From assembly GCA_012845835.1 (NCBI GenBank), contig JABAKD010000030.1, positions 13,735,076-13,799,075 on the forward strand: a DNA stretch of 64,000 bases, written 5' to 3'. The notes beneath the pieces are model-generated. The model saw only the letters and a program-made list of their open reading frames with translations. It ran no database searches and was not told the DNA's origin. This DNA comes from Undaria pinnatifida. Its lineage: Eukaryota > Sar > Phaeophyceae > Laminariales > Alariaceae. A program made the position numbers and the translations under genes. Positions 1-64,000 of this stretch are shown here, piece by piece (within the stretch, counting starts at the first letter, position 1; each line of letters starts with the position of its first letter).

Positions 1-366
1 AGAAGGATATGCGTGGGGTGCGGAGACAGTTGTGCGTTTAACGTCGCGTGTGGATAGGACACTTTCTACTCGCCGCCAAGGTGGTCATTCTTCGTGGGCA
101 GGTGCTGACTGACACAGGACAGAAGAAGTATTTGGGTTCTTTGGCACATCAGGAACACATATGAACAGGACTGGGCCACCGAAACGGCCTCTCGACACGT
201 TTTCTTGATAGACGACCATCGGCTGCCGTTTTTTATCGTTGCAAAACGTAGACACGAAACTTGCACGCAACGCACCAAAACGATCCGTTTTCGGTCGGTT
301 CAACCGTTAGTCTTACTTCACGACTGCAGTGACGAAAAGAACAAACCCAACTCCTCTTTTTCATAC

Positions 367-3300
367 CTGCAAGCACTGTGTATTGTTCGCGTCGACGTCA
401 AGCACGCGCTTGAACGCATTGCGCGCCTCGTTCCAGTCTTCCACTGCCTCGCGCGCGCATGCCAAGCGGTAGGCAGCTTTGATTCCAGCAGGTGAATCGC
501 CAGGAGCTTTGAGCTTAGAGGCCCTCTCGGCTACTTCCACGGCGCAGGCCCCTTCTCCCATTTTAAGGTGGCACGCTGCTTGATTGCACAGGACGGCCAC
601 TTGCAGGTCGACGAGCATGCTCTCTTCCCGGCTACCGGTTGTCGCGTCTGCTGGGTTGGTTTCGGCTTCGCTGTTCGTGTCCAAGACGTCGTCCGGACGG
701 TCGGCGTGGGTCGCGTTGGGGTGGCAGTTCCTCTCTTCTTCGCCGTCCGAGGCTTTCCCTGGCGGGACACCGTCCGCGTAACGAATCGCTTTTTCGTATC
801 GGCGCAGCGCCCTGGCGAATGTGGTCCGATAAAAAACGTGAAGGTGAAGCGAAGCTATAGCGTTGGGGGACCGGAAAACATCAAGGTGCAGTATTGGGGC
901 TTCCTATAACCCTTTTGCCATTCCAAAACATATCCTACTTGAATGTGGTTTCCCCCACAATAAATGTGCTTGCAGTTCTGACGGAGACAAGTCTGAAGGG
1001 TATAGGAAGGTGCCCGTGAAACGCCAGCAGGCATCTCTGTTCAAACAATTTCAATGGTGTGCTTCGAATGTTGCCGATAAATTTCCACCAAAGATTGCTA
1101 GTTGCGATGTTAAGGGCCCTTTTTGTTGGTCTCTTAGAGAGTTCGTCTGGCGTTTATATTATGAGTAACCCGGTGACAGCGATCTCCTTAATTTATAACG
1201 ATATTCTCATCGGTTCGATGTGGACTGTGTTCAGATAACGTGCAAGCAACCAACGTGCGTAATCAGCCCTCGTTGCGTCAGTCAACCACATTTCGTGGTC
1301 TAACCCCCACCCGCCTTCCCGACCTGTTTTCTCCGACTGACCTGACGTAGTCACCAGCAACAAACTTATCGTTCCCCTCTAGCTTGAATCTGGTGGACAT
1401 TTTAACGCGAACGTCGGGCTTGCCCCACACCGGAGGCAGCTGTTCCACTTCCACCAGTTCGATGGTCACGTGGTGGCAAAAGTTCCCGTCATCCGAGCGG
1501 TCGACTGCAACAGTTTGTCGTACGAGATATAGGCAAAAAAACTTTGGGGCAAGTTTGGAAGGCGACATGAGTTCCTTGGCATAAATGAGATGCCGTTCGG
1601 GCGGTCATTGTGGGTGGGGTATGTTCTACTGCCATTTTACATCGATGGCATACCAATCACTGGAGAAACTCACGCTCTGGCTGAGATTTTCGTGGCATAG
1701 GGAATACTGTTATGGTATCCCCTCTCTGCCGGTGCGGCGTTAAGACTCAAAGCAGTTCTCCCCTTTGTAGCTGGCAGGCGTTACTGCCGGAACGAACGGT
1801 CCCGCCCCCACGTCTGTCGAAAGGCACCCGGCGGACAGCAAGCAACTAGTACCAGATATGTAACATCCAAGCAACCCTCTTGTGAGCGACCAGTACAGAA
1901 CCAGAAGTACCCCTGCATATCAATACTCGGTCCCTAGGCCCATACCGCCCAATACTACTGCACCGGCGTCGTTGGTCACCCAATACAACTACAATCCTCG
2001 GCAGATGGTCGACTTGGGACTGTTGTGAGTTGTCGAAATCGAAAACCGTTCGGGTTAGGGTTAGGGATAGACATTTTGTCGCGAGCTGCTGTTGGACGTG
2101 ATTCCCGTTTCTTCGGCGGTGCAGAATTTTCGAGGATATAAATGTGTACTTAAACGTATTTATACCCGTGTAAACCGCGGTGCACAACGTGATTCACAGG
2201 TCTTGGCACACAGTGATCGTCATCTCACCAGGGCCATGCACGGGACTCAGCCAAGCGTTGCACATCTCGCCCTCGGTCATGCTCTTCAAAACGGCTAGGA
2301 AGCCTGGTCCGAACGGACATTCGTCCAGCACAAAAGTTAGAGGTCTCTCGAGATCCTCGCTTTGGTCCACCGGGTCATCCTGACTCTGTAAATTGTCCAT
2401 CAAAACAATGTCGTCATCCTCAGGCTTCTCGTCGCCCTTCTGCGAGGAATCGTCTGTCGCACGCGTCCGTGTCACCCGGCACCTGATCAAGAATCGAAAC
2501 GACAGTCCTCACGATTATTAAAGCCCGACTCTCTTCCACAGTTTACTGCGGACTCTGTGGCGGAAATTCCTATCAATAAGGTGTCCGTCCAATAACATAG
2601 TGTTCGTCCGATTAAATACCGGGCTAATCACTGCCGATATTGCTATCAAGTGAATGTACATTGAGCAATTAACAGCAGAAGGTTGCCGCCCGATTCAGAG
2701 GCAAGATGCAGATCGGAACGCCTAGACGGACGGTGCCGAGCACCATCTCTCAAGGATCGCGCGGGCGTTTATATGCCGAATGATTAGACTTGGGTTGAGG
2801 ATTATCTTGGTACGCATTGATAGGTGGGCAGTTTCGATCCGAGCGTATAACCTTCGAACGCTGGGAGGGGTGCGTTGAGTAGCTGCATCGAACCGGTGCC
2901 TCACGACAGACTTAGGACTACTATATGGAGGTGTTCGGCTCAACCAGACAGACTTTTTTTGTGTGTTACGCCCTCCCTGTCAACTAGCGTACGAAAACCC
3001 TTTGGAGACGCCTCTTCCGTCCGCGAGCCCTCGTGGCCCCGACTGCTCGCACCCTTCGCTCGCAAACCGCTACAGTACGCGACAGCACTCAAGCAAGCAA
3101 ACGAGGAGCAAATATTACTTGCTTTGCGCGAAACAAAACAATGATATTTTTTTTTCTACGCTGAAGTCAATTTAGGGCATACCTTGCACCAAAATGTCAA
3201 TATGGACCTGGTCCAAAATAAAGTTTCCCTGCTAAAATATCAATTTGAACCCGGCCCAAAATAATGTTTCCTTAGCCCGTTCAGAACTTGACCCACGTTG

Positions 3301-4598
3301 GGAAACACTACATGGAATTAGTGTGGGATTATTTTGCAAGTTGTAAAAGTCAGGTATGCATAGTGTCGCGAACTGAAGGGGGGCGACGGAAAACCCACAT
3401 ACACCACGCTCGGTAGCACCACTCACCGCACAGTCACGACGCCGATGTCAACGGGGGCCGTCGAACCATCGCCGTCCCGCACAACACGCTTCACCAGAGA
3501 ACGATCCTTTCGCTCGCTGAGGTCAATCTCCTCCGCCCAATCGTCCAGAGAAATGTCGTACTCGAAACGGCGGGGTGGCGTGGTTTTGCCGTTTTCTCCT
3601 GTCTTGGGGTCGTCAGCTGTCACGATGAAAGTAGCTCGTTCGTTTCTGCCCATGGTTTCGATTCCGTCGTGCAGCAAGGGGTGAAGTTCTACCTCGGCAG
3701 ACGCTGCTTTCCTGATTGTGTCCTGCCAGCGCGGGTGTTGGGTCGAACGGAGAAAAGTCCTTGGTGCACTGAAATGTTAAGTGTCTTCGTGAGGTAGAGC
3801 GCAGTTGTTGTTTTTCTCACACGTCAATAGACACGGTTGAGTATTAACTATCGTGTGCATTACATAGATTTGAGAATATCGAACTACCGCGCTGTACATG
3901 CACTGAATATATTTATTCGACGACAAGAACGAGGTTTTGAATGAGGCAGTTACATCGTGTAAAATTGTAAGTACATCTACGACATGCACGCACGTGCTAC
4001 GAACGCCATCATCGGCAGCATACGCCGAAGAAACCAACTGTGGAAATATAGTTTTGATAATTGGCCATGAAATACGAAAACGCCCTCTGGTGGCACCTAT
4101 CAATAGTGTGTCTGATATACCCTGAAGTATCAATTTTGGGATCCTCTCCAAGACAACGGTACATGTTGCATATCCCCTTTTCAACACACACATCCAAGTA
4201 CAGCACGAGTATACACCACAGTACAACAACAAACAACAATGGTGGTATTTCAGCAGATAGAAGTGTGTACCGCCACCTACCAGAGGAAATTGTTCGCTAT
4301 CGTCTTGTCCCAGCGTGAGCCATATCGCCAAGTCTGGCTCAATCTGGGTCTTGTACGGTGTAGAAGGCGACTCTGGCTCGTTCTCGTCGTCCTGGGTGCC
4401 ACCCTTTGCCGGCTGCAGTGGGTTCAGCTCGCAAAAGCGGTGAATGGTGACAGCTACCTCCCAACCAACCTCAGGGCGTTTCCACGAGTCTCTTGAGCAA
4501 CGGCTGCCGGTCTTGATAATCAGGCCGTCATTGTTGATGTCGAAAGGTTCGAACGGGAGGTCCTCGTCCGAGGCAGAATAGTCTTCCTCGCTTATCAT
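367..4598 (-). CDS. FKBP-like / TPR multidomain co-chaperone (PASTICCINO1/FKBP52-like), 3' end off window
   Basis: Five exons fit in phase: 4598-4281, 3722-3427, 2482-2229, 1504-1342 and 811-367, giving 492 codons. The last donor (CAG then GTATGA) shows that the gene continues past the left edge. Exons 1-2 encode a first FKBP-like fold (PFEPFDINNDGLIIKTG, then LHDGIETMGRNERATFIV). The end of exon 2 with exons 3-4 encodes a second (DDWAEEIDLSERKDRSLVKR, PLTFVLDE, HHVTIELVEVE). Exon 4 ends in the usual pre-TPR segment and splices into a TPR helix (GDYVRALRRYEKAIRYADG). Exon 5 carries further TPR helices (LCNQAACHLKMGE, AAYRLACAREAVEDW). Family knowledge: such proteins bind Hsp90 through the TPR, and their later FKBP folds often lack isomerase activity. 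The start ATG at 4598 was chosen because it opens the first exon; a possible 3' splice site lies just upstream. The family call is firm; the exact orthologue is not. Confidence 0.82.
2051..2069 (+). repeat. Short TTAGGG telomere-like tract
   Basis: Two TTAGGG units sit inside the third intron of the FKBP-like gene. Similar short tracts occur at 4641-4675, 4711-4740, 5894-5918 and, inverted, at 12051-12068. Confidence 0.6.
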
Positions 4599-4640
4599 GG
4601 AGTAGTTTTCCTGCAGAACCACCAGTGAAGTCGGGAGGGT

Positions 4641-4740
4641 GCTAGGGTTAGGGTGGATGGGCGATAGGGTTAGTGTTACGTATGGAGCCCCACCCACCTC
4701 TTCACGGTATGGATTAGGATTAGGTTTAGGGCTAGGGTCA
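4641..4740 (+). repeat. Interstitial telomere-like repeats just upstream of the FKBP-like start codon
   Basis: Degenerate TTAGGG units (GGGTTAGGG, GGATTAGGATTAGG, TTTAGGGCTAGGG) begin about 43 bases upstream of the ATG at 4598. On the coding strand they read as CCCTAA/CCTAAACC boxes, resembling plant telo-box promoter elements. A promoter role is inference; they may equally be repair scars. Confidence 0.55.
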
Positions 4741-4759
4741 CGGATGCACATTATTTTAC

Positions 4760-6520
4760 GTTTTGGTGGAGGTCCGCGGCAATGACCGCGGAACTTCCGT
4801 GGACTTCCGTGGGTATCCTACCGTCGACGCCATATTGTGATTGGTACTCCTAGTGGGGGATGCGTGTTTGGTCGGTGTTGGGAAGCGTGCCCCTCATGGG
4901 TTCCGGTGTCTTTATTAGTTCTCCGTAGGCTCGCTGGGTAGGCTCAAAGCTTATACACTAGTTCTCTAAATAGAACGCTAAAAGACAGACAGAACAAGAC
5001 AAGGCAGGGTAAGGCAGGGTAGTGAGACGGGGGGCTTCCTGCTTGTCCCATCATCGTCACTTACATTCTTGCCCATCTATGATGGTTTTGATGTGACCGT
5101 GACATGTAATATCACCTGGTTTCAACAATGATATGGTTTCACATCGAATCTATAAACTATCCTTCTGCGGAGAGCACTCCATTACAACGGGCTACCGTGG
5201 AAATTCGCGGGTTTCCACGGCATGTGCCATGGCCCATGGCACTTCCACGGCAACTGCCACGGTTGTGGCCACGGCACGTGCCGCGGTTCTGTCCGTGGCA
5301 AACTCCATCGTATCAACCATGGCAACCGACGGAAGTCCGCGGAAATTTTGCGCGGAAACTGCCGTGACAATTTCCACGGCTATCCGCGGTTATTGCCACG
5401 GCAACGCGGCAATCACCACAAAATCCCGCGTAATTCTGCGGCAATTGCCACGGCAGTTTCCGCGGACGTCCCACCGAAGAAATTTCCACGGCCATCCGTG
5501 GCCGTCCGCGGCCATTGACGCGGCAATCCTCCGATGCGCGACGATTACCACCAAAGTCCGCGGCTATTGCCAAAGCACGTACCGCGGTTCTGTCCGTGGC
5601 AAACTCCGTCATACCAACCATGCCCACGGAAGTCCACGGCAATTTCCACGGCAGTTTGCGACGATTACCACGAAAGTCCGCGGCTATTGCCACAGCACGT
5701 ACCGCAGTTCTGTCTGTGGCAAACTCCGTCATACCAACCATGCCCACGGAAGTCCACGGCAATTTCCACGACAGTTTCCGCGGAAACTGCGTACGGAAGT
5801 CCGGTAAGACACCCCAGTGATACATATTATTTGATTTCCAACCGTTTTACCTCGGTGATGTCATTAGGGGGCACTTCGGCCGGTATTCCGTATGGGTTAG
5901 GGTTAGGATTAGGGTTAGTTTAATGGTTTTGCAAAAAACAATAATAATGGAAGACACCCGAAGTCCGCGGAAATCCGCGGCTATTGCTACAGCAGTCTTC
6001 GCGGACGTCCAACCGCAGCAATTTCCACGGCCATCCGCGGCCGTGGCCATGAGTCTTGCCGTGGGTGTCCTCGGGCGTGGCCGTGGATCTTGCCGCGGGT
6101 GTTTCCGTGGACCTATCCATGGATGTCCGCGAACGTTTCCGTGGAGAAGTCCGTGGGGGTTTCCGTGGGCGTGTCCGTGGGTGTGTTCGTGGGCGTTGCC
6201 GTAGGTGCTTTCGTGAACGTTTCCGTGGTTCACCGCGGCTTGCCGTGGTATGCCGCGGGTACTGCCGTGGAGATTGCCGTGGAGATTGCCGTGGACTCAG
6301 CCGTGGGGATTTCCGTGGAAATTGCCATGGCTAGTGCCATGGCCCTCCACGGTGTTCCGCTGCTTGCTGCGGCATTCCGTGGAAGCCCGTAGAATTTCCG
6401 TGGAAGCCCGTGGAAGGTCCGGGGTAGCCCGTGGAGTGCCCGCGGTTGTCCGTGGAACGCTGTGGACATGGCCGTGGAATGCCGTGGAGGTCCGTGGACA
6501 CTGCTGCGGTGCTCCGCCAA
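4760..6520. repeat. CCRYGG-rich degenerate satellite
   Basis: Palindromic hexamers CCGCGG, CCACGG/CCGTGG and CCATGG recur roughly every 9-15 bases. From about 5180 to 5800 the plus strand mainly carries CCACGGCAA and CCGCGGAAA; after about 6040 it mainly carries TCCGTGG, so the strand bias flips. The block is interrupted at 5820-5940 by AT-richer sequence with TTAGGG units. Because the motif lacks stop triplets, overlapping open frames appear on both strands; none resembles a protein family. Confidence 0.8.
5538..5777 (+). repeat. 120-base tandem duplication inside the CCRYGG satellite
   Basis: Two adjacent copies of a 120-base unit, each beginning GCGACGATTACCAC and containing CATACCAACCATGCCCACGG, differ at only a few bases. 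A more diverged third copy of part of the unit starts near 5272. Confidence 0.85.
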
Positions 6521-7161
6521 AAAGACAAACAAAATGTGCTTCGAAGTACATGGGTTAGAGGTAGCCAAGGGGCCAGTCTGACAGAACGCCAGGGCATCTA
6601 GTCGCAGACGGCACGAAGCACTGTGTTTTTTCGGTCGTGTTGCCAGGTAGTGGCTTCCTTTTTGCTGTTGGCCACGACGTTCCGACATTGCATACAAGTA
6701 TTGCTGTTTCCTATCCGCTACGTGGGCTCGTCGACACAGGCACGTATAGGTGGCACATCGTGCATGGCAGCAATTAATCTCGCTCGATTGTTCTTTTGGC
6801 TCTGTATCTCTGCACTGCTGTCCGTGCGTGCTCGCAGGCTACCGACTTGTGAGTCCCGTCGGTCAAAAACATCATGACAGCGTTACCTACGAGCGAGTAT
6901 CCAAATCCGGGTATCCAAAACCGAGCCGTTTTTTAGATGTCCGTCGACCCAAGCAAGGGACGAAGGATACAGCAACGCAGTCATCAAGCGAACTTGCGCA
7001 ATAGTCTACACTGTCCGGACACGAAACAAATGGGCTTTATTGACTCCTGCACGCTGGGGGCTCTGCGATTGCTACACCAGCAAGGTTCTGTAAGGCCTGA
7101 GTTGGATGCGAGTACCATAGGAAGCGCCGAGGATACCCGTCGAAAGGGAAGCAAAACTCAC
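6521..7161. other. No gene seen
   Basis: Unremarkable unique-looking sequence between the satellite and a possible exon. No family motif or convincing splice-flanked frame was found on either strand. Confidence 0.5.
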
Positions 7162-7319
7162 TGAAGCCCCAGAAGTCGCCATGTTCTCCTCGCCCGTCGC
7201 GATGTTCTCATCCTCGCCTCGGGCGTCGGGAGTACTTTTCGTATTGACAATCTCCTGCATCGCCCTTGCATCGTCTCGAAGGAATTCCATGACAGCAACA
7301 ACAAGCAGTAGGATACGCT
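7162..7319 (-). CDS. Possible internal exon of an unrecognised gene
   Basis: A 158-base open segment on the minus strand is bounded by a good acceptor (pyrimidine-rich stretch ending CCAG) and a consensus donor (TCA then GTGAGT). It encodes about 52 residues: a hydrophobic start (RILLLVVAVMEFLRDDARAM), then an acidic, polar stretch. The amino-acid composition is protein-like, but I recognise no family and found no partner exon. It could be the 3' part of a gene divergent from the 2H phosphoesterase, or chance. Confidence 0.25.
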
Positions 7320-8274
7320 CTGGTAGAAGTAGGATGCGCTTGTCTTCCGTTGTGGCTTGTTCGCGTGTTGGCGGATCGCGAATCCCGTAACGTGCGGTTT
7401 GCATTACTTCGGAGGCATGTCTGGACAGGGGCTAAGCGAGGCAATACGACCGTCCAGCTAGCTACCTCCAGCCACGCTTGTACACTGGACGCTGGATGTA
7501 CGAGTGCTACCAACCTGCTGAACTTTCTGCTTCCTAACCAGAAAGCTATTGGTGGTGAGTAGCGTTAGCCACACCGAGACTGATCTAATCAAGAGCGAGA
7601 GCCGCGTATATAGCTACAGCAATAGGCTGAAATGCGGAAATGTTTAATGTTTGGCTTTCGGACTGACTCTTCATGCTGTTATTTTTTAAATCTGTTATAA
7701 AATACATCATTTTTTATAAAATACAAGGTAATTAGTTCAGTATCTGTGAGCAAAGTGCAACATCAGCAGCAGCAAGGCAACAGCAGCAGCAAAGTACGAG
7801 TACGTCAAGGTTTCAGAATGCAAACAACAGCTTCTTCAGTTACCTTTCAAGTGACCCCCACGACAGGAGAAACAAACCATGGGCCACCTCCATCATCAGC
7901 AGTCAGTTTTGCATGGATTGGATTGTAATCGTAGACGAACTACTAGGTACGTCTTACAAGGGCTCCGCCACGCGGCTAGCTGACGCTGCCCACTGACTAC
8001 TGTGCGCCAGGAAGAATATATTAATAGCAACACATGAAAAGGGTGCAGAAACAAGAGGCCCATGACTTGGTGCAAGTATCGATTTGATAATGTCAAGAGC
8101 CATCTGTGCAGAGCTGATTGCCCTATTGCCCTGTGCTGTGCCGTATCCTTGCTGGCGATGCCACGTTCTGATCGGCGGTACGGGTGTAATTTGCGGGCGG
8201 GGGGGAAAAACACAACGAGGACTGAGAGGGGACAATCCATGAAGAAAGCAAAGAGATGAGTAGACTGCACATAC
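7320..8274. other. No gene seen
   Basis: Noncoding-looking sequence with an AT-rich patch near 7680-7730 and a short CAGCAG run near 7765. No supported gene. Confidence 0.5.
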
Positions 8275-8720
8275 ATGCACACACCGGTACCTGGTACCTG
8301 GACTTCTTATGATACCTGGTACTCTATGTACGAAAGAAAGCACAGCACGGCGCAGCACGGCACGGCACCGCACCGCACCGCAGGGCACGGCACGGCACAG
8401 CACCGAAACGGCAGGGCACGGCACCACACGGCACCGCACGGCGCTGCGCTGCTGAGCTCGTAGCTGAGCTGAGCTGGGAATGCATTTTTTGTGATTCAAC
8501 AATGCAGTATCATACGTACAAACCTGGTTTACGGCTACCTGGTATGCTACTTCGAATGATACCTTGCATGTACGAAAGAGCAAGTGCACAGCACAGCACG
8601 CAGCACGGCACCGCACAGTACCGCTCCGCACGGCAGGGCACGGCACCGCACGTTTCAGCACGGCGCTGCGCTGCTGAGCTCAGCTGATGAGCCAAGCTGA
8701 GCTCAGCTGGGACCTGGTAT
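8275..8720 (+). repeat. Tandem pair of about 240-base units containing GGCAC pentamer arrays
   Basis: Each unit runs from a TACCTGGTA-bearing segment and a GTACGAAAG box into a run of GGCAC/CGGCAC pentamers. It ends in CGGCGCTGCGCTGCTGAGCT and AGCTGAGCT runs. The first unit is about 8275-8480 and the second about 8515-8715, with imperfect identity. Confidence 0.8.
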
Positions 8721-9613
8721 GACGATAAATCGTATTCAACGTCTACAAACGCAAAAAACTAGAAGATAAAGAGTAAAGAAGACAACAAAAAACGTTCACA
8801 ATCGAGTTGACAGAAAGAAAACAGGAAGGACACAGTTGAAAAATCAACAAACAACGGGAAAATAGAAGAACGAAAACACAAGAAAGGTGAACGAAGAAAT
8901 CCAAGAAAAGCTGGAGCGTTCCGCACGTACTGAAGGGAGGTGGTGTTGAAGTGGGAGGTCTTGAGAGACCAGGGATGTACCAACCGAGCCGGCTCAGGAA
9001 AAAGACAGCGATTGTAAGTTTATTACTTCGTATATCATGTACAAAGAACCTCTGGGTATTGTTGTTTCGAGGATTTTTTCCACTCGTCATGTTATCATAC
9101 AGTAGTTAGTACGACTCGTGGGGGTCCCCCGATAAGGCTATCTTAGTACGGCGATATCCTGATGCTCTGTATACGGCGGTCAAAATCGCTTTGCGCGACT
9201 GAGAAATTGCATTCATAACCTGGACTTAATAAGACGGCTTGCCCCAATGGAAGAAAGGACTGAAGTATTCTTGCGACAAAAACGAAGGCACGCACCGTAG
9301 AGGGGAGGGGGGAGAAGAGCCTGCTTATACTGTAGTGACCCTGGATCTGAGTTACGTCTAGGGAGCGAGAAAGACAAAGAACAAGTTCGAAAGATACTAA
9401 ACAGTATGAGAAATAAATATTTATAAATGAGGCGGTCGTACTGCTGTGGCACAACACCGTGTTTCTGGGGAATCTCTACTGTATGTACACTTGTTTCATG
9501 AGCTTTTTCGCGCATCTGCTCCGCTGCTTGCACTCCACGGTCCTAACTATATAACTGCAGAACTGCAGGAGGAGGCATCTGGGTGCTCGATGCTTGCATT
9601 TGCTATCGTCACC
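8721..9613. other. Upstream region of the 2H phosphoesterase; no gene
   Basis: A-rich noncoding sequence followed by the likely promoter/5' UTR of the plus-strand gene. An in-frame ATG also occurs at 9446, so the protein could start earlier than annotated. No clear TATA box was identified. Confidence 0.45.
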
Positions 9614-11701
9614 ATGGCAGCAGCAAGAAACCCGAACAACGAAGGGTACATCTCTGACAGTACAGGACGTGGGTCACTGTCACCAGGAGGAGGAGGGGGA
9701 GGAGGAGGTAGTGCAAACAATAAATCATGGAGGGCGCATGGTGTTCCGGGAAGAGGAGGACGACGCAAAAGACCACCCCCTCGACCTAACCACTTCCTCT
9801 CCGTGCGGATTGACAACGCCAGCATTTGGGAAAATGTGAGTCCGATTCTTGTACGCCTTGAATGTGAAGCCTTTCCGCGCCTATGGGAGGGGTTACAGTC
9901 CATGTACTGAACGCAAATGCGTCTGTCTGTTGCAGCGCGGAGTATTGATCGGTCGATCGCCTGGCGGACGGTTGCATATCGTCTCGTAAGTACCCTTGTC
10001 ATGAATGTGGAGCATCGTATGAAGTACGAGAACGCGACTGCCGTATATACGTCCTGTTGATCCTGAGGGTGTCAGCTAGACAGAGTACTTGCTGGCCTAT
10101 GCATCTGGATCTAAGTCTACATCCTAGTCTAGGAACTTACAGCAAACGCGACCGCCGTGATAAATCGACGACCTTTTTTGGCAGACCACATGATGACCGC
10201 GTCGCACTTACACTCCTCCGTTATTGCGTAATCTTAATGAAGGTGTTGGCGGTCCAAGAAGACATCGTGGATAGCCAGCCCCATCTGAAAGAAGCGGCGA
10301 TACCCGTGCAAGACTTGCACCTGACACTGTTTGTGGCCACCTTGCACGAACAAGACGGTAGCCTGCAGGTGGATACCTAACGAAAACAGTGTAGCTAAAC
10401 TCGCACCGTGTGTCCTTGGTATACAACACTGTTGAGGTAAAAGCCGGGGGTACAGCATGCCGACTTTAGCGGCGCAGGACTCATGAAAAGCCGCAGATCA
10501 CCGAACAGGCTCTTCTGCCCAAACCTAGTACCTGGTACCGCGAAGCTGAGAGCGTGCAAACCTCTTTTCTCGAAGAAGCCGCACTTGTATGGGCCCTTTT
10601 CGATATACATACATGCAAGCCTTGCAAGTAATATTCAAACGCCACCCCTTTCTCATGTCCTAAATCCTAAGTCCTGGGCCTTTAGTGGTTTTCCAAGGCA
10701 ATGCCATAACAGACTCTAGGCTGCCGCCAGCTAGTCCGGCACTTTTTGAATATTTTCTTCGTCGACAACTGACACAGCAACCCCCGATACCGCTCCCCGC
10801 ACAGCGCGCAAAGGAGGCCCTTCAAAGCGCTGGAGACATCCTGCTAGGGCACGGCCTTTCCTCGGAGAGTTCTGGCGCCACCTGGAACTCAGCCAAGACC
10901 AATGCGCAGGGAGAGCAGCTCAGACTCAGACCAACAAGGCCGAGCTTAGCCTGTGGCGACGAGCTACCTGCGACTCTCGAGGACGCTGTTGGCGCGACCA
11001 GTCTCTCCGACCCGCACGGCGTACGGTTTACAGGGGTCGGCGTCGATGGTGGAGGCGACGGTGGTGACGGCGACGGTGGTGGTGGTAGAGGTGGCGATGG
11101 TGGTGGCGGCAACGGGCTCGTGGCACCGACAATCGGCGACGTGGTATCTCCAAGCGATCCCAAGGAGACTAAGCTACTCGGTGGCGTGGATGGCGACGCC
11201 CCACGCGGTGCTCTGGAGGGTCAGACCTCACCGCCACCTGCACCATCGTCAGCAGCATCAGGAGCAGAGTCGACGATGTCGCTGTCATTTCGAGGCCTTG
11301 GCACCTTCAACGACAAGGTGCTGTATGCGCATCTGGTGGAGGACGGGCAAGCCGCGAGGCTTCGAAGCCTCGCCTCGGCGCTACACGCTCGGTTTTCAGA
11401 GGCGCGTCTTGTAGACGCGGCGCCGTCTAGAAGCGGACACGCGGAGAAAGAAGATCGGCCGTTTGACTTCCAGCCTCACCTAACGATAATGAAGACCTCC
11501 AAGCTCAGAGACAGGCGTACGTTGATCCCGCCTAGCTCGCACAGCCGTCACCGAGAATTAGTGTTCGGCAGCCACAGCCCGGTAGCCGTCGAGTTGTCGA
11601 GCATGCTAGAACGAGAAGAGGCGGTGGCAGACGGGGACGGAGAATCGCGACCGTACTACAAATGTATGCAGAAGCTTGATTTGCGCAATCCCGCTAGCTA
11701 G
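9614..11701 (+). CDS. AKAP7/LigT-like 2H phosphoesterase
   Basis: Three exons in phase 0: 9614-9835, 10243-10368 and 10805-11701, 414 residues. The ATG at 9614 was chosen for its ACCATGG context; ATG at 9446 is an alternative. Exon 1 ends with the family's opening strand (RPNHFLSVRIDNASIWEN). Exon 2 holds the first catalytic HxT (DLHLTLFVATLHE; His100, Thr102). Exon 3 holds SFRGLGTFNDKVLYAHL and the second HxT (FQPHLTIMKTSKLR; His341, Thr343), matching AKAP7 order. Family knowledge: 2H enzymes hydrolyse cyclic nucleotide phosphates, and vertebrate AKAP7 relatives cleave 2-5A or bind AMP. About 150 residues are inserted between the motifs, including a Gly/Asp-rich run near 11047-11110, so this protein is longer than usual. 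Its substrate in algae is unknown. Confidence 0.85.
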
Positions 11702-12557
11702 AGGACGCTGTATTTTTCGTTGCCTCAGCATGCTTGGCACCCATAAGGGTACTCTTCTAGTATTGTGTGCTCGGCAGGCGTTGCCGAGCTATTCCCTAGG
11801 ACCTAATTTTTAATTACTACGTCACTACTTGTATAGAGCAACGGTCAGCCATTTTTCCCCATCCGCCGGAGGATTAGCAAAAAAAAAAAAACAGTCAGCC
11901 GTTCCAGCCCCCAGTCAATTCAGCCTCTCGTACGAGGCGCCTTGACCGGCCTTGACCCACAAATCGTCCCAGAGAAAGTACCAAATATATTGCACACTAG
12001 AGTGATTTTTAGACTGTATTTTTTTTGTCTAATTGCGCGAGGGCGTCGACCCATCCTAACCCTAACCCAGGTTAAGGCTCCGAACCAAGCGCGGCTTCGC
12101 CGCGCGTTTAGGAAAAGCTGAGAAAAAATATGCGGACCACCTCAAACATCGAAATATATTTGGTACTCTTTCCCATATGATTTGTGGGGTGAGAACATCG
12201 TAAAAGGCTGTCTCGTACCGTTGGGACCCTCGAGAACTCATTTCAGTCCCTCGTACGTTTGGGGACTGAGCCCTCCGAAAAGACCGGGGGGGCCCGTAAG
12301 TCAATGACTGGGTCCCTTTGGACTGCTGGATCTGGTGCCCTGACGACCTCTGACATTTTCAATATTTTCCAGGTAATAGGGCCTGGAGGCTCATGGACGG
12401 AAAACATTTTTGTGAAACATCAAGATCGGCGGTATTGTTAAGCATCAATATTGGTCAATATCAAAACTGGCCCATTGTATGGCGTACCCATCTTTTTCCA
12501 CTTGACTCTCAAGGCCCTTTTTCCGGCTACAGCAGCAGCAGCATCGCGACATTATAT
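11702..12557. other. 3' flank of the 2H phosphoesterase; no gene
   Basis: Contains a SINE-like copy (11850-11893), an inverted telomere-like tract (12051-12068) and unremarkable sequence. Long 3' UTRs are usual in brown algae, so part may be transcribed. Confidence 0.45.
11850..11893 (+). repeat. SINE-like short element, copy 1 (partial)
   Basis: Contains the hairpin core CATCCGCCGGAGGAT preceded by TTTTTCCC and followed by an A run. The same core with longer shared 5' sequence occurs at 17270-17368 and 26003-26104. Confidence 0.65.
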
Positions 12558-12703
12558 TCAAGGTTCGACAACCTGACACATATCAACCTCGGCCAAGATC
12601 AGCACAAGCGGGGCAGGGTGTGCGACAACATCTGCATTCCTGACTGCCCACTGGGAGGCTTCCAGAGCTCCCGCGTACATGGCATTCTGCTTGTTTCCGT
12701 TGG
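12558..12703 (-). CDS. Possible terminal exon, weakly thioesterase-like
   Basis: A minus-strand segment follows an acceptor (GGGCAG) and ends in a stop at 12558. It encodes about 48 residues, including NGNKQNAMYAGALEASQWAV and LVLILAEVDMCQVVEP. The pattern Asn, small-residue Gly-Ala-Leu, then a hydrophobic strand and a terminal Val-Val-Glu-Pro recalls hot-dog thioesterase domains. This is a weak visual resemblance, and no upstream exon was found. It could be a gene relic. Confidence 0.22.
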
Positions 12704-14313
12704 CTGCCCGATGGCCACAGAGAAGTCGCCTATGATATGCGTCCGCTGGCCAAAGCGACTCCACGCGTTCGCATTCTCGCTAAAAGAGTTATCGTGGCCA
12801 TCGATGGACGGAGCCAAAGGCAGAGGGATGAAGAACACAAAACTAAACACTCCAACTGAAGAATATCTTCCATCATACTCTTCACCTAAGGAATACGCCA
12901 GGCGATCCAGCACACCAGGACATTTTTCGCAAGACAGGCGTATACTGTCACATGTCGTCTACGCAATGACGTCAAACCTACCTCATCTCAAGCACTACTA
13001 CACAAGTCTCAACACCTCCTGCAATCAAACAATGCTCGAAAGGCGCGAAGCCTTAGCCCTACAAAGACGGCGAAAGCGGTTTTCAACACCCCCCTTTAGT
13101 ACTGCGGTACCAACACCAATATATATATATATCTATGGTCTACCGTGCCGACGAGTTCGAACAGCACTGCACTCAAAAAAACGCCTTTATGGCCACAACA
13201 CGTCCTGCCCCGTCCCTACATTGTGTCGATTCGGTGTGGCTACTCGTATTTCAACGGCCACTCCCAGGCGGCTCTAAAAAACAAACGCACGAGGAAACAG
13301 CACGTGACACACATACACACCTCAAACCAAACTCTACCCGACACACTGCACAGCGACAGCCATTAGACACAGGCCGACCCGACGAGCCCCGCCCCGCTCT
13401 ATCTGCTTGGACGACAGCTGTCTGCACACTAGGCGCACTATCACGTCTAACATATAGGTGCTCGTCCACTAAACACTCTATTCGAGTCAATATCGTCCCC
13501 TCTGTCAGGGTTACTGCGATGTACACGATTAAAGGTCGCAAATCCCGATCTAGATCATCCACATCTTCTATCTGCCGTTGCGATGTCTTGTGCAGGATCT
13601 GTACTGTACACCTGTATGTACCATTAGTAGATCATGCCTATCACACGGCCCCAACTCGGCAACATGGCCGAGACCATCCAGATCGTATCGATCAGGGAGC
13701 TTACTTGCCTGGAATACCTAAACCATGAAACGAGGATCTGATCCGTCCCGTGTGTGAAAAGTTGCGGATGCCAACCAATGATGTACCCCTCCCGCTTACT
13801 GCGGCACGCTTCAAGAACTCCAACGTGCGTTAGCGCACGCTTTCGAATCGCGCCCCCCCCAAAATCGTCCAATGCAAAAAGAGAACGACCGCCAGAAGCT
13901 GTCAATGGCGGCAAAAAACCACAAAGAAACCCCGCGAACCCAGAAGAATATTCTGTAGCAAAAGTCGCGACAGGCAGCAAAATCCCTCAAACTGAGCGGC
14001 GCTCGTTGGGCCCCCCCGCACTCTGGTTCATTTCTGCCTTTCAGCGGCCTGCTGAGAGAGAAAAAAAGAAAGTGACAGATTCTCGTGCAGCGGAAAAAAT
14101 CCCCGAGCAGCCTGCCTCCCCTCACACTCCAAAAAACAAAAACGCAAAAATAGATTTATTTATTCGCTCCATAATACCCCTACCTGGTATCTCCCGATAG
14201 GATGCCAAAAAACATGAAAACAAACCGCCGCGCCTTGCGTTCTGTGTCGACGGACACCATCAGCAACAGCGCGCATCGCGTCTTCCTTCCTGCTGCTGCT
14301 TCACCGAAAAACG
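12704..14313. other. No supported gene
   Basis: C/A-rich sequence on the plus strand with few stop triplets, which produces long chance frames at 12393-13277 and 13135-13728. A short (AT)n run lies near 13121. No family motif was found. Confidence 0.4.
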
Positions 14314-17300
14314 TCAAAGTGTGTAGAGTGTGTCATCCACACTAGTTTTCAGCAGTCGAGCCGCATCCTCAGCTTCAACAAATGGTGACGGTTCGGGGAT
14401 GACCCAGCGGTAGCGTTCGGCCCGTGCCTCCCCGCGCCTCCACTGTAACTCCAAAACCGCGCAATTGGGCCAGGAGAGCTTTCTGAAATACGATGTATCA
14501 CAACCGAGCGCCGTCCACAGCAGAGCTTGGTTGATAGCGTTGTGCGCGACGATAAGGGTCCGATGTTGGCCTTGAATCGACTCCAGCGAGCGCATCTCCT
14601 CCCAAGCCTTTTCCGCCCGCTCCCAGAGGTCCCTCGCGGGGTACCTTCGATGACACAGCAGCCACATGGGGCGGGGGGAACGGAAGCGGGCAATGAGGGG
14701 GCAAACATCAAACACGCGACAAGGAATACACGTGAAACGTACCGACGCGCGATATCACGCACCTTGCAGAGATGAGCACCAGGATTTCAACACAATAGTC
14801 CGAACTCACATCTCACAGCTGACCGCATTTTTCTCAATAACTTGTGTGAAAAATATTACGGCCGTGGCCATCCACCCACACTCAAAATAGCATATGAAAT
14901 GGCTAAAGCGGGTAAAACTCTGGGAATGCTGGTAGTTGCCCGTGCAGAAAGAGGCAGCGGTAGGCATCCGAAAGAGCGCAATTTCAGGTCTTGTGAACAC
15001 TTTTTCTTGCGAAGAAACCGCGAAGGTGTGATAGGCCGCCGAACGAACGCTCGTGGGCGGCCGAACGAGCGCTCGGGGCCCATTAAAGGACACATCACAC
15101 ATAAATCATACAAAAATACTAGGAAACTGCGCTCAATGAGCTCGAGGAAAGAGAAGCCGAGATTTACAGGGAATAATAAAAATTGGAACCCGTTATACCG
15201 ATTTTGGTGTAGACTGCACTCCTTTGGCACGTAAGAAATCCAGCTTACGCCAACATTGAGTTTGCTACTACTGTACTGCAGTACTCTACAGTCTACAGTA
15301 GGTGCGTTACACTGTGTGATCCACCCCACAATCACATTAACTTCGAATGCTGAAACGGGGAGGTACAGTTGAGCGTGTCAGCCAAACTAAGCGCTCAAAT
15401 CGAACCCCTCGTCTCCGTGATTTTGATAGGCCTTCAGAGTGAGTTAGAAGCTACTGTAGCAGGAACTATATGTTAGGATACTCGTACTTCAGTCACGTGC
15501 TCAAGTAGCAGAGGCCATCCTTAAATAAATGCTATACTGTTACTAGTACATGGCGAGGGGTTCGCCGCGGAGATCGGTGACGAGAGAGGCTTCGAACGCT
15601 ACTGTACATATTTTTGTCCGTAAGAAGGAACTACCTGTTATGCCACCTCTGTCACGTCACTGAAGTAGCTACACAGGTACCATAAATAATAGATCCTTCT
15701 AACGAACACCCCAGCCATCCAACTCTCCACGTTCCGAGGGCGCTGGGCCCTTAGTAGAATATGCGTGCGCACGGGCACGCCCGGAAAAACACATTGATTC
15801 GGAGGACAGCAGTTGGCAGACGATAAAACTTACCTTTCTGGACGGAAAATATAAGGACCGTTTGTGAATAAATATCAATGAAAAAACGGTGCTTACATTT
15901 CTATCCAAAGTGGTATCATAACGTCATCAGTTCGACTAGGTGTTGAGCGTCGAGATGGGCTCACCTGCCCGAAAAGTTGAAGTTGGACGGATCTGACACC
16001 CACGCCGAGTACTCCTCGGGACTGTTCTTCATGATGTCTTCCTTCAGCTCTCCTTGCCTAAGCGGTGTTACGGTCATCACGGGGCCAAGGCGGTCGGAAT
16101 TCAACTTCACATTCAAACCGCAAGCCTTGTATGCCGCATGGGTATACAAAATAGCGACAATAGATTACATGTATAACGAGACCGGCGGTGGTACATGCCC
16201 CACGGTTACTCCGTTCTCAAGAGTGTGCCGCCTCATTCTCTTCGTTGGAACTCCTCCTGGCCCCCGTCTTGTAGTCTCGCAGAACCGAACCCAAAACCGA
16301 ACCGATTGCAGGAACCGCGTAATTTTACAGCAGTCACATCGTAGGTGCAACGTGTATAACTTAAAGCCGAAGTTATTGGTGAAGGTGCAAACAGGCAGTG
16401 AACAGCACTAGCTGCAGTAAAACCCTCCTTGGATCTCCGTGCGGTGTTTGTGCGAACCAGGCCGGAAGTAGGACGTCGCCCTATCAATCTGCTCGATGTA
16501 CTACTCTTTCTGAAACGGCTCATATCGCGATCCTGTTTCACATGCCACGCCTCAATCCTCAGCACAGCTAATTGAAGACAGCAGCCAGACACAGCAGCAA
16601 CGCAGCAGCATAATTTACAGCAATAGAACAGCTGCAACAGTTTTGCCGTAGTCGGTAACCACAGCAAGTCAAAGTATAACACCAGCATTAGCGCTCGTAC
16701 TTCACACCAAAGCATTGCACGTATCCCAGCAGCATACCAGTATAGAGTAGAACCCGAGATACGAGTATATTTTTAGTAACATGATCGAATACTCTGCGCG
16801 GCTGAAACTCACCATTCGAACAGCTCGATTTCTCTGATGTTCGGAACAATCTCGACCGTCTCGAAGTCCCTCTCCCCCTTGCAGAGCTCCTCCCGCACGC
16901 ATGCGAGCGTCTGCTGCGCCCTGCCCATGGGCGACACTATCACCGTAGGTCCCAGGTCAAGGTCGACCGTTGAAGCAAGCGCCTTCCCGGCCTCCAAGGC
17001 TTGCAATATCCCCTGCTCGGTCAATATTGACGAGTCCAACGTTCCCTGTGTTGCGTTGCGGAGCAAGGGAGAGTATACAGGAGAGGTTCCCCAATGATAC
17101 GGTCTGAGTAATGTGGTATCCCGATACGAACAAGGGTCGATTAGCTGAATGAGGGTCGATTTTAACGAAGAGAATATTTCAGGTTTTCGCGCTTTTACCC
17201 GAATTTCTTTCGGGAACACCCGAAGGGTGCGCCAGCTAGCGTTGGGCTGCGAAAGCAACTGAGTTAAATCGACACACGACGCGTATGAAAATACGTGGAA

Positions 17301-20300
17301 GTGTGGTGAGCTAAAGCTTTATTTTCCCCCATCCGCCGGAGGATAAAAAAAAAAAAAAAAAAAAAAACTGAAAAAACTTCAACCCAGCAAAAACTCGCCT
17401 GTAACTTTTTCAAGTTTTTTTCAGGAAAACAGAAATTTAGGTACAAGGGAGTAGGATCGGGCAACCGCACCGCTCGAGCTATGCCACCACTCGCCAGCGC
17501 ACAAGGTTGAGCAGGGTCGTTCCCAAGGTTATTGGCAGGTCAAGACTAATCGCAGAAGGCGCAGTGAGTCTCTGAGCTCTCTTCGTTGAGTTGGCAAAGT
17601 GACTGCACCGATGCGGCCGACCGTACGAGCTCACTGAGGGCAATATGTGAGGCTTTTGTCACATTGGGCGAGCACGACGATTTGGTGATGGATCGGATTT
17701 CACTCCCCAAGGCGCCGACACCTACCTACGAGTCAGGACGACTCCAGTGGGACAACCACGCGGGTGACTCCCGCGAGCGTTGCTGCTGTAGTGACGGTCC
17801 TGCGCCGGGTGGACGATTGTTTCGCGAGCCAACGGAGGCTCGTACTCGTTAAGATTCACACTCATCGATTGCGGGAAGAGACCGAAATTTAATCAAAAAG
17901 TGAAGTATTGCACGTATCGAAATGATAAGGCGGTCAAAACGTCAAAATCGGTTGGTGCGACAGTTTTTTTTTTTTTTTGCCTTCTCCATCCCCTCGGGGG
18001 CGCAGTGCTGGCCGACGCTGCGGTACTACCACCGCCGATATGGTCGTTCTTGCTTAACCAGTTTCCCTTTGTCTTCCCTTTTGACCCTTTGTCCTTCTTC
18101 TTCGCCCTTTCTGTTTCCTTTTGGGAACCTTTGGGGAGTACGATCGTATGGAGGCGATGTTGTATGGTAGGTACTGCTGTATGGACGCCGGATGGGTGGC
18201 GTCCTTTGATTTTATAAAAATATTCCAAGGACGTCAGCCGTGAGTTCGATGAATTTCTGATTTGTTGCGGGGATTTTGCTTGCTTCTTTGGTTACGGAGG
18301 TGATGACGACGGTATGGGCAACACTGCTGTCGTCACAAACAGTACCAGCAGGTGATAGTGTCAAGCCGGTCCCCGGTGGCGTATCAGGTTATCCTCGAGC
18401 GTGGTATAGGTCAGTTTCGTGAGTTCGAATCCCCCCTAGTGCACACTCGTATAAATTCGTGGGGACTTTTTCTTGTCCATGAATTGACTTGCGGAAAACG
18501 CGAGAGCGCGAGTTAGCAACATTCGATGAGAAATCGACGAGCAGTGGGATTGCTGAACCCTACGTATGCGTGATAAAAATTGAAGGCCAGAACCGGAGGG
18601 GCGAAGGGACGACACCTATGACCACGGCTTGTCCAGAAGCTGGAAAGTATAAGTGTGAAAAAAAAAAAGTGTCATACATCTTGCGGCAACGCTCCTACCA
18701 GGTACTCCTACAGGAGTAGGTGCATTCGGAAGCTAAAATGTTGCTGCCCTCGACGCTGGTTGGGTGGTGTCATCTGTCATCTGCTGCTATGCTGTCTGTT
18801 TAGTCTCATAATAGTTTTCGTTTTGGGGTTGCCGTCTTGCCGTCTCTATCACTCAATGTTCTTCCCGGGCACCTCTTCTCTCCCCGCCTGCGTTCCTGTC
18901 ATCTGCTGCTATGCTGTCTGTTTAGTCTAATAATAGTTTTCGTTTTGGGGTTGCCGTCTTGCCGTCTCTATCACTCAATGTTCTTCCCGGGCACCTCTTC
19001 TCTCCCCGCCTGCGTTCCTTTCTTCTTACTTCATTTCTCTACATTTTCTTTCCTCCGTGTTTATTCTTTTCCTTTTTCTTTTCTTTCTTCCTTGCAAGAA
19101 ATCTGGTGTCCTGCCTTGCGTGTCGTCTGGTATGTTCCGCCCTCGTATTCATTGCATTCGGCGTTCGGTATTGCATGGGCAATTCACCTTGCTGTGTTTG
19201 CAACGTGGCAATGATGTGCCTGTTTTGTAGCCCATGACCACAGAGTTCGTCTCTCTAGGCGGAGGCATCGGCACGGACACTACATCATACTAGTTGTGCT
19301 GGGGTTAGATGGGTGGAAAGGTCAGTACAAAGTGAACAACACACTGGGGAAGGAATTGCACCCGTCATACTTGGAATGAAAAAGGCAGCCTCCCCCAATA
19401 AGGCAGGCAGTCATATTCCTCTCTGGCGCACCGCCGCCTTACTGGGGGGCCCCTCTTATACTGTAATGCATACTGTAATGCATACCGTGTACGTAGAGAG
19501 AGGGGCAACGGGCCAGAGAAGGAGTCACGTGCCTTAAACGACAGGCTTACTCCAATCCCTCACGCGCAATCCTTCCTTGATCAGCCTCCAAGCTCAGTTT
19601 GCTTATTTCTTTCGAACAGGTTGCCTCCGACCATATTGCCGTATGTACTAGCAGGAGAGGTGAGGTACTCTAACACTGCTGTATGCACTCTGTACCCCGT
19701 TGTACACGTTTGGAGTTCTTATACGTACGTACAGGACCACCACTACAATGAGTACCTAGGATCTATACCAGGTACGCGCATGGCATATTACGAAAAAAGC
19801 TGCTGGAAAAAGGTACTCGTGTGTGTGCGTTCCCCACTTTAATCTGATACATCTACACCTACATCCAGCGCAACCAGTATCCGTGCGCAACTGTCCGTGC
19901 TGTTGCGTCACAAGAAAGACGAGCTCTGTGGTCACAAACAAGACAGATACGACACTGCTGTGCTTATGTGTGTGTGTGTGTGTGTGTGTTCTTCACATTA
20001 AACCGTTCTTCTACTCGTCGACATCCAGCACACCCAGTGTCCGTACTGATTCTTCACCCTAGAAAGATCAGCTCTGTGGTCACAAGCCACGACACAGAGA
20101 TAATGCATCGTAATGCATTCGACAACGCAATGTCATGCCCTAGTACTGGGTACGACAGGCACAACATACATACGTCAGCAACAGAAATACATTGGAAGAG
20201 AGAAATACGAAATAAACAAAAACAAAAACAAAAACAAAAAACACAAATAAAAACAAAGATAAAAATAAAAACAAAAAATGAAACAAACAAAATGAAGGGG

Positions 20301-23300
20301 AAATCGAAGAAACAACCCAACCGGAAAGGAGAGCCAAAGCTCGGAAAAGAAACATAATAAAATGAAATAAAATAAAGTAAAGTAAAACCAAAATAAGATA
20401 ATCCGAACACGAGCCAAAAACCTGGACACGCAAGGAGGGAACAAAGGGGAAAAAAATACCCCAGAAAAAGACGAAAGGTGCTATGTACCTACTAGTCGGC
20501 CTGGTACCTTGCTACCCTGTCTGCCATCTCTTTCCTGCCTTCGTCCACCGCGGTCTCCCTTCTATTCCTCCTGTTGCCCCCCCTGCCCCCATTCCCTTGG
20601 ACGGCTTTCCTTCTACTCTTCCTGTTTCCCCCCCTCCCCCCTTTGTGTTCTTCTCATTAAACCAAAATACCTTGTAAAAGAGAGAAACAACGAAAGAAAC
20701 CAAGACAAAATACATAAATAAATAAATAAAAAGGGGAACCAAAGCACGGGAGATAGAAACATACCCCGAGCATGAGCCAAAATGGACATGCAAGGGGGAA
20801 AGAAAGGGAAAAAAAAATACCCCGGAAAAAAGAAACAAGTAAAAGAAGGAAGACTGGGAGGGCCAAATAAAACAGGCTCGTCACCTACCCACCATGCAAG
20901 ACTCCCTTCATAAGGATAAGAAGGGGAAAGAAAGAAAAAAATAAATTCACGGAAAAATCAAAGTACCAAGACATCACATTCCGAGCAGCCGCAGCAGTTG
21001 GCGGTACGAGTGGCATAGATAGAAAGGTTCCACCTACTAGTCGGCCTGGTACCTTGCTACCCTGTCTGCGGTCTCCTTCCTACTTTCATCTACCGCGGTT
21101 TCCCTTCTACTCCTCCTGTCCCCCCCCCTGCCCCCATACCCTTGTGCGGTGTTCCTTCTACCCCTCCTGCTGCCCCCCCTCCCCCCGTTCCCTTCGACAC
21201 CACCCACGGCGGATGCGCGGCGCTGTCTACTCAGCTTTGCCTCATCCTCGTGCCACCTGCCCATGAACCGTTCAGCTGCTTCGAGGACCCCCCGGTACCA
21301 CTTGCCCACCTTTTTTGCTGCAGTGGGCCACAGCGCGGTCCCAACTCCAAAAACTAAGGGGGAGTGTTCCGTTGATCCCTCGTTGGCTTTGAACACCCTA
21401 AGGTCCTCAGCTATGGCTCTAGGCCAAGTCTTGACTTGTCCGCCTGGTTTCGGGTTCTCCCCACCAGCGATCGTCCCGAACATCAACCGACGGGGCAGTC
21501 GCCCCTTGTGTTGTCGCACCAGGGCCCCGGCAAAGAAGAGCCGCCGTTTACGGATGGTCGTTTCGATGCTCTCGCATCGTGTCATCGTGAGGGCCTTCGC
21601 GTACGAGAGGGTGGTGTGGTCGGTGCGTAATCGGCGCTGGAAGCCAATGACTCGCAAAAGGACTTCGTGGTGGGCTGATCGGAGCTTGGCGAAGTGGTCC
21701 GCATTGAGGGTCCACGTCACACACCCGTACAGCAGGGTCTCAATGACCTCGGCCTTCAGCATGCGGACTTTCAGACTAAGCGGGGCGGTCGTCCTGTCAT
21801 ACAATTCCGGGCCAAACCGTTTGAGGCATGCCCGCATGAGACGGATCCGTCGTTCGATTTCGAGCGAGAGGTCAGCGCTTTCGTGGATAATGCCGCCTAG
21901 GTATAAAAACTGGGTCGTCTGTTTATACCTCTGGCCTGATGATTCGATCGCGAGCGGTGGGGCGAGGGATGACTGGTCCGGTGTTCGTAGCAGCATCGTC
22001 TCTGTCTTCTTTTCCGATACCGTGAGGCCTGCTGCTTCGAAGACAGTCACGATGACTGTCATCATTTTAGCAAGGCCTTCCGCCGACTTCGAAACAATTC
22101 CTGCGTCATCTGCGTACAACATGCCCCACACAGCCCTTTGCACGCATGCCAACGGTTCCTCTTTTCCGACTGCACTGCCCTCTTCGAGGTGAACCAAATC
22201 GCTTACGATGCTTTCGTCTTTGCTGAAGCGTACCAGCACGACGTGTATCGCAGCAGCGAAGAACACGTTGAACAGTAACGGTGATAGCACGCAGCCTTGC
22301 CGCAGCCCCTGGGTGACATTAAACCAATCCGAGTGCTCGCCGTCATCCGCACGCACGCGAGCCCGCATGCCTTCGTGGAAGTTGCGGATAACTGTAAGCA
22401 TCTTGGTTGGTACGCCAAGGCGTGTGAGTACCTCCCACAACAGTTCCCGGTCGACAGAGTCGTACGCTTTCTGCAGATCGATGAAGCACATGTACAGGGG
22501 GATTTTCCTCTGTCGTCCGAGCTCTTGCAACCGGCGCACGACAAACAGCATGTCGACCGTCGACCGTGCGGGACGGAAGCCGCACTGTTCTTCAGGAAGT
22601 ATTTCCTCGGCCTCGCAGTAGTTGCTAAGGCGGGACGCAACGATTTTCAACAATATTTTGCCTGCGTGGGCAACAAGCGAGATCCCTCTGTAATTGTTGC
22701 AATCAGTTCGATCCTTTTTTTTGTGAAGGGTCTTGATGATAGCATCTTTCCATTGCTGGGGGACTTCGCCCGTTACCCACACGTTGACAAGGATATTGTG
22801 AAAACACTGGACGAAAGCGGGGTGGTCAAGTTTTAGTAGTTCGACCGGGAGACCGTCTGGTCCAACGGCTTTCCAATTTGACATGCCCTTAATCGCATCC
22901 ATCATCTCGTCCATGGATGGTTCATCTCCAAGCGATAATTTAAGCGGTCGCGGTGGCAAGAGGTCGATGATCGTGGGATCGAGTTTCAGCGATTTCGTGT
23001 TCAACAGTTTGTGGTAATGCCCCGCCCATCGTTCACGAATTCGCGCTTGATCCCGCAACAACGTGCCATCCTCGTCCATAATAAACTGCTCGCTCCTCGC
23101 TTTTGTACCTTGCAATCCCACCGTACTCTTCTTATACAGCAAGGTGATTGGTGATTTGGCCCTGCAATGCCAACTGCAATGAGCACGCGGACAAAAAAAT
23201 ATTTCCATAAAAAAATAAAATATGCAAGCCAGCACACCAGATAGCTATTGATAACACCAGTCCATCAGCAGTAAAGAACGAAAAAAAAAAAAAGATGAAC

Positions 23301-25264
23301 AAGAAAAAATAAAGGGGGAAAAAAAATGGAATGAGGGAAACAGGGCGGCCCGATAAAAATGAAAAACAAAGCACAACAGCCAGCCAGCAACTACTACTGC
23401 AGTCGCAACTATTAATATTAATAGTACAGCAGTATCACAGCTAGGGAAGCGTCAATTATGATGTTCTTTTTTTCTTTTTTCATGCCGCTAAAAATAGCTA
23501 ATTATGCTGTTTTTTATTTCACTATATGATGTTTGTGCACCCGTTATGCTACCTTGTTTTCGGCCAATTATATCATACTCATTCTTGGTCTATATTCCCG
23601 TTTTTCGTTGTTACGCTCGTAGGGTAGCATCAACTACAGTATGCTTTTTTTTGTTCGTTTTTTTATGCCGCTAATAATATGCTCTTTTTATTCCACTTTG
23701 TAACGTTTATGCACCCCTTACGCTACCACCTTGCTTTGGGCCAATTATCCTTATTCTTGGCGCCTACTTCGTATGCTATTGCTATGTATTATTTCACCCT
23801 TGCCAGTGTAAGTTGTTTCTGTTTAAGCGGACATGCTCATAGGTGTATGCTCTCTAGAAACCGCGTACCAGAGCGCTCGGGGGGGGGGTGTAAATGCCCT
23901 CCACAGCACCCCAAATGCCTCATATACGTATGGAATAATCAGCGTATGCTGTTTTAGGCTTGTTATGCTCATGGTTTTGTGGAAAATCAAAGTAGCAACT
24001 CCATTTTACTACGATTTTTTATGCGTTTCACAACGTCAAAAAGTTAAAAAAAAAAGTCCAATTATCCAATTATGCCGAAAGAATTGCGAGCATAGTCTAA
24101 TGGATGCTTCCCGAAACACAGCAGATGACGCCATCGAGCCAACATCGTTGGCAGCAACCATATTGGGTTTCGAATGACCTACTGCTGAAGCAGTAGGAGC
24201 ATTGCCGCATGGTCTAAAGAGCACTGCTGTTTCTCACGACGTGGTAAGTGTTGCCAATACCGCCGTCATCGTCGCCCCCGTACCGAATACCAAACGAAGC
24301 CTTCAAAACGAAGCAACAAAACAGATGACACCACCCAGCCGGCATACGAGCAGCACACAAACTGCTGGGTTCCGAATGCAACTATCAATATTAATACAAC
24401 TACTGATACAACAAGTGAACGGTGTCAGCCGTCGACGCACATATCAGGTCAAGTATCAGATCATACGAGTACATGTGATGACTCTTGATGTACACTGCTG
24501 TTATTGTTGGTGATGTACTGCTGCTGTACCTGGTGCTATTTGTGATACTGCTGGCGATGTGGACGTACTTGAGCAGTTGTATGCAACAGGAAGAAGCTTA
24601 GCTTGGAACAACGGGCGGTGGCGCATGTTGACAGCAGCAGCAGTATCTTGGCAGTTGCTCTTCTACAACTGACAGAGTAGCTGTTATGTACCTGGTATGC
24701 TACAAGCGAGGTACCTGGTACTGTAGTGCTAATTCAGCAGCCGCAGCAGTTCGAGTACACAGGTAGTTCGATCCGACACCAACTCAGAATTCAGCATCCA
24801 GCAGTCCCGTCATTTTGATACCGCAAACTGTAGATAAGCATATATATGCGCAATTTCAATATTTTCCTCGAGGCTTCTTCTCCCGAGCCTCCTTCCTCAA
24901 ACAAGAACCGAACGTTCTCTGTACCGTCTACCAGCACACAGGTACACAAGCACCGAGTCACAGGCAACCTCACCTGGATACGCCCTATGGCATTGAAGTT
25001 CGTCTGACCATGCCGGAGCAAGAAGAACGACACAAGATCACCGTCCTTGGGAGGCAAGGGTGACTCCGGTGGGGTTGCAGTAGACGATTCAGATTGCGCC
25101 GCCCCCCACAGCCGCTTCCCGCTGCCGGCAAGGCCCCGCTGCCCGTTGAGACCAGTGCTACATCCGGCCAAGTTGAAGGCTCGCGTCACGCTCTTCCTCG
25201 CGGAGGCCAGAGCTAGCACGAGCCCTGCCGGGACGAACCTCGGGCGGCTACCGGGTCTCCTCAT
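14314..25264 (-). CDS. Phosphoglycerate-mutase-like histidine phosphatase, probably plastid-targeted
   Basis: Four exons in phase: 25264-24974, 17045-16813, 16057-15965 and 14644-14314, 315 residues. Exon 1 ends with the catalytic RHG motif ([17 protein letters not shown]; His85). Exon 2 continues at once with [13 protein letters not shown] and has the SPMGRAQQT phosphate-pocket motif. Exon 3 has WQGELKED; exon 4 has YPARDLW and the second catalytic histidine ([11 protein letters not shown]; His240). This is the complete histidine phosphatase core, so the enzyme is probably active on a small phosphorylated substrate, but which one cannot be told. The ATG at 25264 gives a signal-like start ([13 protein letters not shown]) followed by an early Phe, compatible with a stramenopile plastid presequence. 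Intron 1 is 7.9 kb and contains a LINE reverse transcriptase in the same orientation. Confidence 0.85.
17270..17368 (+). repeat. SINE-like short element, copy 2, with long A tail
   Basis: Begins GACACACGACGCGTATG and shares about 85 bases almost identically with 26003-26090, including AGCTAAAGCTTTATTTT and the CATCCGCCGGAGGAT hairpin. It ends in a run of more than 20 A. The A tail with no coding capacity suggests a retroposed short element. It lies about 225 bases upstream of exon 2 of the histidine phosphatase, in antisense. Confidence 0.7.
18213..18266 (+). repeat. Dispersed repeat shared with 52712-52765
   Basis: Both places contain TTTTATAAAAAT, then AGGACGTCAGCCGTGAGTTC and GAATTTC with only a few mismatches. 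A two-copy family; origin unknown. Confidence 0.7.
18385..18440 (+). other. tRNA-like A-box/B-box pair (not a functional tRNA)
   Basis: TGGCGTATCAGG fits the RNA polymerase III A box, and GTTCGAATCCC about 40 bases later fits the B box. Flanking bases do not form an acceptor stem and the T stem pairs poorly, so this is more likely a tRNA-derived SINE head or decayed tRNA gene. Confidence 0.4.
18772..19015 (+). repeat. 122-base tandem duplication
   Basis: Two near-identical adjacent units, each starting GTCATCTGCTGCTATGCTG and ending near CCCGCCTGCGTTCCT. The unit length of 122 bases is clear from matched positions such as 18837 and 18959. Confidence 0.9.
19966..19990 (+). repeat. (GT)n microsatellite
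   Basis: A plain run of GT dinucleotides within intron 1 of the histidine phosphatase. Confidence 0.9.
20216..21195. repeat. Tandem copies of the LINE 3' terminal region
   Basis: The segment starting CTACTAGTCGGCCTGGTACC at about 21030 recurs at about 20490, about 545 bases away, with matching C-rich coding-tail sequence downstream. The A-rich stretches at 20216-20470 and 20690-20840 also match each other (GAGCCAAA, GGAAAAAAATACCCC). So the 3' end of the element is present in at least two partial tandem copies. Confidence 0.7.
21037..23235 (-). CDS. Non-LTR retrotransposon reverse transcriptase (5'-truncated LINE)
   Basis: A single open frame of 732 codons with the RT motifs in order: [49 protein letters not shown], motif [18 protein letters not shown], motif [18 protein letters not shown], and motif [11 protein letters not shown] with the catalytic Asp pair. 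After the thumb comes a C-terminal stretch ([20 protein letters not shown]) typical of LINE second-ORF proteins, then an Arg/Gly-rich tail. No apurinic-type endonuclease domain precedes it, and the first ~50 residues look like flanking sequence, so the copy is probably 5'-truncated. The lack of internal stops suggests recent insertion. It is nested in the same orientation in the first intron of the histidine phosphatase. Confidence 0.9.
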
Positions 25265-26002
25265 GCCGGATTTCGGAAGTGGTAAGTGAGTGTCCCCTAA
25301 CACTACAACTTTTTCTTGCTTGCGCTTGTTGTGGCTTTGTAAGACTTTGTCGAGGACGTACCGAATCGGGAGGTAGCACGACGAGAAGGTCAATCACGGT
25401 TACAAGCACACCGGGTAGCGAAGTACACGTGGGCAGTTGACAGCAGGCTTATTCAGCGTGCTCGGTGTTGAGAGCAGAGAGCGAGTGTTGCTGGGTTGGA
25501 CGTGGGAGTATAACGGGTGCTACTGCTGCTGTAGTAGTCGTTGACCAGTGACCCGAAGGGTGCGAACAAAATGACGTCCTTAATTTTTTTTTTGTAAAAT
25601 ATTGACGAAACGCCCGGTCCCCTGGTTTCCAGCCACACAACGAAACGCCGTTTTTTCATTTCCCCCCCCGTTTGTTTGTTTCTTCTGTTTTATCAGCCGA
25701 ATAATAATGCGTGCATGCGCGATCATCGATCTGCGTTGTTGCTGCGCTGTGCTCTGCTGCAGCATCTGCGCTCTGTCTTCTGTTTGTCTGCCGCGCTGCT
25801 GTTGTCATATGTGTTGTTTATCAAGATAATATATATACCGGTGCTAGTATCAACGTATCAACAGAGCAGCAGCAAGCAGCAATTGTATCAGCACAAACAT
25901 TTTTCTATATAGTATCATACTACTTTGCTTCAGTTAGTTGCAGTTTCTGTCGGTCACAACTCTGCGGCAGCAATTCGCGTATGTATATAATAACCCAGAC
26001 AC
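25265..26002. other. 5' flank of the histidine phosphatase gene; no other gene
   Basis: Probable promoter/5' UTR region on the minus strand followed by unremarkable AT-rich sequence. No supported coding frame. Confidence 0.45.
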
Positions 26003-26104
26003 AGACACACGACGCGTATGAAAATACGCGGAAGTGTGGTGAGCTAAAGCTTTATTTTTCCCCATCCGCCGGAGGATAAAATAAAATAAAATAAAATAAA
26101 ATAA
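26003..26104 (+). repeat. SINE-like short element, copy 3, with (AAAAT)n tail
   Basis: Nearly identical to 17270-17355 from GACACACGACGCGTATG through the CATCCGCCGGAGGAT hairpin. Here the tail is (AAAAT)n instead of pure A. A different 3' simple-sequence tail on the same body is typical of retroposed elements. Confidence 0.75.
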
Positions 26105-27140
26105 CCCAGACTACGATGTTAAGTAAGTACGAGTACGGCGGCGGTGCTTATTTGCAATGCTCGCAGAGCCAGCAACTTGCGAAAAAAAGAATGGCACCTG
26201 GTACCGCAGTACCTACTACCTGGTTTGCAAGTCTTTAGACGAGAATATATGAGGACCTTTTTTTGCAGTAAGTAGATAGTAGATGGGATGCACGGCACCG
26301 CGTTCATCAAGCGACAGATAGACGGGAGTAAGGAAGGGGTGAAGGATCGACACAAACAATCATTATTCGTTGACTCTCGAATGTCACCCCGCCGTACAAG
26401 TCTACGTACAAGCTCCAATTCATTTCTTCTATTATAATAATAATGGTCTTCAAGTGTTCCACTCAACCTCCCCCCCGCCACGCCTTCCCCCCGCCACCCC
26501 CAACATCGCCTATATATCTATAGACTAATAATAATATGGCACCACGCGTACAGTCAGCTCCTACCAGGTACTAGACGATATCTACATTTAATGGGACCTA
26601 CAAGTAAGTAGTGTTGCCCCCCCCCCCCTTTGAAACAACCCCCCCTTCCCCCCCCTCCCCCCCGCTTAAAATCCCCTCCCTCCCCTCACCGGTCATACGA
26701 CTTAAAGGATATATATTGTTATATTGTGTGTGGTCTTCCGACCCCTGTGGGAACACAAAATAAACTGAATTGATACGTTCCACAGCCGTCAGATTTGTCC
26801 CCCTTAAAACGGGTTTTATAGTTTCGGTGCACAGATTAATTAACATCAACACCCTGTTGACCCTGGTACAAGCTAGCTCGCTATGGGGATTCGCCGACCT
26901 ATATCCTCAATGAGGACACACACCCAGCAATACGCGCGATCGGGGAGTGTCATAAACAGCTTCGAAGATGAGCTTCGACAAAATCTTCGATCTCACAGCT
27001 AGCTGTTGTACGAAGACTTTAAAAAAAGTGTATTTAAATGTCTTTGTATTATTGTACGAGTACACGTACTATACGCAACTAGTCAGTGTGCTAATAGCAA
27101 TCAATGCGCTGACCCTGACTGAATATTTAGAGCTCCTAAA
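26105..27140. other. No gene seen
   Basis: Contains C-rich homopolymer patches at 26468-26502 and 26617-26690. No supported coding exon on either strand. Confidence 0.45.
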
Positions 27141-27810
27141 TGTGATAAGGCTTATTAATTAGTTTGGGTAAGCTATATTGGTTAACTTTTTGCAAGTGGT
27201 CAAACGGACTAATACCCCACTAACATTCCTTAATGTTAAGATACGGCCTCGAAAGGCCTGTGTGTATGTAATTATCGGAATTTGACATCATTTGGATAAT
27301 GGGTTTCGTATGATAAGGTTGGCGTTTTATTTTCGGGAAAGTCAGGAAATGGATCGGAGGCACGTGCCTCCGATCTCAGAAGTCATCCGGGGCTCTGGTA
27401 GAATCGATTAAAGCTACGTCTCTACGAAGGCAAAGAAAGTGAGTACTCTCCGAGGACCTGCTCAATTGGCAGACCTGCAGGGGGCACTCTGTGTGTCCCC
27501 TCCTAATTTCCTTGACAAAAGGCGTCGTCGATAGACCATGGTTTTTTTGGGTTGTGGGTTCAAATCCCACAACCACCATATAATAAACTTTTTCAGACTT
27601 TCCCCATGTCGAACTTGAAATATACTCTCCCCGGCATACCCAGGAAATGAAACGGCTTGGATAATTGACACGTCCGCCCGTATATCCGGCCGACCTGGTA
27701 TCCCGCCGTTTCAGGGGGGGAGAGTGTTATAAGGCTTAGTTTGGGTAAGTTATTGGTTAACCTTTTGCAAGTGGTCAAACGGACTGATACTCCACTAATA
27801 CCTTAACAAT
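27141..27810. mobile_element. LTR-like remnant: direct repeats around a tRNA-complementary tract
   Basis: Two direct repeats of about 80 bases begin TGTGATAAGGCTTA at 27141 and TGTTATAAGGCTTAG at 27725, and share AGTTTGGGTAAG and GCAAGTGGTCAAACGGACT. The second copy follows a purine tract (GGGGGGGAGAG), as a 3' LTR follows its PPT. Between them, near 27553-27582, is GTGGGTTCAAATCCCAC followed by AACCACCA. This is a perfect tRNA T-arm shape that on the minus strand would also read as a primer-binding site (TGGTGGTTGTGG). Gag/pol is absent. LTR orientation is ambiguous, so this is a remnant at best. Confidence 0.4.
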
Positions 27811-30800
27811 AACAAATGGCGTCGTAATACCCCACTGATTCCTTAACATAAACAAATCTATAATACAGGATCGGTTGAGAAGAAAGTATGTTTCATGGCC
27901 TTCCATTAATTTGTCCGAGATCACAAGACTATCTTAGGCTCTGGAATTTTGCGTCTCGAGGTTTTATTTTCTTCGCGAGGTATTTTATTATTATCACGGA
28001 TGATGCTGGATGATCGGTGGCGGCGGGGCGGGGCGGCGCATACATATCATATCTGCAGTCCAGTTGGCCATACCCCGCACCCCACCCATCGACGGATGGA
28101 TATCGCAGTTTTTGTGACACAAATAACATATAAAGCCACGGCAGGAGAGGTAGATGTGACTATATGACCGGCACAAAGAAAGATGAGTAGTACTTAATTA
28201 ATTAATGAACAACTACGACAACAACAACAGCGGCAAATACCCCGTACCTCTCCCTATATGTAGCACCTACCTGCATGTCTCAACGAGACATGAAACATAC
28301 AGCTGTTACCATTCTCCTGGTGTTTCATTGTGGTTTCCTGTGCCAACTTTCACTCACTCCACCGTTCGTTGTCGGGCACGATAGAGTAGTAACTATTAAT
28401 AGTAGTATAACAGCAGCAGCAATAGTAGTAGCAGTAGCAGTAGGATCCAAGCTTCAAGCGCTCATACAACGAAGAGGTACAACCTCCTGCAAAAACAACA
28501 AACAGCACGGAGGAGATACATATCCTGCCGCTGCACTGCACAACGCATGCAGCGATCTATCCCAATGAGTGCCGTTTCTGCTGGCTAGGGAGGGTGCAGC
28601 ACTACCGCCGATCATTCCACTCGATGAATGAGGTGCTTCTTTCTGTGCAATGGCAACAAATAACAGAAAGGGGTCGAACCTCTCCTATCTGGTTAGCGAT
28701 ATTTTTTTGGGGCGAGGATGTGGAGGGGGCGGGTCGGGGGGGGGGGGGGGGGGGGGGGGCATGGGGGGGTCGTCCATTGAGCGGCAACTTCCGCCTCCCC
28801 CAGCCGTAGACAGGTCGCAGTCACGTAAACAGGGGGGAAGCAAGATTGTTTTCGCCGCCGCCCTCAACCCCCCGAAGCCTCCAAAAAGTATTAGACATCT
28901 TTTAGTAGCCTTTTTACTCGCAGCTGATAGAATATTTTGGTACAATTAAAGCTGTGCGCTGGAAACTGCATCAACCAATAATGCGGGCAATCATAGTACG
29001 ATGAGGTACATATCATAGCACGGGTTGCCAGTGTACTTATCCCGCCGCCAGCGAGAACAGCGCACGTCCACTAGAATTACACTTTCTGGCGGAAGATGAA
29101 AAAAACATTATTCTGAGAAAAGTATCCTATCCACGCCGATGGTCCAAGATCCTCTACTCAACCCGGTGAACGCCCGCCACGCATCTATCCGCTATTCACC
29201 CGACACGGACAATGATGGGACACCAAGTGCCAGAGACGGCAGGCTGTAACATCGAACAGAAGATTTTCGGCGAAAAAAAATCGACCGAGAAGGTATAAAG
29301 TGTCGCTCGCGTAAGTCGCGAGTCTTGAAGCGTGCACACACTACTAGGCTGGAAATGATTCAGTCAGAGAATATCTCCTGCCGCTGAAAGAACTCAATCA
29401 AGCGTTGAAGCGTTGGTGAGGTTATGTCCTCGCGAAATACGGCGAAAATGCACGTTTGGCCTGGCTATGAAAGGCCTTCGGGTACCTTCCCACGCGTGTG
29501 CGTGTCGATATCTTTGAGGTAGGACTTTGATTTAGACGCACATCTCGAGCGCAGAAACTAAAACGGACAACACTCGTCTTGCGTGGTCCAAAGGAAATGC
29601 CGCCCAGTAACATTCCTGGGCCAGTGCATCTTGTAGGACGACTATAGAAACGCAGTTTTGTGTTCGCCGTCTGACTGATTGCGAACCAGGTACGGGGGTC
29701 GGGAGGGCACTGTTCGCCCCCGCTTCTCATCGGCGACATAATGTTTGCGCCGTCCGCAAAGTCACCCTATTCAGCATTCGTGCTTGCAAAATTTAACCCA
29801 TTCAGAGCTGTCCCCATTTTTCGGGGACAAACCACCTGCATTTTGACGACGATCATTTTGACGGTAGCAAAAGGGATAACAGGTGGGATCAAGAGATCCT
29901 CCATCGGGCCCAATACCACCAGAGGATAATTGCCGATTCCGACGAATTTGCAAAAGGAGATTCCATTCAACTTTTCGTGTGCGGATCGTTCGCTGATAAG
30001 GCAACGAATTTTATCAGAACTTTTTCCTCCCACGAATATGTATCGCTCTTCCCGACAAAGAGTTGTCTTCGTTTTGGGTGTATGGCATCAACTACAAGCA
30101 CACCAGCATGACCATACGGGTTCGATTACAAAAAAATAATATCGACGACTTAGCCCCCTCCCTCCCTCGGCACTGCCGTGATTTACAGGTACAAAACCCG
30201 TGATAAAATAACCGTGACACGAAGCCTGCGATGGTTCGCTGCCCACAGCGCGAGCATCGCTGAAACGGAGCACAGGAGGGTCTACAAGAAGCCTCATCAT
30301 GCAGCTCTAGTCTCAAGTTTGACAATTCTACGGCCAATTTCCCACATGACGGGTGCTACAAAACAGTGGTCACCAAAAAGTATTGCCCTTCATCCACACA
30401 TCCAAGTCCACCGCCTTCGTCCAGGCGCCAGAAACATGGAATAAACAGAGACAAGTGGAAGCAACGAAATGGGGCCGGGAGGGTTAGCGGAGCAGCACGG
30501 TAAGAGGCAAGCAGACAGGAACCACAGGCATCGCGGGCAGGGCAGCAAGCAGGCAATCGTGAGAAACCGACAGAAGCTTCGAGCTGGCCAAATCCTTTCA
30601 CGTGAAAATCTTAGAACGCTCCGCGAGTTTTCGACAAACTACACACGGTGCGTTCTGGCGGAATGGTATTTCGCTTGCAAGATGCCGAAGATTTTTCTAC
30701 ACTGCTAAAAAAAAATGGTAGTAGTACGTGGTATATCACACCACTTTTAATATGTGCTTGACGAGAAATGACTGAATAAATGAATAACCTTACCAGGTAC

Positions 30801-31651
30801 ATAGTCATCAAACATGGACAAAGTACAGGATGGTGTCACGAATAAACATTTTTTAAACAAGCACCGACTAGTATCCATTTGACCTCAAAACAAATTTCCG
30901 AAATAAGGTCCAAACTCAAAAAGTCTCACCGTCCACCGGAAGTCGCGGTTGAGTATCGGACAGCACTCAAGGCGGAGTCGGTGTGTGCGAGAACCGACGG
31001 CTTTGCTTCCCTGAACTACCTGAGAAGTTATGGTGATAAGGATTGGGGCGCTTTGGTCAACTTGTAGCGCGTCAGGTTTCTACTGGCCAGGATGGCTCAC
31101 CGAACGGCGAGGGGATGGTAACGCTCACGGCACAAGCAAGGGAGCACTTAAGCAATACCGTGGAGTTATTGCCAACTATACACCTACTATTGAACTATGC
31201 TGAAAATCGGGAAACCCACTAAGGCGGGAGCTGGACCGCGAAACGTAGCGCAGGTTTCCATTACATGACCATAAACGCGACCTGTCGACAAGATGCGTCT
31301 TTTCGGCGAAACAGACGTCACTGTGCCGCCCCGAAATATATCAGGCAGGATGTAGAGACAGTCGCCACCTTCAGGCAGAGAAAAAAAGAACTCAGCGCAG
31401 GGGCGATACCGCAAGAAAAAAAGCCGCACCCACCAAAAACGTCGAAAGCAAAACGGCAGAGTGTTCGAATCTAGGACTGTCTTGCCCCGGAGCAGAGCGG
31501 GCAAAACGGAAAACTTCACCCCTTCAGAACCGCACCCATGTTCTTCGGGAAACACTACTTGGATTTAGTGTGCAGAAAATTTTGCGGCAGCAAAAAAAGG
31601 TTACCCCAGAAAAAGTGAACAGCGTGAAACGTTAAAAATTGAAAACGGCAC
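27811..31651. other. No supported gene; homopolymer-rich
   Basis: Holds a 24-base poly-G run (28736-28759), a CAGCAG/AGTAGT patch (28410-28440), and stretches between 29.0 and 31.6 kb with protein-like but unassignable short frames on both strands. I could not connect any to a family or to paired splice sites. Confidence 0.4.
28736..28759 (+). repeat. Poly-G tract (24 G)
   Basis: An uninterrupted run of 24 G. Such tracts are prone to sequencing-length error and could form G-quadruplexes. Confidence 0.85.
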
Positions 31652-32785
31652 CTCTTCTGTCCGGTCGTCCACGACGAAGAAGGTTTCGCGGCACCGGACG
31701 TCCACATCCACCTGCACGGTGCTCTTTCGAAGCGAAGAGAGGGTCCCCTCGTTCAGCATGTTCCGATCTCTAAAATAACGAGCCCGAATGACAGTCTCCA
31801 AGTCCTTAAGTACCGATTCCGTTGCGACTGCGGTGCCCATGAACTCCACTATATCTCCTGGTTTTGGCAGGTCACCGCGTCGTGCACCCTGTTAATATAA
31901 TCGAAAGTCGAATGCCAGAGATAAATGACATGTAGGGAAGGGTGGTGGTTGTAGGAAGCTTAGATGCCATGGAAGTCATTACGCCAGAGACAGATGAGAT
32001 CCAGGGAGGGGCATTGGTTGTTGGAGACATTTTGGTGCGTCGAATGGGTTTTGGTTGTCGTAATTTTACCGTTTGTAGCGATTGACTCTCACGCCTTGGC
32101 ACATAGTCGGATGGCAAAGACACTAGCAATAACATGGGAGGGTCAGACATCTCGGGACCTCTCCGGCAAAGTTCAAGTTGACCTCTACAGAGGCGGTGGA
32201 TGGCATCGTACGAATAGAGAGGGACGGGACAAGCGGGCGCATTTTTCTTGTGGGGGGATTTAATCTATACGGGTGAACCCGAAAATGCAAAACGACCGTG
32301 AAAGTCCTAATACGAGTGTAGCGTTTTTGGTATTTGCTCATGCGGTCACCCGGGAGGGCAAGGACAAATTCGACGAAATGCAAAGTATCGGTATTCAAAA
32401 TACAACATAGAAGGAGTCTAAACTACAAAATAGAAGGGATCTAAAAGACAAGATGAAAGGTACATTATCCGAAAGAACAAACAGAATGAATGCAAATGCG
32501 GGTAGGGTCGAACCCTGCCGCCTTCATTCTCAACTCACCCAAAATATGTTCACGTTGGATATCTTGGAGTTGCTGATGGTGTGAAGGCGGTAGAACGGTG
32601 TGCACCTTGACACCTTGGTCGCCGCGGCGGCCTCCAAATAAAAATTAGCTAAATCTTCATGCATCACATCTCGCGGGTCGACGATATCGTCCAGTGCGCC
32701 CGACGACTCTTCTCCCCCACCTGCAGACGTGTTTCGACCAGAGGGAGAGAGGGTTGACAGGATCACGGGCACTCGCGCCAGCCAC
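31652..32785 (-). CDS. Two exons of an unrecognised protein
   Basis: Exons 32785-32539 and 31888-31652 join in phase 0: donor TTTTGG/GTGAGT, acceptor TTAACAG. The first encodes WLARVPVILSTLSP, a Gly/Glu linker, then DDIVDPRDVMHEDLANFYLE and HTISNSKISNVNIFW, faintly like the head of a leucine-rich-repeat region. The second encodes GDLPKPGDIVEFMGTAVATE and TVQVDVDVRCRETFFVVDD. Protein-like composition and paired splice sites argue that this is a real gene, but the family is unknown and both ends are missing. An upstream exon may be 36573-36384. Confidence 0.35.
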
Positions 32786-34139
32786 CTACCAGGTACACAT
32801 CACAGCCGGCTGTGGCGGCCTCGAAATCGGGACACACGTAACACACCATACAGGACATGCAAGTCCAAGACAAGCAGCGATGAGAACGAGGGGGCGGCGG
32901 GGAGGCACTTGCTGGTGGATGAGGCCACCCCGCGCCGCACAGAGCGCAGGACAGGCGGTCGATGGGAGTTCCGCACATGCATAAGCACTATACCACCAGC
33001 AACATTTTTCTGCAGCAGTACACAGACAGAAGTACGTCGTCGAACAATTGTGAGAGTATGAATATACGTCAGCTGCAAATTCAACCGCGTTGGTTGATAC
33101 TCACTAACTTTCAAGCTGCGTGATCCATACGTCGATCTTCCGCCCATTTTTTCTCAGAAAGATGAAAGAAGCGCAACAACAGCCACCCACGTGAGCTAAA
33201 CAACACTACGAATACATACGTAACTGAACTTTTTTTTGCGTTTTCAACCGCTCGCCGCTCGCCCGGAATAACAGTACTAGTCGATGCTCACGTGCTGCTC
33301 CTCGGCCATCGTCCACCCCCTCTCTACCGGCACCTTGACCTTTCCCTTCCTCAACGAGAAGGGAGACTACCTGGCTTGCCCGCATTTGGAAAACGCCCGC
33401 TGCAACCTGCACAAAGGCCATCTCCGCCGCAGGCTGCTCCAAGCAAAGGACACAGCGGCAGCAGTGCCAACGGGTAAAAGGTTCAAAATAAACCAGGTTG
33501 GTTGAGGTGTTCAAATAATGCGGAGGGGGGAGGGGTGCAACAATGCCATGTGAGACTTTGAAATCCCTTTGTTCCTTTCTGTTTATCATCCTCATGAACC
33601 CCACTTCAATGCTATAGATATATACGTACGCGTACGATTGCGACATTTACAGGTGGCCGGTCTTCGCGAATTAAAGGCTGCCTTGAGAGAAATCGGGACT
33701 CAAGGACAATGCTATCGGAATAACAATGTGAAAACAGAGTTAGCAGTACGAACGATTCGCGCCTTTGATTGGTCAAACACGCTGCCCAACGTAAGCCATA
33801 CAGGTCCTCATGATTTCCTTCCTCTTCTTGATAGCACTTCGATAGCACTGATGCGTTCAAACTGATCACCTGTCACGCTTGAGTTGTCGCAACGTCCCGG
33901 GGACTACAGTGAACGAGGAATCCAGACGCCAATATCTGAGTTGTGCCCACTACGGTCGTTCGGATGGCTACTAGACTGCGCAACGGAGGCTTGAGGCTGT
34001 GTGGCGTACGTACAGCAACAGGACTCGTACTATGAGTAATAGCTGCCACAGGTTTTTGCTTGCTGAATGTTAATGTTGAGAGTGGTGGGGGTGGAAACCA
34101 GACAGGCGGGAGGAACATCTCAGTAACGATAACGGCTGC
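32786..34139. other. Possible intronic sequence; one candidate short exon
   Basis: On the minus strand near 33442-33380, an acceptor ending GGAGCAG and a donor CCAG/GTAGTC bracket about 21 residues (EMAFVQVAAGVFQMRASQ). Its intron phase does not fit both neighbours, so it is not annotated as coding. Confidence 0.3.
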
Positions 34140-35460
34140 ACCGATGTGTGTATGTGGGTTGTGTAATGTGTCGGCCTCCGCTAGTCTCGTTTCGTTCAGG
34201 CTTCCGAACCGTGGTCATCTGTTTTTTTTTTTTTCTCATTTGTGTTTGTACTTCACGATTCCTCCGCCGATACTCGGTGATTTTGCCCCAAGGCGCCCGA
34301 CCTTTGTGTTGTATCCTGACCGCCTCCGGTGCCGCTTTGCCCTGACGGCATCGCCGAGCTCTAGGACTGATCGGTTTTTCTCCGTACTTTGCCAAGTAGG
34401 GCCCCGGTAGCCTTGCAGACTCGCAAGACCACCGAAATCCCGGCCGTCCTTTCTTTTTTTTTCGTGTTTTCTTCGTGTTTGGGCACGGTAGCTTTTGCCG
34501 CCCCGCAAGGTCGCGAGATTCTCGGTAATTATTTTCCTGCCATGGTTGATGCCCTGGAACTGTGCTCAGGTTCCCGTGAACTTCCCAATCACGGCGGTAA
34601 TTATGTTCTCCCCTTTTATGTGTCTTTTCGTTTCCGTTTTTTTTTGGGTGTACACGTTGCGTTGCCATTCTACGCTATATGACGCGTCAGTCGGCCGCCT
34701 GTAGGCGTTGTTTTGGCTTGCTAACTCCGTCGCTCAGCGCCGCCGACTGTGTTGGACGAATTAGGTCGATCCATTCGCGTACCTCTTTTGGCTACCCTGA
34801 CTTTCTGTTCGTGTTGGTTGAGTTACCTTGCTACGTTTGCCGGTGTTGTTCCCAGCGCAAACAGGCCTCCCAAGGCGCCACGTTGTTCGCTCGACCAAGT
34901 GGTCCTAGCAGCCTCTTAGTTTTAGCGTACCTAGCCGCGTTCTTTTTGCCTTACGTGCTATTTTCCATTTTCCTCGGGCTTTGGCCACACGGCTACGCGT
35001 AATGCCTCTCGGTCATATATACTTTTGAATTTGGGTGTCGTTCCCTTTGCGAGCTTTCGAGTAACCGACCCTGTACGGCGAACGGATCCCCGTTCGCCCC
35101 TCCCTGGGTCGCACATAGATCGCTTCGGTAGTATGTTTCTGTCTTTCCCTCTGTCTTCGCTTCGATTTCTGACTTTCTTAGCTACCTTCGCTCAGTCTTC
35201 AGGTTTCCTTTTTCGTTTCCAGCTTTGCCTGCTCTACTTAGGTTGCCCCATTCTGGGTGTTCTGTCTTCCTCTATCTTGTTATGGCCTTTCTTTCAGCGA
35301 TCTGCTATATTAGTGAATGGCCCTATCTTTGGCGTTTAGGCCTCATTACGAGGTGTGGGGGAATCTATAGCCTCATGTCTTTGTTTCGAATAGCCGCATC
35401 TTCGACCCCCTTTCCCGGTCTTTTAGGATGAACTTTGTCGTCATCCTTCGACCGTCTTGA
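34140..35460 (+). other. T-rich, compositionally distinct block without genes
   Basis: The plus strand is strongly pyrimidine-biased (TTTTTTCTCATTTG, CTTTCCCTCTGTCTTCGC) over about 1.3 kb, unlike its neighbours. It gives several open frames by composition only. It could be an LTR or decayed mobile element; no paired copy was found in the window. Confidence 0.35.
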
Positions 35461-36383
35461 GGTCTGCATATACGATTATTCAGGGTGGGCTAACGTAATA
35501 GAGTGTCAGTATAGCTTGCAATAGATTCGGCAAGATAGCCCGCAGAGTCATGGTCTATTGGCCACAAGAAGATGCTCTTAAACGGAATATTCTTCGTGGA
35601 GAACATAACCCGTAGAATCTAGCTATCTTATACCACAAGAGCGTTTTCGGTAGTGGAACGTTCCTCCTCTGGACAAGATAGACAGAAGTAAGCGCGTTAA
35701 GCGCTCATGGGAATATAGAACATCTATTAATAGGAGAACGTTCCTTGTACGTTCCATGGGTAAAGGTCCAGAAGAGAGCACAGCAGCAATGCTGGGGGGA
35801 AGCGAACTCAACCCCCATGCTATCAATCCTCCTTTCCTGTCTCCTCGAGCTTCTCACAGCTCAACGCCAATAATAAGAAATCTACAAAGAAGAACCGGTG
35901 CTGTCTACAAGCGAAGCTGATAGCCCTGCGTCCCTTCCCTCACACCTTCCGGCACCACGACTCTTCCACAGCAGTAGTTGCGGTTTCCGTGTCGCAAACA
36001 CTGATCAAGCTTCGAAACAGCCACGGATCGAGCACCCTAGGGGAAAGTACTATTAATAACATGATCGAACCTTGATCTTTGATCCCAGCCCACCAACTCG
36101 TCAGGAAGCAACCGAACCCATCAAAAACACCTGCCTGGCTGCCTATGAGTAGTTGTCGGAAGAGCCAACAAGCGCACGTTCCAGTAGTAGCCCACCTCCA
36201 ACGAAATGGTTGATATTACAGCGGTGCACACACATTCCTCATGATAGCTCATTCCGATAACTTATCCTAGGGGTCGGGGATAGGGTCAGCGTTAGTCATA
36301 TCATATGCACGGCTAAACAAGCCGGCCGCTCGATTAAAGCCTGCCCGAGAGACACGCGATCACGCGGCGGCCTACATGCTCAC

Positions 36384-36573
36384 CAAGAAGGAATCATCGT
36401 CATGTACGTTTTCCACGAGACCCAAGATCTTGCGGTGGGAGTTCTGCATGGAGGCGTACATCGCGCGGTTCAGGAGCCCCCGCACGCGATTATCGGGAGC
36501 CTCCCGCCAAGGGAACGCTGAAGGAAGCCCCTGCTCGTCGGCCGCAGCTCCTGCCAACCCCGAGCTCCATTCC
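36384..36573 (-). CDS. Possible internal exon, unrecognised
   Basis: Bounded by an acceptor (TCGCCAG) and a consensus donor (TTCTTG/GTGAGC), 63 codons ending in phase 0. It encodes EWSSGLAGAAADEQGLP and NRVRGLLNRAMYASMQNSHR, then LVENVHDDDSFL. Composition looks coding. It may belong to the gene represented by 32785-31652, about 3.6 kb downstream on the same strand, but the linking exon is not identified. Confidence 0.32.
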
Positions 36574-37983
36574 CTGGCGATAGCGCGGGCTATTAATCGT
36601 GTCCGTAGAGGACCCGATAATCTTACGAGTATTGTTGCAGCTCGCATGCTTCCGTTGGATCTGTCGATGCACGTGGTTGGTTGAGAAGGTGGACAATGGG
36701 AGGCACATGCATGTATCCCCTGCAACCAACGCTGCATTACAAGAGTTGATCGCTGCTGGGGCAAGGGGTGGGAGGGCTGCGAGTGCTGTCATTACGTCTG
36801 CATTCGTTGTTTGTTGTTTGGTGCGCCTTGAGGGGAGGCCAGTCGTATTATATGATACGAGAGCCAGTGGTTTTTAAATCCACTACTATGGAGTAATACG
36901 CTGTGAGTAATAATGCGCCACAAGACAGACCGAACGTCCTTTTCCATATGATTCCATTCTAAATCAATGCAGTATCAGGCGATCACGGCAACCCCAAGAC
37001 CTACCAAGCACGGGACCACCACAATGGTGCAACAACTATGCACAGCTCCCCTCGCCCACGGCTGGTTGAAGCTCGCAAAGGATCCACGACATGAGATTAC
37101 GGCAGCAACGTAGACAGTAGTAGAACAAGTCGAGATCAAAGTCCAAACGACAAAAAAGGGCCAAAACCTTGCGGAAGTTTGTGATGCTTTGACTTCTGTG
37201 AACGAAAGTAGATTTTGCAGCAATCAGCAAGCTCACCGGATAGACTCTCTTTTGCACTAGGCACCTAGCCGCCGTTGCCGGAGGCCTTCCTAGTCATAGC
37301 CTTTTAGGTTGCTAAAAGCAGGTTCCGCTTGAATTTTTCGAGGGGTTTCCACATGTCTTCGGTGGCTTTATCATAGGCTTCCGAAAGTGAACCAACTGGC
37401 CCGAACCAACTACCAACTACGTGCGCATCACCATAGCCAGCACATTTGTGCGCTGCTATCGCAACCAGTGGCCATGCCTGAGCAGCCTTCTTTCTTCGCG
37501 AGCCTCGCGGTGAGTTGAATAATAGACTGCCACCAGTTGCACGAAAGTAGACCACCAGCACCCAGCAATTCCGAAGCCTATAAATTGACGAACTGAGTAA
37601 ACTGTGATAGAAAACGTTGCACTCTGCTGTTTCGTATCGGATCACGACTGCTCTCGCCGAACATGCCGACGGGGCACAGCAGGCATTTCTGTCGCGCTTC
37701 TGAGTTGTCTCCAATGGAGTTGCCAACACGTTGTCGTGGGAGTAGCTGCAACGGGTGACGTGCTCTCGAAATCGTTGCTTTTGGTTCCTGCAGTGTGTGC
37801 AAAGGTTTTGGTTGTGCGTATCGTGTTCATGGTGATGAAGTCTGATGCTGCTGCTGTTGTGGTCGTGGCAAGATTCAAGATTTGATGGCACCTGCAGGTA
37901 CATATTTCATCTGTCATACATGAGCTGGTTGTTTGCGGTGGTACAGCAGCAGTACTAACAGTAGTGGTCCACATTCGAACCTT
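36574..37983. other. No confident gene
   Basis: A minus-strand frame ending at 37304 carries a protein-like C-terminal stretch (SLSEAYDKATEDMWKPLEKF). It lacks a recognised family and clear partner exons. The rest is noncoding-looking. Confidence 0.3.
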
Positions 37984-38200
37984 GCCCCAGCCCAGTCGAA
38001 CGCCCATCGCCACAACGTGCACACTGCCTTGCCCAAGGGCACACTTTAGATTCAAATGGTATAGAACTACTCTGAAGTACCAATTCGATGCGACTGGCCG
38101 GTAATGCTTCCCGTGCCTGCTGGAGGGCCTGTCGTATGTTTTTTTTTTTTGTTGCATGCTGGCGGCTGGCGGCTGGCAGGCCTGCTGTTGGGCCTTTCGT
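37984..38200 (+). repeat. Dispersed repeat family, copy 1 of 3
   Basis: Shares AAGTACCAATTCGATG, CTGGCCGGTAATGCTTCC and GTGCCTGCTGG with 43070-43190, and more weakly with 45050-45150. Copies carry a CTTGCGTCACCC / CCGAAGG...GAACCTT module and end in repeats of CTGGCGGGCCTTTC. Confidence 0.55.
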
Positions 38201-38391
38201 TTCTTTTTTGGCTACCAGGTCTGCAAATCGGGTGTTTGCGTAGATCAAATTTTGGTTTGGTCTTGCGAACCAGGCTATTCACCATGTTCATAACCGAATC
38301 CGATATGAAAACGTTTGCGAAGACACACAACACGATTTTCGTTTTTTATGAAGACAAAAAATTCTACGAATTTTTTCCCAACACCTCTTAG

Positions 38392-38919
38392 CCCGTCCTT
38401 CGCGACGTACACCCGAACTCAGTCGGGCGCGCCGACGCAGCCCTTCAAATGGAACGGGGGCCTGCATTCCAGCGGGAGCTCGTACCCTCTGTGCGGGCTG
38501 GTGCTGCTGCGCCTCCGATTTTTCAGGGAGCAGCTGTACCCGGAGTGCAGGGCATGGGTATGCTGCTGTCGAGGCAGTTGAACAGCGCAGCGTACGCAGC
38601 GATCGCGGGTGGGATGCAACAGCATCAACAGCAGCAGGAGCAGCTCCAGCAGCAGCTTCACCAGCAGCACCAACACGAACAGCAGCAGCAGCATCAGCAG
38701 CAACAGCAGCAGCAACAGCAGCAGCAACCACGGCAGACAACAACGCACCAGCAGCAACAGCAGCAGCAGCAACCACGGCAGACAACAACGCACCAACCTC
38801 TTCCGCCTCCCATCCAAGACTCTACGAGCGCTCTTCCGCGTCTCGGGCCGGGGCGTTGCTCAGCGTCTGCGCTGCTACGCAACAACACACGCAGCTGCAA
38901 CACACGAGGCAAATCGTGA
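38392..38919 (+). CDS. Possible polyglutamine-rich exon
   Basis: After a good acceptor (TTTTTTCCCAACACCTCTTAG) an open frame runs through PNSVGRADAALQ, VPSVRAGAAAPPIFQGAAVP and LNSAAYAAIAGGMQQ into long Gln runs. Two copies of a PRQTTTHQQQ unit follow. Brown-algal transcription regulators often carry such Gln tracts, but no DNA-binding domain is seen and no donor is obvious. It may be a genuine exon or a CAG-repeat artefact. Confidence 0.28.
   Translation, partial: PVLRDVHPNSVGRADAALQMERGPAFQRELVPSVRAGAAAPPIFQGAAVPGVQGMGMLLSRQLNSAAYAAIAGGMQQHQQQQEQLQQQLHQQHQHEQQQQHQQQQQQQQQQQPRQTTTHQQQQQQQQPRQTTTHQPLPPPIQDSTSALPRLGPGRCSASALLRNNTRSCNTRGKS
38620..38800 (+). repeat. (CAG)n-rich imperfect microsatellite
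   Basis: Dense CAG/CAA triplets with an internal duplication of a CCACGGCAGACAACAACGCA unit at about 38728 and 38772. Confidence 0.85.
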
Positions 38920-39349
38920 TGCGATGGTGATTTCTTGCCAACTTCACGCCGCATATGCAGTGATTTGATTCGCCCGGGGTAATCCGGGTGCTCTTGGCCA
39001 ACGATATTTTCTTCTTCTCGAAACCCAAAAGACCCAAACCCAATCCGAAAATAATCTGGTCTTAAGGGCGTTTTCGGACGATTTTAGGGCGTTTGGGAAC
39101 TTTATGTTGGGAAGTTGATTATTTTTTGGGACCGGGAGAATAGAAAATGACCAAACCAAACCATAATCTGATCTTCGCATACACCATAATGTTTTATCTG
39201 TTGCCGTTCGTTTTGTTCCCAGCAACCGCTGCTGCTCACAACGTCAGCAGAACACGTCTTTTACCAGATTTCGTCGTACTTGGTGCTGATTTTTCGCCGC
39301 TATACCACACCGCCGCCGCAGTCGCAGCCGCAGCCGCTGCTGCTGTTAA

Positions 39350-40200
39350 CAGTTGGTGTCTAATGCGTACCAGGTATGTTTCTAAATTTTCTTTTTCGGC
39401 TGTCTGTGGTGATGACGCCGCCTAGCCAGTGCCAGTATGTGCGCTCCTCCTGCCGGATGGGCGCCGCTGTAGACACTACTACTGCCCCTGTGCCGCAATT
39501 CCTTGCTGGGGGGCTATCGCCCGCCTCTGCCTCCGCCGCCGCCGCTGCTGCTGCTGTGTTGCTGCTGCTTGTACTGCTCTCACTCTTTTCTGCGCATGTT
39601 CCTAGAGCGTGCTCTGTTTGTTGTGCTGATCAATGCGGTGCGTGGATTCTTCACAAAGTCTCATGTTTCCTATACTGAGCCCTATAGGTTTCTTCACGTG
39701 CCTTGGCCGCGTAGATAGCCAGATGTGTCTCTGTGGATTTATACAGTTTTTAGTATTTTGACCGTTTTTTTGTGTGTGTTAATCGTGTTTTTGTTGTGTA
39801 GTGTAGCTGCTGTACTGCTGCTGCCGCCGCTGTTGGTGTCTCCTGCGTACGTTTCTAAACATCAAAAATCGGTTGTCTGTGGTCTTGAGCTCGCCGAGCC
39901 AGTATGTGTGCCCCTCCTACCAGATGGCTGCTGCTGTTGACACTACTGCTGCTGTGCCACAATTCCTCGATGGGCCATCGGCCGCCTCTGCCCCCACCGC
40001 CGCCGCTGCTGCTGTGTGTTGTTGTTGCTGGTGCTGCTTTCACTCTCTCCTGCACATGTTCCTAAAGTGTGCTTTGTTTGTTGCGCTCAGCTATGCCGTA
40101 CGAGGATAGGATTATTGTTTTACACGAAATTTCATGTTTTCCATTCTGATTACTATCTATGGGTTTCTTTACATGGCGTGCAGATGTTGTTGTTGTGTTA
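39350..40200 (+). repeat. Tandem duplication of about 480 bases with GCC/GCT triplet core
   Basis: Matching landmarks recur in order in both units: TTGGTGTCT, GCGTAC, GTTTCTAAA, GGCTGTCTGTGG or GGTTGTCTGTGG, CCAGTATGTG, GACACTACT, CCGCAATTCCT or CCACAATTCCT, GCATGTTCCTA and TTTCATGTTT. The units start near 39350 and 39830 and are diverged and noncoding. Confidence 0.75.
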
Positions 40201-41607
40201 CGGTTCCGTGACAATTTTTAGAGTTACAATGACAGAGGCGTTTTCGTGATAGTAAGGGCCGCGCTATTTGCGCCCCCTCCTTAAGTCGGGTGTGGCTGCC
40301 CCACCCGGACAGAATCAATTCCTTGGGTTCACGTTCATAAACCCTGCGAATAAGCAATCAAGTTACCATCTACAAACTACTTTCTTGGGAGGCTTCATAC
40401 TTTGAGCACCTGCACAGGGGACTTGCTCTCTCTCCCCGAGGAACCTACAAGCGCCCTCTGAACTCGGTCGTATCGGTCCTTCGGAGGTCAGTCATCATGA
40501 ATATCTGAGGGGTGCTACAGACATAGCCCACGTGGGGACCCTGCGATGCTAGTAGTCTAGATATGCTCGTCTGTCTCGCCTTGATAGATATCCTCGTCTG
40601 TCTCGCCTTGACTCTAAACCTCGCTGCACTAGGGCACGATTCGTGAGAGTTGTTCTCACATTCACTCGCATAATCAAGTCCGTGGTCACAGGACAGGCTC
40701 CAGTCACTCTGGAGCTGAGGAATGCCCCAGGCAAAAAACACATACAAAACCAAAGGTGGTACACGCATATATCAGCTGACGCAATTCATGCCTCCACCAG
40801 AAACATATAAAAGTGAAATCGGGAGTCAGCCTACGATGTGCCAGGTCCATACTGGTGCATACGTCTCACTACTCGCACCTGGAAAACCGAATATACCGCT
40901 TGCCGCCCAAGAAAGACTACCACGTATGTATTGCACGTAGTACCTATCACTACGCATACGCACGACAGACGCAAGTCAATTGGAAAAAAGAAAAAAAGAA
41001 AAGAAAAGGAGATAAATGAAATAAAAGAAACGACAAGGAGGCGAAAAAACGAAAAAGGAAAGGAAAGAAGGGAAAACACAAGAAAACGCCGAGAAAACAC
41101 AATACACAAAGAGGAATCAAGGGAAGGAAAAATAGGTGTCTTTGGATGCTCCTGCAACATTTTACCATGTACCCGGGAGTGTTTTATCCGGATGTTTTGT
41201 GTTGTTTGTCGTCTTTCGTGCACAGCATATCTCGCAAACAAAGCCAAACGGATGCAGGAAGTAATCTAGCCGTTTCAAGTCCAACGGAAGAATTTTGCCG
41301 ACATTTTTTTTAATCCCCAATACTCGAGAGTACTCCTTGCTAAAGCGTTTCGGTTATTTTTGTCACACACATACGTACCAGGTGCACGATAGATATCACT
41401 CTGGCTGCTTCCGAATTCGCGCCACCGCCGCCGCCACCGCCGCCGCCGCTCCTCCTGCCGTCTGTTGTTGTGCTGCTATTATTGTTGTTGAGAGCGGCGT
41501 TCTTCATATGTATATTTCGAGAGTTTTGGTTTGTTATCTGTCTGCTGTCTGTGTTTTCGCACGCACACGCGATGCTTCGGCCTCCATCGTCTATACCGCC
41601 ATTCATT
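40201..41607. other. No gene seen
   Basis: Unique-looking sequence with an A/G-rich stretch at 40980-41130 and a GCC-triplet patch near 41420. No supported gene. Confidence 0.45.
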
Positions 41608-41899
41608 ACAGTAGGGGGCCTTTTATAGTGCCGGGTAGTGTCCTGAGAAAAAACCGGCACTATACCGGGCACCGGTACTATCCAGAATAATCCCTTGAGG
41701 CTTCGAACATCCCTCAATAGTGCCGGTGCGGCACTATTGAGGAACTATTTGATTTCATGGTGCGGCGCTCACGCTTTGAGTATGCATTTAATAGTGGACG
41801 AAGCTAAACCTCCGTCCTCGTTGCCCTTCTTCGATGTTGCAAGATAAATAAAAGACAAAACAGAAAAAGAAACACGGCAGGAAGCGCACCGCAAAAAAA

Positions 41900-42280
41900 C
41901 AAACAATCATGTACTGTACCCCCGCCCTCACTACGTCGCGACAAACACTCTCTCATGTCTGCCTGGCGCACCCGCTTCGATGTTACAAGCAAAAAAAACA
42001 AAAAAACGAACAAACCAAGACAAGCACAACAGGAAGCGCACCGCAAGAGAAACAGGCATGTACTGTACCCCTCGCCCTCACTACGTCGCAACAAACTCTC
42101 TCATGTCTGCCTGGCGCACCAGCTTCGATGTTGCAAGAGAAAAAACAAAAAACAAAAAAACCCAAGACAAGCACGACAGGAAGCGCATCGCAAAAAAACA
42201 ACAACCATGTACTGCACCCCCCGCCCTCACTACGTCGCGACAAACTCTCTCATGTCTGCCTGGCGCACCCGCTTAGCGGA
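41900..42280 (+). repeat. 148-base tandem repeat inside the TIR element
   Basis: CATGTACTG(T/C)ACC starts at 41909, 42057 and 42206. Each unit also has CCCTCACTACGTCGC, CTCTCATGTCTGCCTGGCGC, an A-rich spacer and GGAAGCGCA. On the minus strand the units repeat the C-terminal codons of the ORF at 42230-42790. Confidence 0.85.
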
Positions 42281-42790
42281 ATGCGCTGCGATCATCGCCA
42301 TCTTTGCTTTCGTTAGGTAGAACGCCGCGTTTCGGTTGCCACTCTCCTCTGCTGCCGCCACCAGGACGCCGAAGTGAGACGACAGCTCATCATATGCCGG
42401 TGGAGCACAGCGCTCGCGCCCCGTGTTCTCGTCGCCACCGCCCTCCTCCTCTTCCTCCTTCTCTTCGCCGCCGGTAGACACGTGCGTTCCAGCCAGCAGT
42501 GCCGCCATGTCGTCCACTGTGTCCAGTCGAAGAGCTTCTACCACCTCATCGTCGTCCTCGATGGTAGCCCACCCGTGAAAGGCGTTCACCGCTTCCTCCG
42601 CGACCGGCTTTCCGGGTTCGATGTCGAGTTCTGCCAACAGCTCGCTGATCTCGTCGTCTACGATGCGGGATCCCTGCTGCTGCGCGTCGCGCACGCTCGT
42701 GCTCAACTTGTTGACAGTCTCCTTGAGAGCCTTCAAATCAGGCTCGGCGACGTGGAACCGGGTCTTTCCGTGTTGCTTGGTGTGTGTAGG
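42230..42790 (-). CDS. ORF within the TIR element, possible transposase C-terminal fragment
   Basis: The frame opens at about 42790 and has its first ATG at 42736. It encodes an acidic, helical protein: DLKALKETVNKLSTSV, DDEISELLAELDIEPG, NAFHGWATIEDDDEVVEAL, a Glu/Gly run, then FGVLVAAAEESGNRNAAFYL and SAKRVRQADMREF. Its placement inside TIRs, together with an acidic tail of the type that follows DDE domains in pogo/jerky transposases, suggests the remaining 3' part of a transposase gene. No DDE motif or DNA-binding domain remains. It could also be captured host sequence. Confidence 0.4.
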   Translation of the reverse strand, partial: PTHTKQHGKTRFHVAEPDLKALKETVNKLSTSVRDAQQQGSRIVDDEISELLAELDIEPGKPVAEEAVNAFHGWATIEDDDEVVEALRLDTVDDMAALLAGTHVSTGGEEKEEEEEGGGDENTGRERCAPPAYDELSSHFGVLVAAAEESGNRNAAFYLTKAKMAMIAAHSAKRVRQADMREFVAT

Positions 42791-42962
42791 GAACCGGCAC
42801 TATTGCGGGGCGCCGTGGTGCCCAACCGACACTATAGCGGGGCCTCCCTCAATAGTGCCGGACCGGCACTATTGAGGGCCCTGTCTGTGTCCAGAGATTT
42901 TACCGGCACTATACCGGGCACCGGCACTATTCAACCGGCACTATAGAGGGCCCCCTACTGTA

Positions 42963-45419
42963 CTTATAATCCGAAACCATTCCCCACGCCGATGAACACT
43001 ATATTTTGCACTTTTTGTTCTACACTTTTCCCACTGAATCATATGATCAAAACATGAAAAACATCTGCCTTGCGTCACCCCGACTCCGAAGGAGAACCTT
43101 GTAGAACTAAGTACCAAGTCGATGGGGCTGGCCGGTAAGGCTTCCGTGCCTGCTGGCGGGCCTTTCATGCGTTTTTGTTGCGTGCTGGCGGGCCTTTCAC
43201 ATTTTCCCTGCTGGTCCGTAAGACTTCCGTTCCTGCTGGCGGGCTTTTCACAAATATGCTACGTCACAGCTGACGTTTCGTTGCTGGCTCTGTCACAGAT
43301 GTCCTTCTGTAGTACAAGAGCTATTAATAGCTCATCAATGGTTTAGATAGAGGTGGGCAAGGTGCATCTTACTCTTTTTTTCCAAGTATACGTCACAGGT
43401 CACAGACCTATCGACCTTCACCTTTTGCATGCCATATGACCACTCGCAACTCTTGCTCTAACTTCTGCGGCAGCCTGCAGAGAGAGCAGAGTGCAGCATG
43501 AAGAAAAGTACTACGGTAGTACTCCCGGCCCCTCGCGCGGCACCACTTGAAGGCCCCTGCGGCGAGCTCTGCCCCCCATGGTCGGTCAATATGCCTTTCT
43601 GGGTGTAGTTATCCCGGAATCCGGTTCGATTTGCGTTTGTTGGTTGAGCTCGCTGGTGCCAGATGCCTCGCAGCAGCCGGCAGCCCGGTAGTGCACTACT
43701 GACAGGTAGAATTGTGGCGTCGGGCAAAACCTAACCTCGGCCGACTTTAACGGTACTCGTCGGGGCGAAGCTCCTCCGAGGATCAAATACATGTGCCCTT
43801 GTCTCGCTCTGCTGCTTTGGCGCTGTTTTCTACCAGGTACGCACGATTCACATTATGTTGTGTATGTACGAATGAGGAAGTAATCTTCCACCTCTCGTGT
43901 CGTTCTGGGACTTGGTCTGCTTGATTTATGGGATGTCTTTTTTGCTACATAGTCGTTCACTGGAGGAGTTTCTATGAGTGGGGAGCATGGGAGAGAGGGA
44001 ACTGGCTGTGATGATGGCACTAGCGCTCTGACTGGGCACCTGAGGGGAAGGCGCTCAAGTGCTGGCTGCGGAGGTCGCCGTTGCTGCAACAACGTGTTGC
44101 GCGAAATCACATCGTTTGTTGTTCCGGTGTGCTTTCCACAAGAAACGCTGCTTTAAAAAAGGCTGCTGCTGCAGTTTGTCCAACATAGTACACCGGCCGC
44201 GGGAGGGTTTCCGGTAGCCTGCTGTGATATTGTGCGGTGGTCGAGGTTCGCGCCTCTCGAGTTGTTGCGGCCGCGCGAGGTGTACTCTCGCTTACACGAT
44301 CATCTGGGTCACGCGACACAGCTGCAGCTTCGAGCATACCAAAACAGCGAATCGCACATCTCAAAACGTACCGGCAAATTATTGCGCATGGCCGGCTACC
44401 CATCAGTCGGTGTATTTTTCTAGTCGAGATTTGGAAATACTACCCATCAGTCGGTACGGTGTATTTTTTTAGTCAAGATCTGGAAATACTGCAATTTAAA
44501 AAATAATGGCGAACGCCGCCCGGAGGGACTCAAAAGTTTGGAACACATGTCCGACGGACATCACCGGTTAAATTTTACTACATTTTTCTCCAGGAGTACA
44601 CTATTTTGTTTTTTTGTCTCGCACACACCAGCAGTGAGCAGGATAATGCTGGAGCTGCAGACTGCTTTTATGTATTTTTCGCTCAAAATTTCCAGAAAGT
44701 AAACTTCATGCTCTTGATGTGCCTGGGGGTAGATTTTTTTTTTGTGGTCACTTTAGAAGTAGAAGTAAATAGGGGACTGTTGTACGCGCATCAAATGTGC
44801 TGAGCAGACCAACAAACAGTCTGAAGCTACACCCGAATACTTGTACGCCGGGTACATAAAAGTCGCAGCTACTGTAGCTTCGGTAAACTTAGTAGTACCA
44901 GGTAGACTACAACAGCATCAACATAATTTATCTGGGCCGTCCCTACCCAGCGGGACCTTCATTTCCGATATACCCGGATCGATTTCATTGCAGTATAGGT
45001 GCATGCTTTTTTACCGTGAGGATGCGGGCGAACGCGCGCGGGTGCAAAATGCAAAAACATCAGCCCCTTGCGTCACCCTTCCTCCGAAGGGGAACCTTAC
45101 CTTGTACCACAGGTACCAGGTATACTGGTAGCTGGCACCAATGCCGCCTGCTGGCGTTTTTTCTCGATCCTCGCGGACGCTCGCCCGTTCGTTCGCTCCT
45201 GCTGAATTTTCGTGATCGTTGCCGGTACTGTGTACCAGTGTGCCGCCGTTCTGCTGTCTGGCATATACGACCTTGATTGCATACACGTGTGCGCTCAGAG
45301 TACCCGTGTAGCAGTAGTTAAGGGGCGAAGCGGACTACGTCGTGCCCGAGCTGAACGGAGTGAAGGTGAAGGCATTGGATACCAGGTACTAGTATTGGGA
45401 ACAAACACTATGTACGGGG
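42963..45419. other. No gene; dispersed and local repeats
   Basis: Holds repeat-family copies at 43070-43260 and 45050-45150 (see 37984-38200). A tandem pair of about 47-base units (CTACCCATCAGTCGGT...GGAAATACT) lies at 44396-44492. No supported gene; the missing first exon of the carrier gene could lie here. Confidence 0.45.
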
Positions 45420-45599
45420 GTGAATTTGGTTGGCGCGCATTGCGGGGCCATGTCCTTCAATTCCGTGGAGATCCCTCTGACAACGACAAAGCCGCATAAT
45501 AACATGAGTACCAGCATCACCACCACAGCGCTAACAACAACAATAACAGCAAAAAGCAACAACAACAACAACAACAACAACAACAGCAACAACAACAGC

Positions 45600-45653
<54 letters not shown>

Positions 45654-45842
45654 AACAGCAAAAAGCAACAACAACAACAACAACAACAACATCAACAACG
45701 CCGACGCACACCCTCAGGCGGCGAGGGTTCCATGCTCTCCTACTCGCCAAGTACGAAGTATGTGGTGTGCAACAGGCGGTCAAGCCAGCGGAACACGCTC
45801 CCCTACGCTATCGGGGGCGGAATCCCCCCTCCTCTCCCGTAG
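45420..45842 (+). other. (CAA)n tract within an open frame
   Basis: About 160 bases of CAA/AAC triplets (45548-45710) read as Asn then Gln. A short non-repetitive tail follows (GGEGSMLSYSPSTKYVV, YAIGGGIPPPLP) with a GTAGGT at its end that could act as a donor. Its phase does not match the first carrier exon seen, so it is not assigned to that gene. Confidence 0.4.
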
Positions 45843-46199
45843 GTCTTTGCTTGCCCAACGCTGAACCTACCAGCGGTGTATACGACTTGCCACAGTTTCG
45901 ACGAAATGGTTGCTATTAAAAGTGCGCGCGAAAGTCCTCCTTACAGATAGTTCCTAAAACTTTACCAAGCGGTCAGAGTTAAGGTTAGCCTCGGATCTGC
46001 CGGCGGTACCTGTCCCCATCGCCGTTTTTTCTGTAATGCAGAAAAAATTCCGAGTAATTTCGAGAATTTTCCCACGACCGCTTGTGCCGTTGGTTCCCGC
46101 GTATCATTGAATGCAAGCATGCCAAGATGACCACCCCCGCCCGCACCCCCGCACCCGGCCGCCCCTCCCTATATCGCCCCCCCGTTTCTTTTTTGGCAG

Positions 46200-49041
46200 G
46201 CGGGCGGCATGGCAGGCACGGCGGTCGACGTAGCGCTGTTTCCTTTGGATACCATCAAGACAAGGCTTCAGTCTTCGGAAGGCTTCCTTAAAGCCGGAGG
46301 CCTGCGAGGGGTGTACAATGGCTTGAGCGCAGCTGCGGTGGGCTCTGCACCTGGAGGTTATCTTGTGCATTATTCACGCCGAGAGGTGTACCTTCTCCTC
46401 CCCCGAATTTGTGCTTGATTCAACCTGGGAATAGTGCGTTTTGCACCCCGGTTAGCCATACGCTACCTTCCTGTACGAGCTACGGCCCCAACACGATTCC
46501 CGCCCTTTCCCCTCTCGCACCCTCGCACCCCCAGCCGCTCTGTTTTTCAGCTCGTACGAGGCCGCGAAGCACGCGCTAGATCCGTCCTCTCCTCTCTCGC
46601 ACATGGCCGCGGCGTCTGTCGCTGAAACGGTGAGTAAGTCAGGGCAGACTGTATGTTCGTGGGCGGTACGCTATGGAGTTGACGCTGTCGTAGGCTTACT
46701 GATGTGCTCACACAACGGACGTGTGCTACGACACTCGTAGGTGTAGCACGATTTGACCGAAATATTCTGCCCGACACGGCACCCCTTTCACTGCTGAAAA
46801 CAGTGCAGTAGCATTTTTTATTTATTTTTTTCCTCCCATTAATTATCCTCGCACTGCTCTCGCCCTCTCTCCCAGTAGGAGCTCAGATCCGGGGTCACAT
46901 AGCGGGCCCTCCTCCCCCCTCCGCACTACGGTACGTGCCTTAATTTATATCGCCAGAATATTCCAGCATTTTCTTCCCTCGTCGACTCGCGTGGTATTGT
47001 CACACTAGTTTTAAATAATTTTCCCCCAAAAAAGTTGTGTGCAGTTCTTAAGGGGTGAAACGAACAACCACCAATGTGGTTGGAGTCACGTTTGTGATTG
47101 ACGACATAGTTTCTGGTCCAGTGAAGGTATGGTTATCGTATGGTGAAGGTATGGTTAAGGAATGGTTAAGGTATGGCTAAGGTAGGGCTAAGGTATGGTT
47201 AAGGTATGGTTAAGGTATGGTTAAGGTATAGTTAAGGTATGGTTAAGGTATGGTTAAGGTATGGTTAAGGTATAGTTAAGGTATGGTTAAGGTATGGTTA
47301 AGGTATGGGATGCTAGTCGGGGTGTGCTTTCGTTTTTCTCCCAACACTTGTTTTTTGAGTGGGGTGTAAAGCTCTTGAAATGAGGAGCCTGCATATAATT
47401 TTTGTTTTACCCCTACCGTAGCACCCGCGACGGGGTGATAACACCGCCTCGGAGAACCTGGAAAACCCAGGCCGAATAGAAACAGTTCTGGTGCGGAGGT
47501 GCTATAATCTTTCGAAAAGCGGATGTGGGTTCGTCGGGGCGCACATTACATGCGGCCTGTGACTGACGAGTGCGCGGCGATGTTCAAAAACTGAAGCGAA
47601 AGTTACTGTATTGGTGAGTAATGGCAGCAAGGGATTCCCACCTACGGCGTGTTGCGAAACCATCGTTCGTTGACGACACCCCTAGCGTGTCGCCGTCGTT
47701 TTTGGCTTCTCTTTTCTGTCTGTTTCCATTTTTTTACTGCCTTTCTTGCTCTCTCCCTCTCCACTCTTTCCTGCTTTTCTCCCTTACTCTCGCGCTGCCT
47801 CTAACTTTATATCTCCCTCTCGTCCTCTCTCCCCTTGCCCCCCTTTCTCCGTCTCGGTCTTGCTCTCACTTCCTCCCTCCCTCCCTCCCTCCCTCCCTCC
47901 CTCCCTCCCTCCCTCCCTCCCTCCCTCCCTCCCTCCCTCCCTCCCTCCCTCCTTCCCTTCCTCTTTTCCTCCCTCCCTGTTCCCCCTGCCCCCGTCCCTC
48001 TCGCCCTCTCTCCCTCTCTCCCTTTCTCCCTCCCTCCGTCCCTCCCTCCCTCCCTCCCTTCCTGCTTCCCTCGCCCTCGTTCCCTTCCCGTCTCCCCTCC
48101 TCTTTCCCCCTCTCTATTTCCATATTCCGTCGTTCTTGTTGTAATCTTCGTGCGGACGCCCCCCCCCCCGCCCCCCCCGTTTGCATGCCATATCAGGCGG
48201 CTTGTTTAGTGCGAGTCCCTACCGAAAACGTGAAGCAGAAGATGCAAGCCGGCCTGCACGCCTCGGCGAGCGAGACGGTGTCCGCAATCCTTAAGGACGG
48301 TGGCTTGCGCGGGTTCTACACGGGATACGTCACCACCGTCGTTCGCGAAGTCCCCTTCTCCTTCATACAGTTCCCCATCTACGAGTGGCTTAAGGTCAGC
48401 CATCCCCACCTCAGTGCTACAAGCGAAATCCAAAGTGCGCGTTGTGATATATATGAGGTGCGATGTGCTAGTACTGGACGGAACACCGCAAACGGAGGAG
48501 ATCGCGACTCGTTACGTGTTGGCTGTCGTTTATAATCCTTGAAGAATATTGTTGTCCTGAGACCCCCCCCTCCCGCCCTCCCCCCCCCTCTCCCGCCTCC
48601 GCCCCCGCCCCCCCCCCCCGCAACCGCCCCGCCAACTTCCCCTTCCTCTTCCACGCCCTCGTCCTCCCAGGTTAATTGGGCAGATCGAAGAGGGGGTGCT
48701 CTGGAGTCGTACGAGGCGGCGGCTTGCGGGTCTGTGTCCGGAGCATTCGCCGCCGCGGTTACAACCCCGATAGACGTCGTTAAGACAAGGCTCATGTTGG
48801 GAAAGGTCAGGCCCGATAATATGTTTCCTCGTCTAATGCCGTCACGATGTTCGAGTGGTGGCGTTGCATCCCATTGTGTTTGCTCTTTTGTGTGTCTCTG
48901 TACATTTTTGTCTGTCTTGTCTGTCTTGTCTGTCTTGTTTGTCTTGTCTGTCTTATCTGTCTTGTCTGTCTTGCCTGCCTGCCTGCCTGCCTGCTTGCCT
49001 GCCTTCCTGCCTGCCTGCCTGTCTGCCTGCCTGCCTGCTTG

Positions 49042-49073
<32 letters not shown>

Positions 49074-51575
49074 CCAGCCTGCCTGCCTGCCTGCCTGCCT
49101 GTCCGGCTGCCTGTCTGTCGGTCTGTCGGCCTGTCTGTCTGTGCACCTGTGACCTGTCCGTCTGTTTGCGTTTTTGTGATTTTTTCTTCTCTTCCTTCTG
49201 CTTTCATTGGAACTACAGAAGATGACCCCCCCTCCCCTCCCGCCTCCCACCCGTCCTCACACCCCTCCCGGGTGCAACTCCACCGTGCTAACCACGTTGA
49301 CAAACTTTACCATCGCAACCAGAGAAAGGGCACAATGTGTGTGCTACTGTAAGGTGTACTGTCAGGTGTATGCCCTTACCGTTACAATGCCCCTTCGACG
49401 TAAAGCAAGCTGACTATCTACGCCACCGATTGTGTTCCTGCAGACAGGAGTGTCGGCTTGAGGGTTTTTGGCTCTGAGTTGTTGTGGGACTCTTGCTTTG
49501 TTACTTCGGGCAGGGGCACGGGGAGGGGGAGAGACATCCGTTGGGGTGGCTCTCGTGATCGCGAACGTGCCGTCTTTTATCAGGGACCATCTCCGCGCTC
49601 GGGAGGGGAGGGTGTTTGCAAATATTTCCCCCTCGCGCTTGTGTTGTCATCGGGGGTTACTGGATTCTCCTCGCTTCCCGTGAACCTGATTTTTATTTAG
49701 GGGTAGTGGGTGTGCTCATGGTGGGGGGTGTTGCGCGAATTTTCCCGGCGTGTTCTTCATCGGGGGTCACGGGATTTCGTCCCCCCTGCCCCCCCCCGGC
49801 GACGGCAGTCACTGTGATTGGCTACAGGCTGGGCCAGCCAAGATTCGGATTATCCTTCCCAAAGTCGGTACTCGCGAACCACTGCGGGTTAGAACTTGAA
49901 AATTAGAGCACGTAACCCTGACATCACGCTGCAGATGCGAAACCATTGTGTATGCAAAATTATATCATGTTCGAAATTCCGACTCGATCTCACCGAAATA
50001 TCCGCGGCGGCTAGAAAGAGCCAATTTTTTTTCCACTATATTCGTTGATAAAATCGTTGTTCCCGATCAAGATGAAAATTGGTGTAGACGTTACGAAGGA
50101 AACAAGGAGAAGATCGACATCAGTTTTATTGCCCAATTCGTTGCCCATCAAGAGATATGGCCAACACACGAGTCTATACGTAGTACAAGTAGTAACGAGT
50201 ACAACAAAGGTTTTTGCTGCAATGCAGCAATCAGTGTTGAGGTTTCGATCTGAAATTATTATCGTGTTGGTGACGCGCGTACAAAATTATCCCAAGCTGA
50301 ACCATTTCATTGTCATTTTTATTTTCCAAGGAAGTTATGGCCTATTTATTATGTTTCCGATTTTTGAATCTGTCCTATCCTTACGAAAACATAAAATGAC
50401 AAATGTTCCAGTGCGGAATGTGTTGTTGCATGAACAACCCCGTGTCCACATTTCACGTTCAAGTGCGTAAAACTGAGCGCTGCATGGACAATCGACTTTT
50501 CATTCCGGTTTATGGCTGGCCCAGCTCGTACATTGATAGTTCGAAGTGTTCGAAATTTTGCGAGGTGAGGGTGATGACGATTGTTCGTGTCCGTGGCGTG
50601 CTATCAACGACAACGCAGGACAAGCACGGAGCGAACTACGAAGGGCTTCGGAACACGTTTCGGCGGGTATACACCGAGGAAGGGGCGGCGGCGCTCATGT
50701 CGGGGGTAACGCCAAGGGTGAGGAAGGAAGGAAGGCGGCGACGGGGGCGGCGTGATAACCGAGGTTCAAAACACGCGGACGTGCTAAACAAACCGACGAA
50801 CAAAACAACCCGACGTGCGAAGCAACCCGACGTGCGAAACAAACCGACCTCCCAAGTAATTCGACGTGCGAAACAAAGCGAGGGGCAAACCGATTTGCTG
50901 TTGAGCTGTAAATCGCGACAGTCTAGGATGAAGTGTGCGCGACCGCAAATATCACCTGCTATCGACAGAACAGCGACCGTTGCGGCGAAACGCTCGTCAT
51001 CGAGCTTGTTCCACGTCTGTAATATGAGTACTACTGCTGCTACATCTTTCACCTCTGTCCCGTTCCCACTTAATGCATGCGCTGCGTGTGCAGCTTGTGC
51101 ATTGTATGCGAAAAAATTATGCGTTGTGTGCGCACTGCATGTGCTGATGTATAAGGTGTGCGCTATACGTGTAGTGTATGCGTTATACTCGTATGCGCAA
51201 TGTATGTAGTACATATGCAGTGCATTCGCTGTATGTGCAATGTATGCGCTGTATGCACGCAGCTCTCTTTTGGTGTTGTTCCCCCTAGTGACCCCGCCCC
51301 CTTACGCTCTGGAAAGCGAGGGACTCCCGAGAGGAACGGAGAACGCTCGCTCACTCGCTTTACCACATGCCGTAGATGTTTTCCTCTCCAGCTCCTCGTC
51401 GATTTCGCGTGATGTCGTGTTGTAGCCCTTGCAACGCTTGTAATGCTGGCCCCTGTGCGCACACGATTTTTCCGGTTCCGCTCTTGGCCAGGTGACCTGG
51501 ATTGGCATCGGTGGCTTCGTGTTCTTCGGGGTGTACGAGAGCGCCAAGACCCAGCTCATGGGGCTGGGTGTGTAG
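46200..51575 (+). CDS. Mitochondrial-carrier-family S-adenosylmethionine transporter (first exon not found)
   Basis: Six in-phase exons: 46200-46356, 46535-46629, 48197-48394, 48671-48805, 50619-50717 and 51492-51575. All three carrier signatures are present: [24 protein letters not shown] and [15 protein letters not shown]-carrier hallmarks also occur: [31 protein letters not shown], and the C-terminus [20 protein letters not shown]. Family knowledge (PET8/SLC25A26/SAMC): six-helix inner-membrane antiporter importing SAM for organellar methylation and exporting S-adenosylhomocysteine; in plants it also serves plastids. The first helix's start is missing, because exon 46200 begins mid-helix ([14 protein letters not shown]) in phase 0. 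The 5' exon lies upstream and was not recognised. ATG 46209 is internal. Introns hold expanded simple repeats. Confidence 0.9.
47124..47308 (+). repeat. 11-base minisatellite (GGTATGGTTAA)n
   Basis: About 15 copies of GGTATGGTTAA with a few variants (GGTAGGGCTAA, GGTATAGTTAA) inside a carrier-gene intron. Confidence 0.9.
47871..47951 (+). repeat. (CCCT)n microsatellite in pyrimidine-rich intron end
   Basis: About 18 CCCT units, within about 450 bases of almost pure pyrimidine that lead to the acceptor at 48196. Frames through it (Ser/Leu/Pro-rich on plus, Arg/Glu/Gly-rich on minus) are artefacts. Confidence 0.9.
48908..49145 (+). repeat. Compound CTGT/CTTG and (CCTG)n tetranucleotide expansion
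   Basis: A run of CTGTCTTGT units (48908-48975) passes into about 30 CCTG units with single-base interruptions, then CTGT again. It lies 100 bases after the donor at 48805, in a 1.8 kb carrier-gene intron. Confidence 0.9.
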
Positions 51576-52711
51576 TTTAGTTAAGTTGGCAGCTGTGGCG
51601 ATGTTTGGAGGCGGTCGTTAAACGGGGTTGTTCCGCTCCAGTCTCGTGCCGTGACAGGGCATTTGGTTGGTTGATCTTGGATGGATGGTCGGTTGGTTGG
51701 TTGGTTGGTTGGTTGGTTAGTTGGTTGGTTGGTTGGTTTGGGTTGGGTGGTTGGGTGGTTGATTGGCTGGTTGGTCGATCGGATGGTTGAGTGGTGGGTC
51801 ATTCGGTTGGTCCGGTGGTTGATTAGTGGGTTGATTGGTTGGTTGGTGAAGTGGTTGGTTGGCTGATTGCGCCCGGCGGCCCTCCTTGGGCTGTGGCGGT
51901 GCGTGGTCTGGCCAACGAAATTTCTAGGGGAGGCTCGATGTTTTTACTGGTCAGTGACGCTCACACAAGCCCATTAAAACGTATTTCAGAGGCCCGTGGC
52001 GCCCGTGACTAGTCTTTCGGGGGTGCGCGCAGGTATGAAGAGCCCTGTCTGGGTGCAAAGCCCCCGACGATTACCGAGGGTAGTCGATTGATTCCCGTGC
52101 GTTTTTGGTTTCCATGGAGAATCGCAATTTTGTTTTGCCGGCCTGTCGCCCGTGTGATAATTGGTTAAGACGACTCGTCGGCTCCGTGTGTTGATCGGTT
52201 GGGGGCGACTTGTCGACCCCGTGTGTTGATTGGTTGGGGCGATTCGTTGGCGTCGTGTGTTGATTGGCGGGGGCAACTCGTCGGCCAATCCGATTGCGTC
52301 GATCGTCGGGGGGAGGATTATTCGCTTGTGCTACCGCGGAACACGTTAGCGGTTAGCGGCGGCGATGTTTTTGTAGCGCGAGCCAGGTTCCAGGTAGGTT
52401 GTTTACCCTTTTGTATTGCACGCTCATGAAACGCATTCGCGTGCTTCATGCATAGTCCCAGGCATGCGCTTGTAGCTTGCGGTCAGGTTGACTACGTTTT
52501 GTATTGCGCGCCATTGAAGCGCAGTAATTAATTGTTACGTGGTTCCCAGTGTGCTGCGTACCTCGTACCAGGTTCCAGTACATGTATTCCAGTACCAGTG
52601 TATGCGTACCAGGCACCAGTGCCAGTGTTTTTATACCAGGTACCAGTACCCGTGTATCTATAACTACCGGCACTATCTATGTACAAGTGGCCGTCGTCAG
52701 ACCCAGAAACA
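51576..52711. other. 3' flank of the carrier gene; repeats only
   Basis: Contains (GGTT)n at about 51680-51860, and four diverged copies of a roughly 40-base unit (CGTGTGTTGATTGG...CGACTCGTCGG) at 52160-52285. A cluster of ACCAG/GTACC repeats lies at 52555-52660. No gene. Confidence 0.55.
51680..51860 (+). repeat. (GGTT)n degenerate microsatellite
   Basis: Runs of GGTT interrupted by GATT/GGGT variants, about 100 bases past the carrier stop codon. Confidence 0.85.
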
Positions 52712-52765
52712 ATTTTATAAAAATGTTTCGAGGACGTCAGCCGTGAGTTCGACGAATTTCGGGTC
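52712..52765 (+). repeat. Dispersed repeat shared with 18213-18266
   Basis: Same TTTTATAAAAAT...AGGACGTCAGCCGTGAGTTC...GAATTTC sequence as the copy 34 kb to the left, differing at a few bases. Confidence 0.7.
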
Positions 52766-55700
52766 AATACATTTTGACCGTAGACTCTAGGGCCTATTTA
52801 CTCCAGTAATTTTGTTTGTCTTCAGGCGCCAGACTTGGCTTAAAAAGTTCTACCCACCTTGTACGCCGAAACGGCCTTTTTTTGCACGGCGTCCGGATAG
52901 ACCGTGCCTCGTCGAGGAAAGCGGTTGTCGGTAAACGACACAAAGTGGGCAATTCCCGGAATCTTCCTGGAAAATTCATAGCATCGTGCATGGTTCGGCG
53001 TAGTGCTCCTCCTCCCAGCGCTTTCCTCGTTGGGCACAATCCCGACCTCTACTTAAGCGAAGTTGCTCACGGTTCTTGCGATGGGGATTTTTACCCCATA
53101 TTTACAGCAGTAGGGGAGGGGGGGGGGGAGAGGGGGTCAGGAACGACCCCCCCCCCCTTCGCCCGGTAATACTATTATTTGTGTTTTATATTGTGGAGTG
53201 ATTTCGGTCGTGATGGAAAACGTAGTTCTTCCTTCTTTTCGCGCTTTGTTTCTTTTTTGTCGATGGGGCGGTTGGTTCACGGAATGTGCTGCCGCTTCCT
53301 TTTTTTACGGCAATCGGATTATTAGGCGTCTAGACTTCCCTCCCGGGTCCGATCTTGGAATAGGAGCTGCCTGCTACTGCTTGTGCTGTTGTACCCATGG
53401 TGGTTGGTCGTTGGAATTTTCGATTAATTTGTATTTTTCTTGAGCTCTTTCTCGATTTCCCCCCCTCATCGATTTTCGCCCTCGGCATTTACAAGGAGTT
53501 GCTTTGAGGTGCCAGCTCTGATCCAAGAGCGAGAGGCTGCCGTTCACACGCTGCACAGCAATGCTCCTAGAGGGATGGTATTGCCTTGCAAGGCGTCAAT
53601 CGGGGGGGCAGGGGCATGAATACAAAGACACGCCGCGTGTGAGATACCAGTATGCAGTGTTGAGAAGGCCGGATGTTTTTCGATGGTTTCTTTTTAAAAC
53701 CGCAAATCAAGCATTTTTTTTCTGTTTTTCTGTTTTTACTTTTTTCGTTCTTTCTTCCGACCCGATAGTCGTCCACCGTTTGTTGTGGCGAGACTCGGAT
53801 CTCTGCGAGCGTTTGTCTGACGCGGCAGCAGTTCCGCCGTCTTCTCGCGCCTGTGTCTGTCCGTTACCTTCGGTCGCGCGCCACGGGGGGAATGTAACTT
53901 TTTTTTCTGGTATGATTTCTGAATGACGAGACCCAAAATCGTGAGAATGCTGGCCATTCTTCTTTTGCAGCACACTTTTTTGGTATACCTGAGGTGATGA
54001 GATTGCTGATCGGATTGAGCACATTCATTTTGAAAACGGTTCTTGGGTGAGATATGGATTTTCTTAACGCCGTCACTACTGGAAACCCTTTTGGGGGACA
54101 ACTTTACTCGAATTTAGTATTGGGGAGGGATTTGGGGGCCCTAAATAAAGGGGTTTTAAGCGAGGACGCATGCTACGGTTGAGATGCACGATTCTTTTTC
54201 TTAATACTTCTCTCATCAATTAGGGAGCTTCTAAACATCCCACAAAAACTGATGTTTAGGCAAAGCCGAAAGTGCAATCCGATGGAAGGGACCCGTGTTC
54301 CGGATATACAAAACAATAATTGTGCCAAACAAGAAAGGCTTTAATTCCGACGATTTTGGCTTAAGAAGCCTCGTCATCCAGAAAACAAAAAATGGCCAAA
54401 AAGTGATACCTCTATATCGTAGCATGCGTCCGAAAAAGAGGCGTCAGAAAAAAACGGTTTACACCTCTATCCTAGTGCATGTGCCTTCGTTCGTCTATAT
54501 CCTATCCGATGCGTTCGTCTATCCTAGTGCACATAATTATTTCAAATGATTTAAGTCAACCCCAAAAGCTGACTCACCACGCCGTAGGCGACCGTTGTCC
54601 GTCAACCCTTTGTCTTTCCCTGCATGCACTCCGTTGGATATAAGCGTCTACCTCCGTTGCCTCCATCCGCATTCCAGTGAATAGCGGCGCAGCAGTATTT
54701 GTTCAAAAATCATATTAGGGTTTAGTTTCTGTTTTGGTTATTTCCTTAGACGCCATATTTTCTTGAGAGCAGTGTTGTTAGTTAAAGCATTGAGTTTTCA
54801 AGAGTTTTCCCCCTTTTCAACTTGCGACACACCCGGGGTTTCACGCTAATCTCATCCCAGAGGAGAACCTTGCATAGCAGCAGTAAAGTAGTAGCAGTCG
54901 TTTAGTCGTGTAGCTCATCATATTGATTGGTGGTAGCTCGCATGCGCGTGACGAGCTTAAGTTCCACGATACTAAAAAATCATTGTGTCGCAGGAAAAAA
55001 TAACATTTTTAATATCGTCTAATCACTGCTGTGAAAAAATTAATCATCCCCCCTCCCCCGCCCACCCGCCACTTCACCAGACAGTGTAACAAGTAACAAG
55101 TCTGCTTGTATAAAGTAAATTCAGCAGTCGGTACGCACGAAATGCGGCAGCCCATCACCAGACCCTCCCCATTGACGAATCGCTCCACCTGCATCGTACC
55201 ACTACTCCACACTCTTCCTCCTCTGTGATGTCGCTATGTCATAATATTTTGATGTATTCCCGCGGAAGAACAGACCCAGTCAAAACGTGAACAAAAAAAA
55301 GACCCGGTCAAAACGTGAACAAAACAAACCTAACGAATGAGAAAGCATCGTTAATTACCACGCACGCTGTCTGCCGCCCCCCCCCGATTATTTCCGTTAT
55401 TTTCCTAAAACAAACCTTCTTCCGTTTGCTTCTCTCGTGCCTCAAGCTCCTCCCCGCCCTCCCTCCCCGACAACGCCCCCTGGTACAGCTATACCACCCC
55501 ATTCGCCTTGTTAATCCGAACTGTCATCGGCTAACAGGCTCCATATAAGAACCCCCTTTCTCGCCTCCCGGTATCACCTGTAAAACATTTTTTCTTACGT
55601 AAAAAATCCCGTCTCTTAAGGACAGACAGCGCATCGCCGTCAACGAAACAAAAAAAGAAAGCATGCTAAACACTTGTCACCAGGAACTCGTCGCTTTTCG

Positions 55701-57084
55701 CCGCAGGGAAACGGGGGGGGGGGTGAGGAACGCACGCTGTTTAGTACGCTCTCTCTTGTCACAAAAGTACAGGCAGTTCTACCTTCTCCTCTTTCTCAAC
55801 TCGATCCGTGATCTCTACTGTAAGTCGTCTAAAAGTTTGTTTGTCGCTAAATATACCGCAAAAGACACCAAGAAAACGACACTACTACAACAACGCGCAA
55901 CATTAACCTGTGAGTAGGAAGGGAGGGGTGAGAAAAAAAATAAACACCAACGACACCGACAACGATACGCACTCGCATTCATCAACTGCGATGAGCCTTC
56001 CGGTGGCAACAGGCGAGACACAAGGCACATCACTTGCTGCTGTCGCTGCTGTTACGATTAATACGCATCAGCAAACTGGCTTATCGTAACGATGTTCAAC
56101 GAAAAAACATCCACCGACGCGGAGTGCACGCATAAAAGCGGCTCCATCAAAACGCCACTCCGCCCCCGTGGTCTCTCGAAACTCGCCAGTCTAAGAGGGG
56201 CATGTGACTTCGCGCAAGCGAATCGGCCCCCCCCAACCCCACCCCCCCCTTCCTCCCACTCTATGACAATAACTCGCGCTAAAAAAATGACAAAAACAAT
56301 GACATACATGCCTCCTGTTCAAGGCGGTGGTGGGAACCACACAGGCTCAACATAGCGCGCATGCAAAAGTCGAATAAATCGTGAGTACAGCGGTCGAGTC
56401 AATCATAAACACGATCCAATCAAGCTGACATGACCGAATATTTCGTCAACAATCGAATCGATCATGTACACAATCGAATCGATCATGTACACATTCGAAT
56501 CAATCGTCACGTCGACACAATCGAATATTTCGTCGAATCAGTCATGACATTCGTTGACAAGCAATACACGCCGTTCCGAAACGAACCTTCGAGAACGCAC
56601 GAGCTCCGCGGTCCATCAAAAGCGCCCGCCCCAGCCGACATGCCACGGTGGCAGCACAGAACAACGACAAACTACACCTTACGAGTACACACACAGACAC
56701 ATACTATAAATACTCGAACACAACAGCCCCCCCAAACCCCACCCCCACTCCATCCCATCGCCACCCCGCCTCCTCCCACCCCTGCCTTTCCAAAAGGCGT
56801 ACTGTCCTACGGCGTTGCCTCAAGCTAAAACAAAAAAACGCCATACTTTCGGGGGTGTATAGGGGAGACTTCCTTGGCAAAACCGAGTTCGACGCGCTTC
56901 ACACAAAAATAAAAGTCAAGCGTGCCTCGAGACCAGAAAGTCGAATCGATCTCGTCAGTTTCTGGCCCCTCTCCAACACATCATCACGGGTAGGAGGGCC
57001 CTAGTGCCTCACACTCAGGGGTACCCCCTTTCACCCAAACCACCACCAATACAGCCCTGTATATCATTGCCTTGCCCGACAAGA
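52766..57084. other. No supported gene
   Basis: Noncoding-looking sequence with short homopolymers (poly-G/C near 53110-53155) and three copies of an ATCGAATCGATCATGTACAC unit near 56450-56510. Several 60-130 codon frames lack family motifs or paired splice sites. Confidence 0.45.
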
Positions 57085-57450
57085 TACTTCTCCACGACAA
57101 CAACCGCCTCCTTTGTGAAAAAAACAATCTCCCCCGCGACCAAAACTGCCTCATTTGCGACTAACCCCACTTCTTTGATCAAAACCGCTTCCTCCACCAC
57201 CAAAACCGCCTCAATCGCGAACGACACCACCCTCCTCCGCGACCAAAACCGCATCATTCGGGACCAAAACCGCTTCCTTTGGGACTAAAACCATCGCCTC
57301 CACGGTCAAACCCGCCTCATTCGCGACTAATACACTCCTCCCCGTGACTCCAACCACTTAATTCGCGACTAAAATCACTTCCTCCCTGATCAAAACCACC
57401 TCATTCGCAGCAACTCCCGCCCCTGGCGCGACCAAGACCGCCTCGTCCAC
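57085..57450 (+). repeat. Degenerate minisatellite, about 24 bases, CAAAACCGCCTC-type
   Basis: About 14 diverged copies of ACCAAAACCGCCTCATTCGCG. It ends about 180 bases past the stop codon of the RSH-LHC gene, so it may be in its 3' UTR. The frame across it is a repeat artefact. Confidence 0.8.
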
Positions 57451-57630
57451 ACGTTTCAGAACTACCCACAATTACGCGGCTTGCTTTGTAGCAGACCGGT
57501 CTTCTAGCGCGCGTCAAGGCCTTTTGGTCTCAATGCAAGTAGTTCCAGCACAGGGGAGCGGTCCGTCAAAAGGGTCAAACCGCGGTGTGCTACAGCGCAT
57601 CTTCGGCCCAGGCAGAACACGGGGCCGGTT

Positions 57631-60600
57631 CTAGAACAGCCCCAAGAGACGCGCCAAGCTGTCCTCCCCAGCCAACAAGCTCTGTACCGACAGGCAGGCG
57701 ATTGCCACCATCGCCAGACGCCCGTTGTGGAGTTCCCGCTCGCGCGCGTGCATTTTTTTTCTCATTTGCATGGCTTTGTCTGGCGCCCTGCTCGGGGTTT
57801 CGTTGTCGGAAGGCGTAGCCGGCGAGGGAGGGAGGGGTAGGGGGAACGGGTAAGCACGATGCAGCCGTACGAGGGGGCTTGGCCCTTCGACCACTGCAAA
57901 ATTGAACCCACGTTGCCTCCAAGTAGTTGGTCCCGCAAAAGTAGATGCGATTCTAAAGGGTTATTCACAGGAGGAAAAGGGGGGACGGAGACAGTCTAGA
58001 ACAATCCTTAACCCACTTACTGCTGCAGTGAAAAAATCGGCTCGACTCAAATTTCAGGCAGTGTGCCGCCAAAAAATAGAGCGCAGTTGCAAAGGGATTA
58101 ACTCCATTTCGAGAGCATCATTCTCAACGAAAACTACCCACAAAGACGATTATAGTAGGGAAATCGGCGGTAGCTACATATCAGACGCGTACACGCGGGC
58201 GTTACAGTAACAAAAAACAACAAGACAAGAAAAAAACTCGCTGTTCCCGCGCTCAATCCTTCAACTAACGAGCGGTAACCGAGGTTGGACGCAAGTCAGG
58301 CAGCAACCAACCAAAGTACCCTCCTCCGCTGCAGGTGGCAGCGCCATTGCAAGCGCCCCTCAGAACGAGGGCTGTACAGACCTTGGCCCAGCTCAGCTCC
58401 GATAAAATAGATAAAATCGACGATACAATCAAGGTCTGTATGGTACCTCACGGTAGATGCGTCAAAATACGGCGCAACCTGGCCTTATGCTGTGGAACCC
58501 AAAAACCATTGAGCTTCAAAACGCGTAGAAAACGTGTAAAAGTGCAAATACCCGACAACAGTATACCCGACTTGAAACATTTACCTAAACCCCAACCCCG
58601 CCCGGCTGGGAAACACTTCGTAGAGTTTGGCTCAGGTTCGAAAAATGGTTGAAATATAAAATATACTTGACTTCAAAGCCTAACTCCAACCTAACCCCAA
58701 GCGCCCAAGAAACTTTGCGGAAGGAAGATGTCATGACGACTTATTAATAGCGCGGACCGTCAACCGTTTATCGCACCTGCGCTTCGTCGTAGGGCGTAAG
58801 CACTGCTGCTCAGAATCTTTGTTCGTAGAAGGTTCCAGATAAACGAAAACAAATACAACACAAACGAAAACGCCTCGCACTACAAATAAAAAGTAAGGAT
58901 ACCTCCCTCGCTTACGAAAATCAAACACGCCGCTCACGTTACGGCTGGTCTCTTCTCCCTCGCCTCCTGGCCCTCGAACCGGTCCTGTATGTTGTTGAAC
59001 AGCAAGAACCCGCACTCCAGCACGCCCACCACCATCACCACACGCAACGCCTGACCCGGGTAGTTTGCCAGAAAAAAAAAGTTAGAACAGCAGGTAATAC
59101 ATTGACGAAGGTGGGCCAAGGTCAATACGTTTTGCCAAGGTTAGGCCAATGTCTATATATTTCATCAACACTGGTTCTAGGTCTATAGATTTTGTCTATA
59201 CATTTCGTCGAAGCTGGCCCAAGATGTACTTGTATACACATCCCTCCAACAACCCTCAAGGGACAAAACACGCAGAACACCGCCCCCACCCACCTGCTGC
59301 GGCGACAGACTATTGAGGTACACGAATGGGGACTCGTGCATTGCTGCGAGCGCATCGGCCTTGAGCGTCGCTAGGCCGCTGACTCTCTCCATCTCAACCG
59401 CCGTCCACGCCAGCACCGCAAACATGCTGAGAGATACAAGACATGCCCAGACAAACAGACGAGAGCAAACAAGCATTTCGAGATTTCGAGGCGAAGGGGC
59501 AGACGATACGGACACGAGAGAACAATAAAGTCAAGAGCGTTTGCATGGGGGCGGCAAAGACTTGTGCATTTTGCGGCGTGCTACGAGGTAGTACTAGCAT
59601 TGCCTTCAAAGGTCTGCCTGCTGTCCTTAAGGTCGCCCCAGTACACGAGCTGCCAGCGTGGCGATTTCGCCTTCTGATACTCACTAGCACGTCAGCAAAG
59701 CAGTCAGCTGCGAATTCTATCAAATAGCTCAACACTCAACGTCGTAACCCGATCGTTAAACGTAAATTAAATACTCGTGAACTAAACAAACTGGTCAACG
59801 CCCAACCCTGCAACCCGAAAGTACAAACGAAAAAAAAACGTCGGGAGTCTTCCGCCTCCCCTCCCCTCCTTACCTCAGCCTGGCGTGCTGGAGCTCGACC
59901 TCCCGTGCTAGCCTCCTTTCCCCGTTGGTCATGTGAGGGATTTCATCGATCTCCATTAAGCGTTCAGGCTCGCCATCCCGCGCCATAGATATCGGCCCCA
60001 TATCCCACGACCAGACTCCCGTGTGCACGTGGAGGGGGACGTCAACTGTATCCACCTCATCCTCCTCATCCGCTGCGTCCACTACCGTGTAAGCGTCCGC
60101 GGCTGGCGACCTCGCCGGCAAGAACGGAGCCGTAAGAATCGCCACCACATCTCCGTTCTAGTGAGAGTTGCGGAGGCGTTAAGGGTAAAAACGAGGCGGG
60201 GACAGGGGAAACAGTATGACACCGGGGATGGCGGGGGGGGCAAGGGGGTCAGTGCGAGCTGCTTCAGAAAAAAGGAAATGCCAATGCAAAGAAAGAAGAA
60301 GGCGAAGAAGCGGCATAACTGGACATACTGGCAAGTGAGAGCCAGCAAAGAGCTAAAGCGGGGGCGGGGTGGTAGGAATAGGGAGGGGGCGAGGTCTCAT
60401 GGCAATGGGAAATACGCGGCGGTCAACCCTCTCTGTCTTTCTTCTTACCCGCAGGGGCCTGTTGAGAGGAACCAAGCGGCCGTTGACGTAAGTAGCCGCC
60501 ACCCTGCAGGTCTTAGAGTCATGGAGCTCCCTAGCCGCGTCGCACATCTGTTGGCGCGTTGGGTAGCAGAAGAGCGGAGATGAGATTAGAAGGCACGCAC

Positions 60601-63127
60601 AGCTAGGGTGACAAAACGCTCTGATCCTAATGTGGGGTTACCACAGTGTTTGAGACCGTCCATGCCACGTGTGTACCTGGACGAGAACGAAGGAGACGTC
60701 CATGCGCTTGACATATCCGCATCTAACGCGCACCAGTAGGGTTAGTAACACCCACGAAGCGCTTCAAAAATTTCCGTATCTATAGTAGCCTTTCGCCTAT
60801 CAACCCTTGACGAGAGAGCGGAGTCCCCCCCCGCTCCACAAATCTACCCCTCCAACCAGTCAGAATCACTCCCAACCCTCCAACCCCACCCCGTTCAACT
60901 CCTCCTTACAACCTTCCAGCCACTAAAACGAACAAGTAAAACGATTCGCATGCAAAACATGCAAAAAAAAAAACGACACAAAACTCAACACGTACCAGGT
61001 ATCAGTGTATCTACTTTCAAGAACTAAACGACGTTCGCATAATGCTCCGGAACGCGTAGGGTGCGGACTCTTCTCTTATTTCCTTACCGTAGCGTTTCCG
61101 GCGAGGTCAAGGATCTGTCCCTGCGGGTCGAACACGAACCGCCTCTCCTGCGCACGCTTGAGCGAGTCCCGCACGTTGGCCGAGTACGTGTCGCCGCACC
61201 CCAGCGCACACGCCTCCGCGCTCGTCTGCAGCTCCGCCAGCCAGGGCAAATTCTTCGGGTTCCCGAAGCTCCGCGCCACCTGACTCGCCGCCATCCCGAA
61301 GTTGGCCACCCTGTCCATGTCATCGGTCAAAATCTGCACCTCCACCGGGTGCCCCTGCAGCGTAACGGCGGAGTGTAGCGCACGGTAATTGTTCGGCTTG
61401 GGTACCGCGATGAAGTCTTCTACCCTGGGGGGGCTGATGGGGGCCAGCAACCCGTGCACCGACTCCAAGAGCTCGTAGCACGCCGCCCGCTCCCGCTCCG
61501 AGTTCTCGAAAGAGCTCCTCACCACGCCGTCGGGCCCCGGCTGGGGATGCAAAGAAAACACCACCTTAAAGTGAATACAGTCCAACACGTTGCTCAGGAG
61601 CCCCCCGTTCCGTGCCATGGACCTCCAAACCGTGTATGCGGGCTTAACCCCCACCGTCACTCGGAAAGAGGGCGCCCTGCCCTCGAGGCAAGCGGCGCGC
61701 CCCAGCAGGTCTTCCAGCCGGCGTCGCTCGCTTTCGAGGACTTTCTCCGTGTGGCCTGTCTCGGTGGACCTCATTCCGAGGAGGTTGGTCACACGGGCGT
61801 GTTCCCCCGGGTGGAGGGTCTTGAAGCAGCGGTCTTCTAGTTCTGTCTTGATTTCCCAGAGACCCATCCGGCGTGCGAGGGGGACGAACACGCCCATCGT
61901 CTCCTGCGCGATGCGGACCTGCTTGTGCTCGGGCATGGCGCCCAAGGTGCGCATGTTATGGAGTCGGTCGCATAGCTTGACCACCAGCACGCGCCAGTCC
62001 TTGCTCATCGCGATCAGCATGTGGCGTAGGTTATCTGCCTGCTTAGCCCCCTCCTTAGCTGCGTTTCCGCCCATCTCGTAGTCGCTCGCGGTGAACGCCG
62101 ACACGCGCCCTGGGATCTTTGACAGCTTCGTCTCCCCTTCCACGATCCGCCTTACCGTCGACCCAAATTGCGTCTCGATATCCGCGAAGGCAAGCCGCGT
62201 GTCCTCCACGGTGTCGTGAAGCAGACCCGCCACAAGCGTCTCGGCGTCCATCCTCAAGCCCGCCAGTATTCCCATCACCTCCACCGGGTGCATGATAAAC
62301 GGATCCCCCGACTTCCTCCTCTGTCCCTGGTGCGCGTGGTACGCCACCTGCACAGCCACCCCGATCCAGTTCTGCTCCGCCGGCGACAGATACGCCGCAT
62401 CCTCCAACACCTGGCTGTTAAACCCATCCAGCTCTACTGCCTCCGCGTCCGTTACACACCACCCAAACGTCGCGCTCAGCTGCAGCAGCCCCCGGTTCAG
62501 GTGCGACAGCTGCTCTTCCGGAGTCAGCGACCTCAGCTCCCACGGCTGCATTGGCGCTGAGGAGGGCCCAGAGTCTCCTACCAGCCAGTCTGGTCCAACG
62601 ACACTGCCCTCGTCTGCGGACAGCCCCTTCGGCCAAGACGCAGCAGACTCATCGCCCGCGGGGCACGCCGAGGACCGCAGCGCGACCGAGCCTGTGCCGC
62701 GGCGACGCCCCCGATATCGTCCACCGTCTACGAATCCACCGCCCGCGACGACGCCATTGCCCGGGACTCTTGTTCTTCTAGCCGGTTCCTGGCGCCCGGC
62801 GCCGAAGTGGCCTACTCTGTTAATGCTACCCGAAACTACCCCCCCCCCGCCGCCAGTCCCCCGCCTATTTCGCTCGTCATGTCCCAACCCCTCCGCCCCT
62901 CCGCCCCCCACCACCATCTCCAAGCCATAGCCGCAACCGCTGCTGCTGCTTCCGCTACCGGTCTTTCGGCTAGTGCTGCTACTACTGGTGCAGGGCTGTC
63001 CTCTCATAGTAGGCGTTATTCTTCCTTCAAAGGCCGTCTTCGCTGTGCCCGGCTGCACCATGAAACCGCCGCCGCTCCCCAGCAGGGAAGCGGCCACGAG
63101 AGCATATACCACCGATGTCGAAGTCAT
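57631..63127 (-). CDS. Plastid RelA/SpoT homologue fused to a C-terminal LHC-like chlorophyll-binding domain
   Basis: Six in-phase exons: 63127-61088, 60547-60449, 60157-59874, 59426-59294, 59050-58938 and 57787-57631; 941 residues. The N-terminus is signal-peptide-like with an early Phe. HD (ppGpp hydrolase) at about 255-440 has RRKSGDPFIMHP, GLLHDTVEDT and KLCDRLHNMRTL intact. The synthetase-like domain, about 485-640, has FIAVPKPNNYRALHS and VEVQILT with altered key residues. TGS, about 662-725, spans exons 1-3 (VNGRLVPLNRP, NGDVVAILTA). Exon 3 then runs in frame into an LHC-type entry (HTGVWSWDMGPISMARDG) and helix A (EVELQHARLSMFAVLAW). Exon 5 is helix B (VVMVVGVLECGFLLF); exon 6 is helix C (ERELHNGRLAMVAIACL). 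Glu801, His804 and Arg806 with Glu908, Asn911 and Arg913 reproduce the LHC chlorophyll-ligand and ion-pair pattern. Inference: thylakoid-anchored alarmone enzyme. The usual ACT domain is absent. Confidence 0.88.
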
Positions 63128-64000
63128 GGAGCTACCACCCCGCAGCCACTGCTGCTGCTAATACCTTCGTTGCCGTCAGAAGATACACCGCCGTGTACTC
63201 ACAGCAGTGTGTATTAAGTTCTACCGGTCACCTTCGTACCAAAAGGCGGACCGGATAAAGCCTTTGCGCCGAAAGACGCTAGCGGTCTATCGAAGAGAGT
63301 CCTGCTCGGGGACAATCGGCGGCGGTGGTGGGCGTTGAACGGAAGTCAGAGCGACAGGAATTAGCTGGTATAAAAGTTACCCTCAACACAGCAGTAGTAC
63401 ACACACGAAGGATCGGATGTTGAATTTCGACCGCATCACCGTGTGGTCTACCAGAAGGATACCAAAAATAGGAGAAGAAAATTGGGAGAAGACGAAAAAA
63501 AAAAATCGCGGCCGGAACCAACAACAGTCAACGCGGTCAACGTGCCATGTTCAATGTTCGTGTTTCCTCTCCGAAAACCCGCATACCATACGAGTACCAG
63601 GTGTGAAACGTTGGAATATCTCAACCTAGAGAATCGTACAAGCAGCAGCAGCAGAACTACTGCTAGTGTTCCAGCTGGAAATATCGAACTAACAGGTGTC
63701 AAATATAAGCGAAAGGTGCCGACCGTCCATGCCCGGGCAATCAGCAATGGAGGGGACGTGGTTACGGCTCGATGCGGAGAGAACGCTCCACGTATCCGAA
63801 ATAACACCACGCAGCTCACCACTACCACCTATTATTACTGAAAATAGAAAAAAGTAGTACGTACGGAATCAAGACAAGGCAGCTCGTAGAGCAAACGACA
63901 GAGGCAAGCACACGCCACACTGTAGCAGCAGTACGAGTACGTAAGACGTCAGTTTGTCAGCTTCTAAGTTTGAAATTGGAGCGTCAAAACATCAAAACGC
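63128..64000. other. 5' flank of the RSH-LHC gene; no other gene
   Basis: Likely promoter and 5' UTR of the minus-strand gene. Two frames of about 130 codons overlap at 63443-63841 on opposite strands without family motifs; short CAG runs lie near 63640. No TATA box was recognised with confidence. Confidence 0.45.

Follow-up and report, generated by a model that had tools for sequence, protein, structure and literature searches.

The closest described counterpart of the gene reported here appears in one sentence of Avilan et al. (2019), in which an RSH1 of Ectocarpus siliculosus that bears a chlorophyll a-b binding domain is listed among a few domain acquisitions of the RelA/SpoT homologues (RSH) (PMC6881373). 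The initial annotation of the present locus had taken a fusion between an RSH and a light-harvesting-complex (LHC) domain to be undescribed, a view that does not hold given this Ectocarpus case. Sections 7-9 of the same paper do not discuss the distribution, the catalytic residues or the LHC residues of the Ectocarpus protein (PMC6881373). No further publication on the fusion was found among the open-licence PubMed Central papers listed by the searches, and the text of a 2022 review contains neither 'chlorophyll a-b' nor 'brown alga'. As far as our searches of that literature show, the breadth of the fusion clade, the hydrolase-only pattern of its brown-algal members and the lack of another intact hydrolase in the Undaria genome are undescribed.

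Several better-known proteins resemble parts of the fusion. Arabidopsis (land-plant) RSH1 is likewise a long RSH of the plastid, in which an HD domain is combined with a synthetase domain minus the ATP-binding Arg; in the sections cited, the equivalent residue is Val and synthetase activity is absent (PMC6881373). In planta it is said to act as the main hydrolase but, unlike the fusion, it is without an LHC domain and has a C-terminal part resembling that of bacterial RSH (PMC10107265). Phaeodactylum RSH1, of the red RSH1 clade, is also an ochrophyte protein with HD, synthetase and TGS domains, but it ends in TGS-ACT and is given as bifunctional (PMC6881373). Ferrochelatase II is a plastid enzyme with an LHC-derived C-terminal hydrophobic (CAB) segment, whose removal is reported to raise turnover (PMC3563542); it is a tetrapyrrole enzyme with one short segment, whereas the fusion carries a full LHC domain, predicted to have three helices, on an enzyme of nucleotide signalling. 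The LHC domain itself matches the FCPI / Lhcr-type antenna proteins of photosystem I, but these are stand-alone antenna subunits.

Gene model and domain organization

The gene lies on the minus strand of the window (the whole 64-kb stretch of Undaria pinnatifida DNA analysed), where six exons between 63127 and 57631, all joined at GT-AG junctions, give a single frame of 941 aa. Its features are as follows.

63060..63127, minus strand: presumed signal peptide, with Phe (aa 22) at the presumed cleavage site between GGG and FMVQP (seen in the sequence and in the pattern listing)
61088..63127, minus strand: exon 1, N-terminal presequence, HD hydrolase, RelA_SpoT and start of TGS, aa 1-680 (open frame 61076-63157; gene model; HD_4 and RelA_SpoT matches)
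60449..60547, minus strand: exon 2, middle of TGS, aa 681-713 (gene model and Pfam; identical residues in P0001-P0003)
59874..60157, minus strand: exon 3, end of TGS, linker and start of helix A with Glu-x-x-His-x-Arg at aa 801 (single open frame 59870-60157)
59294..59426, minus strand: exon 4, remainder of LHC helix A and loop toward helix B, up to aa 852 (gene model and alignment)
58938..59050, minus strand: exon 5, LHC helix B with the conserved Glu (gene model and LHC alignments)
57631..57787, minus strand: exon 6, helix C with Glu-x-x-Asn-Gly-Arg at aa 908, C-terminus and stop (gene model and alignment)

Searches with hmmscan placed four Pfam domains in the protein: HD_4 (258-424; E 6.9e-46), RelA_SpoT (494-615), TGS (665-722) and Chloroa_b-bind (796-926). 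The last of these spans exons 3-6 and scores 50.0 bits against a cut-off of 22.3 (E 6e-13), which supplies the helix similarity in profile searches on which the initial annotation had made its reading depend. RelA_SpoT followed by TGS is the order of the long RSH1 homologues. None of the protein's seven Pfam matches with E no greater than 1 is an ACT domain, and Chloroa_b-bind occupies the place after TGS. ACT is usual, though not universal, in the extended RSH1 family, the majority of which is said to carry it in the sections cited (PMC6881373). Since it is absent here, the protein appears RSH1-like rather than a typical RSH1, yet Avilan et al. (2019) still file the Ectocarpus protein under RSH1.

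The junction between the two halves falls inside exon 3. TGS is completed there (VNGRLVPLNRPLR followed by NGDVVAILTA) and the same open frame enters helix A; the open reading frame and the gene model thus agree with the initial proposal that 60157-59874 is one open frame running from TGS into helix A. Exons 59426-59294, 59050-58938 and 57787-57631 were likewise correctly read as following in matching phase, the frame staying open as far as the stop at 57631, soon after helix C. An alternative start of exon 6 at 57779 was rejected as out of phase and giving the wrong C-terminus; 57787 is in phase. The signature motifs also lie where they had been placed, as ELQHAR at 801 in helix A and ELHNGR at 908 in helix C. 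Three separately modelled relatives (P0001-P0003) show the same read-through of helix A (QHARLSMFAVLAW) and into helix C, in agreement with the exon junctions of the window gene. The partial protein P0028 of Discosporangium mesarthrocarpum stops inside helix A, at the position of the exon 3 boundary.

Three other features were seen in the window. A 735-aa stop-free frame at 21040-23244 (minus strand) contains a reverse transcriptase domain (RVT_1, E 7e-35) and represents a retroelement, possibly a recent one; an open frame at 10664-11698 (plus strand) matches the AKAP7 2'5' RNA ligase-like domain (E 6e-12); and 50400-51206 (plus strand) gives a weak, sub-cut-off match to mitochondrial carriers (E 4e-4), perhaps one exon of a carrier gene.

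Distribution of the fusion

With residues 660-941 as query, seven proteins were found. Three of them (P0001-P0003: a EukProt gene model, the Ectocarpus sp. protein P0002 and a Scytosiphon promiscuus protein) align along its entire length at 72-76% identity and possess all four domains. The other four, which align over 23-28% of the query, are RSH proteins that have ACT-type domains (PF13291) and lack an LHC domain. P0002 shares the domain order of the window protein and is presumably the very protein meant by Avilan et al. (2019), so that their E. siliculosus RSH1 is probably an ortholog of the Undaria protein. Compared with P0002, the HD, synthetase and TGS parts of the window protein are 85-97% identical and the LHC part 79%; against the three brown-algal relatives, identity is 77-81% in the LHC part and 54-56% in the linker.

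With the catalytic half of P0002 as query, at least eight proteins having both RelA_SpoT and Chloroa_b-bind were found among the best 120 of 7326 matches (P0001, P0002, P0003, P0030, P0031, P0032, P0033 and P0045). P0030 is from Chrysoparadoxa australica; P0031 and P0032 derive from transcriptomes and bear the label complete. P0034 is a ninth fusion by alignment, with the same domain order and an LHC score of 20.5 bits against the cut-off of 22.3. Left out of this count were twenty close relatives (P0008-P0027) that have no TGS or LHC listed, cover 84-94% (mostly 90%) of the query and are presumed to be single-exon pieces; the partial proteins P0028 and P0029; and P0035 of Rhizochromulina marina, in which no LHC match was found. 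A census with the LHC half of P0031 drew on 4349 candidates and gave 12 matches with E no greater than 1, of which none but P0031 itself has RSH domains; it missed all other known fusions and so says nothing about absence. P0045 is 1477 aa long, with long insertions around the synthetase domain, a retained synthetase Arg and an LHC-like end.

The independent Ectocarpus, Scytosiphon and P0001 models, together with Chrysoparadoxa and the transcriptome products, make an artefact of gene prediction or assembly unlikely, and the relatives' gene models and the transcriptome products led us to reject it. Two adjacent genes, or an assembly join, misread as one gene are extremely improbable, as exon 3 holds parts of both halves within one open frame and the same order recurs in independent gene models and transcriptome products; the latter recurrence also answers the concern, raised at the outset, of an assembly join inside exon 3. 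Comparative sequence evidence thus indicates that the RSH-LHC fusion is genuine and conserved across several ochrophyte lineages. Cleavage of the chain within the plastid, yielding an RSH enzyme in soluble form and an LHC protein on its own, is a different matter, and one that we consider improbable. Among the brown algae, no part but the N-terminus is less conserved than the linker, LHC polyproteins exist in other algae, and multi-LHC chains of up to 1048 aa occur among the PDB matches, all of which would suit cleavage; an invariant Trp in the linker, within a short WPW-like motif, and the occurrence of the halves together in every lineage where both were found speak against it.

In a 41-sequence tree of the catalytic region, which includes few named RSH1 and RSH4 references, the fusion proteins and P0035 fall on one side of a split with a support of 100. 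Inner supports are 51-91, leaving the order of the deeper lineages unsettled. This topology fits, without proving, a single origin of the fusion and its later loss in P0035.

Catalytic residues and other alarmone genes

Catalytic residues were compared in ten fusion proteins (the window protein, P0001-P0003, P0030-P0034 and P0045; P0003 without its N-terminal part). The HD box LLHDTVEDT is intact in all ten, and so is Asp-Arg-Leu-His-Asn (DRLHN). The Gly of the synthetase ATP loop is gone from every one of them and the following Arg from 8/10, P0034 and P0045 retaining the Arg; in the window protein Gly-Arg has become Val-Gly. Further synthetase changes are found in the four brown-algal fusions, namely QIRT to QILT, NGY to NNY and an Arg to Lys. 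Loss of Gly or Arg is not special to the fusion, since one or both are also missing from the RSH proteins P0079, P0070 and P0117 outside the clade. From the degraded synthetase loop of the brown-algal members and the parallel with Arabidopsis RSH1, we predict that the brown-algal fusion proteins catalyze hydrolysis only, a prediction that does not extend to P0034 and P0045. The (p)ppGpp turnover initially proposed would accordingly be narrowed, probably to hydrolysis alone.

A bifunctional synthetase/hydrolase resembling Phaeodactylum RSH1, in which the LHC part acts as a light-dependent switch, would be consistent with the retained RelA_SpoT domain, whose catalytic-region Asp and Glu are in place in the fusion proteins, and with the statement that red RSH1 members are mostly predicted to be bifunctional (PMC6881373). 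However, the ATP-loop Gly-Arg, another Arg and the QIRT Arg are all altered in the four brown-algal fusions, and we regard bifunctionality as quite improbable beside hydrolysis only.

RelA_SpoT matched the 511-Mb Undaria genome four times. Three loci account for these matches, namely the window gene, C61 (with two exons) and C44. The C61 locus (L035) keeps the synthetase Arg; its HD site is ruined, reading LAVHMQQLQS versus LADRLHNMRT in relatives, and the HD..ED box is absent. At C44 (G000:C44:533059-548891) the synthetase exons are accompanied, about 15 kb upstream, by an HD-like exon without an HD..ED box, the two being assumed to form one gene. Both loci resemble synthetases of the RSH4 type whose HD site is ruined. 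An HD_4 search of the genome at E up to 10 gave three matches, the fusion with E 6e-45 and the two loci just described with E 0.004 and 0.29. No second intact hydrolase was found in this exon-by-exon search, which scored only the best candidates and might overlook a hydrolase divided among small exons; the two other HD_4 matches are below the cut-off and lack the HD..ED box. Within that search, the fusion is the sole intact hydrolase found in this genome.

N-terminus

A hydrophobic start followed by Phe is a mark of proteins bound for complex plastids of red-algal origin. Such a start, with Phe after Ala, Gly or Ser, is present in 8/9 of the N-termini by a lenient pattern applied without a chance control, P0028 being the exception. 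By this pattern, the N-termini resemble those of plastid-targeted proteins.

The LHC domain

Helix A Glu, His and Arg, helix B Glu, and helix C Glu, Gly and Arg are invariant in the 8/8 aligned LHC domains. The brown-algal domains also retain the helix C Asn and the Gln. In LHCII, chlorophyll is ligated by the helix A Glu and His, by the Glu in helix B and in helix C, and by this Asn and Gln. The Glu and Arg of the helix A and helix C motifs correspond to the reciprocal charge pairs of the LHC superfamily. The non-brown proteins P0030-P0034 have R, V, Y, Y and V in place of the helix C Asn, with the adjacent Glu, Gly and Arg kept, so that the Asn is lost from 5/9 of the aligned fusion domains; these replacements make full pigment binding uncertain in the non-brown domains. 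The AlphaFold model of P0002 has three long helices (798-830, 857-888 and 898-937), in a region with block-mean pLDDT of only about 44-68 that the fold search barely covered. Among the best 60 PDB sequences, FCPI-7 of 9uh3 is the best single-LHC match over most of the domain (E 2.1e-16). Elsewhere in the genome, at G000:C27:1403056-1516962, LHC exon matches form a cluster in which seven similar exons matching the second half of the LHC profile are spread over about 114 kb.

The LHC part may instead be a membrane anchor or a photosystem docking surface that carries no pigment, the fusion serving location rather than sensing. Absence of the helix C Asn from five domains while the charge-pair residues persist is what would be expected if the fold outweighs the pigments, and in ferrochelatase the CAB segment is described as altering kinetics, direct pigment binding not being evident in the part of that work cited (PMC3563542). 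The invariance of helix A Glu and His and of helix B and C Glu throughout the aligned domains argues against a pigment-free anchor, as does the retention of the presumed ligands Asn and Gln in the brown-algal domains, and we hold this alternative to be possible but rather doubtful.

Proposed role

We propose as the probable reading that the protein is a (p)ppGpp hydrolase of the plastid, kept at the thylakoid by its LHC module and tied to pigment supply or thylakoid assembly. It would be a nuclear-encoded long RelA/SpoT homologue that is imported into the plastid and in which the ACT and associated domains after TGS have been replaced by a three-helix LHC/FCP-type domain. With its HD site intact and its synthetase site degraded, it is predicted to hydrolyze (p)ppGpp, and insertion of the LHC module would fix it in the thylakoid membrane. 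The fusion would probably be the main or only (p)ppGpp-removing enzyme of the plastid, with two RSH4-like synthetases acting in the opposite direction. Binding of some chlorophyll, at the least, by the LHC module is most likely, and pigment supply or thylakoid assembly may thereby govern how much hydrolase is present or how active it is; a thylakoid that is being built or lit would then keep the alarmone low. A hydrolase that needs antenna-like insertion, and perhaps pigment, would hold ppGpp low at intact thylakoids and would fail to do so if pigment or insertion fails. In the work cited, a lower proportion of photosystem II centres to antenna accompanies ppGpp in diatoms, in moss and in Arabidopsis (PMC10107265), and (p)ppGpp is described as preventing the chloroplast SRP from associating with FtsY, its receptor (PMC12104861).

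A stronger version, which we put forward only tentatively, makes the LHC module a sensor: chlorophyll or carotenoid binding, or pigment state, would control the stability or activity of the sole plastid (p)ppGpp hydrolase of brown algae, so that light harvesting would directly set the alarmone. This would be an old ochrophyte solution, predating the split between brown algae and Chrysoparadoxa.

With a predicted hydrolase and a pigment-protein fold joined in one conserved chain, the way in which plastids couple (p)ppGpp, an alarmone of bacterial type, to light and to the condition of their photosynthetic machinery becomes directly testable. Should no other hydrolase exist in the brown-algal plastid, plastid gene expression in the algae that build kelp forests would have a single control point in the fusion.
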